Below, piece after piece: positions 1-64,000 of a stretch of DNA of 64,000 nucleotides (position 1 is the first letter of the stretch; the number at the start of each line of letters is the position of its first letter). The stretch comes from Cedecea davisae DSM 4568 (GTDB lineage Bacteria > Pseudomonadota > Gammaproteobacteria > Enterobacterales > Enterobacteriaceae). The notes beneath the pieces are model-generated. The model was not told where the DNA came from. It saw only the letters and a program-made list of their open reading frames with translations, and did no database searches. The stretch spans positions 344,014-408,013 of the forward strand of contig NZ_KE161030.1 in NCBI RefSeq assembly GCF_000412335.2, in the 5' to 3' direction. Position numbers and translations under genes: made by a program.

Positions 1-545
1 CTATGCCCCGCCAGGCGATTGCCGGAGAGACGGTTTCCGCCACGCAGTGCAACGATGCCGGGCCGTTTGAGCTATTGCAGGCTCGCCAACTGCTGGAGAG
101 CAATATCGCCGAGTTCGCCGCGCAGCAGGCCACCCGCGAAGACATCATGAAAATGCGCCGTGCTTTGCAGGTTGAAGAGCAGGAGCTGGCGTCGGAAGAG
201 GGGGAAAGCGGCGACAGGCAGTTTCACCTGGCGATTGCCGAGGCGACCCATAACAGCATGCTGGTGGAGCTGTTCAGGCAATCCTGGCAGTGGCGCGAGA
301 ACAACCCGATGTGGGTTCAGCTGCACAGCCATCTGGAAAATAATCACTATCGCAGCGAGTGGCTTAGCGACCATAAGCTTATCCTGGCTGCGCTTATCAA
401 AAAAGACGCCAAAGCCGCCAAACATGCCATGTGGCAGCATCTGGAAAATGTAAAAAACCGGCTGCTGGCACTGTCCGACGTCGATGATATTAATTTCGAC
501 GGCTATCTGTTCGAGTCCTGGCCGCTAAACGAAACGGAACGTTAA
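1..545 (+). CDS. uxuR: UxuR, GntR/FadR-family repressor of hexuronate genes (3' part)
   Basis: Only the C-terminal effector domain is present; the reading frame is open to the left edge, so the winged-helix DNA-binding domain lies outside the window. The visible part reads CNDAGPFELLQARQLLE, then the FCD-domain core with FHLAIAEATHNSMLVELF and ENNPMW, and ends in a SWPL tail, matching my memory of E. coli UxuR almost residue for residue. An ATG at position 3 is internal and not the true start. UxuR represses the fructuronate/mannonate (uxu) genes and responds to hexuronate-derived ligands. A hairpin terminator follows directly. The stretch before CNDAGPFE differs from E. coli, as expected for the linker between domains. 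Confidence 0.92.
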   Translation, partial: MPRQAIAGETVSATQCNDAGPFELLQARQLLESNIAEFAAQQATREDIMKMRRALQVEEQELASEEGESGDRQFHLAIAEATHNSMLVELFRQSWQWRENNPMWVQLHSHLENNHYRSEWLSDHKLILAALIKKDAKAAKHAMWQHLENVKNRLLALSDVDDINFDGYLFESWPLNETER

Positions 546-555
546 GCGCCCGTGA

Positions 556-581
556 GGCCAGCCGATGAGCTGGCCTTTTTT
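556..581 (+). terminator. Rho-independent terminator of uxuR
   Basis: A perfect 7-bp stem (GGCCAGC / GCTGGCC) with a 6-nt loop is followed by six T residues on the + strand, 11 nt after the uxuR stop. The last base pair of the T tract overlaps the stop codon of the convergent anti-sigma gene. There is no T tract in the other direction, so it is read as acting on uxuR only. Confidence 0.85.
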
Positions 582-1374
582 AGATCTGCTGTTGCAACAG
601 TTCGCCGCTATTTTGCAAGTCCTGCTGCGGGTTACGGCCAATCAGCACGTATTCAAAACCTTTCTCGCGCCACCAGACCAGGTTCAGGCCTCTGCGTACC
701 TCATGTTTCAGCCCGCCCGATCCGGCGGTTTTAGCCCGCGAAATACAAAGCGCCATCGGCCCATAGCTGGCATGCAGCCAGGCGATTTGCGCGATGGATG
801 TGCTGTCATAACGCAACATGCGCACGCTTTTTAGCTCGGCTTCCGGTAGCTGGATTTCGTCCTGAGCAAGCGTCAGCCCGATGTCCTGCTGCATTCGGTT
901 TAGCCCCTGCTGTAGCGCCTGCGGAGTGACGTTGATATCCGCCAGCGTTTCGGCGCTGTACAGCGACATGTACTGGGCTATCAGGTCACGGATTTCCGGC
1001 TCACCGCTAAGCTCTTTCTCCTCAGGATGAATAAAGCGCCCGGCCAGCACGCCTACGGCAAGGAAGCTGAGCGAGGCGGCAATCAGGCTGCGGCGGCTGA
1101 CCCCTTCAGGCTGCGGTTTTACCTTCACCGGCTGGTGAAGCAATATCTGGAGTTTGGCCTGCATTTTTTCCAGCGGCGCATCCTGTAGCAGCGGGGCAAA
1201 AGCCTGCTCCCACGGCTGGTTGCTTTGCATCAGCTGTTCCACGCGAGCGGCAAGCCCGGCGTCTTCGTTCAACTGTTGGTCAAAGGTGCTGCGCTCTGCT
1301 TCGTTCATCTCGCCGTCCAGCCAGGCAACGATGGCCTCATCGCTCCACGGAGCGGAGAAGGATTGACGTGTCAT
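580..1374 (-). CDS. Membrane-anchored anti-sigma factor of the ECF sigma operon
   Basis: 264 residues. The N-terminus (WSDEAIVAWLDGEMNEAERSTFDQQL) looks like the helical anti-sigma domain of zinc-less ChrR/RskA-type proteins. After a linker there is one hydrophobic segment at about residues 95-112 (SLIAASLSFLAVGVLAGRF), then a soluble C-terminal domain with no recognised motif. It overlaps the sigma gene by ATGA (the sigma stop shares bases with this ATG), so the two are translationally coupled. By family analogy it should hold the sigma factor at the inner membrane until a signal is sensed by the periplasmic part. The signal is not evident. No zinc-binding HxxxCxxC motif is seen. Confidence 0.75.
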   Translation of the reverse strand: MTRQSFSAPWSDEAIVAWLDGEMNEAERSTFDQQLNEDAGLAARVEQLMQSNQPWEQAFAPLLQDAPLEKMQAKLQILLHQPVKVKPQPEGVSRRSLIAASLSFLAVGVLAGRFIHPEEKELSGEPEIRDLIAQYMSLYSAETLADINVTPQALQQGLNRMQQDIGLTLAQDEIQLPEAELKSVRMLRYDSTSIAQIAWLHASYGPMALCISRAKTAGSGGLKHEVRRGLNLVWWREKGFEYVLIGRNPQQDLQNSGELLQQQI

Positions 1375-1919
1375 TTAAGCTCCTTCTTCATCGTCGGCAT
1401 CAGCTGTTTTGCCAGCGTCAGGCGCGCGGCGGCCAGGCGGCTCATCACGGTGCCGATGGGAATAGCCAGCGTGTTGGCGGCTTCCTGATAACTAAAACCT
1501 TCTACATAAACCAAAAATACCGTGTTGCGCTGCGCTTCGGGAAGCTCGCTGACCTGCTGTAGCAGGGCGTGATACTGGTGGCGATCCTCGGTGCTTTCCA
1601 CGTCGGCCAGGGCGCTGAGTTCGTCGCCGTCGACAAAGCCCTGGCCCTGGCGAACGCGCAGGGCGCGGATTTCGTTGATCCAGATAGAGTACAAAATCGC
1701 AAACAGCCAGCGGTCGATTCGGGTGCCGGACTGAAACTGGTCGCCGCGCTCAAGGGCGCGCACGCAGGTAGACTGAACCAAATCCTCAGCCACATCGCGA
1801 TTGCGGGACAGCACCATGCCGTAGCGCCAGAGGCGGGCAAGATGCAGTCCCAGCTGTAAACGAACTTCGTTGACGGTGATTTTTATGCCCTCAAGCTTAT
1901 GACTCCGGGTGCCCGTCAA
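1371..1919 (-). CDS. ECF-family RNA polymerase sigma factor
   Basis: 182 residues with region 2 (NRDVAEDLVQSTCVRALE, RIDRWLFAILYSIWINEIR) and region 4 (LPEAQRNTVFLVYVEGFSYQEAANTLAIPIGTVMSRLAAARLTL), the hallmark two-domain layout of extracytoplasmic-function sigma factors. No ATG lies near the N-terminus. The best start is a TTG at 1919, which overlaps the end of the upstream TPR gene by 23 nt; a shorter N-terminus is possible. It is the third gene of a cytochrome b561 / TPR / sigma / anti-sigma operon. It probably activates that operon and others in response to a stress sensed through the membrane partner, but no cognate promoter could be assigned by eye. Confidence 0.88.
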   Translation of the reverse strand: MTGTRSHKLEGIKITVNEVRLQLGLHLARLWRYGMVLSRNRDVAEDLVQSTCVRALERGDQFQSGTRIDRWLFAILYSIWINEIRALRVRQGQGFVDGDELSALADVESTEDRHQYHALLQQVSELPEAQRNTVFLVYVEGFSYQEAANTLAIPIGTVMSRLAAARLTLAKQLMPTMKKELK

Positions 1920-2433
1920 TGGCGGCTTTCAAATCGCGATACTCCTCGCAGCCGGTTCCGCAGAGCGTTTTAATCGTCGCCAGCTGGGCTTTAGCCAGGT
2001 CCGGGCGACCTTTGATTACCCACGCCTCGCCGAGGTATTCACGCACTTTGGCGTAATGCGGATCGAGGGCGATGGAACGCTGATAATAGCCGATCCCTTC
2101 GTCAGTTCGCCCCAATTTACGCGTGGCATAGCCGCGGTAGTTCCAGGCTTCGCGAGTATTGGGCTGCTGCAAAGTATCCAGCAGGTTTAACGCCTCCTGA
2201 TAGCGGCCAGATTTTGCCAAATGGTAAGCATATTGAGTTTTGTCCTGGTCATCGATCATGCTGCTCTTCTCGACCAGACAGGTTTTGGTTTTACTGTCGT
2301 AAACCTGGCCTTTTGGGCAGTCCGGCGTTTTGGAATCGTCATCGCCCATTGCGCTGGCGGCGGCGGAGTAAAGCAGGCCGCTGGCGACCAGGCACAGCAA
2401 AGGCAGCAGGTTAGCGGTTGAATGCGTTTTCAT
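1897..2433 (-). CDS. Exported tetratricopeptide-repeat protein
   Basis: 178 residues from an ATG with an AGGAC ribosome site. Residues 1-24 form a signal peptide (MKTHSTANLLPLLCLVASGLL, then an Ala-rich cleavage region). A short Cys-containing segment (TPDCPKGQVYDSKTKTC) is followed by about three TPR-like helix pairs (YQEALNLLDTL, AWNYRGYATRKLGRTDEGIGYYQRSIALDP, REYLGEAWVIKGRPDLAKAQLATI). The C-terminal Cys pair (LCGTGC) could form a disulfide. It lies between the cytochrome gene (16 nt upstream) and the sigma gene (overlapping). Its position suggests a periplasmic adaptor or sensor for the sigma/anti-sigma pair. That role is inference. Confidence 0.75.
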   Translation of the reverse strand: MKTHSTANLLPLLCLVASGLLYSAAASAMGDDDSKTPDCPKGQVYDSKTKTCLVEKSSMIDDQDKTQYAYHLAKSGRYQEALNLLDTLQQPNTREAWNYRGYATRKLGRTDEGIGYYQRSIALDPHYAKVREYLGEAWVIKGRPDLAKAQLATIKTLCGTGCEEYRDLKAAIDGHPES

Positions 2434-2449
2434 GATGTTGTCCTGTGGG

Positions 2450-3040
2450 TTAGCGAGAGTGGCCTTTGCAGGCGGGGAGCATGCGGCGTAGCGTGCCGTC
2501 ACGTAGAACATAGTGGTGAAGCAGCGCGGCGGCGGCGTGTGCGCCGGCCAGAATAACCAGCGCCCACGCCACGTTGTTGTGCAGCATGCCGAAGGTACGG
2601 CGCAGCATCGGGTCAATGTTAAACAGGTCGGGAATTTCAATGATGTTGAAGAACCAGAACGGCTCTCCCTGCGCCCAGCGAAACAGAAAGCCGAGCGTGG
2701 CCTGAGCTATCAGCAGCAGATACAGCACGCCGTGGGTGACGTGGGCGGCGATGCGAAATGCTTCCGGCATCGGCACTTTCTCCATCTTTCTTGATGGCGA
2801 GAACGCGGCGCTAATGCGCCAGCCCAGCCTTGCCAGGATGATGGCGCTCAGCAGAATGCCAAAAGAGATATGCAGGGACTGTAATCCTTTGCGCAGCGGC
2901 GTTCCGCGCTCGAGGGCTTCCCAGATATGGGCGCTGGCGAACAGGAAAATAACGCATCCGGCGGTTAACCAGTGCAGGGTGATGCTCAAGGCGTCGTAGC
3001 GTTTACGCCCGGCTCGGGCTTCAGGGGGCTGGTGGCTCAT
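2450..3040 (-). CDS. Cytochrome b561-family integral membrane haem protein
   Basis: 196 residues, four predicted membrane helices (about 22-40, 55-75, 100-120, 155-178) of the YodB/CybB di-haem b561 type. Likely haem-ligand histidines lie in LHWLTAG, LHISFGI, AHVTHGVLY and LHNNVAW. The start chosen is the ATG at 3040 with AGGAA eight bases upstream; the frame is open further but without a ribosome site. It is the first gene of the four-gene ECF sigma operon, so it may pass electrons from quinol to a periplasmic partner, or take part in the redox signal that the sigma factor answers. The second idea is inference. Confidence 0.82.
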   Translation of the reverse strand: MSHQPPEARAGRKRYDALSITLHWLTAGCVIFLFASAHIWEALERGTPLRKGLQSLHISFGILLSAIILARLGWRISAAFSPSRKMEKVPMPEAFRIAAHVTHGVLYLLLIAQATLGFLFRWAQGEPFWFFNIIEIPDLFNIDPMLRRTFGMLHNNVAWALVILAGAHAAAALLHHYVLRDGTLRRMLPACKGHSR

Positions 3041-3109
3041 GATTATTTGTTCCTCAGGTTCTGGTAAGGAGTAAACAATCGGGCGGGGGAGTTTATTCGG
3101 AGGCATTTG

Positions 3110-3138
3110 AAAAAAATTAAGGAGCCGGGTGGCTCCTT
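3110..3138 (-). terminator. Rho-independent terminator of the AhcY-like gene
   Basis: On the minus strand an 8-bp stem (AAGGAGCC / GGCTCCTT) with a 4-nt loop is followed by TTAATTTTTTT. It lies 25 nt past the stop of the AhcY-like gene and isolates it from the sigma operon. Confidence 0.8.
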
Positions 3139-3162
3139 ACATAATCGGTATGCAAAGCGTGC

Positions 3163-4275
3163 TTACAGCGCCTTTTGCCATACGGACTGCGGCAGCAGAT
3201 AGACGGCTTTTTCTGCCTGCTGGCCGTCGGTCACGATGTGTTTGATGCCGCTCGCCATCACCGCCAGGGTCACGTCAAATGCGTTGAGGCTGTCGCCGAA
3301 TCCGGCGGTCAGGTTCAGCATCGAGCCGTTCGCCATCAGGTACAGCGTTTTGCCGTTCAGCTGATAGGCGTTGATAAACGGCATCACTTCTTCGTTCGGG
3401 AATTGTTGCAGGTAGCCGCAGTCGATCTCTTCGGCAACGTGGCCGACGTTGAGGATGAATACGCCGTCTTTTGCCTTATCCAGCACCGCAGCGCTAACCA
3501 CTTTCTTCGCGCCTGTAGCGGTTGCCACTACGTCAGTTGTGGAAATAACATCTTGAATATCAACTACGTGCCAGCCATCGTAAGCGGCCTGCAGGCGGCG
3601 AGCCGGATCGAGTTCTGCCACCATGACCTGGCCACCGTAGGCTTTGGCAGCCGCGGCAACGCCCTGGCCCACCAGGCCATAACCGATAACCAGAACGCGT
3701 TTTTCATGCAGCGTCAGGTGAGTGGTCTGGAAGAAGGTTTGCCATGCGGTGAGGCCAACCATGTGGCGGTTGTGCAGGCCTTCTTTAACCGGGAGATCGT
3801 CCCAGTTGAAGATTGGGTAGCCCGGGCGCAGGTCGGCAAGGCGGTTAACCCCGGAGCCGGTGGCTTCCAGGCAGGCCACAACATCGCCAAATTCGCCGCG
3901 CTGGTGCAGCAAAGTGGTGATGTCGGCACCCATTTCGCAAAGATGCGTCGGGCGCCAGGCGATGGCTTTTTCCCAGGAATCGCGCCAGTCGGCATCGCTC
4001 ATATTACGCCACGCGCTGGCTTCGGCTCCGGCGGCGACCAGATAAGCCACCACGTCATCCTGCACGGTGGTTGGGTTGCAGGTGGTGAGGAATATTTTGG
4101 CGTTTTTCTTCAGCAGGCCTTCCACCAGAGGGATCATCTTCAGGTCGAGATGCATATTGCAGGCGAGGCGGACGTGGCTTAAGTCAGGCAGCGCTTCAAC
4201 CTGCTTCAGGGTGCGAACCATATGGCGACGGGACCACTCAATCTCTTTGATAAACATCTCGTTCTGGGCGTTCAC
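3163..4275 (-). CDS. S-adenosylhomocysteine hydrolase-like NAD-binding protein (short, divergent)
   Basis: 370 residues, clearly of the AhcY fold but about 60-100 residues shorter than true SAH hydrolases. Substrate-domain landmarks are His42 (NMHLDLKM), Asp118 (EMGADITTLLH) and Glu138 (CLEATGSGVNRL). In the segment equivalent to K-S-K-F-D-N of the enzyme it has VKEGLHN: Lys164 and Asn169 are kept, but the catalytic Asp is His168. The nucleotide site is VLVIGYGLVGQG (GYGDVG in typical enzymes). The C-terminal K-P-x-H-Y-R-Y arm that completes the neighbour's NAD site is absent. Enterobacteria normally clear SAH by Pfs/LuxS, so activity on SAH should not be assumed. Single gene with its own terminator. 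Fold call strong, function open. Confidence 0.78.
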   Translation of the reverse strand: MNAQNEMFIKEIEWSRRHMVRTLKQVEALPDLSHVRLACNMHLDLKMIPLVEGLLKKNAKIFLTTCNPTTVQDDVVAYLVAAGAEASAWRNMSDADWRDSWEKAIAWRPTHLCEMGADITTLLHQRGEFGDVVACLEATGSGVNRLADLRPGYPIFNWDDLPVKEGLHNRHMVGLTAWQTFFQTTHLTLHEKRVLVIGYGLVGQGVAAAAKAYGGQVMVAELDPARRLQAAYDGWHVVDIQDVISTTDVVATATGAKKVVSAAVLDKAKDGVFILNVGHVAEEIDCGYLQQFPNEEVMPFINAYQLNGKTLYLMANGSMLNLTAGFGDSLNAFDVTLAVMASGIKHIVTDGQQAEKAVYLLPQSVWQKAL

Positions 4276-4477
4276 GGAGGTTCCTTATTAATTGTTTTTA
4301 ATGATTTTTATAGAATATATCATCACGATATCGGGCATGAGGATAGCAAAATGCAGGCGGCTTGTTAACCGGATGCGCGGGCGAGAGTGGTGTGACTTCT
4401 GGTTACCAAAGTTTTGTTTTATTGGCTGATTTATTCTCTATATTAATGTTTCTTTCCCCCAGTTGAACGTGAGAAAA

Positions 4478-5062
4478 ATGATTAAAAAAGCGCTAGTCGT
4501 ATTACTTGGTTCCGCGTTACTTGCCCCGATGATAGCCAGTGCGGACAGCACGATTGTGTTCTTACGTCACGGAGAAAAGCCGGACAACAACAGCGGGCAA
4601 CTGACCTGTAAAGGGCTAAACCGCGCGCTGCAATTGCCTTCGGTATTACTTAGCCAGTACGGTAAACCTGACGCGATTTATGCCTCTGCGCCGAAAGAGA
4701 ATAAAACCGGTAGCTCCCTGCGCCCGCTGACGACAATTACGCCGACCGCCATTCGACTTTCACAGGCTATCGACCTGCATTACCACGCCGAGCAAACGGA
4801 TGGCCTGGTTGATGCTCTGCTGAAAAGTCAGGGCAGCAATCACCTGACGTTTGTCTCCTGGGAGCATAAAAATCTGGTCGTGGCGGCGCAGAAGCTGGTG
4901 AAAAAAACCGGCGGCGATCCGGCGGTGGTGCCTAAGTGGCCGGGTTCTGATTTTGACTCGCTCTACATCATCAAGCTGGATGATCAACAGCGTTTCAAGT
5001 CTTTTACTCGCGGAGCGGAAGGCTTGAATAACGTGCCGGACAGCTGCGCGGCCGCAAGCTGA
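4478..5062 (+). CDS. Periplasmic histidine phosphatase-family protein (Ais-like)
   Basis: 194 residues from the ATG at 4478; TTG (4463) and GTG (4469) codons upstream in frame are less likely. A signal peptide (MIKKALVVLLGSALLAPMIASA) is followed by IVFLRHGEKPD, the RHG phosphohistidine motif of the branch-2/phosphoglycerate-mutase-like superfamily. The second conserved His is probably in FVSWEHKNL. It resembles the Ais/PmrG group of envelope phosphatases, but no substrate can be assigned. It stands alone between the divergent AhcY-like gene and a bidirectional terminator. Confidence 0.75.
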   Translation: MIKKALVVLLGSALLAPMIASADSTIVFLRHGEKPDNNSGQLTCKGLNRALQLPSVLLSQYGKPDAIYASAPKENKTGSSLRPLTTITPTAIRLSQAIDLHYHAEQTDGLVDALLKSQGSNHLTFVSWEHKNLVVAAQKLVKKTGGDPAVVPKWPGSDFDSLYIIKLDDQQRFKSFTRGAEGLNNVPDSCAAAS

Positions 5063-5071
5063 CTGGAAAAG

Positions 5072-5100
5072 AAAAACCCGTCTGAGCAGACGGGTTTTTT
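5072..5100. terminator. Bidirectional terminator between histidine phosphatase and porin genes
   Basis: Stem CCCGTCT / AGACGGG, loop GAGC, extended by flanking A and T tracts, so a U-tract follows the hairpin in both directions. It serves the two convergent genes. Confidence 0.88.
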
Positions 5101-5117
5101 ATGTGTTTAACCGAAGA

Positions 5118-6830
<1,713 letters not shown>

Positions 6831-6880
6831 TTAATTGCCGGAGGCAGGTGAAAATTAAATCGCTATCATCGGTGTACTTT

Positions 6881-8203
6881 CTATTGCGCCGCCTGAACTG
6901 CATTTACCTTATTAGCGGCAATAACGAACGGTAAATAAATTAAAGTGGAGATGGCCAGGCACAGCAGCCCTACAATTAGCGCAAGCCAGTTTCCTCCGGT
7001 ACCAAAGAAGGCTATCAGCGGCCCCGGTGTGGTCCACGGCACCGCGTAGGCAATTGGCGGAATAATCTCCATGCTGACAAAGAAATAACCTACCAGCGAG
7101 TTGACGAATGGCACGGTGATAAAAGGAATAATCAGGATAGGGTTCAGCACCACCGGCAGGCCAAAAATAACCGGCTCGTTGATGTTAAACAGGCCGGGAA
7201 CAAAGGCCATTTTTGCCATATCGCGATAGTCGGCGCGGCGTGAGGCAATAAATATTGCCAGCAGCAGGCCAAGCGTCATCCCGGAGCCGCCGTAGTTGGC
7301 GAAGGCGTCGTTGATGCCGCCCCAGGTTATCGGGTAAGGCGCACCCCAGGTTGTACCGTTGGAGGCCGCAAATGAGAGGTTCTCGAGGTTGGCTTCGGAG
7401 AAGATAGTCTCGCGGATAGCGGCCACGGTGTTCGGCCCGTGAATACCCAGAACCCAAAGGAAGTTAGCCACTACGCCCAGTACCAGCACCGCAACAATGT
7501 TGGTGCCCATGTTTTTCAGCGGCGCCTGGATAAGGGTATAAATCAGTTCGTTCAGGCCGTTAGGTGAGATTTTAGTCAGGCAGTAATTCAGCACCGAGAA
7601 GAAAATCATCACGAAGAAAATAGGGATCAGCACCTTGAAAGAGCGGGCAACCGCAGGTGGAACGGCCGCTGGCATAGTAATGGTGATTTTCGGATTACGC
7701 GCCAGGCGGCAGAAAATTTCGCCGGTAATAAGCGCCACGATGATAGCGACGAACAGCCCCTGCGGACCGAGATACTGGGTCGTCAGGTAAGCCGAGCCGT
7801 CTATCATCTGGTAAGGCGTGTAGACCACGAAGAACGCGCCGATTGCCGTCAGGCCGCACAGCAGGTCGTCCTGCTGGTAGCTAATGGCGATATTACGCGC
7901 CACCAGGAAGGCAATCATTATCGACATGATATTGACCGAACCGTTCATCACCGGCGAGAAGATCTTCTGCGCTTCGGCTAAATTCGGGAATAACGTGCCT
8001 AAATGCAAAAGCGAGGCAATAAAGCCATCCGGAGACAAAATAGCAAAGTTGATCAGCACGATCAGAGAACTGGCCATGACAATCGGGAATGACAATATAA
8101 AAGCATCGCGGATGGCCGAGATGTGTATCTGAGAGTTTAATTTAATCGCAATAGGAACAAGAAGTTTTTCCATACCGCGTTCAAAGGCATTCATTATACT
8201 CAT
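6881..8203 (-). CDS. PTS lactose/cellobiose-family EIIC permease (beta-glucoside locus)
   Basis: 440 residues, hydrophobic throughout, with the CelB/ChbC-type EIIC pattern: N-terminal MEKLLVPIAIKLNSQIHISAIRDAF, a GIHGPNTVAAI-like loop, and NINEPVIFGLPVVLNP, the substrate-binding signature of this family. It forms the membrane channel that takes up a disaccharide while EIIB phosphorylates it. The EIIB gene lies 124 nt upstream on the same strand, the porin downstream. The EIIA component is not encoded here. The sugar is inferred to be a beta-glucoside from the GH1 gene across the regulator. Confidence 0.9.
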   Translation of the reverse strand: MSIMNAFERGMEKLLVPIAIKLNSQIHISAIRDAFILSFPIVMASSLIVLINFAILSPDGFIASLLHLGTLFPNLAEAQKIFSPVMNGSVNIMSIMIAFLVARNIAISYQQDDLLCGLTAIGAFFVVYTPYQMIDGSAYLTTQYLGPQGLFVAIIVALITGEIFCRLARNPKITITMPAAVPPAVARSFKVLIPIFFVMIFFSVLNYCLTKISPNGLNELIYTLIQAPLKNMGTNIVAVLVLGVVANFLWVLGIHGPNTVAAIRETIFSEANLENLSFAASNGTTWGAPYPITWGGINDAFANYGGSGMTLGLLLAIFIASRRADYRDMAKMAFVPGLFNINEPVIFGLPVVLNPILIIPFITVPFVNSLVGYFFVSMEIIPPIAYAVPWTTPGPLIAFFGTGGNWLALIVGLLCLAISTLIYLPFVIAANKVNAVQAAQ

Positions 8204-8327
8204 GATGAGCCCTTTATCATAAGAGAGATATTGAACAATTATTTGAATTTATCGACGAAATACGAGATGGAACTCGAGAGAAGTGACGATAAATTCAATG
8301 AATTATTTATGTTATACGCGGCGCTAA

Positions 8328-8642
8328 TTAATGACTGGCCAAAAGATTTAATGCGGTATCTAAAACGGATTTTCCATCCATTTGCCCATAGTGTTTCATG
8401 TCAATAACTGAAACAGGGATTTTACCCTGAGCAACATCCTCTATTTCACTTTTCTGGAAGCGAACCTGCGGGCCAAGCAAAACAACATCGGCTCCATTTT
8501 TCTTGATTATTTCTTTGGCTTCTGAGATTGCCAGTGCGTTGATATTTACCTCAATATTTCCCGCCTCGGCGTGTTCTTTCATTCTTTTAACCAGCATGCT
8601 GGTGGACATCCCTGCGGCGCAAACCAATAAAATATTCTTCAT
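8328..8642 (-). CDS. PTS lactose/cellobiose-family EIIB phosphocarrier
   Basis: 104 residues, the normal length for the family. The phosphorylated cysteine is Cys8 in the P-loop-like VCAAGMSTSMLVKRM. The core has LLGPQVRFQ, typical of ChbB-like proteins. It accepts phosphate from an EIIA and passes it to sugar bound by EIIC. It is the promoter-proximal gene of the EIIB-EIIC-porin operon, divergent from the GntR regulator with a 195-bp AT-rich intergenic region that should hold both promoters and the operator. Confidence 0.92.
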   Translation of the reverse strand: MKNILLVCAAGMSTSMLVKRMKEHAEAGNIEVNINALAISEAKEIIKKNGADVVLLGPQVRFQKSEIEDVAQGKIPVSVIDMKHYGQMDGKSVLDTALNLLASH

Positions 8643-8837
8643 TTTTACCCTTAACTCTTTGTTGGTAATCAGACAGCGGCTAACTTAATGAATATCAATT
8701 TCTTCATCTGCCATTTCGATCACAGTTAGTAACCACAGAGTGGTGCAATAAATAAGATAAAAATGAACATGTGTTGAATTTCAAATGCGATTAAGATAGT
8801 AATTAATTGTTTTTTAATGAAATAGGGAGGTTCAAAA

Positions 8838-9545
8838 GTGGTTTACAAAGATGTTGTTAACTTACTAAAAAGCAGGATCAGCAGCCCGACCTACAATATC
8901 GGCGACAGCCTCCCGCCGGAAAAAGAGCTTGCTGAGTTCTACAATGTCTCGCGCAATACGCTGCGTAAAGCGTTGCGGGTGCTGGAAGATGAGGCCCTGA
9001 TTGAGCGCAGGCACGGGTCCGGCACCTATGTGCGAAACAAACATTTCCAGGCCTCGGTGACCCACCTGGACAGCTTTACGGAAATCGCTAAAAGCGAAGG
9101 GAAAAAACCTTCAAGCCAGGTGCTGAGGTTTGAGCTACAGCAGGCCTCCGAAGAGATAGCCAGCCGCCTGCAGCTGGCGATTGGCGAACCGGTTTACTAC
9201 GCTAAGCGGCTGCGCCACATCGACAACGTGCCGATGCAGGTGGAGGAGACCTGGCTGTCGGTTAACCGCTTCCCTGACCTGACGGTGAACCATATGAAAC
9301 GATCGAAATTTTCCTACATTGAAGATGAGTGCGGCGTTAAAATTCACGGCTGCTACGAGTCATTTCAGCCGCTTTTACCGCCGAGCGACATCGCCAAATT
9401 GCTGCACATCAGCGTACGTGATCCGATTATTCGCATGGAAACTCAATCAGTTGATGAAAGTCACGGCCCGATTGACTATTCGATTCTCTATACCAACGTG
9501 TTTGAGTTTCAGGTGAAATATTTTCTGCCGCGCAAAGTGGGTTAA
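8838..9545 (+). CDS. GntR/HutC-family transcriptional regulator of the beta-glucoside locus
   Basis: 235 residues, GTG start at 8838 preceded by AGGGAGG seven bases upstream, which decides the start. Winged helix in the first 70 residues (PPEKELAEFYNVSRNTLRKA, then LIERRHGSGTYV), followed by a UTRA effector domain. This is the architecture of repressors that bind phosphorylated sugars, such as TreR and GmuR. It is divergent from the PTS/porin operon and upstream of the kinase and GH1 genes, so it probably represses both arms and is released by a beta-glucoside phosphate. Direction of control is inference. Confidence 0.88.
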   Translation: MVYKDVVNLLKSRISSPTYNIGDSLPPEKELAEFYNVSRNTLRKALRVLEDEALIERRHGSGTYVRNKHFQASVTHLDSFTEIAKSEGKKPSSQVLRFELQQASEEIASRLQLAIGEPVYYAKRLRHIDNVPMQVEETWLSVNRFPDLTVNHMKRSKFSYIEDECGVKIHGCYESFQPLLPPSDIAKLLHISVRDPIIRMETQSVDESHGPIDYSILYTNVFEFQVKYFLPRKVG

Positions 9546-9595
9546 CGTCCGGGGGCCCGTATTCGCAATGGCTGTCACAGTTCTGTTCGAAAAAG

Positions 9596-9625
9596 AGGTT
9601 CATTACTCAGCTAATAAATGAACCT
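9596..9625. promoter_or_regulatory. Inverted repeat, candidate operator upstream of the kinase-glucosidase genes
   Basis: Nine-bp arms AGGTTCATT and AATGAACCT separated by 12 nt. The half-site GTTCAT recurs at about 9682-9700 (two direct copies) and as ATGAAC near 8763 in the GntR/EIIB divergent region. The shared element suggests control of both arms by the GntR protein. It could also be an mRNA hairpin without a T tract. Not tested. Confidence 0.4.
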
Positions 9626-9806
9626 ATTCTGTAAGCGCTGTTAAAAGCATGGTTAACTATCTGTAAATAATGCATTTTAACAGGTTCATAAGTTGTTCAT
9701 TTTGTAATTTCTCCACGCTTGCCGGATAGGCTTTCGATTGATTAAGCTTTTCTCCATTGCAGGCGGGGAATATGCCGCTGCGGGTATATCCGGGAGAAAT
9801 TAACGT

Positions 9807-12141
<2,335 letters not shown>

Positions 12142-12163
12142 TAGCGCTTTGTTAGCCCCCTCC

Positions 12164-12195
12164 AAACGCTGATTGCCGGTCAATCAGCGTTTTTT
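12164..12195 (+). terminator. Rho-independent terminator after the GH1 gene
   Basis: Long stem AACGCTGATTG / CAATCAGCGTT, 5-nt loop CCGGT, then a T tract (TTTTTT). It closes the bglK-glucosidase operon. Confidence 0.9.
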
Positions 12196-12514
12196 ATTGC
12201 CAGCTGGTTCAGTAAATCAGGCGAAAGCGTGGCGCTTCGATATCCCGGCAGCATCTGGCTCATGCATGCAATCTTCATCTTCTCCTTATTACAGCCGCCA
12301 CGGCTAGTTATTTAACTTATGATGGAATGAATATCTGTTATTTCCAGTGCGGTGAATTTCTTTATGTATATTTAATTTTTTAATTAAAAAAACATGAATG
12401 ATGCGATATTGACGAAGCTATGTACCTCTGATGTACTACGACGGTATTTTATTCAGTTCGTTGGTGATTGATTCACCTGAAGACAATAAGCTGAACTTAA
12501 CTCTGGAAATAAGC
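12196..12514. other. Intergenic region upstream of the cupin gene
   Basis: About 320 bases with no convincing gene. The first half is of mixed composition, the second half (12300-12430) is very AT-rich and likely holds the cupin promoter. I could not assign -35/-10 boxes or an operator with confidence. Confidence 0.4.
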
Positions 12515-12964
12515 ATGAAAAAAATAACACGGCTTCTGCTGGCGACCGCCGGTTTGCTTTTTGCTATGGCGGGACAGGCTGAATCAGTAAAAAGTGTAAA
12601 TGCTGAACACCGTATTCCGGCAGTGAAGTTAATTAATACGGCAGATAATCACTCCGCCTTTGTTAAGGGCTCCATTCCCTCTCTGGCAAAGCTCTCCTCC
12701 GAGGATCTCTATTTCAGCAACACCTTTGAAGAGTGGCAAAAAGGCGTTCATCCGGCACCGAAAAAACAGTATGTGGTGACCCTGAAGGGCAAGCTGAAGT
12801 TTAAGGTCAGCGATGGCTCCACCTTCATTATCGAGCCTGGAACGGTACTACTTGCGGCGGACACAGCAGGAGAAGGCCACAGCTGGGATATTGTTGACGG
12901 TAAGGAGTGGGTGCGTGTCTACATCCCGGTAGGCGAAGACGACCACTTCATTGCCGATAAATAA
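12515..12964 (+). CDS. Exported small cupin-domain protein
   Basis: 149 residues from the ATG at 12515; upstream in-frame codons exist but the signal peptide (MKKITRLLLATAGLLFAMAGQAE) starts here. The mature part has a cupin-like core: YVVTLKGKLKFKVSDGSTFIIEPGTVLLAADTAGEGHSW fits the second-strand G-x-x-x-x-x-x-x-G and P-G elements of the fold, with a possible metal His in EGHSW. Comparable exported cupins of unknown role occur in proteobacteria. It lies alone between the bgl operon terminator and the chemoreceptor gene. No substrate can be named. Confidence 0.72.
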   Translation: MKKITRLLLATAGLLFAMAGQAESVKSVNAEHRIPAVKLINTADNHSAFVKGSIPSLAKLSSEDLYFSNTFEEWQKGVHPAPKKQYVVTLKGKLKFKVSDGSTFIIEPGTVLLAADTAGEGHSWDIVDGKEWVRVYIPVGEDDHFIADK

Positions 12965-13134
12965 TCATCAATGATTTTTTAATTTAATTAAAACCCCGTT
13001 AACCACAAAAAGGTGCGGGGCTGCTATCCCTAAATATAGTAGTTTTATTCCTTTCTGATTATATAAATTACGCCTGCGTTAGCCGTAATGTTTTTGTCAT
13101 TATTTTGCTGTTGTTAAAAATTCATAAATATCGC

Positions 13135-13161
13135 TAAAGAATTCATTTTCGTTGCCGATGT
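13135..13161 (+). promoter_or_regulatory. Sigma-28 (FliA) promoter of the chemoreceptor gene
   Basis: TAAAGAAT, an 11-nt spacer, then GCCGATGT: close to the FliA consensus TAAA(GTTT)-N11-GCCGATAA with the key TAAAG and GCCGAT bases exact. It lies about 105 nt upstream of the chemoreceptor ATG in a 301-base gap (12965-13265) that otherwise contains only AT-rich sequence. Placement before a chemotaxis gene supports the call. Confidence 0.78.
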
Positions 13162-13265
13162 TTTTTTTGATAATTTAAAAACTATAGTCGCAACCGTTGA
13201 TGTGATTTCTACCGATTACCTCCTCTTCTTGCCTGCGATATAACCATAAAAGCTCAGAGGGATTT

Positions 13266-14951
13266 ATGAACAAACTGAAAAATATGCGACTCAGCACCAT
13301 GCTGGGTGCCGGCTTTGCGCTGGTCATCGCCATTGGATTTTTTGTCGCATTATTTGCCAGAATGCAGTTGGTTTCAGTCGGAAATAATCTTAATTACGCC
13401 GCGAATGTTCGCCTGGTGAATTTACTGACTATCGTAAAAATTAAAGACAACATTACCGATAACGCCCACGATATTCGCGATATGGCGCTGTACACCACGC
13501 TGCCGCATACCGAAGAAGAGAGCCGGGAATACATCCAAAAAACCAACCTGGTGCTCGAAAAGCGCATCGCCGATAACAACGTCCTGTTACAGCAGCTGGA
13601 TAAGGCGCTGAAGCTCAAGCGTTCCCGCGAGCTGTTCGACAATCTGAATAACGTTCGCCCCGCCTATTCACAGGCGCTGCGCAAAGTGATGGGAGTGAGC
13701 GCTGCCGGGCAGTACGACGCTGCCCGTGCGCTGGTGATTAATGAAGTTATCGGCCCTCAGGCTCGGGTGCTGGATGCGCTTAGCGACATGATTTCCGATC
13801 ACTCCGGTTCTACGGTTAGTATGTCCCGTCATTATGTTGAAGAAGCTCATTATGCCGGTAACCTTTTGCTTATTATTACTATTATCAGTGCCCTGATTGG
13901 CGCGCTGATAGCCTGGGGAATTAGCCGCGCGGTTAAAGGGCAGCTTGGCGGTGAGCCAACTTATGCCGCTTTAGTGGCTAAACAAGTTTCTGAAGGGCAG
14001 CTCAATACTGGCGTCGAGCTGAAGGCTGGCGATACCCGCAGCCTGCTTGCCGCGATGGATGCGATGCGCACCCGCCTGCTGGGTGTTGTCCGCGAGGTAC
14101 GCGACAGCAGCCACTCCATTTCAATCGGTGCCAGTGAGATTGCTGCCGGCAGTACCGACCTGAGTCAGCGCACCGAGGAGCAGGCCGCCAGCCTGCAAGA
14201 AACCGCGGCCTCAATGGAGCAAATGAGCCAGACCATTCAGCAGAACGCCGAGACGGTTCGGGCGGCTACTCGCCTGGCAAACTCCGCCAGCGAGACCGCG
14301 ACCAAAAGCGGCAACGCGGTGAATAACCTTGTGTTGACCATGCAGGAAATTAGCAACAGCTCGCAGAAGATTGGCGACATTATTAGCGTTATCGACGGTA
14401 TTGCTTTCCAGACCAATATCCTGGCGCTGAATGCCGCGGTTGAAGCGGCCCGTGCCGGCGAGTCCGGGCGTGGCTTTGCGGTCGTAGCCGGAGAGGTTCG
14501 TTCCCTGGCACAGCGATCTGCTTCAGCGGCTAACGAAATTAAGGCACTGATTGAGGACAGCATGCGTACGGTGACAAAAGGATCGGATATGGTGAGTTCG
14601 GCGGGCGTTACGATCGATGACCTGGTTCAACAGTCTCACCGCGTTGCGGGCCTGATCTCCGAGATAGGCGTGACTACCGAAGAGCAGGGGCAGGGCATTA
14701 ATCAGATTAACGTGGCGATTACCCAGCTTGATCAGGTGACCCAGCAGAATGCCGCCCTGGTTGAGGAATCTGCCAGCGCCGCAGATAGCCTGAGCGACCA
14801 GGCCGCCAAATTAGTGCAGCTAATGAGCATCTTTAATACCGGGCAGTCACTTGCTGCCGCGAACGCTCGCCCGTCTCCTGCTGTACCAAAGGCTATCAAA
14901 CGCCAGCCCGCAGCGGTGGCAACCGGGTCTGAAAACTGGGAAAAGTTCTAA
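13266..14951 (+). CDS. Methyl-accepting chemotaxis protein
   Basis: 561 residues. Transmembrane segment 1 at about 12-32, a periplasmic four-helix-bundle ligand domain (about 33-195) of the Tar/Tsr type, transmembrane segment 2 at about 197-220, a HAMP-like linker, and the cytoplasmic signalling hairpin with the invariant tip [21 protein letters not shown]. Methylation-helix sequences such as [19 protein letters not shown] flank it. It ends with NWEKF, a variant of the NWETF pentapeptide that tethers CheR and CheB. It probably senses a small molecule or dipeptide-like ligand, identity unknown. A FliA promoter upstream places it in the flagellar/chemotaxis regulon. Confidence 0.92.
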
Positions 14952-14980
14952 AGGGTTACCGCTCGCTGATTTAAAAAGGA

Positions 14981-15010
14981 GGCTCGAGTTTTGCTCGAGT
15001 CTTTATTTTT
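14981..15010 (+). terminator. Terminator after the chemoreceptor gene
   Basis: Stem CTCGAG / CTCGAG (6 bp, extendable by flanking bases) with loop TTTTG, followed by TCTTTATTTTT. It separates the chemoreceptor from the P450 gene. Confidence 0.7.
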
Positions 15011-15098
15011 GTGTGAAATTTAATCAGTTTGTCGTTGACGTGAAACGGACGTCTGCTTAACTCAATGTGATATTCGTCACGTTATCGAGGGTTCTGGC

Positions 15099-16334
15099 AT
15101 GACTCAAACGCGTAACAAATTGCTCCGTTTTAACCCAGCCTCTCCCGACTTCCACGCTAATCTCTACGCAGTGTACAGCAATATGCGTGGCGAGCAGCCG
15201 CTGGTTCGCCTCGGCAGGACGTGGATACTTACGCGTTATCATGACATTGCTAACGTTTTAAAGAATCGATCTTTTATTAGCTCAGGCATTCCGGAACAAC
15301 TGCATAACGAACTGCGTCGTCTGGGTTTTGAGCTTTCTCCCGCCTTGCGCGCTTTTCTCTTCGGGATTGTACTTTTTGAGGATGGCGAACGACATGCCTC
15401 TCACCGTTTGGCGCTGCAGGCATTATTCAAGGGCGAAGCCTGGAATGAAGTGAGTGAGATGATTACCCGGCAGGCTCAAAAGCTGGCAACTCACGCCGCC
15501 GCTGGGCGGCATTTTGATGGCATCCGCGATTTTGCTGCACCGCTCTGGAGGCAGGTATTTACCCGTTGGCTTAATCTACCGCCGGAGCTGCAGGAGATTG
15601 TTGAGCGGGAAAATACCTCGATTCGTTTATTGCTCGATCCCAGCGCAATTGATGACGCTGGACTGAAACAGCTTATGCAGGCGATGAGCCAACTGGATAA
15701 AGGTTTTAATCAGCTGCTGGAGGCCCATTTAGCGGGTTATGACTCGTTGTTTTTCCGCTCGCTGGTGAAAGGCTATGATGGCGACCTGGCAACGTTGCAA
15801 CAGAGATTCAGTACGGACTGTATCACTATGCTGATAGGTGGCAGTGAAACCAGCGAGGCATTGACGGGAAACCTGCTATTGATGCTGGCGCAGCGCACTG
15901 AGCTACAGAAAGGGGTGCAAAGTGGCTCGCTACGAATGCGCGACATTGTGACCGAAACAATGCGCTTTGAATCTCCGCTGCAAATGGTGCGCCGCAAAGT
16001 TCAGTCTCCGACAGAGATCCACGGCAGGGAATTGCGACCGGGCGATAATTTACTGTTGTGCCTGGGCTCAGCTAACCGCGATGAGTCCGTTTTTGAAGAT
16101 GCTGCCAGTTTCAACCCCGGCAGGAAAAACGCTCAGCGTCAGCTTGGATTTGGCATCGGTATGCATCAGTGCATAGGCCAACTCCTGGCGCAGTTTCAGG
16201 CTGAGCAAATGGCCACGGCATTGTTTACTCAGGGCAGATTGGCGCAGTCGGGTGAGGCTAACTGGTCGCAGCGAAGTCTTATCCTTCGTTCTCTCGACGA
16301 GCTTCCCCTGCATTTTGTTAGCTTCAACGAATAG
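15099..16334 (+). CDS. Cytochrome P450
   Basis: 411 residues, the length of soluble bacterial class I P450s. I-helix oxygen-binding motif GGSETS (247-252), K-helix E286-T-M-R289, and the haem loop FGIGMHQCIG with axial ligand Cys358. An N-terminal HxxH-like pair (ERHASHR) fits the C-helix. There is no membrane anchor and no fused reductase, so it needs a ferredoxin and reductase from elsewhere; none is encoded nearby. P450 genes are uncommon in Enterobacteriaceae, so the gene is probably acquired. It may hydroxylate a small hydrophobic or specialised metabolite. Flanked by a terminator and yoaC, not in an obvious operon. Confidence 0.92.
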   Translation: MTQTRNKLLRFNPASPDFHANLYAVYSNMRGEQPLVRLGRTWILTRYHDIANVLKNRSFISSGIPEQLHNELRRLGFELSPALRAFLFGIVLFEDGERHASHRLALQALFKGEAWNEVSEMITRQAQKLATHAAAGRHFDGIRDFAAPLWRQVFTRWLNLPPELQEIVERENTSIRLLLDPSAIDDAGLKQLMQAMSQLDKGFNQLLEAHLAGYDSLFFRSLVKGYDGDLATLQQRFSTDCITMLIGGSETSEALTGNLLLMLAQRTELQKGVQSGSLRMRDIVTETMRFESPLQMVRRKVQSPTEIHGRELRPGDNLLLCLGSANRDESVFEDAASFNPGRKNAQRQLGFGIGMHQCIGQLLAQFQAEQMATALFTQGRLAQSGEANWSQRSLILRSLDELPLHFVSFNE

Positions 16335-16471
16335 GTCTGCACACCACCTCAAGGGATTTACACTGCTCTCAAACGTGACTGACCCTGAAAAAATGAATCA
16401 GGATTAGTGATATCTTTAATCTTGCGAACTATAGTCTTATTGATTAAGTGGTTAATTTTAAGGATAAAAAT

Positions 16472-16771
16472 ATGCCAGAGGTAATTGATAAAGCATTAGA
16501 CTTCATTGGTGGTATGAATACATCCGCATCTGCACCACATCCGATGGACGAAAGCACAGCGAAGGAAATGCTCAAGTATTTGAAGCAGTTAGGAGTGCCG
16601 GCCAGCGCAGCTGAAATTACAGCGCGAGGCACTCAGGAAGGCTGGAACGCCGAGTTCACGAAAAAACTGGCCAGTTGGGCCGATAAAATTGAGGCTGGCG
16701 ATCGTGTTATCGCCAAACACCCGGAATACTTTTCTTCTTATATGAAAGAAGAACTCCGCGCGCTGGTATGA
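16472..16771 (+). CDS. yoaC: YoaC-like small protein (DUF1889)
   Basis: 99 residues from ATG 16472 with AAGGA eight bases upstream; a GTG 24 nt earlier is less likely. The sequence MPEVIDKALDFIGGMNTSAS, ESTAKEMLKYLKQLGVPASA and EYFSSYMKEELRALV follows my memory of E. coli YoaC, an all-helical protein of unknown function and the same length. The gene stands alone between the P450 gene and a bidirectional terminator. The symbol rests on recalled similarity only. Confidence 0.68.
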   Translation: MPEVIDKALDFIGGMNTSASAPHPMDESTAKEMLKYLKQLGVPASAAEITARGTQEGWNAEFTKKLASWADKIEAGDRVIAKHPEYFSSYMKEELRALV

Positions 16772-16798
16772 GTTAAGTATCAGCTCTCCTGAAAAACT

Positions 16799-16828
16799 AA
16801 GGGCCGACGATAGCGTCAGCCCTTTTTG
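16799..16828. terminator. Bidirectional terminator between yoaC and the MFS gene
   Basis: Hairpin GGGC-C-GACG / CGTC-A-GCCC with loop ATAG, followed by TTTTTG on the + strand and by TTAGTTTTTC on the - strand. It serves the two convergent units. Confidence 0.82.
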
Positions 16829-16871
16829 TTTGTTGCTCCTGAAGGCATAATTCCGGGCTCGCCTCAGTCCA

Positions 16872-18257
16872 TCAGCGATGCAGGCGCAGCATACTGGCAA
16901 GAGACGATATTGCCGCTATGGCGCAGGCCATCCCAAACACATATACGGCAAATTGAACGCCCGCGTCCCCCGTTAAGCCATTCAACAACGCAATGATCAT
17001 CGCAACCAGCGCGGCACCAATAGATTGCCCTGCCGTTCTGGCCGTTGACAGTACTCCGGAGGCCGTTACCGTCCGATTTGCTGTGACATTTAAAAACATT
17101 TCTTTATTGTTTGGCGGCAGGAAGAGACCATAGCCAATCCCGCAAACCGCCACGCGCCACAGAAAATCATTCACCGTCGCGGCATCCGGCAATAGCGTCA
17201 GTGAGCCCAGGCCGAGGCTAAATATCACCACGCCAACGGTGGATATCTGGGTCGGATTGAAACGGTTCGACAACTTCCCTGCAAGCGGCGCGCAGAACGC
17301 CACAGCTAGCGGCCATGGGGTAAAGATGAATGCTGATTCCAGCACAGAGTAGTGATAAGTATGCTGTAGCACAAAGGGTAACCCCACCAGCGCCATCCCC
17401 TGTGCAACGAACATAGAGACAGAAGAGAGCACCGCGAAGGTATATTGCCTGGAACGAAATATATCCAGCGGCAACAGAGGGTTATTCGAACTCATCTGGG
17501 CTTTTATAAAGACGGCGAAGAGCACCACAGACGCAACGCCGCAAAATAGTAGAGTACGACTTTCCCAGCGCCCGATTTGATCGACGGCAATAACCATCAG
17601 ACCTAATGCAGCAGCGGAACAAATCGCCCCTCCCCAGTCGAATCCCTTCTCTTTTTCGGTATCCATACCCAATGAGATCAGCGAAAAGACAATGGCCAGC
17701 CCTCCCAGCGGAATGTTGATATAAAACAGCCAGGGCCAGGACAGGTAAGAAATTATCAGGCCGCCCAGCGCAGGGCCTATGGCCGTGCCTACCGCAAATG
17801 CCAGCGCATTCAGTCCAAATATCGTCCCCAGCGCGGCGGGGGGAAAGATAACCCGGTAAAGCCCCAGCCCAACGCTTATCATGACCGCATAGCTCACCCC
17901 CTGAAGTACCCTCATGAAAACCAGTACGCCAAAGGTCGGAGAGAGGCTACAGCCCAGAGAAGACAGCGTAAACAGCACCATCCCTATCGTGTAAAAGCGC
18001 CGCTCCCCTATCCTGGTGCCGAGCGAAGCACAAATCAGCATTGTTGCTGCGCTCGCCACCTGATAGCCGTTGGTCACCCAGATACTGGAGGCCGAATCTA
18101 CCTGTAATGCATTAGCAATGGAGGGTAAGGCGATATTGACAATAGAGCTGTCCAGCGCTGCCATCAAAACGCCTATCAAGATGGCCGCCGCTGCCAGATA
18201 GCGCCTCGGCGTTTCAAAGCCTTGTTCTAAGGTGTGACTACTGCTTACCAACGACAT
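16872..18257 (-). CDS. MFS transporter, DHA2 (EmrB/QacA-like) family
   Basis: 461 residues, hydrophobic, with the DHA2 hallmark LDSSIVNIALPSIANAL in the first helix (motif D1), WVTNGYQVASAATM in the next, and GTRIGERRFY in the loop between helices 2 and 3. Helix 5 carries the antiporter motif-C-like GTAIGPALGG. It is a proton-driven exporter family acting on drugs or metabolites. It is the last gene of the PrpD/GAPDH-like/kinase-like operon, 27 nt after the kinase-like gene, so it most likely exports the product of that pathway or protects against it. Uptake cannot be excluded. Confidence 0.9.
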   Translation of the reverse strand: MSLVSSSHTLEQGFETPRRYLAAAAILIGVLMAALDSSIVNIALPSIANALQVDSASSIWVTNGYQVASAATMLICASLGTRIGERRFYTIGMVLFTLSSLGCSLSPTFGVLVFMRVLQGVSYAVMISVGLGLYRVIFPPAALGTIFGLNALAFAVGTAIGPALGGLIISYLSWPWLFYINIPLGGLAIVFSLISLGMDTEKEKGFDWGGAICSAAALGLMVIAVDQIGRWESRTLLFCGVASVVLFAVFIKAQMSSNNPLLPLDIFRSRQYTFAVLSSVSMFVAQGMALVGLPFVLQHTYHYSVLESAFIFTPWPLAVAFCAPLAGKLSNRFNPTQISTVGVVIFSLGLGSLTLLPDAATVNDFLWRVAVCGIGYGLFLPPNNKEMFLNVTANRTVTASGVLSTARTAGQSIGAALVAMIIALLNGLTGDAGVQFAVYVFGMACAIAAISSLASMLRLHR

Positions 18258-18284
18258 ATCCTCAGGTCCTTTATTGGGATGAAA

Positions 18285-19265
18285 TTATGCGCAAAGACTT
18301 TCGCTCTCAACGCCCGCGCCTTCGAGATAAGCCAGCATGCCCAGCATCAGCACCTCTTCAGGCCGTGCTATCACAGGAGAACGCGGTGCTTTCCAGTCCT
18401 GTTTGCTCCCGTTGATACGAATACTTCTCAGGAAACAGTAGGTTGTGAGAACATAAAATCGATTACGCATATCTTCGCCCATCAGCGGCAGCAGGCCGGA
18501 AATGCCTCCTATTTCCGGGATTTCATTCAGGATATTGCCGTAGTCTTGTTTCGCCAGAACGAACATAAGCGCGTCTGACATCGGTACGATTTTTACCGAG
18601 TCTTCAACTTCGGCTGCCAGTTCATGCCAAAACGAAAAGGCAAACCGGGAGAATCCAAAAAGCGGATCGAGGCCTCGTACAGAAAAATCGGGATCAATGA
18701 AGCTGGTCTGGGATCGCTCCTCGTTATAGAGCACGTTGCCAAAATGGAAATTGAAGTGAGCTTTTTCCACCGAACGGAATTTCTCGCTACGGGCCATTTC
18801 CATTGATTTTTCAAAGACCTCCATGGCCGTGATGCCGAAGCGAGCGCCGTTAAGCAAAACCGGTTTATCAAACAGTTCGTGGGCAAAACGCGTGCCTTCC
18901 CATTCCTCCAGTAATCTGGCCGGCATATCGTTCGCCAGCGGACACTGGCTGCTTATCTCCAGGCTGACTGCTTTTTGGATGTTTTCCAGCGCATGCAGGA
19001 TAATTTCTCTTCTCTCACCCAGAGACCGCCGTTCATCAAACACAATGCTGGAGAGCGGAAGGGCGTTTTTCTTTTCAAGAACGTAGAACTGCCGACCGGC
19101 GGCCAGGCCATCGTGCAGAACCGGAACCATCAGCTCCGGGTAGATTTCGTGTAAGGTGCGTATCTGCTCGACCTCAGCCTTCAGCTTTGCATTAAACGCT
19201 GCCGAAGTGGCCGTCTTCACGACAAAGCCAGAACTCAAAAAATCAACGGTATGTGAATGGGTCAT
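18285..19265 (-). CDS. Aminoglycoside-phosphotransferase/kinase-fold protein with altered catalytic loop
   Basis: 326 residues. The N-lobe has VVKTATSAAF with a candidate ATP-site Lys17 and helix-C Glu31. The catalytic loop reads AHFNFHFGNVL (170-180) where APH/choline-kinase-like enzymes have H-G-D-x-H-x-x-N: His170, His174 and Asn177 align, but the catalytic Asp is Asn172. The metal-binding segment SFIDPDFSVRGLDPLFGFSRF (Asp191, Asp193) is kept. The start overlaps the end of the GAPDH-like gene by four bases (ATGA), showing coupled translation. It is either a kinase using a changed catalytic residue or a pseudokinase. Its substrate should belong to the same operon pathway. Confidence 0.7.
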   Translation of the reverse strand: MTHSHTVDFLSSGFVVKTATSAAFNAKLKAEVEQIRTLHEIYPELMVPVLHDGLAAGRQFYVLEKKNALPLSSIVFDERRSLGERREIILHALENIQKAVSLEISSQCPLANDMPARLLEEWEGTRFAHELFDKPVLLNGARFGITAMEVFEKSMEMARSEKFRSVEKAHFNFHFGNVLYNEERSQTSFIDPDFSVRGLDPLFGFSRFAFSFWHELAAEVEDSVKIVPMSDALMFVLAKQDYGNILNEIPEIGGISGLLPLMGEDMRNRFYVLTTYCFLRSIRINGSKQDWKAPRSPVIARPEEVLMLGMLAYLEGAGVESESLCA

Positions 19266-20404
19266 TTTTCAATCCCCGGGAAAGTGGCAACGGGCTGTCC
19301 CAGCGCGATATTGCGCGCTACGGAACGGACAACAGCGGTGTAACCCACCGTATTATTAACAAACGACTGGATGATAACTTCGCTGAGATTCTGGTTTGCC
19401 AGATACGCCGGGCGAAGGATCAACAAATGGTTAGTGTCCGAGAGAATGGTTGAGCATCGCTGTTCGTAAGCATAAGCACGCCCGCCTAACGGCGTCCGTG
19501 AGGCCTGGACAATATAAGGATGTGCTTTGTTCACCCGCTCAATTGCCGCCTCAATAAGATTGGTGCTTAACGCACCATTATCTTTAACGATAAAGCGATT
19601 TATCTGATAACCCGGGGCATGAACCGGTGCACGTAACGATACGGTATTCACCAGTGATGCCCAGGGCATTACTTTTTTCTGGCTCATGGCAATTTGGGAA
19701 AAGCTGGGACGGAGATTGTCGCGGGCGTCCTGCATTCGCCCTTCAAACGAGCGTGTGCCCAGCACGCCGTTGGGGGTGTCGGGATGCACAATATCGGTTT
19801 CAACCGCCACAATATGTGAAGCGTTACAATTAATAGCGCTCAGCGCGTCGCTTAAGACTCGCAATGAAGCATGCATACCATTCGTCTGGCAGGAGCCCAG
19901 GCAGAACATGCCAGAGTTAACGACCTGGCGCTGTATCGTACTGATATCGCCTTCAGTCAGGCTGCCCAGACAGCCGTAAATAGCAGGCAGGCTATCGGCC
20001 TCCGCAACGCCCAGGACTACGTCTGCCAGCTCTAACATATTGCGTGCTACAGGGCTGTTGAGATCCATATCCTGCTTGCTGGTCGCTATAAAACCAATAT
20101 CGAATCGTCCCTCGACTGGTGGGCACTCTTTGGCTAAATCGCCAAAGAAAAAGCCAATTTCACGACCATTAATTTGCAGGGCGTTGCTGCTGATAATGTT
20201 GATCCGGGATTGTATGCCGGGCTGAGCCATCGCCAGACGTGCAACAATGCCGTCTATTGGGCGGAGTTCAGGATAGTGTTTATCTACAGCAGGGGGATTC
20301 GTCACGACCATCTGGATCGCGAAACCATCCTGCTGCGGATCATTCTGAATCAACAGGTTTGCGCCAATCTCTGCACCACAGCCTACCAGTATTGCCTTTT
20401 TCAT
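19262..20404 (-). CDS. Glyceraldehyde-3-phosphate-dehydrogenase-like protein
   Basis: 380 residues. An N-terminal Rossmann start (AILVGCGAEIGANLL) and a central LGSCQTNGMHASLRVL that mirrors the SNASCTTN active-site helix of GAPDH, with candidate nucleophile Cys172. The segment RDNLRPSFSQIAM, VSLRAPVHAPGYQINRF resembles the R-x-x-x-x-x-I-I-P and AFRVPTPN region of the GAPDH catalytic domain. The His that activates the Cys is not clearly in place. GAPDH-fold relatives (Asd, ArgC) reduce acyl-phosphates to aldehydes, so this may do the same or oxidise an aldehyde. It is second in the operon, coupled to the kinase-like gene. It is not the glycolytic enzyme. Confidence 0.65.
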   Translation of the reverse strand: MKKAILVGCGAEIGANLLIQNDPQQDGFAIQMVVTNPPAVDKHYPELRPIDGIVARLAMAQPGIQSRINIISSNALQINGREIGFFFGDLAKECPPVEGRFDIGFIATSKQDMDLNSPVARNMLELADVVLGVAEADSLPAIYGCLGSLTEGDISTIQRQVVNSGMFCLGSCQTNGMHASLRVLSDALSAINCNASHIVAVETDIVHPDTPNGVLGTRSFEGRMQDARDNLRPSFSQIAMSQKKVMPWASLVNTVSLRAPVHAPGYQINRFIVKDNGALSTNLIEAAIERVNKAHPYIVQASRTPLGGRAYAYEQRCSTILSDTNHLLILRPAYLANQNLSEVIIQSFVNNTVGYTAVVRSVARNIALGQPVATFPGIEK

Positions 20405-20450
20405 TTTAATTACCTCTAATGATATGAATTATTTAAATTTTTTATAATTC

Positions 20451-21878
20451 TTAATCTAAGGAAAGCATTTTCAGGAAGTCAGTAACGGGCATAGCATCCA
20501 GCTTCGTGCCTGAAGTCAGGATGTCGGCCAGGCTCTGTGCCCTGTCTCGTAGCGGGCTATCGGAAAGATTCAGATGGAATTTCGTCAGAAGTGCGTCGAA
20601 ACATTCTTCACGGCGGCTAACATGACCGAGCGGATACTCGATGAGTGCCGAGATCTCCTCCGCCATCCCATGACACTTTATGTAGAGTGCGTTAGGGATC
20701 GCGCGCTTTTCCGGGTCGTAGTAGCTTTCGGTAAATGAAGGACGTTCAGTACAGGTAATTTTCTGGCGTAGTGCTTCCAGTTGGGGATCAGAGGCGAGAG
20801 GTTCGTGAAAATCTTTAATGGTCAGATTTCCGGTTTGAAGCCCTACTGCAATCATGTATTGAAGGCAGTGATCGCGATCCGCAGAGTTAGTCAGCACGCC
20901 AGACTTATCAATGATTTGAATCGCAGGTCGCGTCGTTTCTACGCGCACATATTCAATGCTTTCAGGGGAGAACCCATCAGATAGCATCCGCTCACGAAGG
21001 CAAATAGCCGCCTCCACTGCCGTTTGAGCATGATATTCAGCCGGATTGGGGACTTTAAACAGGATGTTCCTGATGACAAAGTCAGACAGGTTACGCGTCA
21101 GGTTGAGCGGCTGGCCTCTAAGCACGGCATCATCAAACCCCCAGCGACTGGCCGTGAGCGCCGTTGGGTATCCCATCTCACCGGTTTGTGCAAAAAGAGC
21201 CAGCTGCAGGCCGCGTGCCGTTGCGTCACCGGCGGCCCATGATTTACGTGTTCCCGCATTTGGTGCATGTCGGTAGGTTCTGAGAGAATGGCCATCGATA
21301 ATGGCATTGGACAGCGCGCTGAGCGCCTGGTCTTTTGATAATCCCAGAATTTGGGCGGCAGCGATGGCAGAGGCCACTTTAACCAGCACGACGTGGTCAA
21401 TGCCCAGAGCATTAAAGCAGTTCGACAGGCACAGCACGCCATGAATTTCATAAGCGCGAATCATCGTGTTCAGTACGGCTGACATACTGACAGCTGACTG
21501 AGTGCTATCGGAGAGGCTACGCCATGCCGCAGCCGCCAGAATCGCCCCCAGGTTATCGGATGGATGCCCCCATTCTTGCGCAAGCCATGTATCGTTGAAC
21601 TCAAGCCAGCGGATCATCGAACCCATCTGAAAAGCTGCTTCAATCGGGCCTAAACGTAGTGGGGTGCCCACTACAGGTACACCCTCGCTGTTTTTACTGA
21701 ATTGCACACTGCGCATGAGCCTGGAGCAGTCGTCGTCAGTGGAGGCAGCGATCGCACAGCCTATCGAATCCAGCAGGCAAAAACGTGCCAGGTGGAGTGT
21801 CTCATTGTCAAAGGTTGCTTGCTGATAAGCATAGTCAACCAGCTCGATCATTATTTTATCAAACTCAGCGTGCGCCAT
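20451..21878 (-). CDS. MmgE/PrpD-family protein
   Basis: 475 residues, full length for the family. N-terminal helical domain with LARFCLLDSIGCAIAAS, the EAAFQMGSMIRWLEFND and WGHPSDNLGAILAAA segments that line the PrpD active site, then HSLRTYRHAPNAGTRKSWAAGDATARGLQLA. Characterised members include 2-methylcitrate dehydratase, cis-aconitate decarboxylase and iminodisuccinate epimerase, so it may dehydrate, decarboxylate or epimerise a carboxylic acid. No prpB, prpC or acn genes are near, which argues against methylcitrate metabolism. It is the first gene of the four-gene operon, divergent from a LysR regulator. Confidence 0.82.
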   Translation of the reverse strand: MAHAEFDKIMIELVDYAYQQATFDNETLHLARFCLLDSIGCAIAASTDDDCSRLMRSVQFSKNSEGVPVVGTPLRLGPIEAAFQMGSMIRWLEFNDTWLAQEWGHPSDNLGAILAAAAWRSLSDSTQSAVSMSAVLNTMIRAYEIHGVLCLSNCFNALGIDHVVLVKVASAIAAAQILGLSKDQALSALSNAIIDGHSLRTYRHAPNAGTRKSWAAGDATARGLQLALFAQTGEMGYPTALTASRWGFDDAVLRGQPLNLTRNLSDFVIRNILFKVPNPAEYHAQTAVEAAICLRERMLSDGFSPESIEYVRVETTRPAIQIIDKSGVLTNSADRDHCLQYMIAVGLQTGNLTIKDFHEPLASDPQLEALRQKITCTERPSFTESYYDPEKRAIPNALYIKCHGMAEEISALIEYPLGHVSRREECFDALLTKFHLNLSDSPLRDRAQSLADILTSGTKLDAMPVTDFLKMLSLD

Positions 21879-22268
21879 GTTTTATCCCATAAACGAAAAG
21901 AAGTTTTCACCAATACAAGTTATGAAGGCCCGGGAAGGTATACATTTGCATATAGTTAAATAACCAATTGATTTTTAAGATAATGAACGAGCCCTGCCGA
22001 TAAAATCGTAATGGGCATGAGAATGAAAAACCAGCGAATAAAATCGAGGTACTCATCGAAAAGATTGATACCTGTGCCATATCAGGCGAGCACGACGGGT
22101 TAGAATGAAGCATAAAGGAGGGCGGGTTGTTACTGAGGAGGGTCTGGAGGATGCCTTGCAGCCATTAGCCTGGCTTATGTTAATGGTCATAAACAGAGTG
22201 ACAAATGGTTTTTAACAAATTATAAATATTGTTGAAACATTGAACTAACTTTTAGCATGAGGTCTCAA
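21879..22268. promoter_or_regulatory. Divergent intergenic region of the PrpD operon and its LysR regulator
   Basis: 390 bases between divergent start codons. No convincing gene. The part next to the LysR gene (22160-22260) is AT-rich and probably holds both promoters. In LysR systems the operator lies here as a T-N11-A dyad; several candidates exist and none stands out. Confidence 0.45.
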
Positions 22269-23156
22269 ATGAAGCTAAGTGAACTTCTTGCGTTCGTGAC
22301 AGTCGTGGAGACAGGGAACATAACCCAAGCCGCAGAGCGCCTGAATCGAGTGCAATCCAGTATTTCCCATCGAATACGAAGCCTGGAAGATAACCTTGAT
22401 GTAATCTTGTTTGATAGAAAAAATGATGGATGCTCACCCACAGCGCAAGGCCAGATACTTTATGATTACGCACTTAAAATTCTGAATCTTGCGGATGATT
22501 GCAAAAACAATATTTCCTACTCTAAAACTAATCAGATAACCATCAGGGTGGGAATAATTGAATGCTTACCCCCTTATATTATTAGTTCGTTGATTGATTT
22601 AGGGCAGGATCTGGGCTGGAATATCGATATATCCATCGGGAATACAATCAGCTTGCTGAGCGCCTTTGATAAAAATGAGTTTGATGCGGTCATCATTGGC
22701 GCTGGATTTTCCAACGCACAACATACACGTTCCATATTACTTTCCAGCGAGCTGGTGATTATTACTGAGAAAAATCGCCCCTCTATTACCGATATATCCA
22801 GCCTGGATGGTGAGGTTTTTTTGCTCAGCAGTAAAAAATGTGCAACCTCAACCCGCAATTTCAATGTGCTCTTCAGCGAAGGCAATATCACACCCAAACG
22901 TGTAGTGGAGTGTGGTTCCTACCCTGTGCTGTTTTCAAGTATTGCCGCCGGTAAAGGCGTCTCGCTGGTGTTACGTTGTTCGATCAGTAGCGAAGTAAAG
23001 AGCAAGATAGAAATCCATCCGCTATCCGGTCAGTTCAATGATTTCAACATAGAACTGGTATATCGCCCGGATTGCCCCTATCTGGATTGTGCAAAGTTTG
23101 CCGGTATGATGACTTCCGTCTTCCAGGATCCGCGCCTGCGCGACATCGGCTATTAA
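22269..23156 (+). CDS. LysR-family transcriptional regulator
   Basis: 295 residues from the ATG at 22269, which has GAGG six bases upstream; an ATG 12 nt earlier lacks one. Winged helix in residues 1-60 (LLAFVTVVETGNITQAAERL, SSISHRIRSLEDNL), then a periplasmic-binding-protein-like effector domain. It is AT-rich compared with the flanking core genes. It is divergent from the PrpD/GAPDH-like/kinase-like/MFS operon, the classic arrangement of a LysR activator with its target, so it likely switches that operon on in response to a pathway intermediate. Confidence 0.88.
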   Translation: MKLSELLAFVTVVETGNITQAAERLNRVQSSISHRIRSLEDNLDVILFDRKNDGCSPTAQGQILYDYALKILNLADDCKNNISYSKTNQITIRVGIIECLPPYIISSLIDLGQDLGWNIDISIGNTISLLSAFDKNEFDAVIIGAGFSNAQHTRSILLSSELVIITEKNRPSITDISSLDGEVFLLSSKKCATSTRNFNVLFSEGNITPKRVVECGSYPVLFSSIAAGKGVSLVLRCSISSEVKSKIEIHPLSGQFNDFNIELVYRPDCPYLDCAKFAGMMTSVFQDPRLRDIGY

Positions 23157-23413
23157 CAGACTTTCCTTACTGCACACGTAATGCCTTTATCAGGATAAAA
23201 AAGACATAAACCATTCAAGCACGATCGGTAAAGTGGCTAACAGGAATATATTTCCGTTCACGGAAGAGACTGGCAAAAGGCTTAGGGTTTCTTGCTGATT
23301 AAGACATAAAGAGAGTGGGAGAGTAACCCCTTAGCGTCTGCTCTCCTGGCTTATGAGTGGGAACCATCCCGAAACTTAACGAGATGATTCCCCTATAAGG
23401 CTACGATTTATTG

Positions 23414-24628
23414 TTACGAAGACTCACGCAGAGCGACCAGCGTTTTTGCTCTGAACTTCGCCATAATTATTTTCATCATTGGGACTTCAAAATACTTGTA
23501 TAAAAAAGAAGCACAAGAGATTGTCAGAATGAGCGCTACGACGATAAGCCCGACTCCCTCCATTAAGTCGAACTTCTTTCCTGCGGTTAAATTCAAAAAA
23601 TAAAAAAGCACTAAAAAATGTATCATATAGAATGCATAGGATATCTCGCCTAACCAAACCGATGTTTTATGGTTTAAAACGGTTTTTTTGTTACCTAAGT
23701 CGTCACCGGCAAAGGCGGTAATTAATAAACAAACGGGAATGATAAATACGACACTCATACTGAATTGGTATGGAACATACATGGCTCCAACATACGTTGC
23801 GGCAAGTAAGGTAAACGCCGCTGGTTTCGTGAGCATGATTGCTCGCCCATTTATCAGCAAGCGTGCAGCAAACATACCTGCGAGGAATTCAAATATGCGC
23901 GCTGGCGGGAAAATATACGAAATCCAAAAGTGATGCTGAGAGATAGGAAATGCTCCCATCATTTTGTTTGGCTCAACCCACAGATAAATAAACATTTGAA
24001 CCAGAAAGGATGCTACGGTGACGGTAAATAATCCCGCTAAGTCGTATTTTTCAGGTATGGATTTCATCACTTTAAAAAGAAGCGGGAAAGAGAGATAAAA
24101 CATCGCTTCTATACACAGAGACCAGCTGGGTCTGTTCGCTACGAAAAAGTAGCGAACATCATCAAACCAGGTATTCACCAGCAGAAGGTTTGACGACCAC
24201 AGCTTGTACTGATAAATACTCACTGCGCCAACAACGAATGCTATCGCCCAGGTCAGAAAATGAGTGGGGTATATCTTAGCAAAGCGCCGCAGGTAAAAAT
24301 CACCCACGCTATCGCTATCCTTTGCAGACCACACCATTATAAAACCACTTAAGATAAAGAAGTATGAAACCCCTAACCATCCAGCCTTACCCACAATAAC
24401 CGTATAAACATGCTGGATTGTAGGGTCTGAAAATGGAGCAAGATCGCTGGGCAGCGAAGCATGAAATAAAAAAACTAAAAAGGCGGCCCAGAATCTACTT
24501 CCGGTAATCGAAGGTAGTTTGGGCCGTACCGTTAATTTCCCTTCCGCCATTGGTTGTCTCACTAATGTTTCATTAACTTCGCCATAAATAGCATCAGCAT
24601 TTACTTTGTTGGTCATTGAAGAATTCAT
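23414..24628 (-). CDS. Acyltransferase family 3 (OafA/YrhL-like) membrane protein
   Basis: 404 residues from ATG 24628, preceded by GGGGTG; an upstream ATG has no ribosome site. After a 40-residue polar N-terminus there are about ten membrane helices. Family-3 landmarks are SGSRFWAAFLVFLFHASL-like (here ITGSRFWAAFLVFLFHA with the conserved His), FFILSGFIMVWS, and NRPSWSLCIEAMFYLSFP. Such proteins transfer acetyl or other acyl groups to surface sugars, peptidoglycan or secreted metabolites. It is AT-rich, lies in the accessory region, and is separated by 188 nt from the hydrolase operon on the same strand. Its acceptor is unknown. Confidence 0.85.
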   Translation of the reverse strand: MNSSMTNKVNADAIYGEVNETLVRQPMAEGKLTVRPKLPSITGSRFWAAFLVFLFHASLPSDLAPFSDPTIQHVYTVIVGKAGWLGVSYFFILSGFIMVWSAKDSDSVGDFYLRRFAKIYPTHFLTWAIAFVVGAVSIYQYKLWSSNLLLVNTWFDDVRYFFVANRPSWSLCIEAMFYLSFPLLFKVMKSIPEKYDLAGLFTVTVASFLVQMFIYLWVEPNKMMGAFPISQHHFWISYIFPPARIFEFLAGMFAARLLINGRAIMLTKPAAFTLLAATYVGAMYVPYQFSMSVVFIIPVCLLITAFAGDDLGNKKTVLNHKTSVWLGEISYAFYMIHFLVLFYFLNLTAGKKFDLMEGVGLIVVALILTISCASFLYKYFEVPMMKIIMAKFRAKTLVALRESS

Positions 24629-24816
24629 CACACACCCCATATATGGTATTTTTATATCAATAATTTATTCTGAAATAGAATCATAGTTACAGACAGAAAA
24701 ATTAATAATGGCAAAGCAATGTAATCCAGGATTCACATGGATCCTGTTTATTAAAATAATAATGACGGCCAGGGAAATTACTTTGTGGAATGGCACATTT
24801 ACCTTATCGTTTTTGA

Positions 24817-25653
24817 TTAGTCAGCATCGACGATTTCATATCCTGATTTCTGTTTTTCTATATAGCCAAATCCTTGTGATCCAAAATGCATCCCGCCGAC
24901 AAGAATCCGGTCAGAACTGACCATCGCAAGGATGCGTGTTCGTGTCTCCGCCGCTGCCTGCGGGTCATGATCGAAGGCTATCGATACTTCTGGTTTTAAC
25001 AATTGGATATGTGGAAAATGAACAATATCTCCCCAAATCAACAAACTTCCTTTGCTGCCTTCAACTCTATATCCCATATGGCCCGGGGTATGGCCTTTTA
25101 ATGGGATAGCAAATATGCCGGGGAAAATCTCACCTTCATCAATTAACCGGAGATTGCCCTGATACTCTTTAAAGGCACTCCGCGCTAAAAGAAAGTTACC
25201 TTTTACGCGGTCGGTGACGGCAGCAAAATTTTTATCGTCTTGTATATAATTAAACTCATCAGCGCTTATGACTAACTCCGCGTGAGGAAATGCAGCTTTT
25301 CCCTGTGAATTTATTAGCCCACCAATATGGTCAGGGTGAGTGTGTGTAAGAAGAACTGCATTAATATCTCCTGGTTTTAGCCCAAGTTTTGCAAGATTAT
25401 CAACCAGAGCGCCACCCCAACCTTTAATACCGCCTGCGCCACTATCGATTAGAATGTTTTTTCCCTTCTTCTGTACCAGGAAGGTATTAATATGAACGGC
25501 GTTATGTTCACTTATGCAGGCATTCTCCTGGATTTTTTTGCACTCGGCTTCATCAACATTAGCAAGCAGCCCGAAATCAACCTGGAGGTAGCCATCGCTT
25601 AATGCGGTAACAGAGATATCACCAAGATCTTTCAATGGAAGTTGTTCACTCAT
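24817..25653 (-). CDS. Metallo-beta-lactamase-fold hydrolase
   Basis: 278 residues. Metal ligands are visible: His104, His106, Asp108 and His109 in THTHPDHIGG, His188 in KGHTPGH, Asp209 in IWGDIVH and a late His256 in GGMHFG. It therefore can hold a two-metal site. The arrangement is shared by glyoxalase II, lactonases and other hydrolases; it is probably not a drug lactamase. No signal peptide, so cytoplasmic. Last gene of the alpha/beta-hydrolase / cyclophilin / tautomerase operon, 10 nt after the tautomerase gene. Confidence 0.85.
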   Translation of the reverse strand: MSEQLPLKDLGDISVTALSDGYLQVDFGLLANVDEAECKKIQENACISEHNAVHINTFLVQKKGKNILIDSGAGGIKGWGGALVDNLAKLGLKPGDINAVLLTHTHPDHIGGLINSQGKAAFPHAELVISADEFNYIQDDKNFAAVTDRVKGNFLLARSAFKEYQGNLRLIDEGEIFPGIFAIPLKGHTPGHMGYRVEGSKGSLLIWGDIVHFPHIQLLKPEVSIAFDHDPQAAAETRTRILAMVSSDRILVGGMHFGSQGFGYIEKQKSGYEIVDAD

Positions 25654-25663
25654 AATCTATCCT

Positions 25664-25990
25664 TCAATTTATTGCGTAAATATCATTGGCTTCATAAAGA
25701 AAACAGCGAACTCTCGCTACAACGCCGATCTTCTCTTTAATTAACAAATCAACCTGATGCAAAAACTCATTCATCACCGGCCCGGTACGGAAAATCTCTT
25801 GCCTGAGTTTTGCCTCTAAATAAACGGGTGTTCCAAAACTTATGTCGCATGTCACATAGCTGATATGAATATTATTTTCTTTTGCTTTTAGTATACCCAT
25901 GGCCAGGTTTGCTAAAGAGTCAGAGAATTCAGACAAAGAAACCGCATCCATACGATGTTTTGCGGAGGTATATACGGTAATGCTTGGCAT
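25664..25990 (-). CDS. Tautomerase-superfamily-like small protein
   Basis: 108 residues. It begins MPSITVYTS, giving the N-terminal proline that is the general base of 4-oxalocrotonate tautomerase-type enzymes. The rest could fold as two beta-alpha-beta units (LSEFSDSLANLAMGIL, EFLHQVDLLIKEKIG). A second-domain motif cannot be identified, so the call is moderate. It lies between the cyclophilin and the metallo-hydrolase genes. With an enol-lactonase-like hydrolase in the same operon, a ring-cleavage or keto-enol step is plausible. Confidence 0.55.
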   Translation of the reverse strand: MPSITVYTSAKHRMDAVSLSEFSDSLANLAMGILKAKENNIHISYVTCDISFGTPVYLEAKLRQEIFRTGPVMNEFLHQVDLLIKEKIGVVARVRCFLYEANDIYAIN

Positions 25991-26031
25991 TTGATATTAG
26001 CTCCTGCGAGTGGTTATTTTAAATATAGTGA

Positions 26032-26595
26032 TTACACAACCCCGGCTGTGACTAATCGCATTCTTTTTATGACGTCTGGATTCACGACAGTCCCCATCTC
26101 AGCATCACCCCGACTGAGCTGCTCAATGAGCTCCATACCTGCTGTTACTTTGCCGAACGCGGTATAATTCTGATCTAAAAAGTGTGTTCTGGCGGAAGTG
26201 ATAAAAAATTGGTGACAGGCGCTATGCGGATTTCTCGATCTCGCCATCCCGATGGTGCCTCGTTCAAACGGCATGTGATTAAATTCCGCGGCCAGTTTAG
26301 GCAATGTTAAGCTATCCAATCTCGTATTTTTTACCGGATCCCCGGTTTGTGCCATAAAACCATCAATAACGCGGGAGAAAGGTACGCCATCATAAAACTT
26401 CGACTGCACCAGCATTTTTATACGCGCAACATGATTGGGGGCCAGGTCTGAAAATAACTGGATAGTGGCAGTCCCACTCCCCAGCTCCATTTCAATAATA
26501 TCTCCCTGAACGTTTAACCATCTTAACGCGGCGGGAACCGCGACAGCACTTGCACATAAGCCCAGGCACCCGCCTATAAATAACCGACGATTCAT
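26032..26595 (-). CDS. Exported cyclophilin-type peptidyl-prolyl isomerase
   Basis: 187 residues from ATG 26595 with TGGAG upstream. The N-terminus MNRRLFIGGCLGLCASAVAV is a signal sequence with adjacent arginines, possibly a Tat substrate. The cyclophilin core has FSRVIDGFMAQTGDP with the active-site Arg and Gln, SACHQFFITSA and YTAFGKVTAG. It catalyses cis-trans isomerisation of prolyl bonds, presumably in the periplasm. Its presence inside a small-molecule hydrolase operon is unusual. Gaps of 85 nt and 41 nt to its neighbours suggest co-transcription. Confidence 0.85.
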   Translation of the reverse strand: MNRRLFIGGCLGLCASAVAVPAALRWLNVQGDIIEMELGSGTATIQLFSDLAPNHVARIKMLVQSKFYDGVPFSRVIDGFMAQTGDPVKNTRLDSLTLPKLAAEFNHMPFERGTIGMARSRNPHSACHQFFITSARTHFLDQNYTAFGKVTAGMELIEQLSRGDAEMGTVVNPDVIKRMRLVTAGVV

Positions 26596-26680
26596 ATCAT
26601 GACTCCATTCCCACAATTAGGTTCACCACCTATTTGCTCATTAATAACGCCCATGCGTACCCTGTTGGTATCGGCGGGCA

Positions 26681-27463
26681 TTAATGTGTATTGGCCTTAT
26701 CGATAAACGATATGATTTCATCTGTGAGCGCATCTGGTCGCTCAAAATTCGGCAAATGAGAAGCACCGGGTATGATATGCAGTTCTGCATTGCGTTTTTT
26801 CGCCAGGCGTTGGGCGTAGTCTTGCGGCGTCAGCTTGTCTTCCGCTCCCCGGACGACAACCGCTTTGACGCCGGGGATCTGCATATCTGTCAAATCCGTA
26901 TCGGCAATCGCTAAAGAGCAGCCCGCGAAAGCTTCGACCGTGGTACGGCGCAGCATCTGCCTGAGACCATCCGCCTCGGGCGAGTCGATAAATGCCGGCG
27001 TAACCCAGTTGCTGATAATCCCCCTCTCAAGGTGCTCAAGACCATGCTGGAAGACATCTTCCGCCCTGGCCCGCCACAGGGAAGGAGGGGCGGCATTCAC
27101 CAGTGAGGTATCGATGATAACCATGCCCTGGACTCGTTCAGGTAACTTGAATCCAATCCATTGCGCTATCGTGCCGCCTATCGAAACGCCGGCAACATAA
27201 AATTTATCGATTTTCAGGTGATCCACTACGGCGATAACATCATCGGCCAGGTCAGACATTGAAAACGGCTGCGCATCAACCGCGCTTAGCCCATGCCCTC
27301 GAATATCCAGCCTGACCACACGATAGCGCTCGGTTAATCGTGGAATTTGCAAATCCCACAAATGCAAATCTGTTCCCAAAGAATGAAGAAGTATCAATGT
27401 CGTAGCCTCTTCAGGCCCCTCTACATCGACATGCTGAGTTAACTTAAGCGGTCGGATAAACAT
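26681..27463 (-). CDS. Alpha/beta-hydrolase (3-oxoadipate enol-lactonase-like)
   Basis: 260 residues. Catalytic triad: Ser94 in the nucleophile elbow GVSIGG, Asp209 in RGAEDKLTP, His236 in PGASHLPNFERP. The oxyanion region is LLHSLGTD. Overall pattern (DIRGHGLS, LADDVIAVVDHL) resembles PcaD, which opens enol-lactones in aromatic degradation, but similar sequences act on many esters and lactones. It is the first gene of a four-gene operon with cyclophilin, tautomerase-like and metallo-hydrolase genes. No pca neighbours are present, so the protocatechuate pathway is not supported. Confidence 0.85.
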   Translation of the reverse strand: MFIRPLKLTQHVDVEGPEEATTLILLHSLGTDLHLWDLQIPRLTERYRVVRLDIRGHGLSAVDAQPFSMSDLADDVIAVVDHLKIDKFYVAGVSIGGTIAQWIGFKLPERVQGMVIIDTSLVNAAPPSLWRARAEDVFQHGLEHLERGIISNWVTPAFIDSPEADGLRQMLRRTTVEAFAGCSLAIADTDLTDMQIPGVKAVVVRGAEDKLTPQDYAQRLAKKRNAELHIIPGASHLPNFERPDALTDEIISFIDKANTH

Positions 27464-28141
27464 TTCATACTCCGTATTTTTATTCTTAGTGTTACCCCGG
27501 GTTCCACAGAACGTAATGCAGGCTCATTCACCCTGACTTGTTGGTGAAAAAGTGAAACATCTCCATGCCCCAGCCAGTATTATTAGAGTAATTACCGCGC
27601 TGGCTCTAATGGATAATTTCGATATCTCTATCGAAATTGTTGATGCATGAAGGAGATAATGGACAGAAACATCCTCTATTGACCGCTTACAATTCAACGG
27701 TGTACCTGAATGGGTTTGAGGAAGTTAACTGTCAGAATGTGCTGTGGCAGGAAAACCAAAATGGGGAAATGTTATCGTCAAGCCTTAGACCAGGCAGATA
27801 AACAAGTGGGCAAACGAACCAGGATGAGGTCAGTGAGCTCATTTTTGGAGATTTCCTTAAAGCCGGATGTGCTGCCAAAAATATTTATGGAGTACGGATC
27901 ATATCCGTAATGAATGATTTAGCGCCTGAAGGACACGACAGACAATCTATTTGAGCTGCCGGGTTTGGGGATGCGCACCTTACCTCAATTATAGAAATAT
28001 AACAGTGAATGGCCTCATAAATACTGGGTAACCTGACTCTGAATAAATACCGGCATAGTAGTAAATCAGCTGAATTGTGTTGTCGCGTTAAATAAATCGC
28101 CTATCATTTTATGCCATAAATAAATATGGATATGGTGGTTT
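27464..28141. other. Gene-poor gap between the hydrolase operon and the T6SS module
   Basis: 678 bases, AT-rich, without an intact gene that I trust. It contains the decayed reading frame listed at 27643-27954 and a short open stretch before it (about 27550-27650, reading HAPASIIRVITALALMDNF in frame) that may belong to the same or another relic. The right part (27955-28141) shows nothing beyond a likely promoter for the T6SS effector. Confidence 0.45.
27643..27954 (+). pseudogene. Possible decayed reading frame of unknown origin
   Basis: One frame of 104 codons interrupted by a single TAA at 27799-27801. The two halves read as ordinary protein (for example YNSTVYLNGFEEVNCQNVLW, then DEVSELIFGDFLKAG) and end at TGA. 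I recognise no family. Its place just upstream of a T6SS effector would suit a relic of a vgrG, adaptor or immunity gene, but nothing in the residues proves that. It may be non-coding. Confidence 0.28.
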
Positions 28142-28663
28142 ATGGCTTTACAAGGAAAGTTCATCCTGAATGGTGCCGATTACGCCCCATTTAGTCTATG
28201 TGGCGTAGGTACTTTTTTAGCTTTTTCTGGTAATGGAGCCTACCGCAATAAGGGAGCATGCGGCGGTATAAAAGGTGATGGCCCGCTTCCCCCTGGTAAA
28301 TATTGGATTGTTGAACGAGGTAATGGCGGTTTCTTCTCTGGCGTTAAAGCTGGAGTACAGGATTCATGGAACAAGCTCCGATGGGGCGCTACCTTTGGAC
28401 GGGACGAATGGTTCGCTCTGTACAGGGATGACTGGGGGATTGATGATGGTACTTGGATCAACAATGTGCACAGGGGGTTATTCAGGCTTCACCCAGGACA
28501 CATTTCGGAAGGTTGCATAACGATTCCGCATAACTCTGATTACGCTCTTATCCACAATGCGTTGATGAATTCACCCCGAATGCAGGTTCCTTGCATGAAA
28601 TCTCTTATGGCCCGTGGTTGGGTGGAGGTGGTCGCTAATGGCATTACCAACACTTGCCCGTAA
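28142..28663 (+). CDS. Type VI secretion peptidoglycan-targeting effector, DUF2778/Tlde1-like
   Basis: 173 residues. Begins MALQGKFILNGADYAPF, then GPLPPGKYWIVERG and the catalytic box LHPGHISEGCITI with His117 and Cys125, the His/S-x-G-C arrangement of the L,D-transpeptidase-like DUF2778 family. Salmonella Tlde1 of this type attacks or edits the peptidoglycan tetrapeptide in the target periplasm. No signal peptide is present, as expected for delivery by T6SS. The last 26 bases overlap the following small membrane-protein gene, and hcp comes next, so delivery with the Hcp tube is likely. Confidence 0.85.
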   Translation: MALQGKFILNGADYAPFSLCGVGTFLAFSGNGAYRNKGACGGIKGDGPLPPGKYWIVERGNGGFFSGVKAGVQDSWNKLRWGATFGRDEWFALYRDDWGIDDGTWINNVHRGLFRLHPGHISEGCITIPHNSDYALIHNALMNSPRMQVPCMKSLMARGWVEVVANGITNTCP

Positions 28664-28901
28664 GGTGGCCAAAGTTATTTTTTTCGCTCTTATTTTGCTT
28701 TCCGTTATTTACTCCCTGGGAAACCCAGAATTTTACGTTAATCACGCTCTTGCCAGTCGGGTTGCTCAATGGGTTGATGGTGATGTAAATGCGGAATCAA
28801 TATATGACGCTTACTTTTATATCGATATTATATCGGTAATGACGTTATCAGTGATTATCTATTTAATAACTATGAAGTTAATTAAAAAAATAAGGAGTTA
28901 A
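28638..28901 (+). CDS. Small membrane protein, likely immunity protein for the upstream effector
   Basis: 87 residues from ATG 28638, which has GGAGG upstream inside the effector gene. Two membrane helices (about 12-31 and 62-80) flank a roughly 30-residue loop that can face the periplasm (EFYVNHALASRVAQWVDGDV). Size, topology and overlap with the effector match the cognate Tldi-type immunity proteins, which must act in the periplasm to block a peptidoglycan enzyme. The sequence itself matches no family I recognise; the role is inferred from position. Confidence 0.65.
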   Translation: MALPTLARKVAKVIFFALILLSVIYSLGNPEFYVNHALASRVAQWVDGDVNAESIYDAYFYIDIISVMTLSVIIYLITMKLIKKIRS

Positions 28902-28905
28902 AGTT

Positions 28906-29391
28906 ATGCCTATTCCAGCTTATATGTGGCTTAAAGACGATGGCGGCGCGGATATTAAAGGTTCTGTAGATGTTCAGGATCGGGAAGGCAGTATTGAAGT
29001 TGTTGGATTTAGTCACGGGTTGAATACCCCTGTTGATAGCTCTGGCGGCAAAATAACCGGCAAACGCTCGCACTCCCCGATGATGCTCGAAAAGGAGTTT
29101 GATAGTTCCAGCCCTTATCTCTACAAAGCCGTAGCGACAGGTCAGACACTGAAAAGCGCCGAAATCCGTTGGTATCGCATTAATTATGCAGGGCAGGAGG
29201 AATGTTATTTTGTAATGACTATTGAAGGAGTGAAGATAACGGGGGTTAACCCGGGTATGCCAAACGCTAAGATGTCAGGCAATGCGCAGATCAACCATAT
29301 GGAGTCTGTATCTTTGATGTACGACAAAATTACATGGCGATACGTTGATGGCAATGTGCAGTATACGGACGACTGGAATGTCAGAACTTAA
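28906..29391 (+). CDS. hcp: Hcp, type VI secretion tube protein
   Basis: 161 residues, the usual length. Starts MPIPAYMWLKDDGGADIKGS, continues with SIEVVGFSHGLNTPVDSSGGKITGKRSHSPMMLEKEFD and ends with the WRYVDGNVQYTDDW segment typical of enterobacterial Hcp. It forms the hexameric rings of the T6SS inner tube and can chaperone small effectors in its lumen. A strong AAGGAG lies upstream. No other T6SS structural gene (tssB, tssC, vgrG, clpV) is in the window, so this is an orphan hcp-effector module served by a machine elsewhere. Confidence 0.93.
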   Translation: MPIPAYMWLKDDGGADIKGSVDVQDREGSIEVVGFSHGLNTPVDSSGGKITGKRSHSPMMLEKEFDSSSPYLYKAVATGQTLKSAEIRWYRINYAGQEECYFVMTIEGVKITGVNPGMPNAKMSGNAQINHMESVSLMYDKITWRYVDGNVQYTDDWNVRT

Positions 29392-29456
29392 GTTCACAAG
29401 GGAGATTTTGCCCTGTACTTATAGGGGGATTTCGGTTGGAAGTACCTCTATCAAAA

Positions 29457-29497
29457 CAAAAAGGAGTCAGACGATTTCTCATCTAACTCCTTGTTTT
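29457..29497. terminator. Bidirectional terminator between hcp and tRNA-Ile2
   Basis: Stem AAGGAGT / ACTCCTT with an inner AGA / TCT extension. On the minus strand it is followed by TTTTTGTTTTG, ending the tRNA transcript; on the plus strand by TGTTTTATTTG, downstream of hcp. Confidence 0.75.
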
Positions 29498-29500
29498 ATT

Positions 29501-29576
29501 TGGTGGCCCCTGCTGGACTTGAACCAGCGACCAAGCGATTATGAGTCGCCTGCTCTAACCACTGAGCTAAGGGGCC
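29501..29576 (-). tRNA. ileX: tRNA-Ile2 (anticodon CAT, lysidine-modified), CCA encoded
   Basis: 76 nt on the minus strand, starting GGCCCCTTAGCTCAG and ending GCAGGGGCCACCA. The anticodon loop is CTCATAA. The sequence matches my memory of E. coli ileX, which reads AUA codons after TilS converts C34 to lysidine. Its 3' end points at the accessory region to the left, and mug and rpoD follow on the other side as in E. coli. Confidence 0.93.
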
Positions 29577-29586
29577 GTGGCGCTGA

Positions 29587-29615
29587 ATTATAATGTAACT
29601 GTAAGCTGCAATCCA
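29587..29615 (-). promoter_or_regulatory. Likely promoter of tRNA-Ile2
   Basis: A perfect -10 TATAAT on the minus strand (29587-29592) is followed by TCAGCGCC, a GC-rich discriminator of the kind seen before stable-RNA genes. The -35 (TGGATT, 17 nt away) is weak. Confidence 0.5.
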
Positions 29616-29702
29616 GCGCTTATATGGCGTCTGCTGTTTTTATAAACAATTGTGAATCAAACCCTTATACTTATCGCTCATTCATAACTTCAGGTACCAG
29701 GC

Positions 29703-30209
29703 ATGATCCACGATATTCTGGCTCCGGGGCTGCGTGTGGTGTTCTGCGGCATTAATCCCGGCAAGTCCTCGGCACATACCGGTTTTCATTTTGCTCATCC
29801 GGGGAATCGCTTCTGGAAGGTGATTCATCAGGCCGGGTTTACCGAGAAGCTGCTCAAGCCCGAAGAAGAACAGCAGCTGCTGGATACCCGCTGCGGCATT
29901 ACCATGCTGGTAGAAAGGCCCACGGTGCAGGCCAGCGAGGTGAAGCTCCAGGAGCTGCGTGACGGCGGCAGAGCGCTGGTACATAAGATGCTGGACTACC
30001 AGCCGGGCGTGCTGGCTATTCTCGGGAAGCAGGCGTTTGAGCAGGCCTTTAACCAGCGTGGCGCAAAGTGGGGCAGGCAGGATATTACGATTGGTGAGAC
30101 CGAGGTGTGGATTTTGCCGAATCCCAGCGGGTTGAATCGGGCGACGCTGGAGAAGCTGGTCGAGTCTTATAAGGAGCTTGATGAGTCGCTGGCGGCGCGC
30201 GGCCGGTAG
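29703..30209 (+). CDS. mug: G/U mismatch-specific DNA glycosylase Mug
   Basis: 168 residues, same size as E. coli Mug. Landmarks: [20 protein letters not shown] with the active-site Asn in GINPG, a uracil-glycosylase-like fold, and the C-terminal LPNPSGLNR motif that inserts into the DNA. It removes uracil and ethenocytosine opposite guanine. The gene sits between ileX and the convergent rpoD, the E. coli order. Confidence 0.95.
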
Positions 30210-30222
30210 TTAAATTTAAGGC

Positions 30223-30257
30223 AAAAAAAAGCTCCCGGACGGGAGCTTTTTGTTTTT
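30223..30257. terminator. Bidirectional terminator between mug and rpoD
   Basis: Stem AAAAGCTCCC / GGGAGCTTTT with a 4-nt loop, followed by TTTTTGTTTTT on the plus strand and by the complementary T run (from the A8 tract) on the minus strand. It ends both mug and the rpsU-dnaG-rpoD operon. Confidence 0.92.
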
Positions 30258-30282
30258 GGAACAGATTAATTTTCGGAACCGA

Positions 30283-32127
30283 TTAATCGTCCAGGAAGCT
30301 ACGCAGCACTTCAGAGCGGCTCGGGTGGCGCAGTTTGCGCAGCGCCTTCGCTTCGATCTGACGGATACGTTCGCGGGTAACGTCGAACTGTTTACCCACT
30401 TCTTCCAGCGTGTGGTCGGTATTCATATCGATACCGAAGCGCATACGCAGAACTTTCGCTTCACGCGCGGTCAGGCCAGCCAGCACGTCGTGAGTTGCGG
30501 AACGCAGGCTTTCGGAGGTGGCAGAATCCAGCGGCAGCTCGAGGGTGGTATCCTCGATGAAGTCACCCAGATGCGAATCTTCATCGTCGCCGATTGGCGT
30601 TTCCATGGAGATAGGCTCTTTAGCAATCTTCAGCACTTTACGGATTTTGTCTTCCGGCATCAGCATACGTTCAGCCAGCTCTTCCGGCGTCGGCTCGCGG
30701 CCCATCTCCTGCAACATCTGGCGCGAAATACGGTTGAGCTTGTTGATGGTCTCAATCATATGCACCGGAATACGGATGGTACGCGCCTGGTCGGCGATGG
30801 AGCGAGTGATAGCCTGACGGATCCACCAGGTGGCGTAAGTTGAGAACTTATAACCACGACGGTATTCAAACTTATCAACCGCTTTCATCAGGCCGATGTT
30901 GCCTTCCTGAATCAGGTCGAGGAACTGCAGGCCACGGTTGGTATATTTCTTGGCGATAGAAATAACCAGACGCAAGTTGGCTTCAACCATCTCTTTCTTC
31001 GCGCGGCGGGCTTTCGCTTCACCGATGGACATGCGACGGTTGATGTCTTTTACCTGCTCGATGGTCAGGCCGGTCTCTTCTTCAATCTGCTGCAATTTCT
31101 GCAGGCTGCGGTGAACGTCATCCGAAACATCGTGCAGCTTTTCAGACCACGGCTTGTTCATTGCGATTGCAGCGTTGAACCAGGTTTCGCTGGTTTCGTT
31201 GCCGGTGAACAGGGTGATGAAGTTTTTCTTCGGCATTTTGCACTGCTCAACGCAGAGTTTCATGATGATACGTTCTTGAGTACGAACGCGATCCATCATG
31301 ACGCGCATGCTGTTGACCAGGTAGTCGAACTGCTTCGGCACCAGGCGGAACTGCTTGAAGACTTCAGACAGCTGCTGGATCTCGGCGGCGGCGTCAGCAT
31401 GGCTGCGGCCTTTCGCTTTGATGGTGTCACGAGCCAGCTCGTACTGCTTACGCAGTTCGCCAAATTTCTCGCGAGCCAGTTCCGGGTCGATGCTGTTGTC
31501 GTCGTCGGAGCTGTCGTCGTCGGACTCTTCGTCTTCGTCCTCATCGTCGTCCAACTCTTCCTGAGAGAGTTCAGAACCAACGTGAGTGGCGGTCGGCGCG
31601 AGGTCTTCTTCGGCATTCGGATCGACAAAGCCGGTAATCAGGTCAGACAGGCGAGCTTCTTCGGCCTCAACGCGATCGTACTGCTCCAGCAGATAGGTGA
31701 TCGCTTCCGGGTACTCGGCAACCGAGCACTGTACCTGGTTGATACCGTCTTCGATACGCTTAGCGATATCGATCTCACCCTCGCGGGTTAACAGCTCAAC
31801 GGTACCCATTTCGCGCATGTACATGCGCACCGGGTCGGTGGTACGTCCGATTTCGGACTCCACGCTGGACAGCACCTGAGCGGCAGCTTCTTCCGCATCT
31901 TCGTCGGTGCTGTTAGAGTTTTCAGCAAGCAAAAGATCATCGGCATCAGGGGCTTCTTCCATCACCTGAATGCCCATGTCGTTGATCATTTGGATGATGT
32001 CTTCGATCTGATCGGAGTCGACGATATCTTCCGGCAGATGGTCATTGACCTCGGCATAGGTCAGATAGCCTTGCTCCTTACCACGTTGGACAAGAAGCTT
32101 GAGCTGTGACTGCGGGTTTTGCTCCAT
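30283..32127 (-). CDS. rpoD: RNA polymerase primary sigma factor RpoD (sigma-70)
   Basis: 614 residues from [10 protein letters not shown] (the frame is open 25 codons further, but homology fixes this start). Contains region 1.1, the acidic non-conserved insert ([18 protein letters not shown]), region 2 with the -10 recognition helix ([14 protein letters not shown]), region 3 and region 4 with the -35 helix ([19 protein letters not shown]), ending SFLDD. One small difference from the E. coli sequence I recall is NTDHTLEEV instead of NTDYTLEEV. Last gene of the macromolecular-synthesis operon rpsU-dnaG-rpoD, with a strong terminator after it. Confidence 0.98.
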
Positions 32128-32213
32128 AAGACGGTATCCACACTTCAGTATTAGGGTTGTGTCGGTAGGCGTTGCCGCCAACAATAACGTTACGAGGGCC
32201 AATTTATTTTTAT

Positions 32214-32234
32214 GCCGCAGCCCGTCCGTGCGGC
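32214..32234 (-). other. Stem-loop and AU-rich segment between dnaG and rpoD
   Basis: Minus-strand stem GCCGCA / TGCGGC followed by ATAAAAATAAATT. There is no T tract, so it is not a standard terminator. In E. coli the dnaG-rpoD spacer is cut by RNase E in an AU-rich stretch, and this looks like the equivalent processing region. Confidence 0.4.
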
Positions 32235-32278
32235 GTTCGGGGGTGACCCGATCAATGTTCGGCAGTTAAGCCGCGAAT

Positions 32279-34024
32279 CTACTTTTTGGCGCGTGACTCA
32301 GTTATCACACGAACTTCTTCACGCTCCGCCGGGGTTAGCCCCTCGGTCCTGGAACGTGCCATTAATTCTTCAAACCTCAGCTCGAGCGCGGAATCGAACA
32401 GATGATCCAGCGAGTCGGTGAACGTTTTTTCAGCAATCTCTCTATCTGCTATATCGTCCCACGCAGAGAGTTTTTCAAGGGTGGCGGCTTCATTTGTTCC
32501 GCGATATTGTTCCAAAAGCTGCCCGGTTGTTAACCCAGGTTGGGCCAGGCAGGCATTTACCAGGTCGCTAAACAGCGTTAACCCCGGCAGTTTTGCCGCG
32601 TCCAGCCCGCTAAGTGGGGGGACCAGAGGAGCCAGTTCCGGGTTTTGTACCAATAACCCTATTAGTATACGCATGGTTGTGCGTTTTAGCTGAGGCGCGG
32701 GGCGAGGCGTTACGCCATCGACCTGTTTGGGCATCAGCTTTTCAAGCTGGCTGTCGTCCAGAATGCCGAGCTTGTTGCCCAGCTGCTGGCGCAGATAGAT
32801 GCGCAGCGTTTCGCCGGGGACCTGGCTAATCAGCGGCAGCGCGAGGGTACTTAAACGCGCCCGGCCGTCCGGAGTGCTCAGATCAACCTGCGGCATCAGG
32901 CTGTTAAACAGGAAAGTGGAGAGCGGCTGAGCCTGCTCCATCCGCGTTTCAAACGCTTCTTTCCCTTCTTTACGAACCAGCGTATCCGGGTCTTCACCGT
33001 CGGGCAGGAACATGAAACGCAGCTGACGACCGTCCGTCATATAAGGTAGCGCAGTTTCCAGCGCTCGCCATGCCGCATCCCGCCCGGCGCGATCGCCGTC
33101 ATAGCAACAAACCACGTTATCCGTTACCCGGAACAGGAGCTGGATGTGGTCTGCGGTTGTGGAGGTGCCAAGGGAGGCGACGGCGTAAGAAATGCCGTAC
33201 TGTGCCAGGGCCACCACATCCATATACCCTTCGACTACCAGCAGGCGCGCAGGTTCCGGCTGGCTTTGCTGGGCTTCATACAGGCCATACAGCTGGCGGC
33301 CCTTATGGAAAATATCGGTTTCCGGGGAGTTCAGGTACTTCGGCATGCCGTCGCCCAGCACGCGCCCACCAAATCCGATTACCCGGCCACGTTTATCACG
33401 AATCGGGAACATCACCCGCTCGCGGAAGCGGTCGTAGCTGCGGCCTTTATCGTTAGTGACCAGCATGCCTGCGTCCGTCAGCGCCTGACGGTTTTCGCTG
33501 TTGCCGCCGAAGCGTTTTAGCGCGTTGTCCCAGCCCGGGGGCGCGTAACCAATAGCAAAGTGGGCAATAACCTCGTCGCTCAGGCCGCGTTTTCCCAGGT
33601 ACTGGCGAGCCGGTTCGGCAGCGGGCAGCTTCAGGGATTGCTGATAAAAGGCGTTAAGGCCGTCCATCAGTTGATACAGGCTCTGGCGCTGGTGGCGTTC
33701 TATCTGGCTTGGGCCGTTGCCAGCTTCGTACGGCACTTCAAGGTTGTGCATGGTCGCCAGCTCTTCAACGCTTTCTACAAACTCGAGCTTGTCGTAGTTC
33801 ATCAGGAAGTCGAGGGCGTTACCGTGTGCGCCACAGCCGAAGCAGTGGTAAAACTGTTTATCACCGTTCACGGTGAAAGAGGGGGTTTTCTCGTTATGGA
33901 ATGGACAACACGCGTGGTAGTTTTTGCCCTGTTTTTTCAGCTTCACGCGAGCATCGATCAGGTCGACGATGTCGGTGCGAGCGATCAGGTCATTGATAAA
34001 GACACGCGGGATTCGTCCAGCCAT
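32279..34024 (-). CDS. dnaG: DNA primase DnaG
   Basis: 581 residues from MAGRIPRVFINDL, the same length as E. coli. N-terminal CHC2 zinc-binding domain (CPFHNEKTPSFTV and FYHCFGCGAHGNALDF), the TOPRIM catalytic domain (LLVVEGYMDVVALAQYGI, CYDGDRAGRDAAWRA), and the C-terminal DnaB-binding domain. It makes the RNA primers at the replication fork. Middle gene of rpsU-dnaG-rpoD; an attenuating hairpin lies between rpsU and dnaG, which keeps primase low relative to S21. Confidence 0.98.
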   Translation of the reverse strand: MAGRIPRVFINDLIARTDIVDLIDARVKLKKQGKNYHACCPFHNEKTPSFTVNGDKQFYHCFGCGAHGNALDFLMNYDKLEFVESVEELATMHNLEVPYEAGNGPSQIERHQRQSLYQLMDGLNAFYQQSLKLPAAEPARQYLGKRGLSDEVIAHFAIGYAPPGWDNALKRFGGNSENRQALTDAGMLVTNDKGRSYDRFRERVMFPIRDKRGRVIGFGGRVLGDGMPKYLNSPETDIFHKGRQLYGLYEAQQSQPEPARLLVVEGYMDVVALAQYGISYAVASLGTSTTADHIQLLFRVTDNVVCCYDGDRAGRDAAWRALETALPYMTDGRQLRFMFLPDGEDPDTLVRKEGKEAFETRMEQAQPLSTFLFNSLMPQVDLSTPDGRARLSTLALPLISQVPGETLRIYLRQQLGNKLGILDDSQLEKLMPKQVDGVTPRPAPQLKRTTMRILIGLLVQNPELAPLVPPLSGLDAAKLPGLTLFSDLVNACLAQPGLTTGQLLEQYRGTNEAATLEKLSAWDDIADREIAEKTFTDSLDHLFDSALELRFEELMARSRTEGLTPAEREEVRVITESRAKK

Positions 34025-34090
34025 AGGCCCCATGCTATATCCGTCATCTCTCAGGCGGTGGCCTAAAAGCTCAGGGATATGTCAGTTTAT

Positions 34091-34130
34091 AAACGAGAAT
34101 AAGCCGCGCATTCCTTTCGGAAGCACGGCC
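34091..34130 (-). terminator. Intra-operon terminator between rpsU and dnaG
   Basis: Minus-strand stem GCCGTGCTTCC / GGAATGCGCGGC (one bulge, GAAA tetraloop) followed by TTATTCTCGTTT. It corresponds to the partial terminator T1 known in E. coli that lowers dnaG transcription after rpsU. Confidence 0.75.
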
Positions 34131-34176
34131 TTATAACTACTACTCGGTCTGATTTGAGGAGTGAATCCTCAGAAGA

Positions 34177-34446
<270 letters not shown>

Positions 34447-34461
34447 TCAAAATGGTGCGGA

Positions 34462-34491
34462 ATTTTACTGCAACTCTTGCTGCTTTGTAAA
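34462..34491 (-). promoter_or_regulatory. Promoter of the rpsU-dnaG-rpoD operon
   Basis: Minus-strand TTTACA, 18-nt spacer, TAAAAT, about 70 nt upstream of rpsU. A second good -10 (TATAAT, 34546-34551) lies further upstream without a clear -35, agreeing with multiple tandem promoters known for this operon in E. coli. Confidence 0.6.
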
Positions 34492-34641
34492 GCACCGAAC
34501 GACCAGAAACCTGGCTTTTAGGGCCGGTATCTTCCAGGACCGAGGATTATACACGATTAGCAGCGGCCTGGGGCAGCAAAGTTTTACAAAGGAGGGCGGC
34601 GGGATTAAACTTCGCGCCGGGTCAAAGAGGTAAAACTAGCC

Positions 34642-35655
34642 ATGCGTGTACTGGGAATCGAGACATCCTGTGATGAAACCGGCATCGCCATTTATGACGA
34701 TGAGAAAGGGTTATTAGCCAACCAATTGTATAGTCAGGTGAAACTTCACGCTGACTACGGCGGCGTGGTGCCGGAGCTTGCCTCCCGCGATCACGTACGC
34801 AAAACCGTGCCGCTGATTCAGGCTGCGTTAAAAGAGGCGGGCTTAACCGCAAAAGATATTGACGGCGTGGCCTATACCGCCGGGCCGGGCCTGGTTGGCG
34901 CTCTGCTGGTTGGTGCAACCGTCGGCCGCGCGCTGGCGTTTGCCTGGGATGTTCCTGCCGTACCGGTACACCATATGGAAGGGCACCTTCTTGCGCCGAT
35001 GCTGGAAGATAATCCTCCTGAGTTCCCGTTTGTGGCGCTGCTGGTTTCCGGCGGCCACACGCAGCTGATTAGCGTGACCGGCATCGGTAAATATGAGCTG
35101 CTGGGCGAGTCTGTTGACGATGCGGCTGGTGAAGCCTTCGATAAAACCGCCAAGCTGTTGGGGCTGGACTATCCAGGCGGACCGCTGCTGTCGAAAATGG
35201 CCGCGCAGGGCACCGAAGGGCGCTTTACCTTCCCGCGCCCGATGACCGACCGCCCGGGGCTGGACTTCAGCTTCTCCGGCCTGAAGACCTTCGCCGCGAA
35301 TACCATCCGTGGGAACGAAGACGACGACCAGACTCGAGCCGACATCGCCCGCGCTTTTGAAGATGCAGTGGTTGATACGCTGGCGATTAAATGCAAACGA
35401 GCCCTCGACCAAACCGGCTTTAAGCGCCTGGTGATGGCCGGAGGCGTGAGCGCCAACCGCACGCTGCGGGCAAAGCTGGCAGAGATGATGGCAAAACGCC
35501 GCGGCGAAGTGTTCTACGCCCGCCCTGAGTTTTGCACCGATAACGGCGCGATGATTGCCTATGCCGGCATGATCCGCCTTAAGGCCGGAACATCGGGTGA
35601 GCTGAGCGTCAGCGTCAGGCCGCGCTGGCCGCTGGCAGAATTACCCGCCGCCTGA
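34642..35655 (+). CDS. tsaD: tRNA N6-adenosine threonylcarbamoyltransferase TsaD
   Basis: 337 residues, starting [19 protein letters not shown]. The metal-binding HMEGH (about 111-115) and [10 protein letters not shown] of the ASKHA-fold Kae1/TsaD family are present, with the late [12 protein letters not shown]-like segment here as [12 protein letters not shown]. With TsaB, TsaC and TsaE it makes t6A37 in ANN-decoding tRNAs. Divergent from rpsU and followed by a terminator shared with plsY. Confidence 0.97.
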
Positions 35656-35670
35656 TAAGCGTTGAAAAGA

Positions 35671-35694
35671 GGAGTGAGAAATCACTCCTTTTTT
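35671..35694. terminator. Terminator between tsaD and plsY
   Basis: Stem GGAGTGA / TCACTCC, loop GAAA, followed by TTTTTT on the plus strand; on the minus strand TCTTTTC follows. It overlaps the plsY stop codon. Confidence 0.85.
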
Positions 35695-36332
35695 GTTGCT
35701 TCTTTTTTTATTTCTTCCGGCGCTGCTGCTTTTTTCTTGCGGCGCAGCTTCGACCAAATTTTTGATTCCTGCCCGCGCCACAGGCGCTGGATATTATCGT
35801 GATGACGCATCAGGATAAGGCAAGAGAGCATCGCTACCGGGAAGGTAAACTGCGGTTTGAACCACCACACGTAGAACGGGGCGATCAGCGCGCTGATAAT
35901 TGCGCCGAGAGAAGAATAGCCGCTCAACAGCACGCTTAGCAGCCAGGTTCCGGCCATCACGCCGGTTAAGTCCCAGCCGATGGGCGCGATGGCGCCAAAT
36001 GCCGTCGCCACGCCTTTACCGCCGCGGAATTTAAAGAAGACTGGCCAGATATGGCCCAGGCAGGCGGCAATGGCTATCAGCCCGAGCCAGAAGGGCGTGA
36101 CGCCTAATGCATAGGCGGCCCATACCGGCAACATGCCTTTCAGCACATCAAAAATTAGTACCGCTGCGGCTGCGCCTTTACCACCAATACGTAATACATT
36201 GGTTGCTCCTGGGTTACCGGAGCCGCTCTCGCGTGGATCGGGGAGACCGGCAATGCGGCAAACCAGAATGGCGCTAGAAATGGAGCCGCAAAGATACGCG
36301 AGGAGGATCATACCAGGCGCGATTGCACTCAT
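35682..36332 (-). CDS. plsY: Glycerol-3-phosphate acyltransferase PlsY
   Basis: 216 residues from [17 protein letters not shown]. About five membrane helices. Family motifs: [33 protein letters not shown] (phosphate/acyl-phosphate loop) and [13 protein letters not shown]. It acylates glycerol-3-phosphate from acyl-phosphate, the first step of phospholipid synthesis. The Lys-rich C-terminus ([18 protein letters not shown]) is longer than I recall for E. coli PlsY. Convergent with tsaD and divergent from folB. Confidence 0.95.
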
Positions 36333-36439
36333 AACGCTGTTCCATGTTGAAAGTGTCGAAGTCTTCTTTGCATCTGTGGATAATACGCATATTTCGCCGG
36401 AAGTGGTATCCGGCATGACTAAAAACCGGGCAGGGCGTG

Positions 36440-36808
36440 ATGGACATTGTATTTATAGAGCAACTTACCGTAATCACTACCATTGGTGTTTACGACTGGG
36501 AACAGACCATTGAGCAGAAGCTGGTGTTCGATATCGAAATGGCCTGGGATAATCGTAAGGCGGCAGGGAGCGATGACGTGAGCGACTGTCTCAGCTATGC
36601 GGATGTCAGCGAGGCGGTCATTAAGCACGTCAGCGGCGGCCGTTTTGCGCTGGTTGAACGCGTAGCTGAAGAAGTTGCTCAACTGCTACTTGCCCGCTTT
36701 AATTCGCCCTGGGTGCGTCTCAAAGTCAGTAAACCCGGCGCGGTTGCTCAGGCGGCTAACGTTGGGGTGGTGATTGAACGTGGCAATAATCTGAAACAAA
36801 GCAAATAA
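36440..36808 (+). CDS. folB: Dihydroneopterin aldolase FolB
   Basis: 122 residues from ATG 36440 ([22 protein letters not shown]). The ATG directly follows an in-frame GTG, and homology fixes it. Conserved Tyr in GVYDWE, Glu in [10 protein letters not shown] and the KVSKPGAV segment belong to the octameric pterin-binding fold. It cleaves 7,8-dihydroneopterin in folate synthesis and also epimerises it. A terminator lies between it and uppP. Confidence 0.96.
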
Positions 36809-36864
36809 TTACTGCGGCCATAAAACCAAACCACGGTAGCCTGGTCTTATCAACGTATCTTTTG

Positions 36865-36894
36865 CGGCAGACGCACAGCGTAGGCCGTTTTTTT
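36865..36894 (+). terminator. Terminator after folB
   Basis: Stem CGGC-AG-ACGC / GCGT-AG-GCCG (internal AG/AG loop, ACA apex) followed by TTTTTTTG. It lies 30 nt before uppP, so uppP probably has its own promoter or depends on readthrough. Confidence 0.75.
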
Positions 36895-36923
36895 GTGTCT
36901 ATTTTGGGGATGAGGGTTAAGTA

Positions 36924-37745
36924 ATGAGCGATCTACCAACTCTGGCGATTGCCGCCATTCTTGGCGTAGTTGAGGGGTTAACCGAGTTTTTGCCGGTATC
37001 ATCTACCGGGCACATGATTATCGTTGGTCACCTTCTGGGCTTTGAAGGCAAGACCGCCGAAACCTTCGAAGTGGTCATTCAGCTTGGTTCTATTCTCGCG
37101 GTTGTGGTGATGTTCTGGCGTCGTCTGTTTGGTTTGATTGGCATTCATTTTGGCCGTCCGCCTCAGCATGAAGGCACCGGAACCGGGCGTCTTTCGTTGA
37201 TTCATATCCTGTTGGGTATGGTGCCGGCGGTGGTGCTTGGGCTTATTTTCCACGACATGATTAAGTCGTTGTTTAACCCGATTAACGTGATGTATGCCCT
37301 GGTCGTTGGCGGCGTGCTGCTGATTGCGGCGGAATGCCTGAAGCCGAAAAAGCCGCGTGCGGAAGGGGTGGACGATATTACTTATCGTCAGGCCTTTATG
37401 ATTGGCTGCTTCCAGTGTCTGGCGCTGTGGCCCGGTTTCTCCCGCTCGGGCGCAACCATCTCCGGTGGGATGCTGATGGGCGTTAGCCGCTATGCGGCTT
37501 CCGAGTTTTCCTTCCTGCTGGCGGTGCCGATGATGATGGGCGCAACGGTGCTTGATCTCTACAAGAGCATCGGTTTCCTGACGATGGGCGACCTGCCTAT
37601 GTTTGCCGTCGGTTTTGTCACCGCCTTTATCGTTGCGCTTATCGCCATCAAAACCTTCCTGCAGCTGATTAAACGTATTTCGTTTATCCCGTTTGCGATT
37701 TATCGCTTCGTGGTGGCCGCAGTGGTGTTCTTCATCTTTACCTAG
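36924..37745 (+). CDS. uppP: Undecaprenyl-diphosphate phosphatase UppP (BacA)
   Basis: 273 residues, eight-helix membrane protein. Both catalytic repeats are clear: [16 protein letters not shown] (Glu-rich motif) and [14 protein letters not shown] (PGxSRSxxT motif). It regenerates undecaprenyl phosphate for peptidoglycan and surface-polymer synthesis; excess confers bacitracin resistance. Followed within 15 nt by the convergent cca. Confidence 0.97.
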
Positions 37746-37753
37746 TGTTTATG

Positions 37754-37781
37754 TTGCCCTTAGCCTTGAGGCTGAGGGCAA
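37754..37781. terminator. Hairpin overlapping the convergent ends of uppP and cca
   Basis: 12-bp stem TTGCCCTTAGCC / GGCTGAGGGCAA (one G-T pair) with loop TTGA, covering the cca stop codon. No T tract on either side, so it may act as an RNA end-stabilising hairpin or a weak terminator. Confidence 0.45.
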
Positions 37782-39001
37782 TGCTGTTCCTTCCAGGCCG
37801 CAACCGCTTTTATTCTTCGCTTAGTCAGCTCTTCACGAATAGCCGGGCCGCTGAATCCTGCCTCGATAACCTCTTTATTACTCACGCTCTGAGCGGCAGC
37901 CCAGGCGGCTCGCAGCATTCTTCCCTGCGGGTAATCGCTGGCTTCAAAGCCTGTTCTTCCGCGCGCGTCGGCTTCGCTGGTTAAGGCGATTTGCTCTACC
38001 CGCTGCGGTTTACGCCATGCGTCAATGGCGTCAAACAGCTTGACCACCGTCTTTGGCTGTAAAATGGGGAAGGTATGGATCAGATCGTGGAATTCGGCCA
38101 CCAGCTTCGCCAGGTCGCGGATTTCATTCGGCACGCGCAGGCGAGCGCAGAGCTGTTCCACCAGCTTGACGCCAGCCGGGCCGTGGCCGTGGTGACTTGG
38201 CCATTTTTCCTTCGGCGTCAGCCCTTTGCCCAGGTCGTGGCAGAGAGTGGCAAAGCGAACATCAATTTCCGGACTGAGCTGGGCCGCCATCGACAGGGTC
38301 ATCAGCGTGTGGATCCCCGTGTCGATTTCCGGGTGCCATTTGGCCGGAGCCGGTACGCCATAAAGAGCGTCGATTTCCGGGAACAGAACTTTCAGCGCGC
38401 CACACTCGCGCAGCACCGAGAAATAAACCTGTGGGTTACGGCTGCTAAGGGCATTTTCCGTCTCTTTCCAGACCCGCTCGGCGGTGAGATGGGCCAGCTC
38501 GCCGTTATCGGCCATTTCGCGCATCAGGGCCAGCGTTTCGGGAGCGATAAGGAAATTCAGATGGGCGTAACGTGCGGCAAAACGCGCCACGCGCAGAACG
38601 CGGAGCGGATCTTCATTAAAGGCCGGGGAAACGTGGCGTAATAAACGACGCTCAATATCCGAACGCCCGTTATAAGGGTCGATTAGCTCGCCGGTTTCAT
38701 CCTGGGCAATGGCGTTGATGGTGAGGTCACGGCGCAGTAAATCCTGCTCCAGCGTGACGTCCGGTGCGGCATAACAGGTAAAACCGGTATAACCCTGGCC
38801 CGACTTCCGCTCGGTACGCGCCAGGGCGTACTCTTCGCGGGACTGCGGATGCAGAAACACCGGAAAATCTTTGCCAACCTGCTGGTAGCCAGCGTCCAGC
38901 ATTTGCTGCGGCGTCGCGCCGACCACAACCCAGTCTTTATCCTTAACCGGCAGTTTTAATAACCCGTCACGTACTGCACCACCGACCAGATAAATCTTCA
39001 C
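37760..39001 (-). CDS. cca: Multifunctional CCA-adding tRNA nucleotidyltransferase
   Basis: 413 residues from a GTG at 39001 (reads [14 protein letters not shown] after the start); homology fixes this start although the frame is open seven codons upstream. Nucleotidyltransferase domain ([19 protein letters not shown], [12 protein letters not shown]) and C-terminal HD domain ([22 protein letters not shown]) with phosphatase and phosphodiesterase activity. It adds or repairs the 3' CCA of tRNAs. Confidence 0.96.
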
Positions 39002-39082
39002 CCTTTGCACCCCAAGCGCCATTTTTGAACCACGAATGGTAAGTGTAGATGCGAGGGGGAAGCAACGGCTAATGTATCGCCT

Positions 39083-39703
39083 TTAGTTCATCCAGCGGTC
39101 TTTCTTTTTACGGCTTGGGATCATATGCGGGAGCAGCAGGCCAATCAGCAGGCCAAAGCCAGCCACGCCGCCGCCGTACATAAACCACTGCATAATGATG
39201 GCGCGCTGCTTATCATCCAGCTGCACGTTGGCGGCATTTACCTTTTTCTGGGCGACGATAAGCTGGTTCTTAAGCTGCTGATTTTCTTCTTTCAGGCCGT
39301 TAATTACCGTGTCGCTCTGGGCAACTTTCTGCTGCATTTCTGCGGTGCGCTGGTTCCAGGTGGTGTCGATGTTATTCAGCTTGTCGGTCAGGGTTTTAAC
39401 CTGATTTTCCAGATCCGGCACGCGGGTACGCAGGCTTGGATTGGTGCTGAGCTGCGCCAGCGGTATCCAGGATGTTTTGCCGCTGCTGTCGCGCACCTGG
39501 CCGTATTTGGTTTCTTCATTGCTTTGCAGCAGCGTGACTTGTTCCCCTGCGTTGACTGTGCCAACCAGGCGGTAGTTATCGCCCGGGCCGCTACGGACCC
39601 AGGTGTTTAATTCATCAGAGACATAACGTTTTTCTTCGGCATGGGCCACTACGGAAACGCTAAGAGAGAGCAAAGTAAGGCAAATCAGGCGTAATTTGTG
39701 CAT
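39083..39703 (-). CDS. ygiM: YgiM, membrane-anchored SH3-domain protein
   Basis: 206 residues. Signal sequence (about 1-22), a bacterial SH3 domain (LNTWVRSGPGDNYRLVGTV, GQVRDSSGKTSWIPLAQL), a long coiled coil (about 92-165) and a C-terminal membrane helix (YGGGVAGFGLLIGLLLP) with a basic tail. So it spans from the periplasm to the inner membrane. Function is unknown in E. coli. Same order as in E. coli, between cca and ygiF. Confidence 0.92.
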   Translation of the reverse strand: MHKLRLICLTLLSLSVSVVAHAEEKRYVSDELNTWVRSGPGDNYRLVGTVNAGEQVTLLQSNEETKYGQVRDSSGKTSWIPLAQLSTNPSLRTRVPDLENQVKTLTDKLNNIDTTWNQRTAEMQQKVAQSDTVINGLKEENQQLKNQLIVAQKKVNAANVQLDDKQRAIIMQWFMYGGGVAGFGLLIGLLLPHMIPSRKKKDRWMN

Positions 39704-39938
39704 TAGTTCGTCGTTATTTTCATTAAGTGTGGAACGATAGTAGTGGCAACAGTCTGAAGGCGCAATCCGGAAACCTGAATGAGAATCATCCTGATGTCAT
39801 TTTAACCACTGGCGCTGCTGCACTACCGCAAATTCGCTACCCGAGAGGGTATTTTGTCGTACTATCTACAGACCTAATCGACGCTATTTAGTTCGCCGGG
39901 AAATTGCCCGGCGTGACGTAAACGAAAGTAAATAAGAC

Positions 39939-41237
39939 ATGGCTCAGGAAATCGAACTTAAATTTATCGTTAACCCTGCGGCGCTTGATGCGCTGCGTGA
40001 CAAGCTGAATGCCCTGCCGGGCGAACACAGCGACCCTCGTCAGCTTCTGAATATCTATTACGAAACCGCAGATAAACTGCTGCGTCGTCACGATATGGGG
40101 CTGCGCATTCGAGGTGATGCCGGGCGCTACGAAATGACGATGAAAATCGCCGGGCGCGTCACTGGCGGCCTGCATCAGCGCCCTGAATACAATGTAGAGC
40201 TGAGCAAGCCCGAGCTGGATCTCGCTCTGCTGCCCGCTGAAGTGTGGCCTGAAGGGCTGGACGTTGCCGCTTTGCAGACGGAAGTTCAGCCGCTATTCAG
40301 CACCGATTTTGAGCGTGAAAAGTGGGTAGTTACTCAGGGTACAAGCCGCATCGAACTTGCTCTGGACCGCGGTGAAGTCAAAGCCGGGGAGCACCGGGAG
40401 CCTATTTGCGAGCTGGAGCTTGAGCTGCTGTCGGGTGAAACCGCGGATTTACTGGCGCTGGCGGAAAGCCTGGTGACCGAGCCGGGGCTGCGTCAGGGGA
40501 GCCTGAGCAAGGCGGCACGCGGGTATCATCTCGCTCAGGGTAATGCGGCAAGAGAGATTAAACCGCTTAGTGTGCTGCATCCGGCGGCTAAGGCCACGGT
40601 TGAGCAGGGCCTGGAAGGTTCTCTGGAGCTTGCCCTGGGCCACTGGCTTTATCATGAGGAGCTGTGGCTCTCCGGCAGCAAAGCGGCTAAGCAGCAGGTG
40701 ATTGATGCCGTAGGCCTGGTGCGCCATGCCCTGGCGCTGTTTGGCGGCATTATCCCTCGTAAAGCGAGCACTCACTTACGTGACCAGCTGATCGCTTTTG
40801 AAACCCGCCTTGCCGGGAGTGAGAAAGCCGAGGCCGTGGTTTACAGCGCCCAGGCAAGCGCGACCAAACTGGCGCTGACCCGCTGGCTGGTGGAGCGCCA
40901 GTGGCAGCCGTATATCGATGAGAAAAGCCGCAACAAGCTGGACGGTTCGTTCAAACGCTTTGCCGACGTAAACCTCTCCCGTCATGCAGCGGAGCTGAAA
41001 GGTGCCTTCCAGCGCCCGCTCGGCGACAGCTACGGTGACCAGCTGCCGCGCCTGACGCGTGAAACTGACGCCATTCGATTGCTTGCCGGCGTTTACCCCG
41101 ATGAGCAATCTCAGCCCTGGCTGGAAAACTGGCAGGGCCTGCGCCACGCCATTATGACGCGCCAGCACATCGAAATTGAGCATTACAGAAACGAAGCGAT
41201 CTCGCAGGCACCTTTCTGGCTGCATAGCGGGAAATAA
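39939..41237 (+). CDS. ygiF: Inorganic triphosphatase YgiF (CYTH-CHAD)
   Basis: 432 residues. The N-terminal CYTH domain starts with EIELKFIV, its signature ExExK, and has [19 protein letters not shown]. The C-terminal CHAD domain (from about 210) contains conserved His/Arg positions such as [10 protein letters not shown] and [12 protein letters not shown]. It hydrolyses tripolyphosphate. 23 nt upstream of glnE, probably co-transcribed. Confidence 0.93.
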
Positions 41238-41260
41238 CTGACTGGCAACGGATACCCACC

Positions 41261-44119
41261 ATGATGCCGCTTACTCCTTTATTACAGCAGCACCTGCAGG
41301 CGTTTTTACCGCGCCTGCCGCAAGAGATTGACTCCCGGACACTCAGCGACGAAGCTCGCGCGGTGCTGGCTATTAGTGATTTTGTTGGTGATAGCGTGGT
41401 GGCGCATCCGGCCTGGCTGCAGGAATTGCAGCAGGCCGCGCCGCAGGCGGACGAATGGCAGCACTACGCCGCCTGGTTGCAGCATGATTTACGGGAAGTG
41501 TATGACGAAGCGGCGCTGATGAAGGCGCTGCGGCTTTTTCGTCGTCGAATTATGGTGCGTATCGCCTGGTCGCAGGCGCTGGAGCAGGTGGCGACCGAAA
41601 GCACCCTGCAACAGCTGAGTGTGCTGGCGGAGACGCTGATTGTTGCCGCTCGCGACTGGCTTTATGACGCCTGCTGCCGCGAATGGGGCACTCCGGGCAA
41701 TGCGGAGGGAGAGGCGCAGCCGCTGCTGATCCTCGGTATGGGCAAACTGGGCGGCGGGGAGCTGAATTTCTCCTCGGATATCGACCTGATTTTTGCCTGG
41801 CCGGAAAACGGCTCCACCCGCGGCGGGCGGCGCGAGCTGGATAATGCCCAGTTTTTTACCCGCATGGGGCAGCGCCTGATTAAGGTGCTCGACCAGCCGA
41901 CTCAGGACGGCTTTGTTTACCGCGTGGATATGCGCCTGCGTCCGTTTGGCGAGAGCGGCCCGCTGGTGCTGAGTTTTGCCGCGCTGGAGGATTATTACCA
42001 GGAGCAGGGGCGCGACTGGGAACGCTACGCGATGGTGAAAGCGCGGATAATGGGCGATAACGGCGATGTCTGGAGCCAGGAGCTGCGCAACATGCTGCGG
42101 CCGTTTGTGTTCCGCCGCTACATCGACTTCAGCGTCATTCAGTCCCTGCGAAACATGAAAGGCATGATTGCGCGTGAAGTGCGACGTCGGGGGCTAACGG
42201 ACAATATTAAACTTGGCGCGGGCGGTATCCGCGAAACCGAGTTTATCGTTCAGGTCTTCCAGCTGATTCGCGGCGGGCGTGAGCCTTCGTTGCAATCCCG
42301 TTCGTTGCTGCCCACGCTGGAAGCTATCCAGCAGCTTCATCTGCTGCCCGAAGAGGACGCGCAAAAGCTGCGTGCGGCCTATCTCTACCTGCGGCGGTTG
42401 GAAAACCTGCTGCAAAGCATCAACGACGAGCAGACGCAAACTCTGCCCGGCGACGAGTTAAATCGCGCCCGGCTGGCGTGGGGCATGCAGGCCGCCGGCT
42501 GGGATGCACTCCAGGGCACGCTGCAACAACACATGAGCGACGTGCGCCAGGTCTTTAACGACCTGATTGGCGACGACGAGCCGGAAGCCGGTGAGGACAA
42601 AGTTTCCGAAGCGTGGCGTGAGCTGTGGATTGACGCCCTGGACGCCGATGAAAACACACCTGTGCTCGCTCATCTGACGGCGCAGGAGCGGGATGAAGTC
42701 CTGAAGCAGCTCGGCGATTTCCGCCGGGATATTGATAAGCGAACCCTTGGCCCGCGTGGCCGCCAGGTGCTGGATCATCTGATGCCGCGCCTGCTGAGCG
42801 AAGCTTGCTCCCGGGGTGACGCACCGCTGGCGTTTTCCCGCCTTATCCCGCTGCTGCTCGGTATTCTTACTCGTACCACTTATCTGGAACTGCTGAGCGA
42901 ATTCCCCGGTGCGCTGAAGCATTTAATTTCCCTTTGCGCCGCATCGCCAATGATTGCCGCGCAGCTGGCCAGCTATCCGCTGCTGCTCGACGAGCTGCTC
43001 GACCCGAGTACGCTCTACCAGCCAACGGCGATGGATGCCTACCGCGACGAGCTGCGCCAGTACCTGCTGCGGGTGCCGGACGAAGACGAAGAGCAACAGC
43101 TCGAGGCGTTACGCCAGTTTAAGCAGGCGCAGATGCTGCGCGTGGCGGCGGCGGATATCGCCGGAACGCTGCCGGTGATGAAGGTCAGCGACCACCTTAC
43201 CTGGCTGGCGGAGGCGATTCTCGACTCGGTCGTGCAGCGAGCCTGGACGCAAATAGTGGCGCGCTATGGCCAGCCGAAGCATTTGCAGGACAGAGAAGGC
43301 CGCGGTTTTGCCGTGCTGGGCTACGGCAAGCTCGGCGGCTGGGAGCTGGGCTACAGCTCTGATTTGGATCTGGTGTTCCTGCACGACTGCCCGATGGAAG
43401 TGATGACCGACGGCGAGCGTGAAATCGACGGCCGTCAGTTCTACCTGCGCCTGGCGCAGCGAATCATGCATCTGTTCAGCACGCGCACCTCGACGGGGAT
43501 TTTGTATGAAGTCGATGCTCGCCTCAGGCCGTCGGGCGCGGCGGGCATGTTGGTCACCACCGCTGAAGCTTTCGCCGATTACCAGAAAAACGAGGCCTGG
43601 ACGTGGGAACATCAGGCCCTGGTGCGCGCCCGCGTTGTCTACGGCGACCCGGCGCTTAACCGCCAGTTTGAGGCGATCCGCCGCGATATTCTCTGTACCG
43701 CGCGTGAAGGTGAAAAGTTGCAGGTTGAAGTGCGCGAAATGCGTGAAAAAATGCGCGCCCACCTCGGCAATAAACACCGCGATCGCTTTGATATTAAAGC
43801 CGATGAAGGCGGGATAACCGACATCGAGTTTATCACTCAGTATCTGGTGCTGCGTTACGCCAGCGAAGCGCCGAAGTTAACCCGCTGGTCGGATAACGTG
43901 CGTATTCTGGAACTGATGGCGCAAAACGACATTATGAGCGAGGAAGAGGCCAAAGCCCTGACCCACGCTTACGTCACGCTGCGCGATGAGCTTCACCATC
44001 TGGCGCTACAGGAGCTTCCGGGTAACGTTGCCCTGGACTTGTTTGTTGAAGAGCGCGAACAGGTGCGGCACAGCTGGAATACGTGGCTTGGCGAGCCGCA
44101 AACGCGCGTGGAGGTGTAA
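41261..44119 (+). CDS. glnE: Bifunctional glutamine synthetase adenylyltransferase/deadenylase
   Basis: 952 residues, close to 946 in E. coli. Two nucleotidyltransferase domains: the N-terminal deadenylylase with [20 protein letters not shown] and the C-terminal adenylylase with [20 protein letters not shown], joined by helical regions ([15 protein letters not shown] and [14 protein letters not shown]). It covalently switches GlnA off or on in response to PII and glutamine. Two consecutive ATG codons make the exact start uncertain by one residue. 49 nt upstream of hldE. Confidence 0.97.
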
Positions 44120-44168
44120 ATATGTTATTATCCCGCGCAAAAATAATCCCCTCTCTGGAGAGTCAGGA

Positions 44169-45596
44169 ATGAAAGTAACGCTGCCCGAATACAGCCGTGC
44201 AGGCGTCATGGTAGTTGGTGATGTGATGCTGGATCGCTACTGGTACGGTCCAACCAGCCGTATTTCCCCGGAAGCCCCGGTGCCGGTGGTAAAAGTGGAC
44301 ACCATCGAAGAGCGCCCCGGCGGCGCGGCTAACGTGGCGATGAACATCGCTTCGCTGGGTGCGGCTTCTCGCCTGGCTGGCCTGACCGGTATCGACGACG
44401 CGGCTCGTGCGCTAAGCCAGAGCCTGGCCGGCGTAAACGTGAAGTGTGACTTCGTTTCCGTTCCGACCCATCCGACCATTACCAAACTGCGCGTGCTTTC
44501 GCGCAACCAGCAGCTGATCCGCCTCGACTTCGAAGAAGGTTTTGAGGGTGTAGATCCTGAGCCGCTGCACGAACGTATTAGCCAGGCGCTGCCGCATATT
44601 GGTGCCCTGGTGCTCTCTGACTACGCTAAAGGCGCGCTGGCTAGCGTGCAGCAGATGATTCGCCTGGCGCGTGAAGCTAAAGTGCCGGTGCTAATCGACC
44701 CGAAAGGCAGCGATTTTGAGCGCTACCGCGGCGCGACGCTGCTGACGCCGAACTTGTCCGAGTTTGAGGCGGTTGTCGGCAAGTGCAAAACCGAGGCCGA
44801 GCTGGTGGATCGCGGCATGAAGCTGATTGCCGACTTCGAGCTTTCTGCGCTGCTGGTGACCCGCTCCGAGCAGGGCATGACGCTGCTTCAACCCGGTATT
44901 GAGCCGTTCCACCTGCCGACCCAGGCGCAGGAGGTTTACGACGTGACCGGTGCCGGTGACACGGTGATTGGCGTGCTGGCGGCCACGCTTGCGGCGGGCA
45001 ATTCTCTGGAAGAAGCCTGTTACTTTGCCAATGCGGCGGCGGGCGTTGTAGTCGGCAAGCTCGGGACTTCTACCGTTTCTCCGGTTGAGCTGGAGAATGC
45101 GGTGCGCGGTCGTTCAGAAACCGGCTTTGGCGTGATGACCGAGGCCGAATTGAAAGTGGCTGTTGCGGCAGCACGCAAGCGCGGCGAGCGCGTGGTGATG
45201 ACCAACGGCGTGTTCGACATTCTGCACGCGGGCCACGTTTCCTACCTCGCCAATGCCCGCAAGCTGGGCGATCGCCTGATTGTGGCGGTGAACAGCGATG
45301 CTTCTACTAAACGCCTGAAAGGTGAAACCCGCCCGGTTAACCCGCAGGATCAGCGTATGATCGTGCTGGCGGCGCTGGAAGCGGTGGACTGGGTGGTGCT
45401 GTTCGAAGAAGACACTCCGCAGCGCCTGATTGGCGAGATCCTGCCGGATCGCCTGGTAAAGGGCGGTGACTACAAGCCTGAGCAGATTGCCGGGAGCAAA
45501 GAGGTCTGGGCCAACGGCGGTGAAGTGATGGTGCTGAACTTCGAAGACGGTTGCTCCACCACCAATATCATCAAGAAGATCCAGAACAACGGCTGA
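44169..45596 (+). CDS. hldE: Bifunctional heptose 7-phosphate kinase / heptose 1-phosphate adenylyltransferase
   Basis: 475 residues from [22 protein letters not shown] with GGAG upstream. The N-terminal ribokinase-type domain has [16 protein letters not shown] and the catalytic TGAGDT. The C-terminal nucleotidyltransferase domain has [23 protein letters not shown]. It makes ADP-heptose for the lipopolysaccharide inner core; the intermediates also alert host innate sensors. Followed by a terminator; after this point E. coli synteny breaks. Confidence 0.97.
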
Positions 45597-45608
45597 TCCA
45601 GCCGGTAG

Positions 45609-45640
45609 AAAAAAGCCCTCGAAAGAGGGCTTTGTTGTTT
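45609..45640. terminator. Bidirectional terminator between hldE and the adenine permease gene
   Basis: Stem AAAGCCCTC / GAGGGCTTT with GAAA tetraloop, flanked by an A tract and TTTGTTGTTT. Confidence 0.85.
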
Positions 45641-46984
45641 CTAGTGCTTCACCAGCGTCGCGAAGTAATAAACCAGAGGAATAGCCAGCAGATACAGCCC
45701 CACCGGAATTTCACGCCATTTACCCGCAATCACTTTGATTACCACATAGAACAACAGGCCGCCTGCGATACCGGTCCCGAAGCTGTTGGCGATGAGCGTT
45801 ATCATTACCATCATCAGCACCGGCAGGCCGTCGGTAAAATTCCCCAGATCCACTTTACGCAGCCCGCTGAACATATTCAGGCCGATAAGGATCAGCGCAG
45901 GCGCGGTGGCTTCTTTTGGGATCATCAGCGCAACCGGCGTGAACAGCAGCATCAGCAGAAACATAACCGCAGCGGCCAGTGCCGTAAGGCCCGTTTTGCC
46001 GCCCGCTTCGGCAGCGGCTGAAGACTCGATCAGCGCCGTTGCCGCAGGAATGCCGACCCACGGGCCAAGCGCGGCGGCGATGGAGTCCACCATAAACGGC
46101 CGGTTGATGTGCTGCATATTGCCGTGCTCGTCCAGCAGACCTGCTTCGCCGCCTACCGCCAGCGTAGTGCCCATGGTGGAGAAAAACTCCGAGGCAAAGA
46201 ACACAAACAGGAACGGCAGGAAGGCGATGTTCAGCGCGCCCAGCATATCGACATGGCCCAGCACCGGAGCCAGAGAATGCGGCATGGCGATAAAGCTTTG
46301 CGGCAGGTGGGTGACGCCAAATGGAATGCCGACCAGCGTAGCAAACAGAATGGCCCACAGAATGGCGCCCGGTACGCGGCGAGCCTGAAGCGCAATCGCC
46401 AGGAACAGCCCGCACAGAGCAACCAGCGCGCCGGGTGCGGTAAAGTCACCCATTGCCAGAGCATTGGTTTTGGCGTTAGCCAGCACCAGCCCGGCATTGC
46501 GGAAGCCAAGGATAGCGACGAACAGGCCAATGGACGCCGTGAGGCCGAGCTTTATCGACTGCGGCACCGAGCGGGTGACGACTTCACGCAGGCCCAGGCG
46601 AGTCAGAGCGAAGAACAAAATACCCGACCAGCAGGCGATACCTAGCCCAATCTGCCAGCCAATATGTTCGCTGCCCGCAAGCGTTACGCCCACCAGCACC
46701 GAACCGCCGATCCCCGGCCCGACGATAAACGGCAGGTTGCCATAAAATGCCATTAGCAGCGTGCCGAGCACGAACACGATAATCGTGCCGGTGGTGGCCG
46801 CGCCTTTGTCCATCCCGCCAACGGCCAGCAGGCCAGGAATGACTACCAGCAGGTAGGCGGCAGCGAGAAAACCGGTGACGCCTGCGAGGCATTCGGTTTT
46901 AACTTTAGTCTGGCGACCGCGGAGCTGGAACCGCCGCTCCAGCCAGCTTTCGCCGGCTGCCTGTGACACTGAATTTTCGGCCAT
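45641..46984 (-). CDS. NCS2-family purine permease (AdeP/AdeQ/AzgA type)
   Basis: 447 residues, about 13-14 membrane helices. Family markers: TECLAGVTGFLAAAYLLVV near the N-terminus, FFASEFFSTMGTTLAVGGEAG in the substrate-binding helix (8), and PAATALIESSAAAEAGGKTGL. This is the azgA-like branch of NCS2, which takes up adenine, guanine or hypoxanthine with protons. 17 nt downstream of an adenine deaminase gene, so adenine is the likely substrate. Confidence 0.88.
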   Translation of the reverse strand: MAENSVSQAAGESWLERRFQLRGRQTKVKTECLAGVTGFLAAAYLLVVIPGLLAVGGMDKGAATTGTIIVFVLGTLLMAFYGNLPFIVGPGIGGSVLVGVTLAGSEHIGWQIGLGIACWSGILFFALTRLGLREVVTRSVPQSIKLGLTASIGLFVAILGFRNAGLVLANAKTNALAMGDFTAPGALVALCGLFLAIALQARRVPGAILWAILFATLVGIPFGVTHLPQSFIAMPHSLAPVLGHVDMLGALNIAFLPFLFVFFASEFFSTMGTTLAVGGEAGLLDEHGNMQHINRPFMVDSIAAALGPWVGIPAATALIESSAAAEAGGKTGLTALAAAVMFLLMLLFTPVALMIPKEATAPALILIGLNMFSGLRKVDLGNFTDGLPVLMMVMITLIANSFGTGIAGGLLFYVVIKVIAGKWREIPVGLYLLAIPLVYYFATLVKH

Positions 46985-47001
46985 TATTTGGCTCTCCTGG
47001 A

Positions 47002-48789
47002 CTAGTGTGTTGTGTGTGTGTCTGCCGGGTATTCATGGCATTCAATAAGCGGGTCGACGATTTGACGCGTACTGCCGTCGGTCAGCCCGAGATCTGTCAG
47101 GTGCGGCCCGGCGTTGCAGGCGAGGCAGGTGCCTTCAATTGCCTTGAAAACGCGGTACGGCGGTTCCCAGTCGGCAACTTTATTGCTCAGCTCGCGTAGC
47201 TGTGCAAACTGCTGCGCCAGCTCGCTGGCCGGGAGATCGGAAAGCATCCCGGCGATGGGCATTTCAACTTTCGCCAGCATTTTGCCATTCTGGCTTAGCG
47301 CCATGCCGCCGCCGCAGGCGATAAGCTGATTGGCCGCCAGCGCCATATCCTGCGGGTTGCGGCCCAGCACGACGAGGTTGTGGGAGTCATGCGAGTAGGT
47401 GGTGGCAATCGCGCCTCTGAGTTCTCCCCAACCTTCGAGTAGCGCCAGCTGTGGCTTCGCTTCGTGACGGCCATGGCGGTGCTGAACCCAAATCAGGCTA
47501 AAGCCTTCCGGGAGCTGAACTTCGCCGCCGCGGACCTCAACCTCGACTTCGCTCCACTGGGTAAAACGCGCCCCTTTTATGTGACGCAGGCGAGCGCGAC
47601 CATTGTTTACCGGCACTTTCAGCACAAAATCATTTGGGCTAAGCGGCTGTAAACGCACGGTATCACGAGGTGGAACAATGGACGGTGCGGTAACGGGTTC
47701 GAGCATTTTGCCCCGTTCGGCCATTAGCTTACCGGCAACGAAGACCGTGCGGGCGCTGAGTTTCTCCAGCGAATCAAACACCACCAGGTCGGCGGTGCGG
47801 CCTGCGGCAATCAGCCCGAGATCGGGGCGCTGTAAACGCAGAGAGGCGTTCAGCGTGGCGAGGCGCAGGGCGTCCGTCGCCTTCATGCCGTGCTCAATCA
47901 GCAGGTTCAGCAGGGCGACAATACCGCCTCTTTCCAGCAGCATGTCCGGCGGCACGTCGTCGGTGCAGACCGTAACCTGGGATGACAGGTGCGGTAACCC
48001 GTTGAGCGCTTCAACAATTTCCGGCAGCAGGTAAGGATGAGAGCCGCGAATTTCCAGCGTCAGGCCGGCACGCAGTTTTTCCAGCGCGTCCGCGGCGGAA
48101 GTAAGTTCGTGGTCGGAAGTGACGCCTGCGGCAAGATAAGCCTGCAAACCGGCACCGCTAAGACCGCGAGCGTGCCCTTCGATAAGCTTGCCGCTGTTTA
48201 GCCCGGCGTTGAGGATCTCCAGCATTCTTTCGCTGCCGTTGAGTACGCCGTGCATGTCCATGACTTCGGCCACGCCCGCCACTTCAGGCCAGGAGAGCAG
48301 GGTTTCCATCTCTTTTCCGGCGAAATCCGCACCGGACATCTCAAGCCCCGGCGTGGAAGGCACGCTGGAAGGCGCGGCGCAAATCACGCGCAGCGGCAGG
48401 TTACGGCTGGCGTCAACGGCGTAGCGCACGCCTTCAATGCCTAGCACATTTGCCAGCTCGTGCGGGTCCCAGAAAATGGTGGTCGTCCCCTGCGCGACGA
48501 CGATTTCGGCGTAACGTGCAGGCGGCAGGTGCGAGCTTTCGACGTGGACGTGAGTGTCCATCAGGCCCGGGCTAAGATAGCTTCCGGCAAGATCGTGAAT
48601 TTTGACGGCATCTTCGCGGCTTCCGCGCGGATGCACGCTGGCGATAAGCGTGCCGACAATGCCGACATCGGCCTGGCGGATTTCGCCGGTTGCCATATCG
48701 ATAAGCTGGCCGTTGGTCAGCAGCAGGTCGAAGGGAACTTCACCGAGGGCGGCTTTTACCGCGCGGCGGCGTAAATCAGCAGGTGTCAT
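47002..48789 (-). CDS. Adenine deaminase family amidohydrolase
   Basis: 595 residues, similar in size to E. coli Ade (588) but clearly a different branch. Amidohydrolase metal site DTHVHVESS, EGHARGL and TCTDDVPPD-like (VCTDDVPP). The C-terminal Ade-type domain has YSHDSHNLVVLGRN, which includes the family hallmark SHDSHN. It converts adenine to hypoxanthine and ammonia for purine salvage or nitrogen. Co-transcribed with the permease; divergent from a LysR regulator. Confidence 0.85.
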   Translation of the reverse strand: MTPADLRRRAVKAALGEVPFDLLLTNGQLIDMATGEIRQADVGIVGTLIASVHPRGSREDAVKIHDLAGSYLSPGLMDTHVHVESSHLPPARYAEIVVAQGTTTIFWDPHELANVLGIEGVRYAVDASRNLPLRVICAAPSSVPSTPGLEMSGADFAGKEMETLLSWPEVAGVAEVMDMHGVLNGSERMLEILNAGLNSGKLIEGHARGLSGAGLQAYLAAGVTSDHELTSAADALEKLRAGLTLEIRGSHPYLLPEIVEALNGLPHLSSQVTVCTDDVPPDMLLERGGIVALLNLLIEHGMKATDALRLATLNASLRLQRPDLGLIAAGRTADLVVFDSLEKLSARTVFVAGKLMAERGKMLEPVTAPSIVPPRDTVRLQPLSPNDFVLKVPVNNGRARLRHIKGARFTQWSEVEVEVRGGEVQLPEGFSLIWVQHRHGRHEAKPQLALLEGWGELRGAIATTYSHDSHNLVVLGRNPQDMALAANQLIACGGGMALSQNGKMLAKVEMPIAGMLSDLPASELAQQFAQLRELSNKVADWEPPYRVFKAIEGTCLACNAGPHLTDLGLTDGSTRQIVDPLIECHEYPADTHTTH

Positions 48790-48924
48790 GGCTGGGGTCC
48801 AAAAAATGTGCTCTGGCGGCTACTCTAGGCAGGTGCGTGAACTTTGCCCAGATGATTTAATTTATCAGCCGATAAGAAACGTTTATCCTGTAGCAAACGT
48901 TTACCTGGTAACCCTGATACTCCA

Positions 48925-49851
48925 ATGGCTGAACCCTGGCAGCGCCTTCCCGCTCTCTCGTTAAAACAGATCCAGTATTTTGTGACGCTGGCGAAACTTC
49001 GTCATTTTACCGATACCGCCAGCAGGCTGGCTATCAGTCAGCCCGCGCTAAGCAGCGCATTACGACAAATTGAGTCGGTGCTGGGAGGCAAGCTGGTTAA
49101 CCGCACCGCTTCTGCCGTAACGTTGACGGAGCTGGGGGCTGCGCTGCTGCCCCACGCCGAGCGCATGCTCAACGTTGCCCAGCGAGCCTTTGACGATATG
49201 CAGCGCATTGTGCAGGACGGCGGGGACGGCACGTTGCGTATCGGTCTGGTGCCGTCCGTTGGCAGCCTGCTGTTTCCTCATATCCCGCAACTGCTGGCCG
49301 ACGCTTTTCCTCGCCTGCGGGTGGAGTTTCACGATCGCACTAATGATGCGCTGATAGCCCAGTTGGAAAACGGCCAGCTCGATTTCGGGTTTGGCGGACT
49401 GGACAGTTCGGTGCCCGCCACGCTTGAGATCAATCCGTTACAAGAAGATCCCTTCGTGGCGGTAGTCAATCGTCACGATCCTCTGGCAGAATCCAGCCAT
49501 GCTCCGTGGCGTAGCCTGGTCAAACGGGATATTGCGGTGTTTTCAAAAGGAAATATCAGCCGGCTGGTGGCGGCGATGGCGGAAAGCCAGCGCCTGAAGC
49601 TTAACACCCGCTATCAGGTTGATTTTATTGAAACACTTTACGGACTGGTGCGCTCGCAGCTGGCGGTAGCAATCCTGCCGCAGCTTTACACGACCTATTT
49701 GCAGGACCCGGAGCTGAAGGTTATCCACCTGCAGCAACCTTCCCTGAGCCGCACCGTGGCGCTGATGCGCAGTACCGAGCCGTTTGCGCCGCAGATTGAA
49801 GCCTGCTTCCAACTGATTGTCCGAGTATTACAACAACGAAAAATGCCCTGA
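48925..49851 (+). CDS. LysR-family regulator, divergent from the adenine operon
   Basis: 308 residues. Winged helix in the first 70 residues (LKQIQYFVTLAKLRHFTDTASRLAISQPALSSALRQIE) and a LysR effector domain. The divergent placement with a 135-bp gap suggests it controls the deaminase/permease operon, perhaps with a purine as effector. The downstream cdh gene starts 20 nt after it and may be co-transcribed. Confidence 0.88.
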   Translation: MAEPWQRLPALSLKQIQYFVTLAKLRHFTDTASRLAISQPALSSALRQIESVLGGKLVNRTASAVTLTELGAALLPHAERMLNVAQRAFDDMQRIVQDGGDGTLRIGLVPSVGSLLFPHIPQLLADAFPRLRVEFHDRTNDALIAQLENGQLDFGFGGLDSSVPATLEINPLQEDPFVAVVNRHDPLAESSHAPWRSLVKRDIAVFSKGNISRLVAAMAESQRLKLNTRYQVDFIETLYGLVRSQLAVAILPQLYTTYLQDPELKVIHLQQPSLSRTVALMRSTEPFAPQIEACFQLIVRVLQQRKMP

Positions 49852-49871
49852 TTTAACAAGGAAAACCCGAG

Positions 49872-50612
49872 ATGAAGAAGATCCTGCGTGTGGTGGTTGT
49901 GCTGCTGATTTTACTGGTAGCCGCCGTCGCCATTCGCCTGTGGCTTTTGCACCGCCATAGCGATGCGCTGTGGAACATCATTAGCCAGCAGTGCATACCG
50001 AACCAGCAGCAGCACAATTCGCCGGAGCCGTGCCTGAAGGTTGATTTACAGCAGCGCTACCTGGTGTTCAAAGATGCGAAAGGCCCGCTCCATACTTTGC
50101 TGATGCCAACAGATAAAATTACCGGCATTGAAAGCCCGAAGATTCTGGAAAACGGGGCGCCGAACTACTTCCAGGATGCGTGGGATAACCGCCATTATCT
50201 GCTGGATGAAACCACTAAGCCGGTGAAGGATGACGATTTAGTGCTGGCGATTAACTCTCGCTACGGGCGTTCTCAGAACCAGCTTCATATTCATCTTTCA
50301 TGCCTGCGACCCGAGGTTTATCAGTCGATTAACCAGCTTGCGGATAAAGTTACCGACCAATGGCAGCCGTTTGGCGAGGAGATCCTTGGCCATAAATATC
50401 TGGCGATAAAAGTTTCTGCTCAGGCAAACCCGTTTAGCGTCCTGGCGGCTTATGTGAAGGCTCAGGGCGATGAAATGGAAAACTTTGGTCTGGCGCGGGT
50501 AGTGACCGCGAAAGGCGATGTGATGTTGTTAGCCAACCCTCGCCAGCTGCTGGGCGGTAACCAGGGGTCCGCTGAGGAGATGCTGGACTACAGCTGTTCT
50601 TTGGCTCAGTAA
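49872..50612 (+). CDS. cdh: CDP-diacylglycerol pyrophosphatase
   Basis: 246 residues. One N-terminal membrane helix (about 4-25, VVVVLLILLVAAVAI) anchors a periplasmic HIT-like domain with QLHIHLSC, the His-x-His catalytic triad motif. Cdh hydrolyses CDP-diacylglycerol to phosphatidate and CMP. In E. coli it lies near pfkA, so its place here after a LysR gene is a local rearrangement. Confidence 0.93.
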   Translation: MKKILRVVVVLLILLVAAVAIRLWLLHRHSDALWNIISQQCIPNQQQHNSPEPCLKVDLQQRYLVFKDAKGPLHTLLMPTDKITGIESPKILENGAPNYFQDAWDNRHYLLDETTKPVKDDDLVLAINSRYGRSQNQLHIHLSCLRPEVYQSINQLADKVTDQWQPFGEEILGHKYLAIKVSAQANPFSVLAAYVKAQGDEMENFGLARVVTAKGDVMLLANPRQLLGGNQGSAEEMLDYSCSLAQ

Positions 50613-50619
50613 TTACCGT

Positions 50620-50640
50620 AGCCCGCATTATGCGGGCTTA
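50620..50640. terminator. Hairpin after cdh
   Basis: Perfect 8-bp stem AGCCCGCA / TGCGGGCT with loop TTA, followed by TATCTT. Short U-rich tail, so possibly a weak terminator shared with the convergent antitoxin gene. Confidence 0.5.
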
Positions 50641-50650
50641 TCTTCGGCAA

Positions 50651-50965
50651 TCAGGCTACGGCTTTTACGATGCTGGAAAGAGGATATCCGGTTGCAGATG
50701 CGAGAATTCTGATACTTTTGAAAGAGGGATTACCCGTTGGAGAAAGTGTTTTATACAGCGACTCTCTCGAAACTCCGGCCCGTTTTGCCACCGCGGACAT
50801 ACCGCCACTGGCTTCAATAACGTGGCGCAGTGCCATCATAAAAGCTTCGTAGCCGCCTTCCTCATCAATTTCTATCAGCGCCTGGTGCAAATAGACTTGA
50901 GCAAAGGCCGGATCGTCCTTGATTAGCTGCACCATCGCATCATCATGTAATACCGACTTAGCCAT
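50651..50965 (-). CDS. HigA/addiction-module antidote protein
   Basis: 104 residues. The C-terminal half is a Cro/HTH domain (MSAVAKRAGVSRESLYKTLS), as in antidotes of the DUF/HigA group paired with RelE-like killer proteins. The N-terminal part (about 1-45) likely binds the toxin. The toxin frame ends two bases before its ATG, so the pair was one operon with toxin first. The antidote looks intact while the toxin is broken. Confidence 0.85.
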   Translation of the reverse strand: MAKSVLHDDAMVQLIKDDPAFAQVYLHQALIEIDEEGGYEAFMMALRHVIEASGGMSAVAKRAGVSRESLYKTLSPTGNPSFKSIRILASATGYPLSSIVKAVA

Positions 50966-50966
50966 A

Positions 50967-51298
50967 TTATTTCCTCTCTTTGTAATCTTTCAGATAGCGT
51001 ATTGATTTCTCAATATCCTGATTTTGCTTCTTTTTGGTACCGCCGAGCAGCAGCAAAACAATATCGCCGGTAAAGGAGCCAGGAACCGGCGAGTAATAAA
51101 CACGGTAGCCCGGACCCCGATCAATTCTTAATTCCGATACGCCTTCCCTGCATGGCTTGCAGTCTCCATAGTTCCCTCACCCATCCTGGCGACACGAACA
51201 GCAATCATTGCTTTTGCTATCGGGTCTTTGACGTCCATTAAAAAAGCATTGAAAGGATCCCGGCCATCCTGCGTCAGGTAGTGACGAAGTATTGGCAT
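50967..51298 (-). pseudogene. Frameshifted RelE/HigB-family toxin gene
   Basis: Read from ATG 51298 the product is MPILRHYLTQDGRDPFNAFL, DVKDPIAKAMIAVRVARMGEG and then leaves the family frame, stopping at codon about 59. From 51178 downwards another frame reads NYGDCKPCREGVSELRIDRG and continues GYRVYYSPVPGSFTGDIVLLLLGG to KDYKERK and TAA. Together they make a normal killer protein of about 110 residues, so a single base (most likely one A in GGGAAC) is missing near 51170-51178. Either a real inactivation or a sequencing error. Confidence 0.82.
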
Positions 51299-51399
51299 GG
51301 GTAATTGTAGCCTGTAGTTATCAATGATACATCAAGACTGTATCCTGTGGGGTACGATCTGACAAAGGCAAAACGGGGATTCTGAGAGGTAGGCGGTAA

Positions 51400-51430
51400 G
51401 TTAAATTCCCGAAGGTGTAGTGCCTTCGGG
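51400..51430 (-). terminator. Hairpin after yjjA
   Basis: Perfect 8-bp stem CCCGAAGG / CCTTCGGG on the minus strand followed by AATTTAACTT. It lies 11 nt after the yjjA stop; the U tract is weak. Confidence 0.55.
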
Positions 51431-51440
51431 CAAGATACGA

Positions 51441-51950
51441 TCAGGACAGGTAATTCATACCCTGTTTCAGCACCAGGTCGCAGGCTTTGGTTTTCACCTT
51501 TTCAGCCAGAGGTGAGTTGCCGATAGTGTTCAGGTCAAGCTTCTGGCCGTTAGCGGTATTCAGCAGCCCCATCAGGCCCTGGTTGTAATCCTGCTTATCC
51601 GCGGGCTTGGTGCTGTTCTCCAGGCCAAGTTTGGTCATCAGCTGATTTTTGATATTTTCCGTATTGGTGACGGAAGCAAGCTTGTTCTTCGCACAATATT
51701 CCATCACGCCTGCGGCGTTGGTCATGGTGCTGGAGGTGAGCGATTTACCGTTGCCGTTAAGCAGGCTGGTCAGGGAAGAGAGAGAAAGGCCGCCGTTCTG
51801 AGCGCCTGCGCCGGTGGTGGTTGAGCCGCTTTTGCTCAGCTCGTTTGCCGCGCTTGAAAGCTGATCCTGCCAGCTTGCCGCACTTGCCTGGCCCGCAAAA
51901 AAGGCCGTTGCCAGCGCCATTGCGCAGAGAGTTTTAATGCTTACTTTCAT
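51441..51950 (-). CDS. yjjA: YjjA, exported DUF2501 protein
   Basis: 169 residues. Signal peptide (about 1-24, ending ASA), then a Ser/Thr/Gly-rich linker (KSGSTTTGAGAQNGG) and a helical domain with two Cys (YCAKNKL, ACDLVLKQG) that may pair. Similar to E. coli YjjA; function unknown. In E. coli dnaC and dnaT come next, but here ohr-ohrR does. Confidence 0.85.
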   Translation of the reverse strand: MKVSIKTLCAMALATAFFAGQASAASWQDQLSSAANELSKSGSTTTGAGAQNGGLSLSSLTSLLNGNGKSLTSSTMTNAAGVMEYCAKNKLASVTNTENIKNQLMTKLGLENSTKPADKQDYNQGLMGLLNTANGQKLDLNTIGNSPLAEKVKTKACDLVLKQGMNYLS

Positions 51951-52091
51951 CTGTTGATACTCGCTTTGTTTACCTGCCGGGCAGGAGAATTCAGCGCTGA
52001 GTATAACGCTTTGCCGGGAAAGAGGGGGATTGAGAGTTTTCCTAAACGGCGGGCATGAGAGTAAAAAGCCGGGTTTCCCCGGCTTGCGACA

Positions 52092-52520
52092 TCAGTTGAT
52101 GATATTCAGCGTGACGTCGATGTTGCCGCGAGTGGCGTTGGAATACGGGCAAACGATGTGCGCCGCATCGACCAGTTTTTTCGCTTCAGCAGCGTCCATA
52201 CCCGGCAGGTGGATGTTCAGTTTAGCTTCGATGCCGAAGCCGGTAGGCAGCGGCCCAATACCCACTTCACCTTCGATAAAGGCTTCAGCAGGCATGGAGA
52301 TTTTGTCGCGGCCGGAAACAAACTTCATCGCGCCCAGGAAGCAGGCCGAGTAGCCAGCGGCGAACAGCTGTTCCGGGTTAGTCACTTCACCACCGGCACC
52401 GCCCATCTCTTTTGGCAGGCCCAGTTTGACGTCCAGAACGCCGTCAGAAGAGGTTGCACGACCTTCACGGCCGCCGGTTGCTTTTGCTTTTGCGGTATAA
52501 ACGACTTTTTCTAAAGACAT
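52092..52520 (-). CDS. ohr: Organic hydroperoxide resistance protein Ohr
   Basis: 142 residues, standard length. Catalytic cysteines Cys60 (AAGYSACFLGAM) and Cys124 (HIVCPYSNATRGN) and an OsmC/Ohr fold. It reduces fatty-acid and other organic hydroperoxides using lipoylated proteins. Downstream of ohrR with a 95-bp gap holding a likely operator. Not part of the usual E. coli gene set. Confidence 0.95.
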   Translation of the reverse strand: MSLEKVVYTAKAKATGGREGRATSSDGVLDVKLGLPKEMGGAGGEVTNPEQLFAAGYSACFLGAMKFVSGRDKISMPAEAFIEGEVGIGPLPTGFGIEAKLNIHLPGMDAAEAKKLVDAAHIVCPYSNATRGNIDVTLNIIN

Positions 52521-52550
52521 GGCAGGTTCCTCATCTTACTTTGTGTTTGC

Positions 52551-52575
52551 GCTATAAAATAGCACGCGATTTATA
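52551..52575. promoter_or_regulatory. Candidate OhrR operator upstream of ohr
   Basis: Contains the inverted repeat GCTAT-AAA-ATAGC and then ACGCGATTTATA. A 17-base part (ATAGCACGCGATTTATA) matches 13 of 17 positions of a segment upstream of ohrR. This makes it the best operator candidate in the locus. Confidence 0.5.
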
Positions 52576-52615
52576 TGGTTTTTTAAAAATCGCCGGCAGT
52601 GCCGACGGGTGTTAA

Positions 52616-53062
52616 TTAGGTATTCAGGTTGCCGCGCAGCGTTTCCAGCTGATCCTTAAGCGCCAGCATGCTGTCTACGCTACAGGCCGAAGCACAGAGT
52701 ACCGACTCAGGAATGCTGTGAGCTTTTTCCTGCAGCGCTTTGCCTTCACCGGTCAGGGTAACGACGACCTGACGTTCGTCTTCACGGGAGCGCTGACGCA
52801 GCAGCAGACCCGCGCTTTCAAGACGCTTTAACAGCGGCGTTAAGGTGGCGGAGTCTAAAAACAGACGCTCGCCGATTTGCGACACCGTGACATCGTCCCG
52901 CTCCCACAGCACCAGCATCACCAGATATTGCGGATAGGTGAGCTGCAGCGGCGCAAGCAGCTGGCGGTAGAGTTTATTGACCGCCAGATTGGCGGAATAG
53001 AGCGCGAAGCAAAGCTGGTTGTCCAGCAGCAGCGCGTTCGTTTCGGTCGATGTCTTGTTCAT
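52616..53062 (-). CDS. ohrR: MarR-family organic-peroxide sensor OhrR
   Basis: 148 residues from ATG 53062; the frame is open 12 codons upstream but the start fits the family. The peroxide-sensing Cys18 lies in [12 protein letters not shown], followed by the MarR winged helix ([23 protein letters not shown]). Further Cys residues near the C-terminus (VLCASACS) may form the second half of a two-Cys mechanism. It represses ohr until oxidised by organic hydroperoxides. Confidence 0.93.
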
Positions 53063-53076
53063 GGATTTGAATATAG

Positions 53077-53093
53077 ATAGCGCGCGATTAAAT
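53077..53093. promoter_or_regulatory. Candidate OhrR operator upstream of ohrR
   Basis: ATAGCGCGCGATTAAAT, 13 of 17 bases shared with the segment upstream of ohr, 15 nt from the ohrR start. It would give autoregulation. Confidence 0.5.
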
Positions 53094-53136
53094 AGCAAAT
53101 AATTTTACGTGAATTTTGTCTGACGCAGCGTTTGGG

Positions 53137-53610
53137 CTAGACCCTGGGTTTTTTACGGTACAGCCACAGCCCCGGTAGAGAAAGGCCAATCGACAACGCG
53201 CCCACGATAAATGAGGCCTTCAGGAAGTTTGTCACCAGCTGGATCATCATCGGTTCGGTGTAGCCGAAGTGGGTCAACTTTACCGCAGAGATCATCGCCG
53301 TATAGGCATAGATCCCCGGAAACATTGGGATCACTGCCGCAACGGTAAACACTTTGGGATGAGCCAGATACCAGCGCGACCACTGGATTCCGATAATACC
53401 GACCAGGATTGAGGCCAAAAAAGTGCTCCATTCAATATTCAGGCCTGCGGTCATCATCGCCATTCGCGAGCCGTGACCGACGGCACCGAGCAGGGCGCAG
53501 TAGGGCAGCGCTCGCTGTGGAACGTTAAAGACCAGCGCAAAACCTACCGCCGGAATCGCCGAAAGCGCCATATCCTGCATCAGTGCCAGAACAAACTCGA
53601 TTATGCCCAT
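53137..53610 (-). CDS. yjjB: YjjB, ThrE-type exporter subunit
   Basis: 157 residues from [14 protein letters not shown]; homology fixes the start, five codons into the open frame. About four to five membrane helices, corresponding to the C-terminal half of threonine/serine exporter ThrE ([34 protein letters not shown]). Works with YjjP; in E. coli the pair exports succinate. Its start overlaps the end of yjjP by 10 nt. Confidence 0.92.
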
Positions 53611-54377
53611 CCCCGAAGCCCCCATACCGACATCGCCATCACCACGCCAATACAGGTGGCGAGGGTTAGCAGGCTGGCCATGGCCCAGCGTGCCAGGCCG
53701 GTGTTGACGTGGCCTTTGAACATATCGGCAACGGCATTAATCAGCGGGAACCCCGGCACCAGCAGCAGCACGCTCGCCGCCATGGCGATATTTGAGGTGC
53801 TGGCAAACGGGCCTTTGGCGATTAATAGCCCGGAGACGCTGGTGGCAACGAAGGCGGTGAGGCAAAAATTAATTTGAGGATGCATCTGCCGATGGGTGAG
53901 AAGCTGGCGCACGTACATCGCCAGAGAGCTGGCAATAAAGGCCACCAATGACCCATCCCAGCCGCCGTTGTTGAGTTTACAGAAGCAGCCGCAGGAGAGG
54001 CCGACCATCAGCACGACCAGCCAGCGTGGGTAACGAAGCGGCTTGATATGTTCGAAACGTTTGAGCACGTCTCTGGCATCGATAAGCCGGTGTTCAGCGA
54101 GGATAACGATGTGCTGAATTTCGGTAACCATATGCATATTGATCCCGCGGTCGACATTTTTGCGGGTGGTGGTCAGGCACTGATTATCTTTAATGGTGCT
54201 CAGCACAATGGCGTTGGCGGAGATTGAGCTTTCTACGCTGTCCATACCGAGCGCTTTTCCAAGCCGGGTGGAAAGCTCCTCAACCAGCGCGCTCTCAGCC
54301 CCGTGTTGCAGCAAAAAAAGCGCACATTGAATGCATAAACGGGTGACACCACGCTGTGAGGCAACATCGGTCTGCAT
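53601..54377 (-). CDS. yjjP: YjjP, ThrE-type exporter subunit
   Basis: 258 residues from [18 protein letters not shown]. The soluble N-terminal ThrE domain ([44 protein letters not shown]) is followed by about five membrane helices ([47 protein letters not shown]). The E. coli homologue forms the succinate exporter with YjjB. Translationally coupled to yjjB. Confidence 0.93.
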
Positions 54378-54530
54378 GCTTATCCCGAAAAAAGAGAGTG
54401 AACAAAGGGTAACGTTCACTTATTAAACATGAGCGCTTCACTCTCTTAAGCGTGCCAGATCAACCTTTGAGCAACTAGTCCGGTCGCGTGACCTTTGGAT
54501 GGCGTCCTTTAGCCACGCTTCAAATAACCC

Positions 54531-54989
54531 TCACTGGCAGACATCGACCCACTTGGCCTGAGTTAAGTCGGCCATTCTCTCGGGTGAGATTCGCACCGCG
54601 CTGTGGATAGCGCCTGCGGCCGGGAGAACTTCCTGGTACTGGCGGAGCGAAATATCGCAGTAGACCGCCAGCGGATTTTCCAGCCCAAAAGGGCAAACGC
54701 CGCCGACCGGATGCCCGGTCCAGTTCACCACCTCATCGCTGCTCAACATACGCGCTTTAGCGCCGAATGTTTCCTTAAGCTTTTTATTATCCAGGCGGGC
54801 ATCGCCCTTCGCGACAATCAGTATGATGTCGTTTTTAACCTTGAGCGACAGGGTCTTGGCGATTTGCCCGGCTTCAACATTATGGGCAGCGGCGGCAAGT
54901 GCGACGGTAGCGGTGCTTTGATTTAGTTCGATAATATTAATATCGGGGGCATGGTCGGCGAAGAATTGCCGCACGGACTGCAAACTCAT
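54531..54989 (-). CDS. YbaK/EbsC-family aminoacyl-tRNA deacylase
   Basis: 152 residues with the YbaK core: AGQIAKTLSLKVKNDIILIVAKGDARLDNKKL (Lys in IAKTL for the 2'-OH step), then GHPVGGVCPFGLENP and AAGAIHSAVRISPERM. Members hydrolyse mischarged Cys-, Ala- or Pro-tRNAs. Which substrate this one uses cannot be read from the sequence. Single gene, own short intergenic regions. Confidence 0.85.
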   Translation of the reverse strand: MSLQSVRQFFADHAPDINIIELNQSTATVALAAAAHNVEAGQIAKTLSLKVKNDIILIVAKGDARLDNKKLKETFGAKARMLSSDEVVNWTGHPVGGVCPFGLENPLAVYCDISLRQYQEVLPAAGAIHSAVRISPERMADLTQAKWVDVCQ

Positions 54990-55104
54990 GATTTTCTCCT
55001 GATCCAGGTGGCAAATAATTTCGCATAAGCTTGTACTTTCTGTAAACCGCTTATACTTATCTCACACCCTCCTTGTCAGAAATTTCTGGATCTCCTTCAC
55101 AATC

Positions 55105-55135
55105 ACTGAAACCGGTTGCAGTAACCGGTTGCAGT
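55105..55135. promoter_or_regulatory. Tandem palindromic operator upstream of the orphan PTS genes
   Basis: Two tandem 13-bp repeats AACCGGTTGCAGT (55110-55122, 55123-55135), each centred on the palindrome AACCGGTT, typical of LacI/GalR-family operators with their central CG. The first extends as ACTG-AAACCGGTTG-CAGT. They lie 60-95 nt before EIIB. No LacI-family gene is adjacent. Confidence 0.6.
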
Positions 55136-55197
55136 AATGATTGGCGCGAGGAATACTGATTTCGTAACCCCCCTGTACCTAATAATTAGAGTCGTCT

Positions 55198-55503
55198 ATG
55201 AAACGTATCCTCTTATGCTGTGCCGCTGGTATGTCTACCAGTATGGTCGTGAACAGGATGAAACAAGCCGCCATGGAGCAACGGATTGACGTTGAGATAA
55301 AAGCGGTGGGTATCGAAGAGTTCACGGATGTTATGCCTGAATTTGATTGCTGTTTACTCGGTCCGCAGATCAAATATCGTCTGGAAGATTTTAAGGCTCA
55401 GGCCGCTCCCAAACGTATCCCGGTCACGGTCATTAACTCTATGGATTACGGAATGATGCGCGGCGACAGAATTCTCGCCGATGCACTCGCGTTGATAGCC
55501 TGA
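55198..55503 (+). CDS. PTS lactose/cellobiose-family EIIB, orphan pair
   Basis: 101 residues. Phospho-accepting Cys8 in LLCCAAGMSTSMVVNRM, with the LLGPQIKYR segment typical of ChbB-like EIIB. It is distinct from the EIIB of the bgl locus. Its EIIC starts 14 nt downstream. No EIIA, glycosidase or regulator gene adjoins, so the sugar is unknown and the EIIA is borrowed. Confidence 0.9.
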   Translation: MKRILLCCAAGMSTSMVVNRMKQAAMEQRIDVEIKAVGIEEFTDVMPEFDCCLLGPQIKYRLEDFKAQAAPKRIPVTVINSMDYGMMRGDRILADALALIA

Positions 55504-55516
55504 CAGGAGAGCCACC

Positions 55517-56863
55517 ATGTCTTCCAACCATGCTGCATTTAATTTAATTTTTCGTTTTGTTGAAAACTACGTTAGCCCGGTCGCTGGCCGCATTTCTTCC
55601 CAGCGCCACGTGATGGCTATCCGCGACGGTTTCATTTCGGCGATGCCGTTTATGATTGTCGGCTCGTTCCTGCTGGTGTTCGCTTACCCGCCGTTCTCTC
55701 CAACCACTACGTGGGGATTTGCCCGTGCATGGCTGGATCTGGCGAAGCAGTTTGAAGGCCAGATCCTGACGCCGTTTGATATGACGATGGGCATCATGTC
55801 TATCTATATTTGCGCGGCCATTGCCTACAACCTCGGCAAGCATTATGTGAAGTCTCACGGTCTCGATCCGTTTATGTGCGCCATGCTGTCCCTGATGGCT
55901 TTCCTGGTGGTGGCTGCGCCGAAAACTAAAGGCACGCTGCCGGTGGATAGCCTGGGCGGGACCGGGATTTTCACCGCCATTCTGGTGGCAATTTACTGCG
56001 TAGAGATGATGCGCTTCCTGAAGGCACACAACATCGGTATTAAACTGCCGGACCAGGTGCCGCCGATGATCAAAAACTCCTTTGACCTGCTGATCCCGGT
56101 GCTGGTTGTCGTGCTCACGCTGTATCCGCTGAGCCTGTTTATTCAGTCTCAGTTCGATATGCTGATCCCTCAGGCTATTATGGCGCTGTTCAAACCTCTG
56201 GTTTCCGCCGCGGACTCGCTGCCTGCGATTTTACTGGCGGTGTTGATTGCTCACCTGCTTTGGTTCGCTGGCATCCACGGAGCGGCTATCGTTTCCGGCA
56301 TGCTGCAAATGTTCTGGCTGACCAACCTCGGCCTGAACCAGGGCGCGCTGGCCGCCGGTGCGCCGCTGCCGCACATTTTCATGGAGGCCTTCTGGACCTT
56401 CTTTATCGTGGTTGGCGGTTCCGGCGCGACGATGGGGCTGGTTATTTGCTACCTGCGCAGCAAATCTGCCCACCTGCGTTCTATCGGCCGTCTGAGCATT
56501 GTTCCGACCTGCTTTAACATTAACGAACCGGTTATCTTCGGGACGCCTATCGTGATGAACCCGGTGTTCTTCATTCCGTTCCTGCTGGCGCCGATGGTTA
56601 ACGCCGTGCTGGCGTGGGGAGCGATGAAGCTTGACCTGATTGGCCGCGTGATTTCCGTCGTGCCGTGGACTGCACCGGCTCCAATTGGCGCAGCCTGGGC
56701 GCTGGGCTGGGACTTCCGTGCTGCGATTCTGGTTATTCTGCTGGCCTGCGTGTCGTCCATCATCTACTTCCCGTTCTTCAAAGTGTACGAGAAGCAGCTG
56801 CTGGAGCAGGAAAAAGAAGAAGCACAAAGAGCGAGCGAGGAAGGAAACCAACAGCTGGCTTAA
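55517..56863 (+). CDS. PTS lactose/cellobiose-family EIIC permease, orphan pair
   Basis: 448 residues, hydrophobic throughout, with AIRDGFISAMPFMIVGSFLLV near the N-terminus, WFAGIHGAAIVSGM and FNINEPVIFGTPIVMNP, the EIIC core of the CelB/ChbC family. It ends in a charged tail (EKEEAQRASEEGNQ). Uptake of a beta-disaccharide such as chitobiose or cellobiose is possible but not supported by neighbours. A strong terminator follows. Confidence 0.9.
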   Translation: MSSNHAAFNLIFRFVENYVSPVAGRISSQRHVMAIRDGFISAMPFMIVGSFLLVFAYPPFSPTTTWGFARAWLDLAKQFEGQILTPFDMTMGIMSIYICAAIAYNLGKHYVKSHGLDPFMCAMLSLMAFLVVAAPKTKGTLPVDSLGGTGIFTAILVAIYCVEMMRFLKAHNIGIKLPDQVPPMIKNSFDLLIPVLVVVLTLYPLSLFIQSQFDMLIPQAIMALFKPLVSAADSLPAILLAVLIAHLLWFAGIHGAAIVSGMLQMFWLTNLGLNQGALAAGAPLPHIFMEAFWTFFIVVGGSGATMGLVICYLRSKSAHLRSIGRLSIVPTCFNINEPVIFGTPIVMNPVFFIPFLLAPMVNAVLAWGAMKLDLIGRVISVVPWTAPAPIGAAWALGWDFRAAILVILLACVSSIIYFPFFKVYEKQLLEQEKEEAQRASEEGNQQLA

Positions 56864-56880
56864 TCGATAAAACAGAGTCA

Positions 56881-56906
56881 AAACGGCGGGGAAACCCGCC
56901 GTTTTC
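56881..56906. terminator. Bidirectional terminator between PTS genes and fhuF
   Basis: 11-bp perfect stem AAAACGGCGGG / CCCGCCGTTTT with GAAA tetraloop, giving T tracts on both strands; it meets the fhuF stop codon. Confidence 0.92.
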
Positions 56907-57697
56907 TATTTTAAGGTACAGTCGCCGCAGCTTTGTACATCGGGCAGCTTGTAGCGCTGGCAGCAGGTGCGGCGAACCAGAACCCCTTCGCGCGGGATTA
57001 CCGTGCGGTATAACGGGTTATTCTGGCCGCAGGAGAGCTGTTTTTCAAAAAAGCAGGCGTTAACCAGCAGGGCGTGAGTTTCATCCTTGAGGAGCGGCTT
57101 GAGTTCTCCTAAGAACCAGTTCACCAGATAGCCTGTATTACTCCAGATAAGCTTACCGTTGATATCTCCGCTGGCTTCCAGCGCATCCACAACCGGGATT
57201 AAAACATCGGCGATTAGTTTTTCCACGCGCTGGCGCGGAGCAAGGGAGCTTAGCTGCACATCTTCTTCAGCGTTTATCCAGAAACTTGCGGCGCGGCCCG
57301 TTTCATGGAAATCGACGTATATCCGTTCCGGGGCCAGGCTGAGCGCTTTGCGCTGGGCCAGGAGCGCCATCATTAGCGGCGGCACCAGCAGGCCAATATA
57401 CCACTGCGCCCAGAGCGATTTCAGCGGCTTATGTTCACGCGATTGATGCGGCTGATTGCGGTAGATATGGTCGCCATAGGCTGCTATCAGAGAAGCCAGT
57501 ATTGCCGGTTGACGCCATCGGCTCAGCGGCATGGCACTGGCCGGAGCAGGTTCATTTAGCTTAATGATGTCGTTGAAGTAAGAACGATGGGTGGCGAAAT
57601 AGTCGCGCAAAGCTTCCGCCAGCGGTGGGGGCGCCGGAGGCCACGGGAGAATAAAACACCCGCCGTCATCGCTAAGCTGAAGGGATTGAAGCGCCAT
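56906..57697 (-). CDS. fhuF: Siderophore-iron reductase FhuF
   Basis: 263 residues from ATG 57697 (a TTG 18 nt upstream is unlikely; E. coli FhuF is 262). The C-terminus has the iron-sulfur ligands as CC-x10-C-x2-C in CCQRYKLPDVQSCGDC. It reduces ferric hydroxamate siderophores in the cytoplasm to release iron. A Fur-like site lies just upstream. Followed in E. coli-like order by yjjZ and the leu tRNAs, with a lipoprotein and a GGDEF gene inserted here. Confidence 0.95.
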   Translation of the reverse strand: MALQSLQLSDDGGCFILPWPPAPPPLAEALRDYFATHRSYFNDIIKLNEPAPASAMPLSRWRQPAILASLIAAYGDHIYRNQPHQSREHKPLKSLWAQWYIGLLVPPLMMALLAQRKALSLAPERIYVDFHETGRAASFWINAEEDVQLSSLAPRQRVEKLIADVLIPVVDALEASGDINGKLIWSNTGYLVNWFLGELKPLLKDETHALLVNACFFEKQLSCGQNNPLYRTVIPREGVLVRRTCCQRYKLPDVQSCGDCTLK

Positions 57698-57722
57698 GTT
57701 CTCGTCAGAAGCCAATCTAAAT

Positions 57723-57741
57723 GATAATGATTAGCAATCCT
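57723..57741. promoter_or_regulatory. Fur box upstream of fhuF
   Basis: GATAATGATTAGCAATCCT, 13 of 19 matches to the Fur consensus GATAATGATAATCATTATC, with a further AATGAT to its left. It lies 26 nt upstream of the fhuF ATG. fhuF is a classic Fur target in E. coli. Confidence 0.65.
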
Positions 57742-57810
57742 AACCATGGGGCAAATCATTGGCAAGATGATTTCGCTGCTGTTGCTTCAATCGCCGGGTT
57801 CAGGCTCAGA

Positions 57811-58176
57811 TTATTTCGCGGCGAACTTGTATGCCGTTTTGCCGTCAGGGAAGAAAGAGTAGGTGACATACATCGGAATAGCGCGGCCGCAGGCATCAAA
57901 ATTCCACGCTTCCCTGGCTGAGCCCGAGATAAGCGCCGTTCCGGCAGCGTTGGTACGAATATCATCAGATTTACTGACCAGCGCTACGCTAACGGATTTG
58001 GGCTTTTCCCGGCAGCCGCTGGTGATGGGCAGCATGGGTATAAGATGTTGTAACACGTAAGCCGGATCGCTGGTGAGCGGCTGGCCTTTTACCTGGAGTT
58101 TGCCGGGGCTGCTGGTGGAGCAGGCGGTGAGCAGAAGAGCGGGAAGAACGATAGCCGCAGGAAAAATTTTATTCAT
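57811..58176 (-). CDS. Small predicted lipoprotein of unknown function
   Basis: 121 residues. Signal peptide with lipobox LLTAC (Cys19), so attached to the envelope by acylation. The mature part has two further Cys (SGCREKPK and DACGRAIP) that could form a disulfide, and a beta-rich C-terminus (YVTYSFFPDGKTAYKF). I recognise no named family. Between fhuF and a diguanylate-cyclase gene on the same strand as both, but with gaps of about 110 nt on either side. Confidence 0.75.
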   Translation of the reverse strand: MNKIFPAAIVLPALLLTACSTSSPGKLQVKGQPLTSDPAYVLQHLIPMLPITSGCREKPKSVSVALVSKSDDIRTNAAGTALISGSAREAWNFDACGRAIPMYVTYSFFPDGKTAYKFAAK

Positions 58177-58285
58177 TATTATTCCTCAGAGATACGGTGT
58201 ATTGCCGCTGGCGGCATATTGTTATTGTTTGAAATATGAACAATAAGCCGCCGGGATGCAACCCCGCAATTTCTGAGGAAAGCGG

Positions 58286-59350
58286 TTAACTCACGCTTGC
58301 CATTTGGCTGGTGAGAATACTGTTGCGGCCCTGGTTTTTGGCCTGATAGAGCGCTTTGTCCGCCAGGCTCAGGGCGTTTTCGATATCCTCGTCCGGCAGT
58401 GGCGCAAGGCCAATGCTCACGGTCACGTTGGTGGCGACTTCGTTATTGAACATGTGGGGAATATCGAGATCGTTAACGCGCTGGCGGATCCTCTCCGCGG
58501 CCTGGAGCGCCCGCTCGCCGTCAATATGGGCCAACATCACCATAAATTCTTCGCCGCCGTAGCGGGTAACGATGTCCCTCGAACGTACCGCATCGCGAAT
58601 AGCGGCCGAAACGCGGATCAAAGCCTGATCGCCCATCGCGTGGCCGTAATGATCGTTGTAGGACTTGAAGTAGTCGATATCCAGCAGCAACACATAATGG
58701 TTGCCGGGGCCGGAAGCCCGAAGGTGTTCCAGCCGGTTCTGGAAACCACGGCGGTTGTACAGGCCGGTTAACGGGTCGAGCATACTGAGGCCGTTGAGCG
58801 TCTCTTTTTCTTCCACCAGCTTATTCATCAGACGCTGCGTGAAGCGGTCGTTACGCTTTTGAATAATATGCTGAATGGTAATGCCGATAGCCGGTAGGGC
58901 GATGGAGTAAAGCACCCGCAGCCAGTGATCGACGCTGTCCAGCCACAGCACCGTCAGCGCGACCGGCAGGCTATGCAGCAGAAAGGCGACGATGTTGTTG
59001 ATAAAGGAAATAGCGCCGATAAACAGCACCGACATCAGGCTTATCACCAGGAATGAGGCATCAACATCGCCGAGAGCGTTGTTTTTAACGAATATATGCA
59101 ACGCCCAGAGCAGGCCAATTAGCAACGAGACCATATTCAGGTTAATCAGCAGCTTTTTATTCAGCAACTGCCAGCCGAGCAGCGTCACGCTAAGCAGCAG
59201 GATAATCACCACCGGCGGCGTTACGCGCATTACCGGGTTCACCGGAAATAACATCGAGAAGGCTGCTGATATGGCATTGAGTAGCAAAAATAAACGTAAT
59301 GAAAGCAGATGCTTTGCTTTGAGTAGTGCTCGCCAGGTCTGGGCTGTCAT
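58286..59350 (-). CDS. Membrane-bound diguanylate cyclase (GGDEF)
   Basis: 354 residues. Six or seven membrane helices in the first 180 residues form the sensor part, then a GGDEF domain (about 190-350) with DPLTGLYNRRGFQNRLE, DIDYFKSYNDHYGH and the active site YGGEEFMVM (GGEEF, active form). No RxxD inhibitory site directly before it is apparent. It makes cyclic di-GMP, linking a membrane signal to motility or adhesion. It is an insertion relative to the E. coli order. Confidence 0.92.
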   Translation of the reverse strand: MTAQTWRALLKAKHLLSLRLFLLLNAISAAFSMLFPVNPVMRVTPPVVIILLLSVTLLGWQLLNKKLLINLNMVSLLIGLLWALHIFVKNNALGDVDASFLVISLMSVLFIGAISFINNIVAFLLHSLPVALTVLWLDSVDHWLRVLYSIALPAIGITIQHIIQKRNDRFTQRLMNKLVEEKETLNGLSMLDPLTGLYNRRGFQNRLEHLRASGPGNHYVLLLDIDYFKSYNDHYGHAMGDQALIRVSAAIRDAVRSRDIVTRYGGEEFMVMLAHIDGERALQAAERIRQRVNDLDIPHMFNNEVATNVTVSIGLAPLPDEDIENALSLADKALYQAKNQGRNSILTSQMASVS

Positions 59351-59580
59351 AGGGATGGTTATGTCTTGGGTAAGAACGTCTGGTGTTGTGTGTGTTGTCT
59401 AAAAAAAAGCGGGTAGTTTGCTTTTTTGGTAACTATTGGAATTTTTATGTGGCGTATTAACGCCGGCGCTCAATCTATCACCTTACTGAAAATCTGTCAT
59501 TAAATGCCGGGTAAACTCCGGCTATTTCAGCGATAGCCCTGATACGTTTTCTCGCTGACAGTTGAGAATTTTTATCATAT

Positions 59581-59599
59581 GATATTGGTTATCATTATC
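59581..59599. promoter_or_regulatory. Fur box upstream of yjjZ
   Basis: GATATTGGTTATCATTATC, 16 of 19 matches to the Fur consensus, ending 18 nt before the yjjZ ATG, in the 266-bp gap after the GGDEF gene. yjjZ is Fur-controlled in E. coli. Confidence 0.82.
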
Positions 59600-59616
59600 A
59601 TGATTGGGATGCTGAA

Positions 59617-59856
59617 ATGCTGCAACGACGACTCGAAGGTGGCTGGAGCGTAATGGTGGCGGGTATGGCGGTGGCGCTGCTCGCCTGGCTGGATCTTTCT
59701 TTCAGCGAGTGGCGGGTGCTGGTTGTCGCGGGGCTGCTGGCGACGGCACTGATGCTGTATCACAAGAAATTGCGGCATTTTGTTTTGCTGCCGTCGTGCG
59801 TGGCATTTGCCAGCGGGCTACTGCTTATCGTGATGAATCTGGGGAAATCGGGATGA
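59617..59856 (+). CDS. yjjZ: YjjZ, small DUF1435 membrane protein
   Basis: 79 residues with three hydrophobic stretches (about 12-28, 32-47, 55-74) and the conserved LYHKKLRHFVLLPSC. Similar in length and sequence to E. coli YjjZ. Role unknown; a strong Fur box suggests iron-limitation expression. Confidence 0.85.
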   Translation: MLQRRLEGGWSVMVAGMAVALLAWLDLSFSEWRVLVVAGLLATALMLYHKKLRHFVLLPSCVAFASGLLLIVMNLGKSG

Positions 59857-59893
59857 AAAATGGGGTCTTACCGGGGGAACTTCATTTAAGAAG

Positions 59894-59980
59894 TGGTGCG
59901 AAGAGAGGGACTTGAACCCTCACGTCCGTAAGGACACTAACACCTGAAGCTAGCGCGTCTACCAATTCCGCCACCTTCGC
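59894..59980 (-). tRNA. tRNA-Leu (anticodon CAG), copy 3
   Basis: 87 nt, from GCGAAGGTGGCGGAATTGGT to TCTTCGCACCA, CCA encoded. Class II with a long variable arm GTGTCCTTACGGACGT. Third in the leuVPQ-type operon. Differs from the other two by one base in the variable arm (C instead of T). Confidence 0.95.
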
Positions 59981-60026
59981 ACAGGTTTCAGGCTTGCGCC
60001 TGAGAGTTTTGATATCGTCTTCGCAT

Positions 60027-60113
60027 TGGTGCGAAGAGAGGGACTTGAACCCTCACGTCCGTAAGAACACTAACACCTGAAGCTAGCGCGTCTACCAATT
60101 CCGCCACCTTCGC
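60027..60113 (-). tRNA. tRNA-Leu (anticodon CAG), copy 2
   Basis: 87 nt, same as the first copy including the variable arm GTGTTCTTACGGACGT. CCA encoded. 29 nt separate it from the first copy and 46 from the third. Confidence 0.95.
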
Positions 60114-60142
60114 GCAGTGCGAACGATATCTTGCGTGGTTGT

Positions 60143-60229
60143 TGGTGCGAAGAGAGGGACTTGAACCCTCACGTCCGTAAGAACACTAACACCTGAAGCT
60201 AGCGCGTCTACCAATTCCGCCACCTTCGC
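60143..60229 (-). tRNA. tRNA-Leu (anticodon CAG), copy 1
   Basis: 87 nt, CCA encoded, promoter-proximal copy. The anticodon loop is CTTCAGG, reading CUG, the most used leucine codon of enterobacteria. Confidence 0.95.
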
Positions 60230-60267
60230 ATACCTGTAATACCGAAGTATCACAACCACGGAGGCGC

Positions 60268-60295
60268 ATTCTAGATGTTTTCTGAACTTCGTCAA
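60268..60295 (-). promoter_or_regulatory. Promoter of the leucine tRNA operon
   Basis: Minus-strand TTGACG, 16-nt spacer, TAGAAT, followed by GCGCCTCC, a GC-rich discriminator typical of stringently controlled stable-RNA promoters. About 39 nt before the first tRNA. Confidence 0.8.
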
Positions 60296-60350
60296 CAGTT
60301 AATTTGGTGCCGCTTCCCTGACTGCTGGAAAAAGCGGCACCAAAGGCGGG

Positions 60351-61382
60351 TTAGCGCTTTTTAGCCGCTCGCGACAGAACCGCACGGTAGACTTTAAAAC
60401 GCCCGGTTTGGGCGATAACTTCATGACTCCCAAACACTTCATCCAGCACGTTAGGGTACGCGAGGAAGGCGTTAGCAACGATGCGCAGCTCGCCGCCCAT
60501 GTTCAGATGGCGGGCAGCACCGCGAATCAGCTGGTGAGCCGCGTCAAGGCTGGTTTGCATCCCGTCGTGGAACGGCGGGTTAGAGATAATCATGTCGAAA
60601 CGGCCGTTTATCCCGGAGTAGACGTTGCTGGCAATGACCTCGCCTTCGATGCCGTTAGCGGCAAGCGTGGCGCGGCTGGCTTCTACAGCCGGTGCGCTGA
60701 CGTCACACAGGATCAGGCGGACTTTCGGTGAGTGGCTGGCAAGAGTAATTGCCAGTACGCCCGCACCGCAGCCCACGTCCAGCACTTTGCCCTTGGTGTG
60801 CGGGGTGAGGGTTGAAAGCAGCAGTTTGCTGCCGGTGTCCAGACCGTCACGGCTGAACACGCCCGGTAAGGTTTTGACCGTCATCTCGCCGTGCGGGTAC
60901 TCGCCCCACCAGCTGTTTTCATCGAACTCAGGCTGTTTCTCGAGGCGGCCATGGTAGAGGCCACAGCGGCGGGCGCTGTCGATTTTGCTCAGCGGGCAGA
61001 TATCGGCCAGTATCTGTTCGGCGCTGCGAACGCCGCTGCGGTTTTCACCGACCACGAAGACGTCAGTGCCAACCGGCATCAGCGACAGGATGTTCATCAG
61101 CTGGAATTGGGCTTCCGGCTTGTTCTTCGGCCAGTAATAAATCAGCGTATTGCTGTCTGCAACGACGTCGGCACCGGCCACCAGGCCATACTGTGCGTTT
61201 TCGCCCATCTGCGCGCTTAGTACCTGCCAGTGGTGAAATTGCTGGGTGTGGGCGCGGCTGGCGGCGGTGTCAAAACGCGCCGGCAGATCGTCTTGCATGT
61301 CACCGGCAAACAACACGCGGCTCTCGGTAAAATCATCGCTGTGGCGCAGCAGTACTTCACTCGCCGGGGTTAACGCACTCAT
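60351..61382 (-). CDS. rsmC: 16S rRNA m2G1207 methyltransferase RsmC
   Basis: 343 residues from ATG 61382 (a TTG directly upstream is ignored). The N-terminal domain is a degenerate methyltransferase copy; the C-terminal one has the SAM-binding [13 protein letters not shown] and the catalytic [10 protein letters not shown]. It methylates G1207 of 16S rRNA in the 30S subunit. Divergent from holD, as in E. coli. Confidence 0.96.
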
Positions 61383-61489
61383 CAAATTGCTCCTGGAAAA
61401 TCAGAGCGTGGATTATAGAGCTTTAATGGCGTGGATTCGATGAATTTGCTATATTTGCGCCCCTTATTACGCTCCAGACAGGTTTCGCT

Positions 61490-61909
61490 ATGACTTCCCC
61501 TTCCCGACGTGACTGGCAGTTACAGCAACTGGGTATTACTCAGTGGGTGCTGCGCCGTCCGACGGCTTTACAGGGAGAGATAGCGGTATCGCTACCGGCA
61601 GGCGTGCGTCTGGTGATGGTGGCTGAAGAGCTGCCCGCCTTAAGCGACCCGCTGGTGCTGGATGTTTTACGCAGTCTTGAGCTGAGTGCCGGGCAGGTTA
61701 TGCAACTGACGCCGGACCGTGTGGCAATGATGCCGCAGGACAGCCGCTGCAATAGCTGGCGGCTCGGCGTTGAGCAGCCTTTGAGCCTTGACGGCGCCCA
61801 GCTTGCTTCTCCGGCGCTTGACGAGCTTTATCACAATGGCAATGCGCGACAGGCGCTGTGGCAACAAATTTGCGAACATGAACAAGATTTCTTCCCTGAC
61901 GCCGAATGA
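61490..61909 (+). CDS. holD: DNA polymerase III psi subunit
   Basis: 139 residues. N-terminal MTSPSRRDWQLQQLGITQW is the conserved peptide that, in psi, binds the clamp-loader collar. Links the gamma complex to SSB via chi. Its end overlaps rimI by 32 nt, the E. coli arrangement. Confidence 0.93.
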   Translation: MTSPSRRDWQLQQLGITQWVLRRPTALQGEIAVSLPAGVRLVMVAEELPALSDPLVLDVLRSLELSAGQVMQLTPDRVAMMPQDSRCNSWRLGVEQPLSLDGAQLASPALDELYHNGNARQALWQQICEHEQDFFPDAE

Positions 61910-62321
61910 TTTAGCGGCGGCGTACGCCATCGAGCAACGCAGCCACGCTTTCCCCTGGAGTGAAAAGACTTTCGCCAGTAACCAGGGCGAACGCTATTTC
62001 AATTTACGGCTGGACGTAGACGGTAAAATGGCGGCCTTCGCGGTGACCCAGGTGGTGCTCGACGAAGCCACGCTTTTTAACATCGCGGTTGATCCGGCTT
62101 ATCAGCGCCAGGGGCTGGGCAGAGCGCTGCTCGAGCACTTAATTCAGGAGCTTGAGAAGCGCGATGTCTTCACGCTGTGGCTTGAAGTGCGTGCCTCCAA
62201 CCTCGCCGCCAGAGCGTTATACGAAAGCCTCGGCTTTAACGAAGCGACCGTACGTCGCAACTATTACCCGGCAAAAGAGGGCCGGGAAGACGCGATTATT
62301 ATGGCGTTACCCCTCGGTTAA
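61878..62321 (+). CDS. rimI: Ribosomal protein S18 alanine N-acetyltransferase RimI
   Basis: 147 residues from ATG 61878, inside the end of holD. GNAT fold with the acetyl-CoA loop VDPAYQRQGLGRALL (Q/RxxGxG/A) and LEVRASNLAARALYESLGF. It acetylates the N-terminus of S18. 18 nt before yjjG. Confidence 0.96.
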   Translation: MNKISSLTPNDLAAAYAIEQRSHAFPWSEKTFASNQGERYFNLRLDVDGKMAAFAVTQVVLDEATLFNIAVDPAYQRQGLGRALLEHLIQELEKRDVFTLWLEVRASNLAARALYESLGFNEATVRRNYYPAKEGREDAIIMALPLG

Positions 62322-62339
62322 TATTTAAAAGGTGTGTGG

Positions 62340-63017
62340 ATGAACTGGGACTGGATTTTATTTGATGCGGACGAAACGCTGTTTACCTTTGACGCATTCG
62401 GCGGGCTACAGCGGATGTTTCTCGACTACAGCGTGACCTTTACCGCAGATGACTTCCAGGACTACCAGGCGGTGAACAAGCCGCTGTGGGTGGACTACCA
62501 GAACGGCGCCATCACCGCATTGCAATTACAGCTCCGGCGTTTTGAAGGCTGGGCGGAGCGTCTAAGCGTGCCGTCTGCCGAACTGAATAATGCTTTCTTG
62601 TCGGCGATGGCCGAGATTTGCGCCCCGCTGCCGGGCGCGGTTTCGCTGCTCAACGCCCTGAAGGGGAAAACGAAACTCGGCATCATCACCAACGGGTTTA
62701 CCGCGCTACAGCAGATTCGCCTCGAGCGCACCGGCCTGCGGGACTATTTCGATCTGCTGGTTATCTCCGAGCAGGTCGGCATTGCAAAGCCCGATCGCCG
62801 CATTTTCGACTATACCTTTGAGCAAATGGGCCAGCCGCCGCGCGACCGCGTTTTGATGGTTGGCGACACGGCGGAGTCCGATATTCTGGGCGGCATCAAC
62901 GCCGGGATAGCAACCTGCTGGCTAAACGCCCACGGCCGCACCGCGCCGGAAGGGATTGAGCCAACCTGGCAGGTCACTTCGTTAAGTGAACTGGAGCAAC
63001 TGCTGTGTAAGCCATGA
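62340..63017 (+). CDS. yjjG: HAD-family pyrimidine 5'-nucleotidase YjjG
   Basis: 225 residues from ATG 62340 with AAGG upstream. HAD motifs: FDADETLF (nucleophile Asp), LGIITNG (motif II), KPDRRIFDY (motif III Lys) and [13 protein letters not shown] (motif IV). It dephosphorylates noncanonical and ordinary nucleoside monophosphates, a house-cleaning role. The last gene before prfC. Confidence 0.95.
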
Positions 63018-63117
63018 TTGTTGATTGTTAAACCCACAATGGCGGGTAAAATAGCCGCCAAATAACGTTCACTCAACGCGTGGCTCAAAGCCGTGCGCAT
63101 TTACAGAAGATGTAATT

Positions 63118-64000
63118 ATGACTTTGTCTCCTTATTTGCAAGAGGTGGCGAAACGCCGCACTTTTGCCATCATTTCTCACCCGGATGCCGGTAAAACGAC
63201 CATCACTGAAAAGGTGCTGCTGTTCGGACAGGCTATCCAGACCGCCGGTACGGTAAAAGGGCGTGGCTCAAGCCAGCACGCTAAATCCGACTGGATGGAA
63301 ATGGAAAAACAGCGTGGGATCTCAATCACCACTTCGGTGATGCAATTCCCGTATCGCGATAGCCTGGTTAACCTGCTGGACACCCCGGGGCACGAAGACT
63401 TCTCCGAAGATACCTATCGTACTCTGACGGCGGTGGACTGTTGCCTGATGGTTATCGACGCCGCAAAAGGGGTTGAAGATCGTACCCGCAAGCTGATGGA
63501 AGTTACCCGCCTGCGCGACACGCCGATCATCACTTTTATGAACAAGCTGGACCGCGATATCCGCGATCCGATGGAAGTGCTGGATGAAGTTGAACGCGAG
63601 CTGAAGATTGGCTGCGCGCCAATCACCTGGCCTATCGGTTGCGGCAAGTTGTTCAAAGGTGTTTACCACCTTTATAAAGATGAAACCTACCTTTACCAGA
63701 CCGGTAAAGGCCACACCATCCAGGAAGTCCGCATCGTTAAAGGGTTGAACAACCCGGATCTCGATGCCGCAGTGGGCGACGATCTGGCCCAGCAGCTGCG
63801 CGACGAGCTGGAACTGGTGCAGGGAGCTTCTAACGAGTTCGATCACGAACTGTTCCTGGCGGGTGAAATCACGCCGGTGTTCTTCGGTACTGCGTTGGGT
63901 AACTTCGGCGTTGACCACATGCTGGATGGCCTGGTGGAATGGGCGCCTGCGCCGATGCCGCGTAAAACCGACACCCGTGTTGTGGAAGCGGCGGACGAGA
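63118..64000 (+). CDS. prfC: Peptide chain release factor 3 (5' part)
   Basis: Runs off the right edge after about 294 codons. Translation GTPase motifs: G1 [14 protein letters not shown]2 RGISITT, G3 DTPGHEDF, G4 NKLD. The start [19 protein letters not shown] matches the RF3 N-terminus. It recycles RF1 and RF2 from the ribosome after peptide release. The rest lies outside the window. Confidence 0.96.

Follow-up and report, generated by a model that had tools for sequence, protein, structure and literature searches.

Within the window, a stretch of 64,000 nucleotides from Cedecea davisae DSM 4568, we find a conserved operon that encodes a PrpD protein, a GAPDH-like protein, a kinase-like protein and a DHA2-type MFS transporter, with a LysR-type regulator gene divergent from it. 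The family is rare and was met in a small number of distantly related proteobacteria, complete in some and partial in others. The cluster resembles a pathway in which a small organic acid is converted and the product is then exported. The reading that we favour, at somewhat less than even confidence, is that of a rare and probably horizontally spread cluster for biosynthesis and export, in which the kinase-like and GAPDH-like proteins would act as a pair to reduce a citrate-type acid.

The ORF coordinates agree with the initial annotation, which described four linked genes and a divergent LysR gene; from prpD to the MFS gene, the successive gaps are 46, -4 and 27 nt. The families named there for three of the proteins were likewise recovered, PrpD and the MFS protein (against the DHA2/EmrB efflux model) scoring above NCBIfam cut-offs and LysR matching Pfam. 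The operon and its regulator are thus real, but the unit is larger than the five genes first described, since in the Enterobacterales loci it comprises ten genes. The features of the region are the following.

16799-16824, minus strand: hairpin resembling a terminator, downstream of the MFS gene (7 G-C among 11 pairs)
16872-18257, minus strand: DHA2/EmrB-type MFS transporter, presumed exporter (TIGR00711, 247.3 bits, cut-off 230.2; homologue in 9 of 10 related loci)
18285-19265, minus strand: kinase-like protein, APH fold, with HxN in place of HxD
19262-20404, minus strand: divergent GAPDH-superfamily protein, Cys172 in SCQTN
20451-21878, minus strand: PrpD, 2-methylcitrate-dehydratase-like (NF006943, 584.7 bits, cut-off 575; TIGR02330, 514.4 bits, cut-off 458)
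22036-22062, minus strand: conserved block, upstream of prpD, that contains TCGATGANTNCCTCGAT; a candidate operator for LysR (window and L003-L007)
22257-23156, plus strand: divergent LysR-type regulator (PF00126 and PF03466; 6 of the 10 loci have an orthologue, which is adjacent and divergent in 5)
23414-24640, minus strand: acyltransferase-3 membrane protein (PF01757; present in L003-L007 and L010)
24817-25653, minus strand: AidB-like metallo-beta-lactamase-fold hydrolase (PF00753; NF047979, 212.1 bits, below the cut-off of 360)
25664-25990, minus strand: 108-aa protein with Pro after Met, putatively tautomerase-like (Pro2 invariant in 7 of 7)
26032-26616, minus strand: cyclophilin-type PPIase with an N-terminal signal-like segment, judged by eye (PF00160, 127.5 bits)
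26681-27463, minus strand: PcaD-like alpha/beta hydrolase (TIGR02427, 216.8 bits, below the cut-off of 255.85)

A P450 gene at 15099-16334 was considered as a further member of the set and rejected, as no homologue was detected in L003-L012 at E<=1e-5.

Relatives were sought with the GAPDH-like protein alone, in one scan of genome contigs that reaches close relatives only. From 45 candidate stretches this gave 10 loci at 55-89% identity, in Xenorhabdus, Kosakonia, Serratia, two Rahnella, Erwinia, Marinomonas, a Telmatospirillum MAG, Pseudomonas and Microvirga. The genes for PrpD and the kinase-like protein adjoin the GAPDH-like gene in all ten and the MFS gene does so in nine, always in the same order; because this order recurs, the linkage is not due to chance, and the gene-neighbourhood search proposed initially shows that the homologues do keep together. 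No MFS homologue was detected in the 12.2 kb stretch of Microvirga. LysR is present in six of the ten loci, divergently adjacent in L003-L006 and L009 and displaced in Erwinia (L007); the stretch of L008 ends short of where it could be seen. The Microvirga locus has two further peculiarities. The start of its kinase-like gene is uncertain, the start chosen leaving a gap of 67 nt and no overlap, and its prpD is preceded on the same strand by a gene for an amidinotransferase-like protein. This protein matches inosamine-phosphate amidinotransferase 1bwd (StrB) at E 1.3e-134, with weaker matches to SxtG, arginine:glycine amidinotransferase and HsvA; at the thresholds used, neither Pfam nor NCBIfam gave a match to it.

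The block carrying TCGATGANTNCCTCGAT occurs in all six Enterobacterales loci whose stretch reaches it (the window and L003-L007), L008 being too short for assessment, and in Erwinia it remains with prpD where lysR sits elsewhere. No exact match to the pattern was found in L009-L012 or L047. The region holds 14 terminator-like sites against a shuffled mean of 12.1 (sd 3.7), and the promoter scan gave 13 against 18.7. Both scans being at shuffle level, conservation of the 22036-22062 block is the sole regulatory evidence that we use, and it points to this block as a putative LysR operator.

The five additional genes (23414-27463) accompany the operon in six of the nine loci that can be judged, L008 not being among these: L003-L007 and, rearranged, the alphaproteobacterial L010. 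In the AidB-like hydrolase, which falls under the cut-off of the AidB N-acyl homoserine lactonase model, H104, H106, D108 and H109 are invariant in seven of seven sequences; the PcaD-like hydrolase, under the cut-off of the 3-oxoadipate enol-lactonase PcaD model, retains Ser94 in GVSIGG in all seven aligned. The cyclophilin was aligned with its counterparts in L003-L007, that of L010 being 46% identical. The 108-aa protein has neither a Pfam nor a PDB match. All five genes are absent from the stretches fetched for Marinomonas, Pseudomonas and Microvirga (L009, L011 and L012), so a lactone part of the pathway would not be essential to the core. In one genome without a match to the GAPDH-like protein (G021), a remnant of the cluster lies in one place and includes LysR (83%), the metallo-hydrolase (72%), a 38-residue piece of PcaD, the 108-aa gene with an in-frame stop and a 28-residue piece of the kinase. 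The decay pattern of this remnant suggests that both halves of the unit arrived there together.

Wider searches for relatives returned no genomes beyond those already found (1/98, 1/369, 3/246, 1/398, 1/385 and 1/398), counts that are lower bounds from overlapping genome sets, drawn from larger groups and amounting to fewer than 2000 genomes overall. The cluster is under purifying selection. For the window against L003-L008 (six of the ten loci), dN/dS could be obtained in 50 of 54 gene-by-locus comparisons and lies at 0.033-0.159, whereas the other four had saturated dS; the Xenorhabdus values are the firm ones, as dS exceeds 1 in all 40 computed comparisons outside Xenorhabdus. Against Xenorhabdus, the ten cluster genes have dS values of 0.52-0.72 (PcaD is partial there) while tsaD, the sole yardstick, is saturated (pS 0.864), which argues for transfer between the two lineages; no such contrast is seen against Kosakonia, Serratia, Rahnella or Erwinia. 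The tsaD gene, 94% identical to E. coli entries, and its rpoD-dnaG-tsaD surroundings indicate a host within the Enterobacteriaceae. The cluster has thus probably spread horizontally. Carriage as phage or plasmid cargo was rejected: there is no phage record, none of 22 candidate stretches in viral contigs encodes a relative, and a single plasmid relative was found, at 32% identity. This last is a GAPDH-like protein on a Pantoea alhagi plasmid, whose gene is flanked by one for a Sua5-like protein and one for a PEP-utilising-domain protein; close by are genes for LysR, a tautomerase, a PcaD-like hydrolase (40%) and an EamA transporter, and in its 21 kb stretch no homologues of PrpD, the kinase-like protein or the MFS protein were detected.

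The PrpD protein can be placed more specifically than in the initial annotation, whose family assignment was correct: it is 2-methylcitrate-dehydratase-like, exceeding the cut-offs of both NF006943 and TIGR02330. Its identity to E. coli PrpD is 47%, and the alignment to 1szq contains long identical stretches. However, in a tree of 21 rows, ten of the 11 operon PrpDs form a clade of their own (99/99) apart from the E. coli protein; Microvirga is unplaced, and a grouping of all 11 has a support of only 72/32. Assignment as a cis-aconitate decarboxylase was discarded, the protein scoring 484 bits to methylcitrate dehydratase against 54 to the decarboxylase branch. A role in the methylcitrate cycle was rejected for the host as well. 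The initial remark that methylcitrate genes are missing nearby extends to the whole host genome, where the best PrpB-model match reaches 75.5 bits (cut-off 354.4) and the best TIGR01800 match 334.4 bits (cut-off 421.3), the best matches to the PrpB and PrpC models lying far from the window. Both models are below cut-off in seven of the ten genomes searched (the host, Kosakonia, Serratia, both Rahnella, Erwinia and Microvirga, the last with PrpB-like proteins that, at 302 and 293 bits, fall short of the cut-off of 354), though both exceed their cut-offs, at sites away from the cluster, in Xenorhabdus, Marinomonas and Pseudomonas. In most carriers, therefore, the substrate is not expected to come from methylcitrate synthase. 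The operon PrpD is the sole MmgE/PrpD protein in the host and in four of the nine other carriers searched; the Telmatospirillum MAG lies outside these searches and this count. Citrate-type acids are a natural guess for the substrate.

The GAPDH-like protein matches no Pfam or NCBIfam family at E<=1 and no PDB chain, whether by phmmer (E<=1) or by profile (E<=10). Its predicted structure has the GAPDH fold, as initially proposed, and among the fold matches listed those to GAPDH and erythrose-4-phosphate dehydrogenase are the best; Asd and ArgC, the relatives suggested initially, are not in that list, though a likeness to them may still exist. With GAPDH and erythrose-4-phosphate dehydrogenase it shares the fold over about 300 residues and the SCxTN cysteine, and its C-terminal NNTVGY resembles the DNETGY of GapA, but identity in the structural rows is 12-19%. 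Cys172 aligns with GapA Cys150 and is invariant in 11 of 11. His207 is also invariant in 11 of 11 and stands just past a strand, but it falls opposite GapA Gly188 in the MAFFT alignment and not opposite the catalytic His; the model is least certain around it, with pLDDT <50 at 208-241 and 249-263. By sequence alone the family shows no significant similarity to GapA (hhalign probability 2.1%, E 0.023). The protein is best described as a divergent branch of the GAPDH superfamily outside the family models searched.

For the kinase-like protein, structure prediction and fold matching gave an APH-type kinase fold, consistent with the initial call, although its match to the APH Pfam family (PF01636) is sub-threshold (14.7 bits, cut-off 23.2). 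It shares with the APH/maltokinase proteins the fold and residues of ATP-site type, and differs from them in having HxN for HxD. The position of the HxD aspartate, aligned to the Asp of ThiK and SrkA, is Asn172 in 11 of 11 sequences; E. coli YcbJ also reads HxN in this alignment. The fold matches include PDB entries of the engineered D189N phosphotransferase Cph001, in which D189 is presumably the catalytic Asp. Phosphorylation of a carboxylate needs no catalytic base, since a carboxylate is already an anion, and the apparent loss of that base would fit such a substrate; HxN is also compatible with a pseudokinase.

The proposal that a kinase and a GAPDH-like enzyme activate and reduce a carboxyl group is accordingly kept in outline as the best reading, the HxN motif fitting a carboxylate. 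In this scheme PrpD would dehydrate or hydrate a citrate-type tricarboxylate (citrate, cis-aconitate, isocitrate or a relative), the kinase-like protein would phosphorylate a carboxylate to an acyl phosphate, and the GAPDH-like enzyme would take this onto Cys172 and use NAD(P)H for its reduction to an aldehyde. The resulting aldehyde-acid may close to a lactol or lactone, for whose tailoring or detoxification the tautomerase-like protein, the PcaD-like and AidB-like hydrolases and the acyltransferase could serve. The MFS protein would export the final product, and LysR would exert control through the block at 22036-22062. A more specific form, in which the APH-fold kinase without catalytic base and the new GAPDH-superfamily clade together reduce a citrate-cycle acid as a two-enzyme carboxylic-acid reductase and yield an undescribed exported lactone or aldehyde-acid, is possible but doubtful.

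PcaD-like and AidB-like hydrolases are typical of breakdown pathways, and their presence, together with the oxidative action of GAPDH itself, could indicate that the cluster runs in reverse, in a catabolic or detoxifying sense. The hydrolases and the tautomerase-like protein would then open an environmental lactone or enol-lactone, the GAPDH-like protein would form an acyl phosphate by oxidising an aldehyde, the kinase-like protein would recover ATP or regulate, PrpD would pass the acid on towards the TCA cycle and the MFS protein would be the substrate transporter. We regard this as rather unlikely: the MFS protein belongs to the EmrB efflux subfamily, Microvirga carries an amidinotransferase of biosynthetic type upstream, no CoA-ligase, beta-oxidation or ring-cleavage genes are among the ten, and the extra genes are missing from three of nine informative loci. 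LysR control is compatible with either direction. It is also unlikely that the group phosphorylated by the kinase-like protein is an alcohol (or amino-cyclitol-like) one and that the GAPDH-like protein acts on a phosphorylated aldehyde, as do glyceraldehyde-3-phosphate and erythrose-4-phosphate dehydrogenases, since the Asp expected for hydroxyl phosphorylation is the invariant Asn and the fold matches include the D189N form of Cph001. Self-protection of a producer against a citrate-cycle inhibitor, with PrpD substituting for aconitase as an enzyme free of iron-sulphur and the kinase-like protein as a pseudokinase or resistance factor, would suit the match of PrpD to the bifunctional methylcitrate dehydratase/aconitate hydratase model, the drug-type exporter and the HxN motif, but is improbable, as the GAPDH-like protein has diverged too far from GapA to serve as its resistant version and its constancy as a partner is left unexplained.

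Biosynthesis and export thus remains our preferred reading, and, as the initial annotation had supposed, no description of a cluster of this make-up was found in the open-licence literature. A parallel is offered by the fungal itaconate clusters, which start from a citrate-cycle acid, as the present cluster would. The CadA protein of A. terreus belongs to the PrpD family, and the itaconate cluster of U. maydis has an MFS exporter (PMC4720413, available text); a lactone derivative, 2-hydroxyparaconate, is described as well (PMC9875883). The operon PrpD differs in being of the dehydratase and not the decarboxylase branch, and the available portion of PMC9875883 contains no mention of 'kinase'. 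Among the accessible parts of three other papers, that of PMC11350110 does not mention kinase, dehydratase, dehydrogenase, MFS, PrpD or phosphotransferase, that of PMC7744662 has, of the enzymes sought, a short-chain dehydrogenase only, and that of PMC7858074 names a dehydratase in its references only.

If the preferred reading is true, a small, mobile cluster of ten genes, with no PKS or NRPS, makes an exported metabolite derived from the citrate cycle, and genome mining keyed on PKS/NRPS signatures would probably miss it. The cluster would also add two new types of enzyme, one a kinase of APH fold that lacks the Asp of HxD, the other a branch of the GAPDH superfamily that lies outside the models searched.

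In the window, the cluster is flanked by a cytochrome P450 gene (15099-16334, +), which is not conserved alongside the cluster in the ten related loci (L003-L012). Within the Microvirga locus, an inosamine-phosphate-amidinotransferase-like gene (L012:384-1523) lies immediately upstream of the prpD operon. A Pantoea alhagi plasmid carries a cluster (L013:4632-12337) that includes a distant relative of the GAPDH-like protein as well as Sua5-like and PEP-utilising-domain proteins, and a decayed remnant of the cluster was observed in genome G021 (L047:7458-10334).

Elsewhere in the window, a tRNA gene adjoins a Tlde1-domain and Hcp/TssD gene pair; judging by its name, Tlde1 is presumably a type VI secretion effector family.

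28142-28663, +, Tlde1-domain protein
28906-29391, +, Hcp/TssD tube protein
29501-29576, tRNA-Met(cat)

The gene at 3163-4275 (-) encodes an S-adenosylhomocysteine-hydrolase-like protein, which exceeded the Pfam cut-off and missed the NCBIfam cut-offs. Close to this gene lie one for a sigma-70-type factor and another for cytochrome b561.
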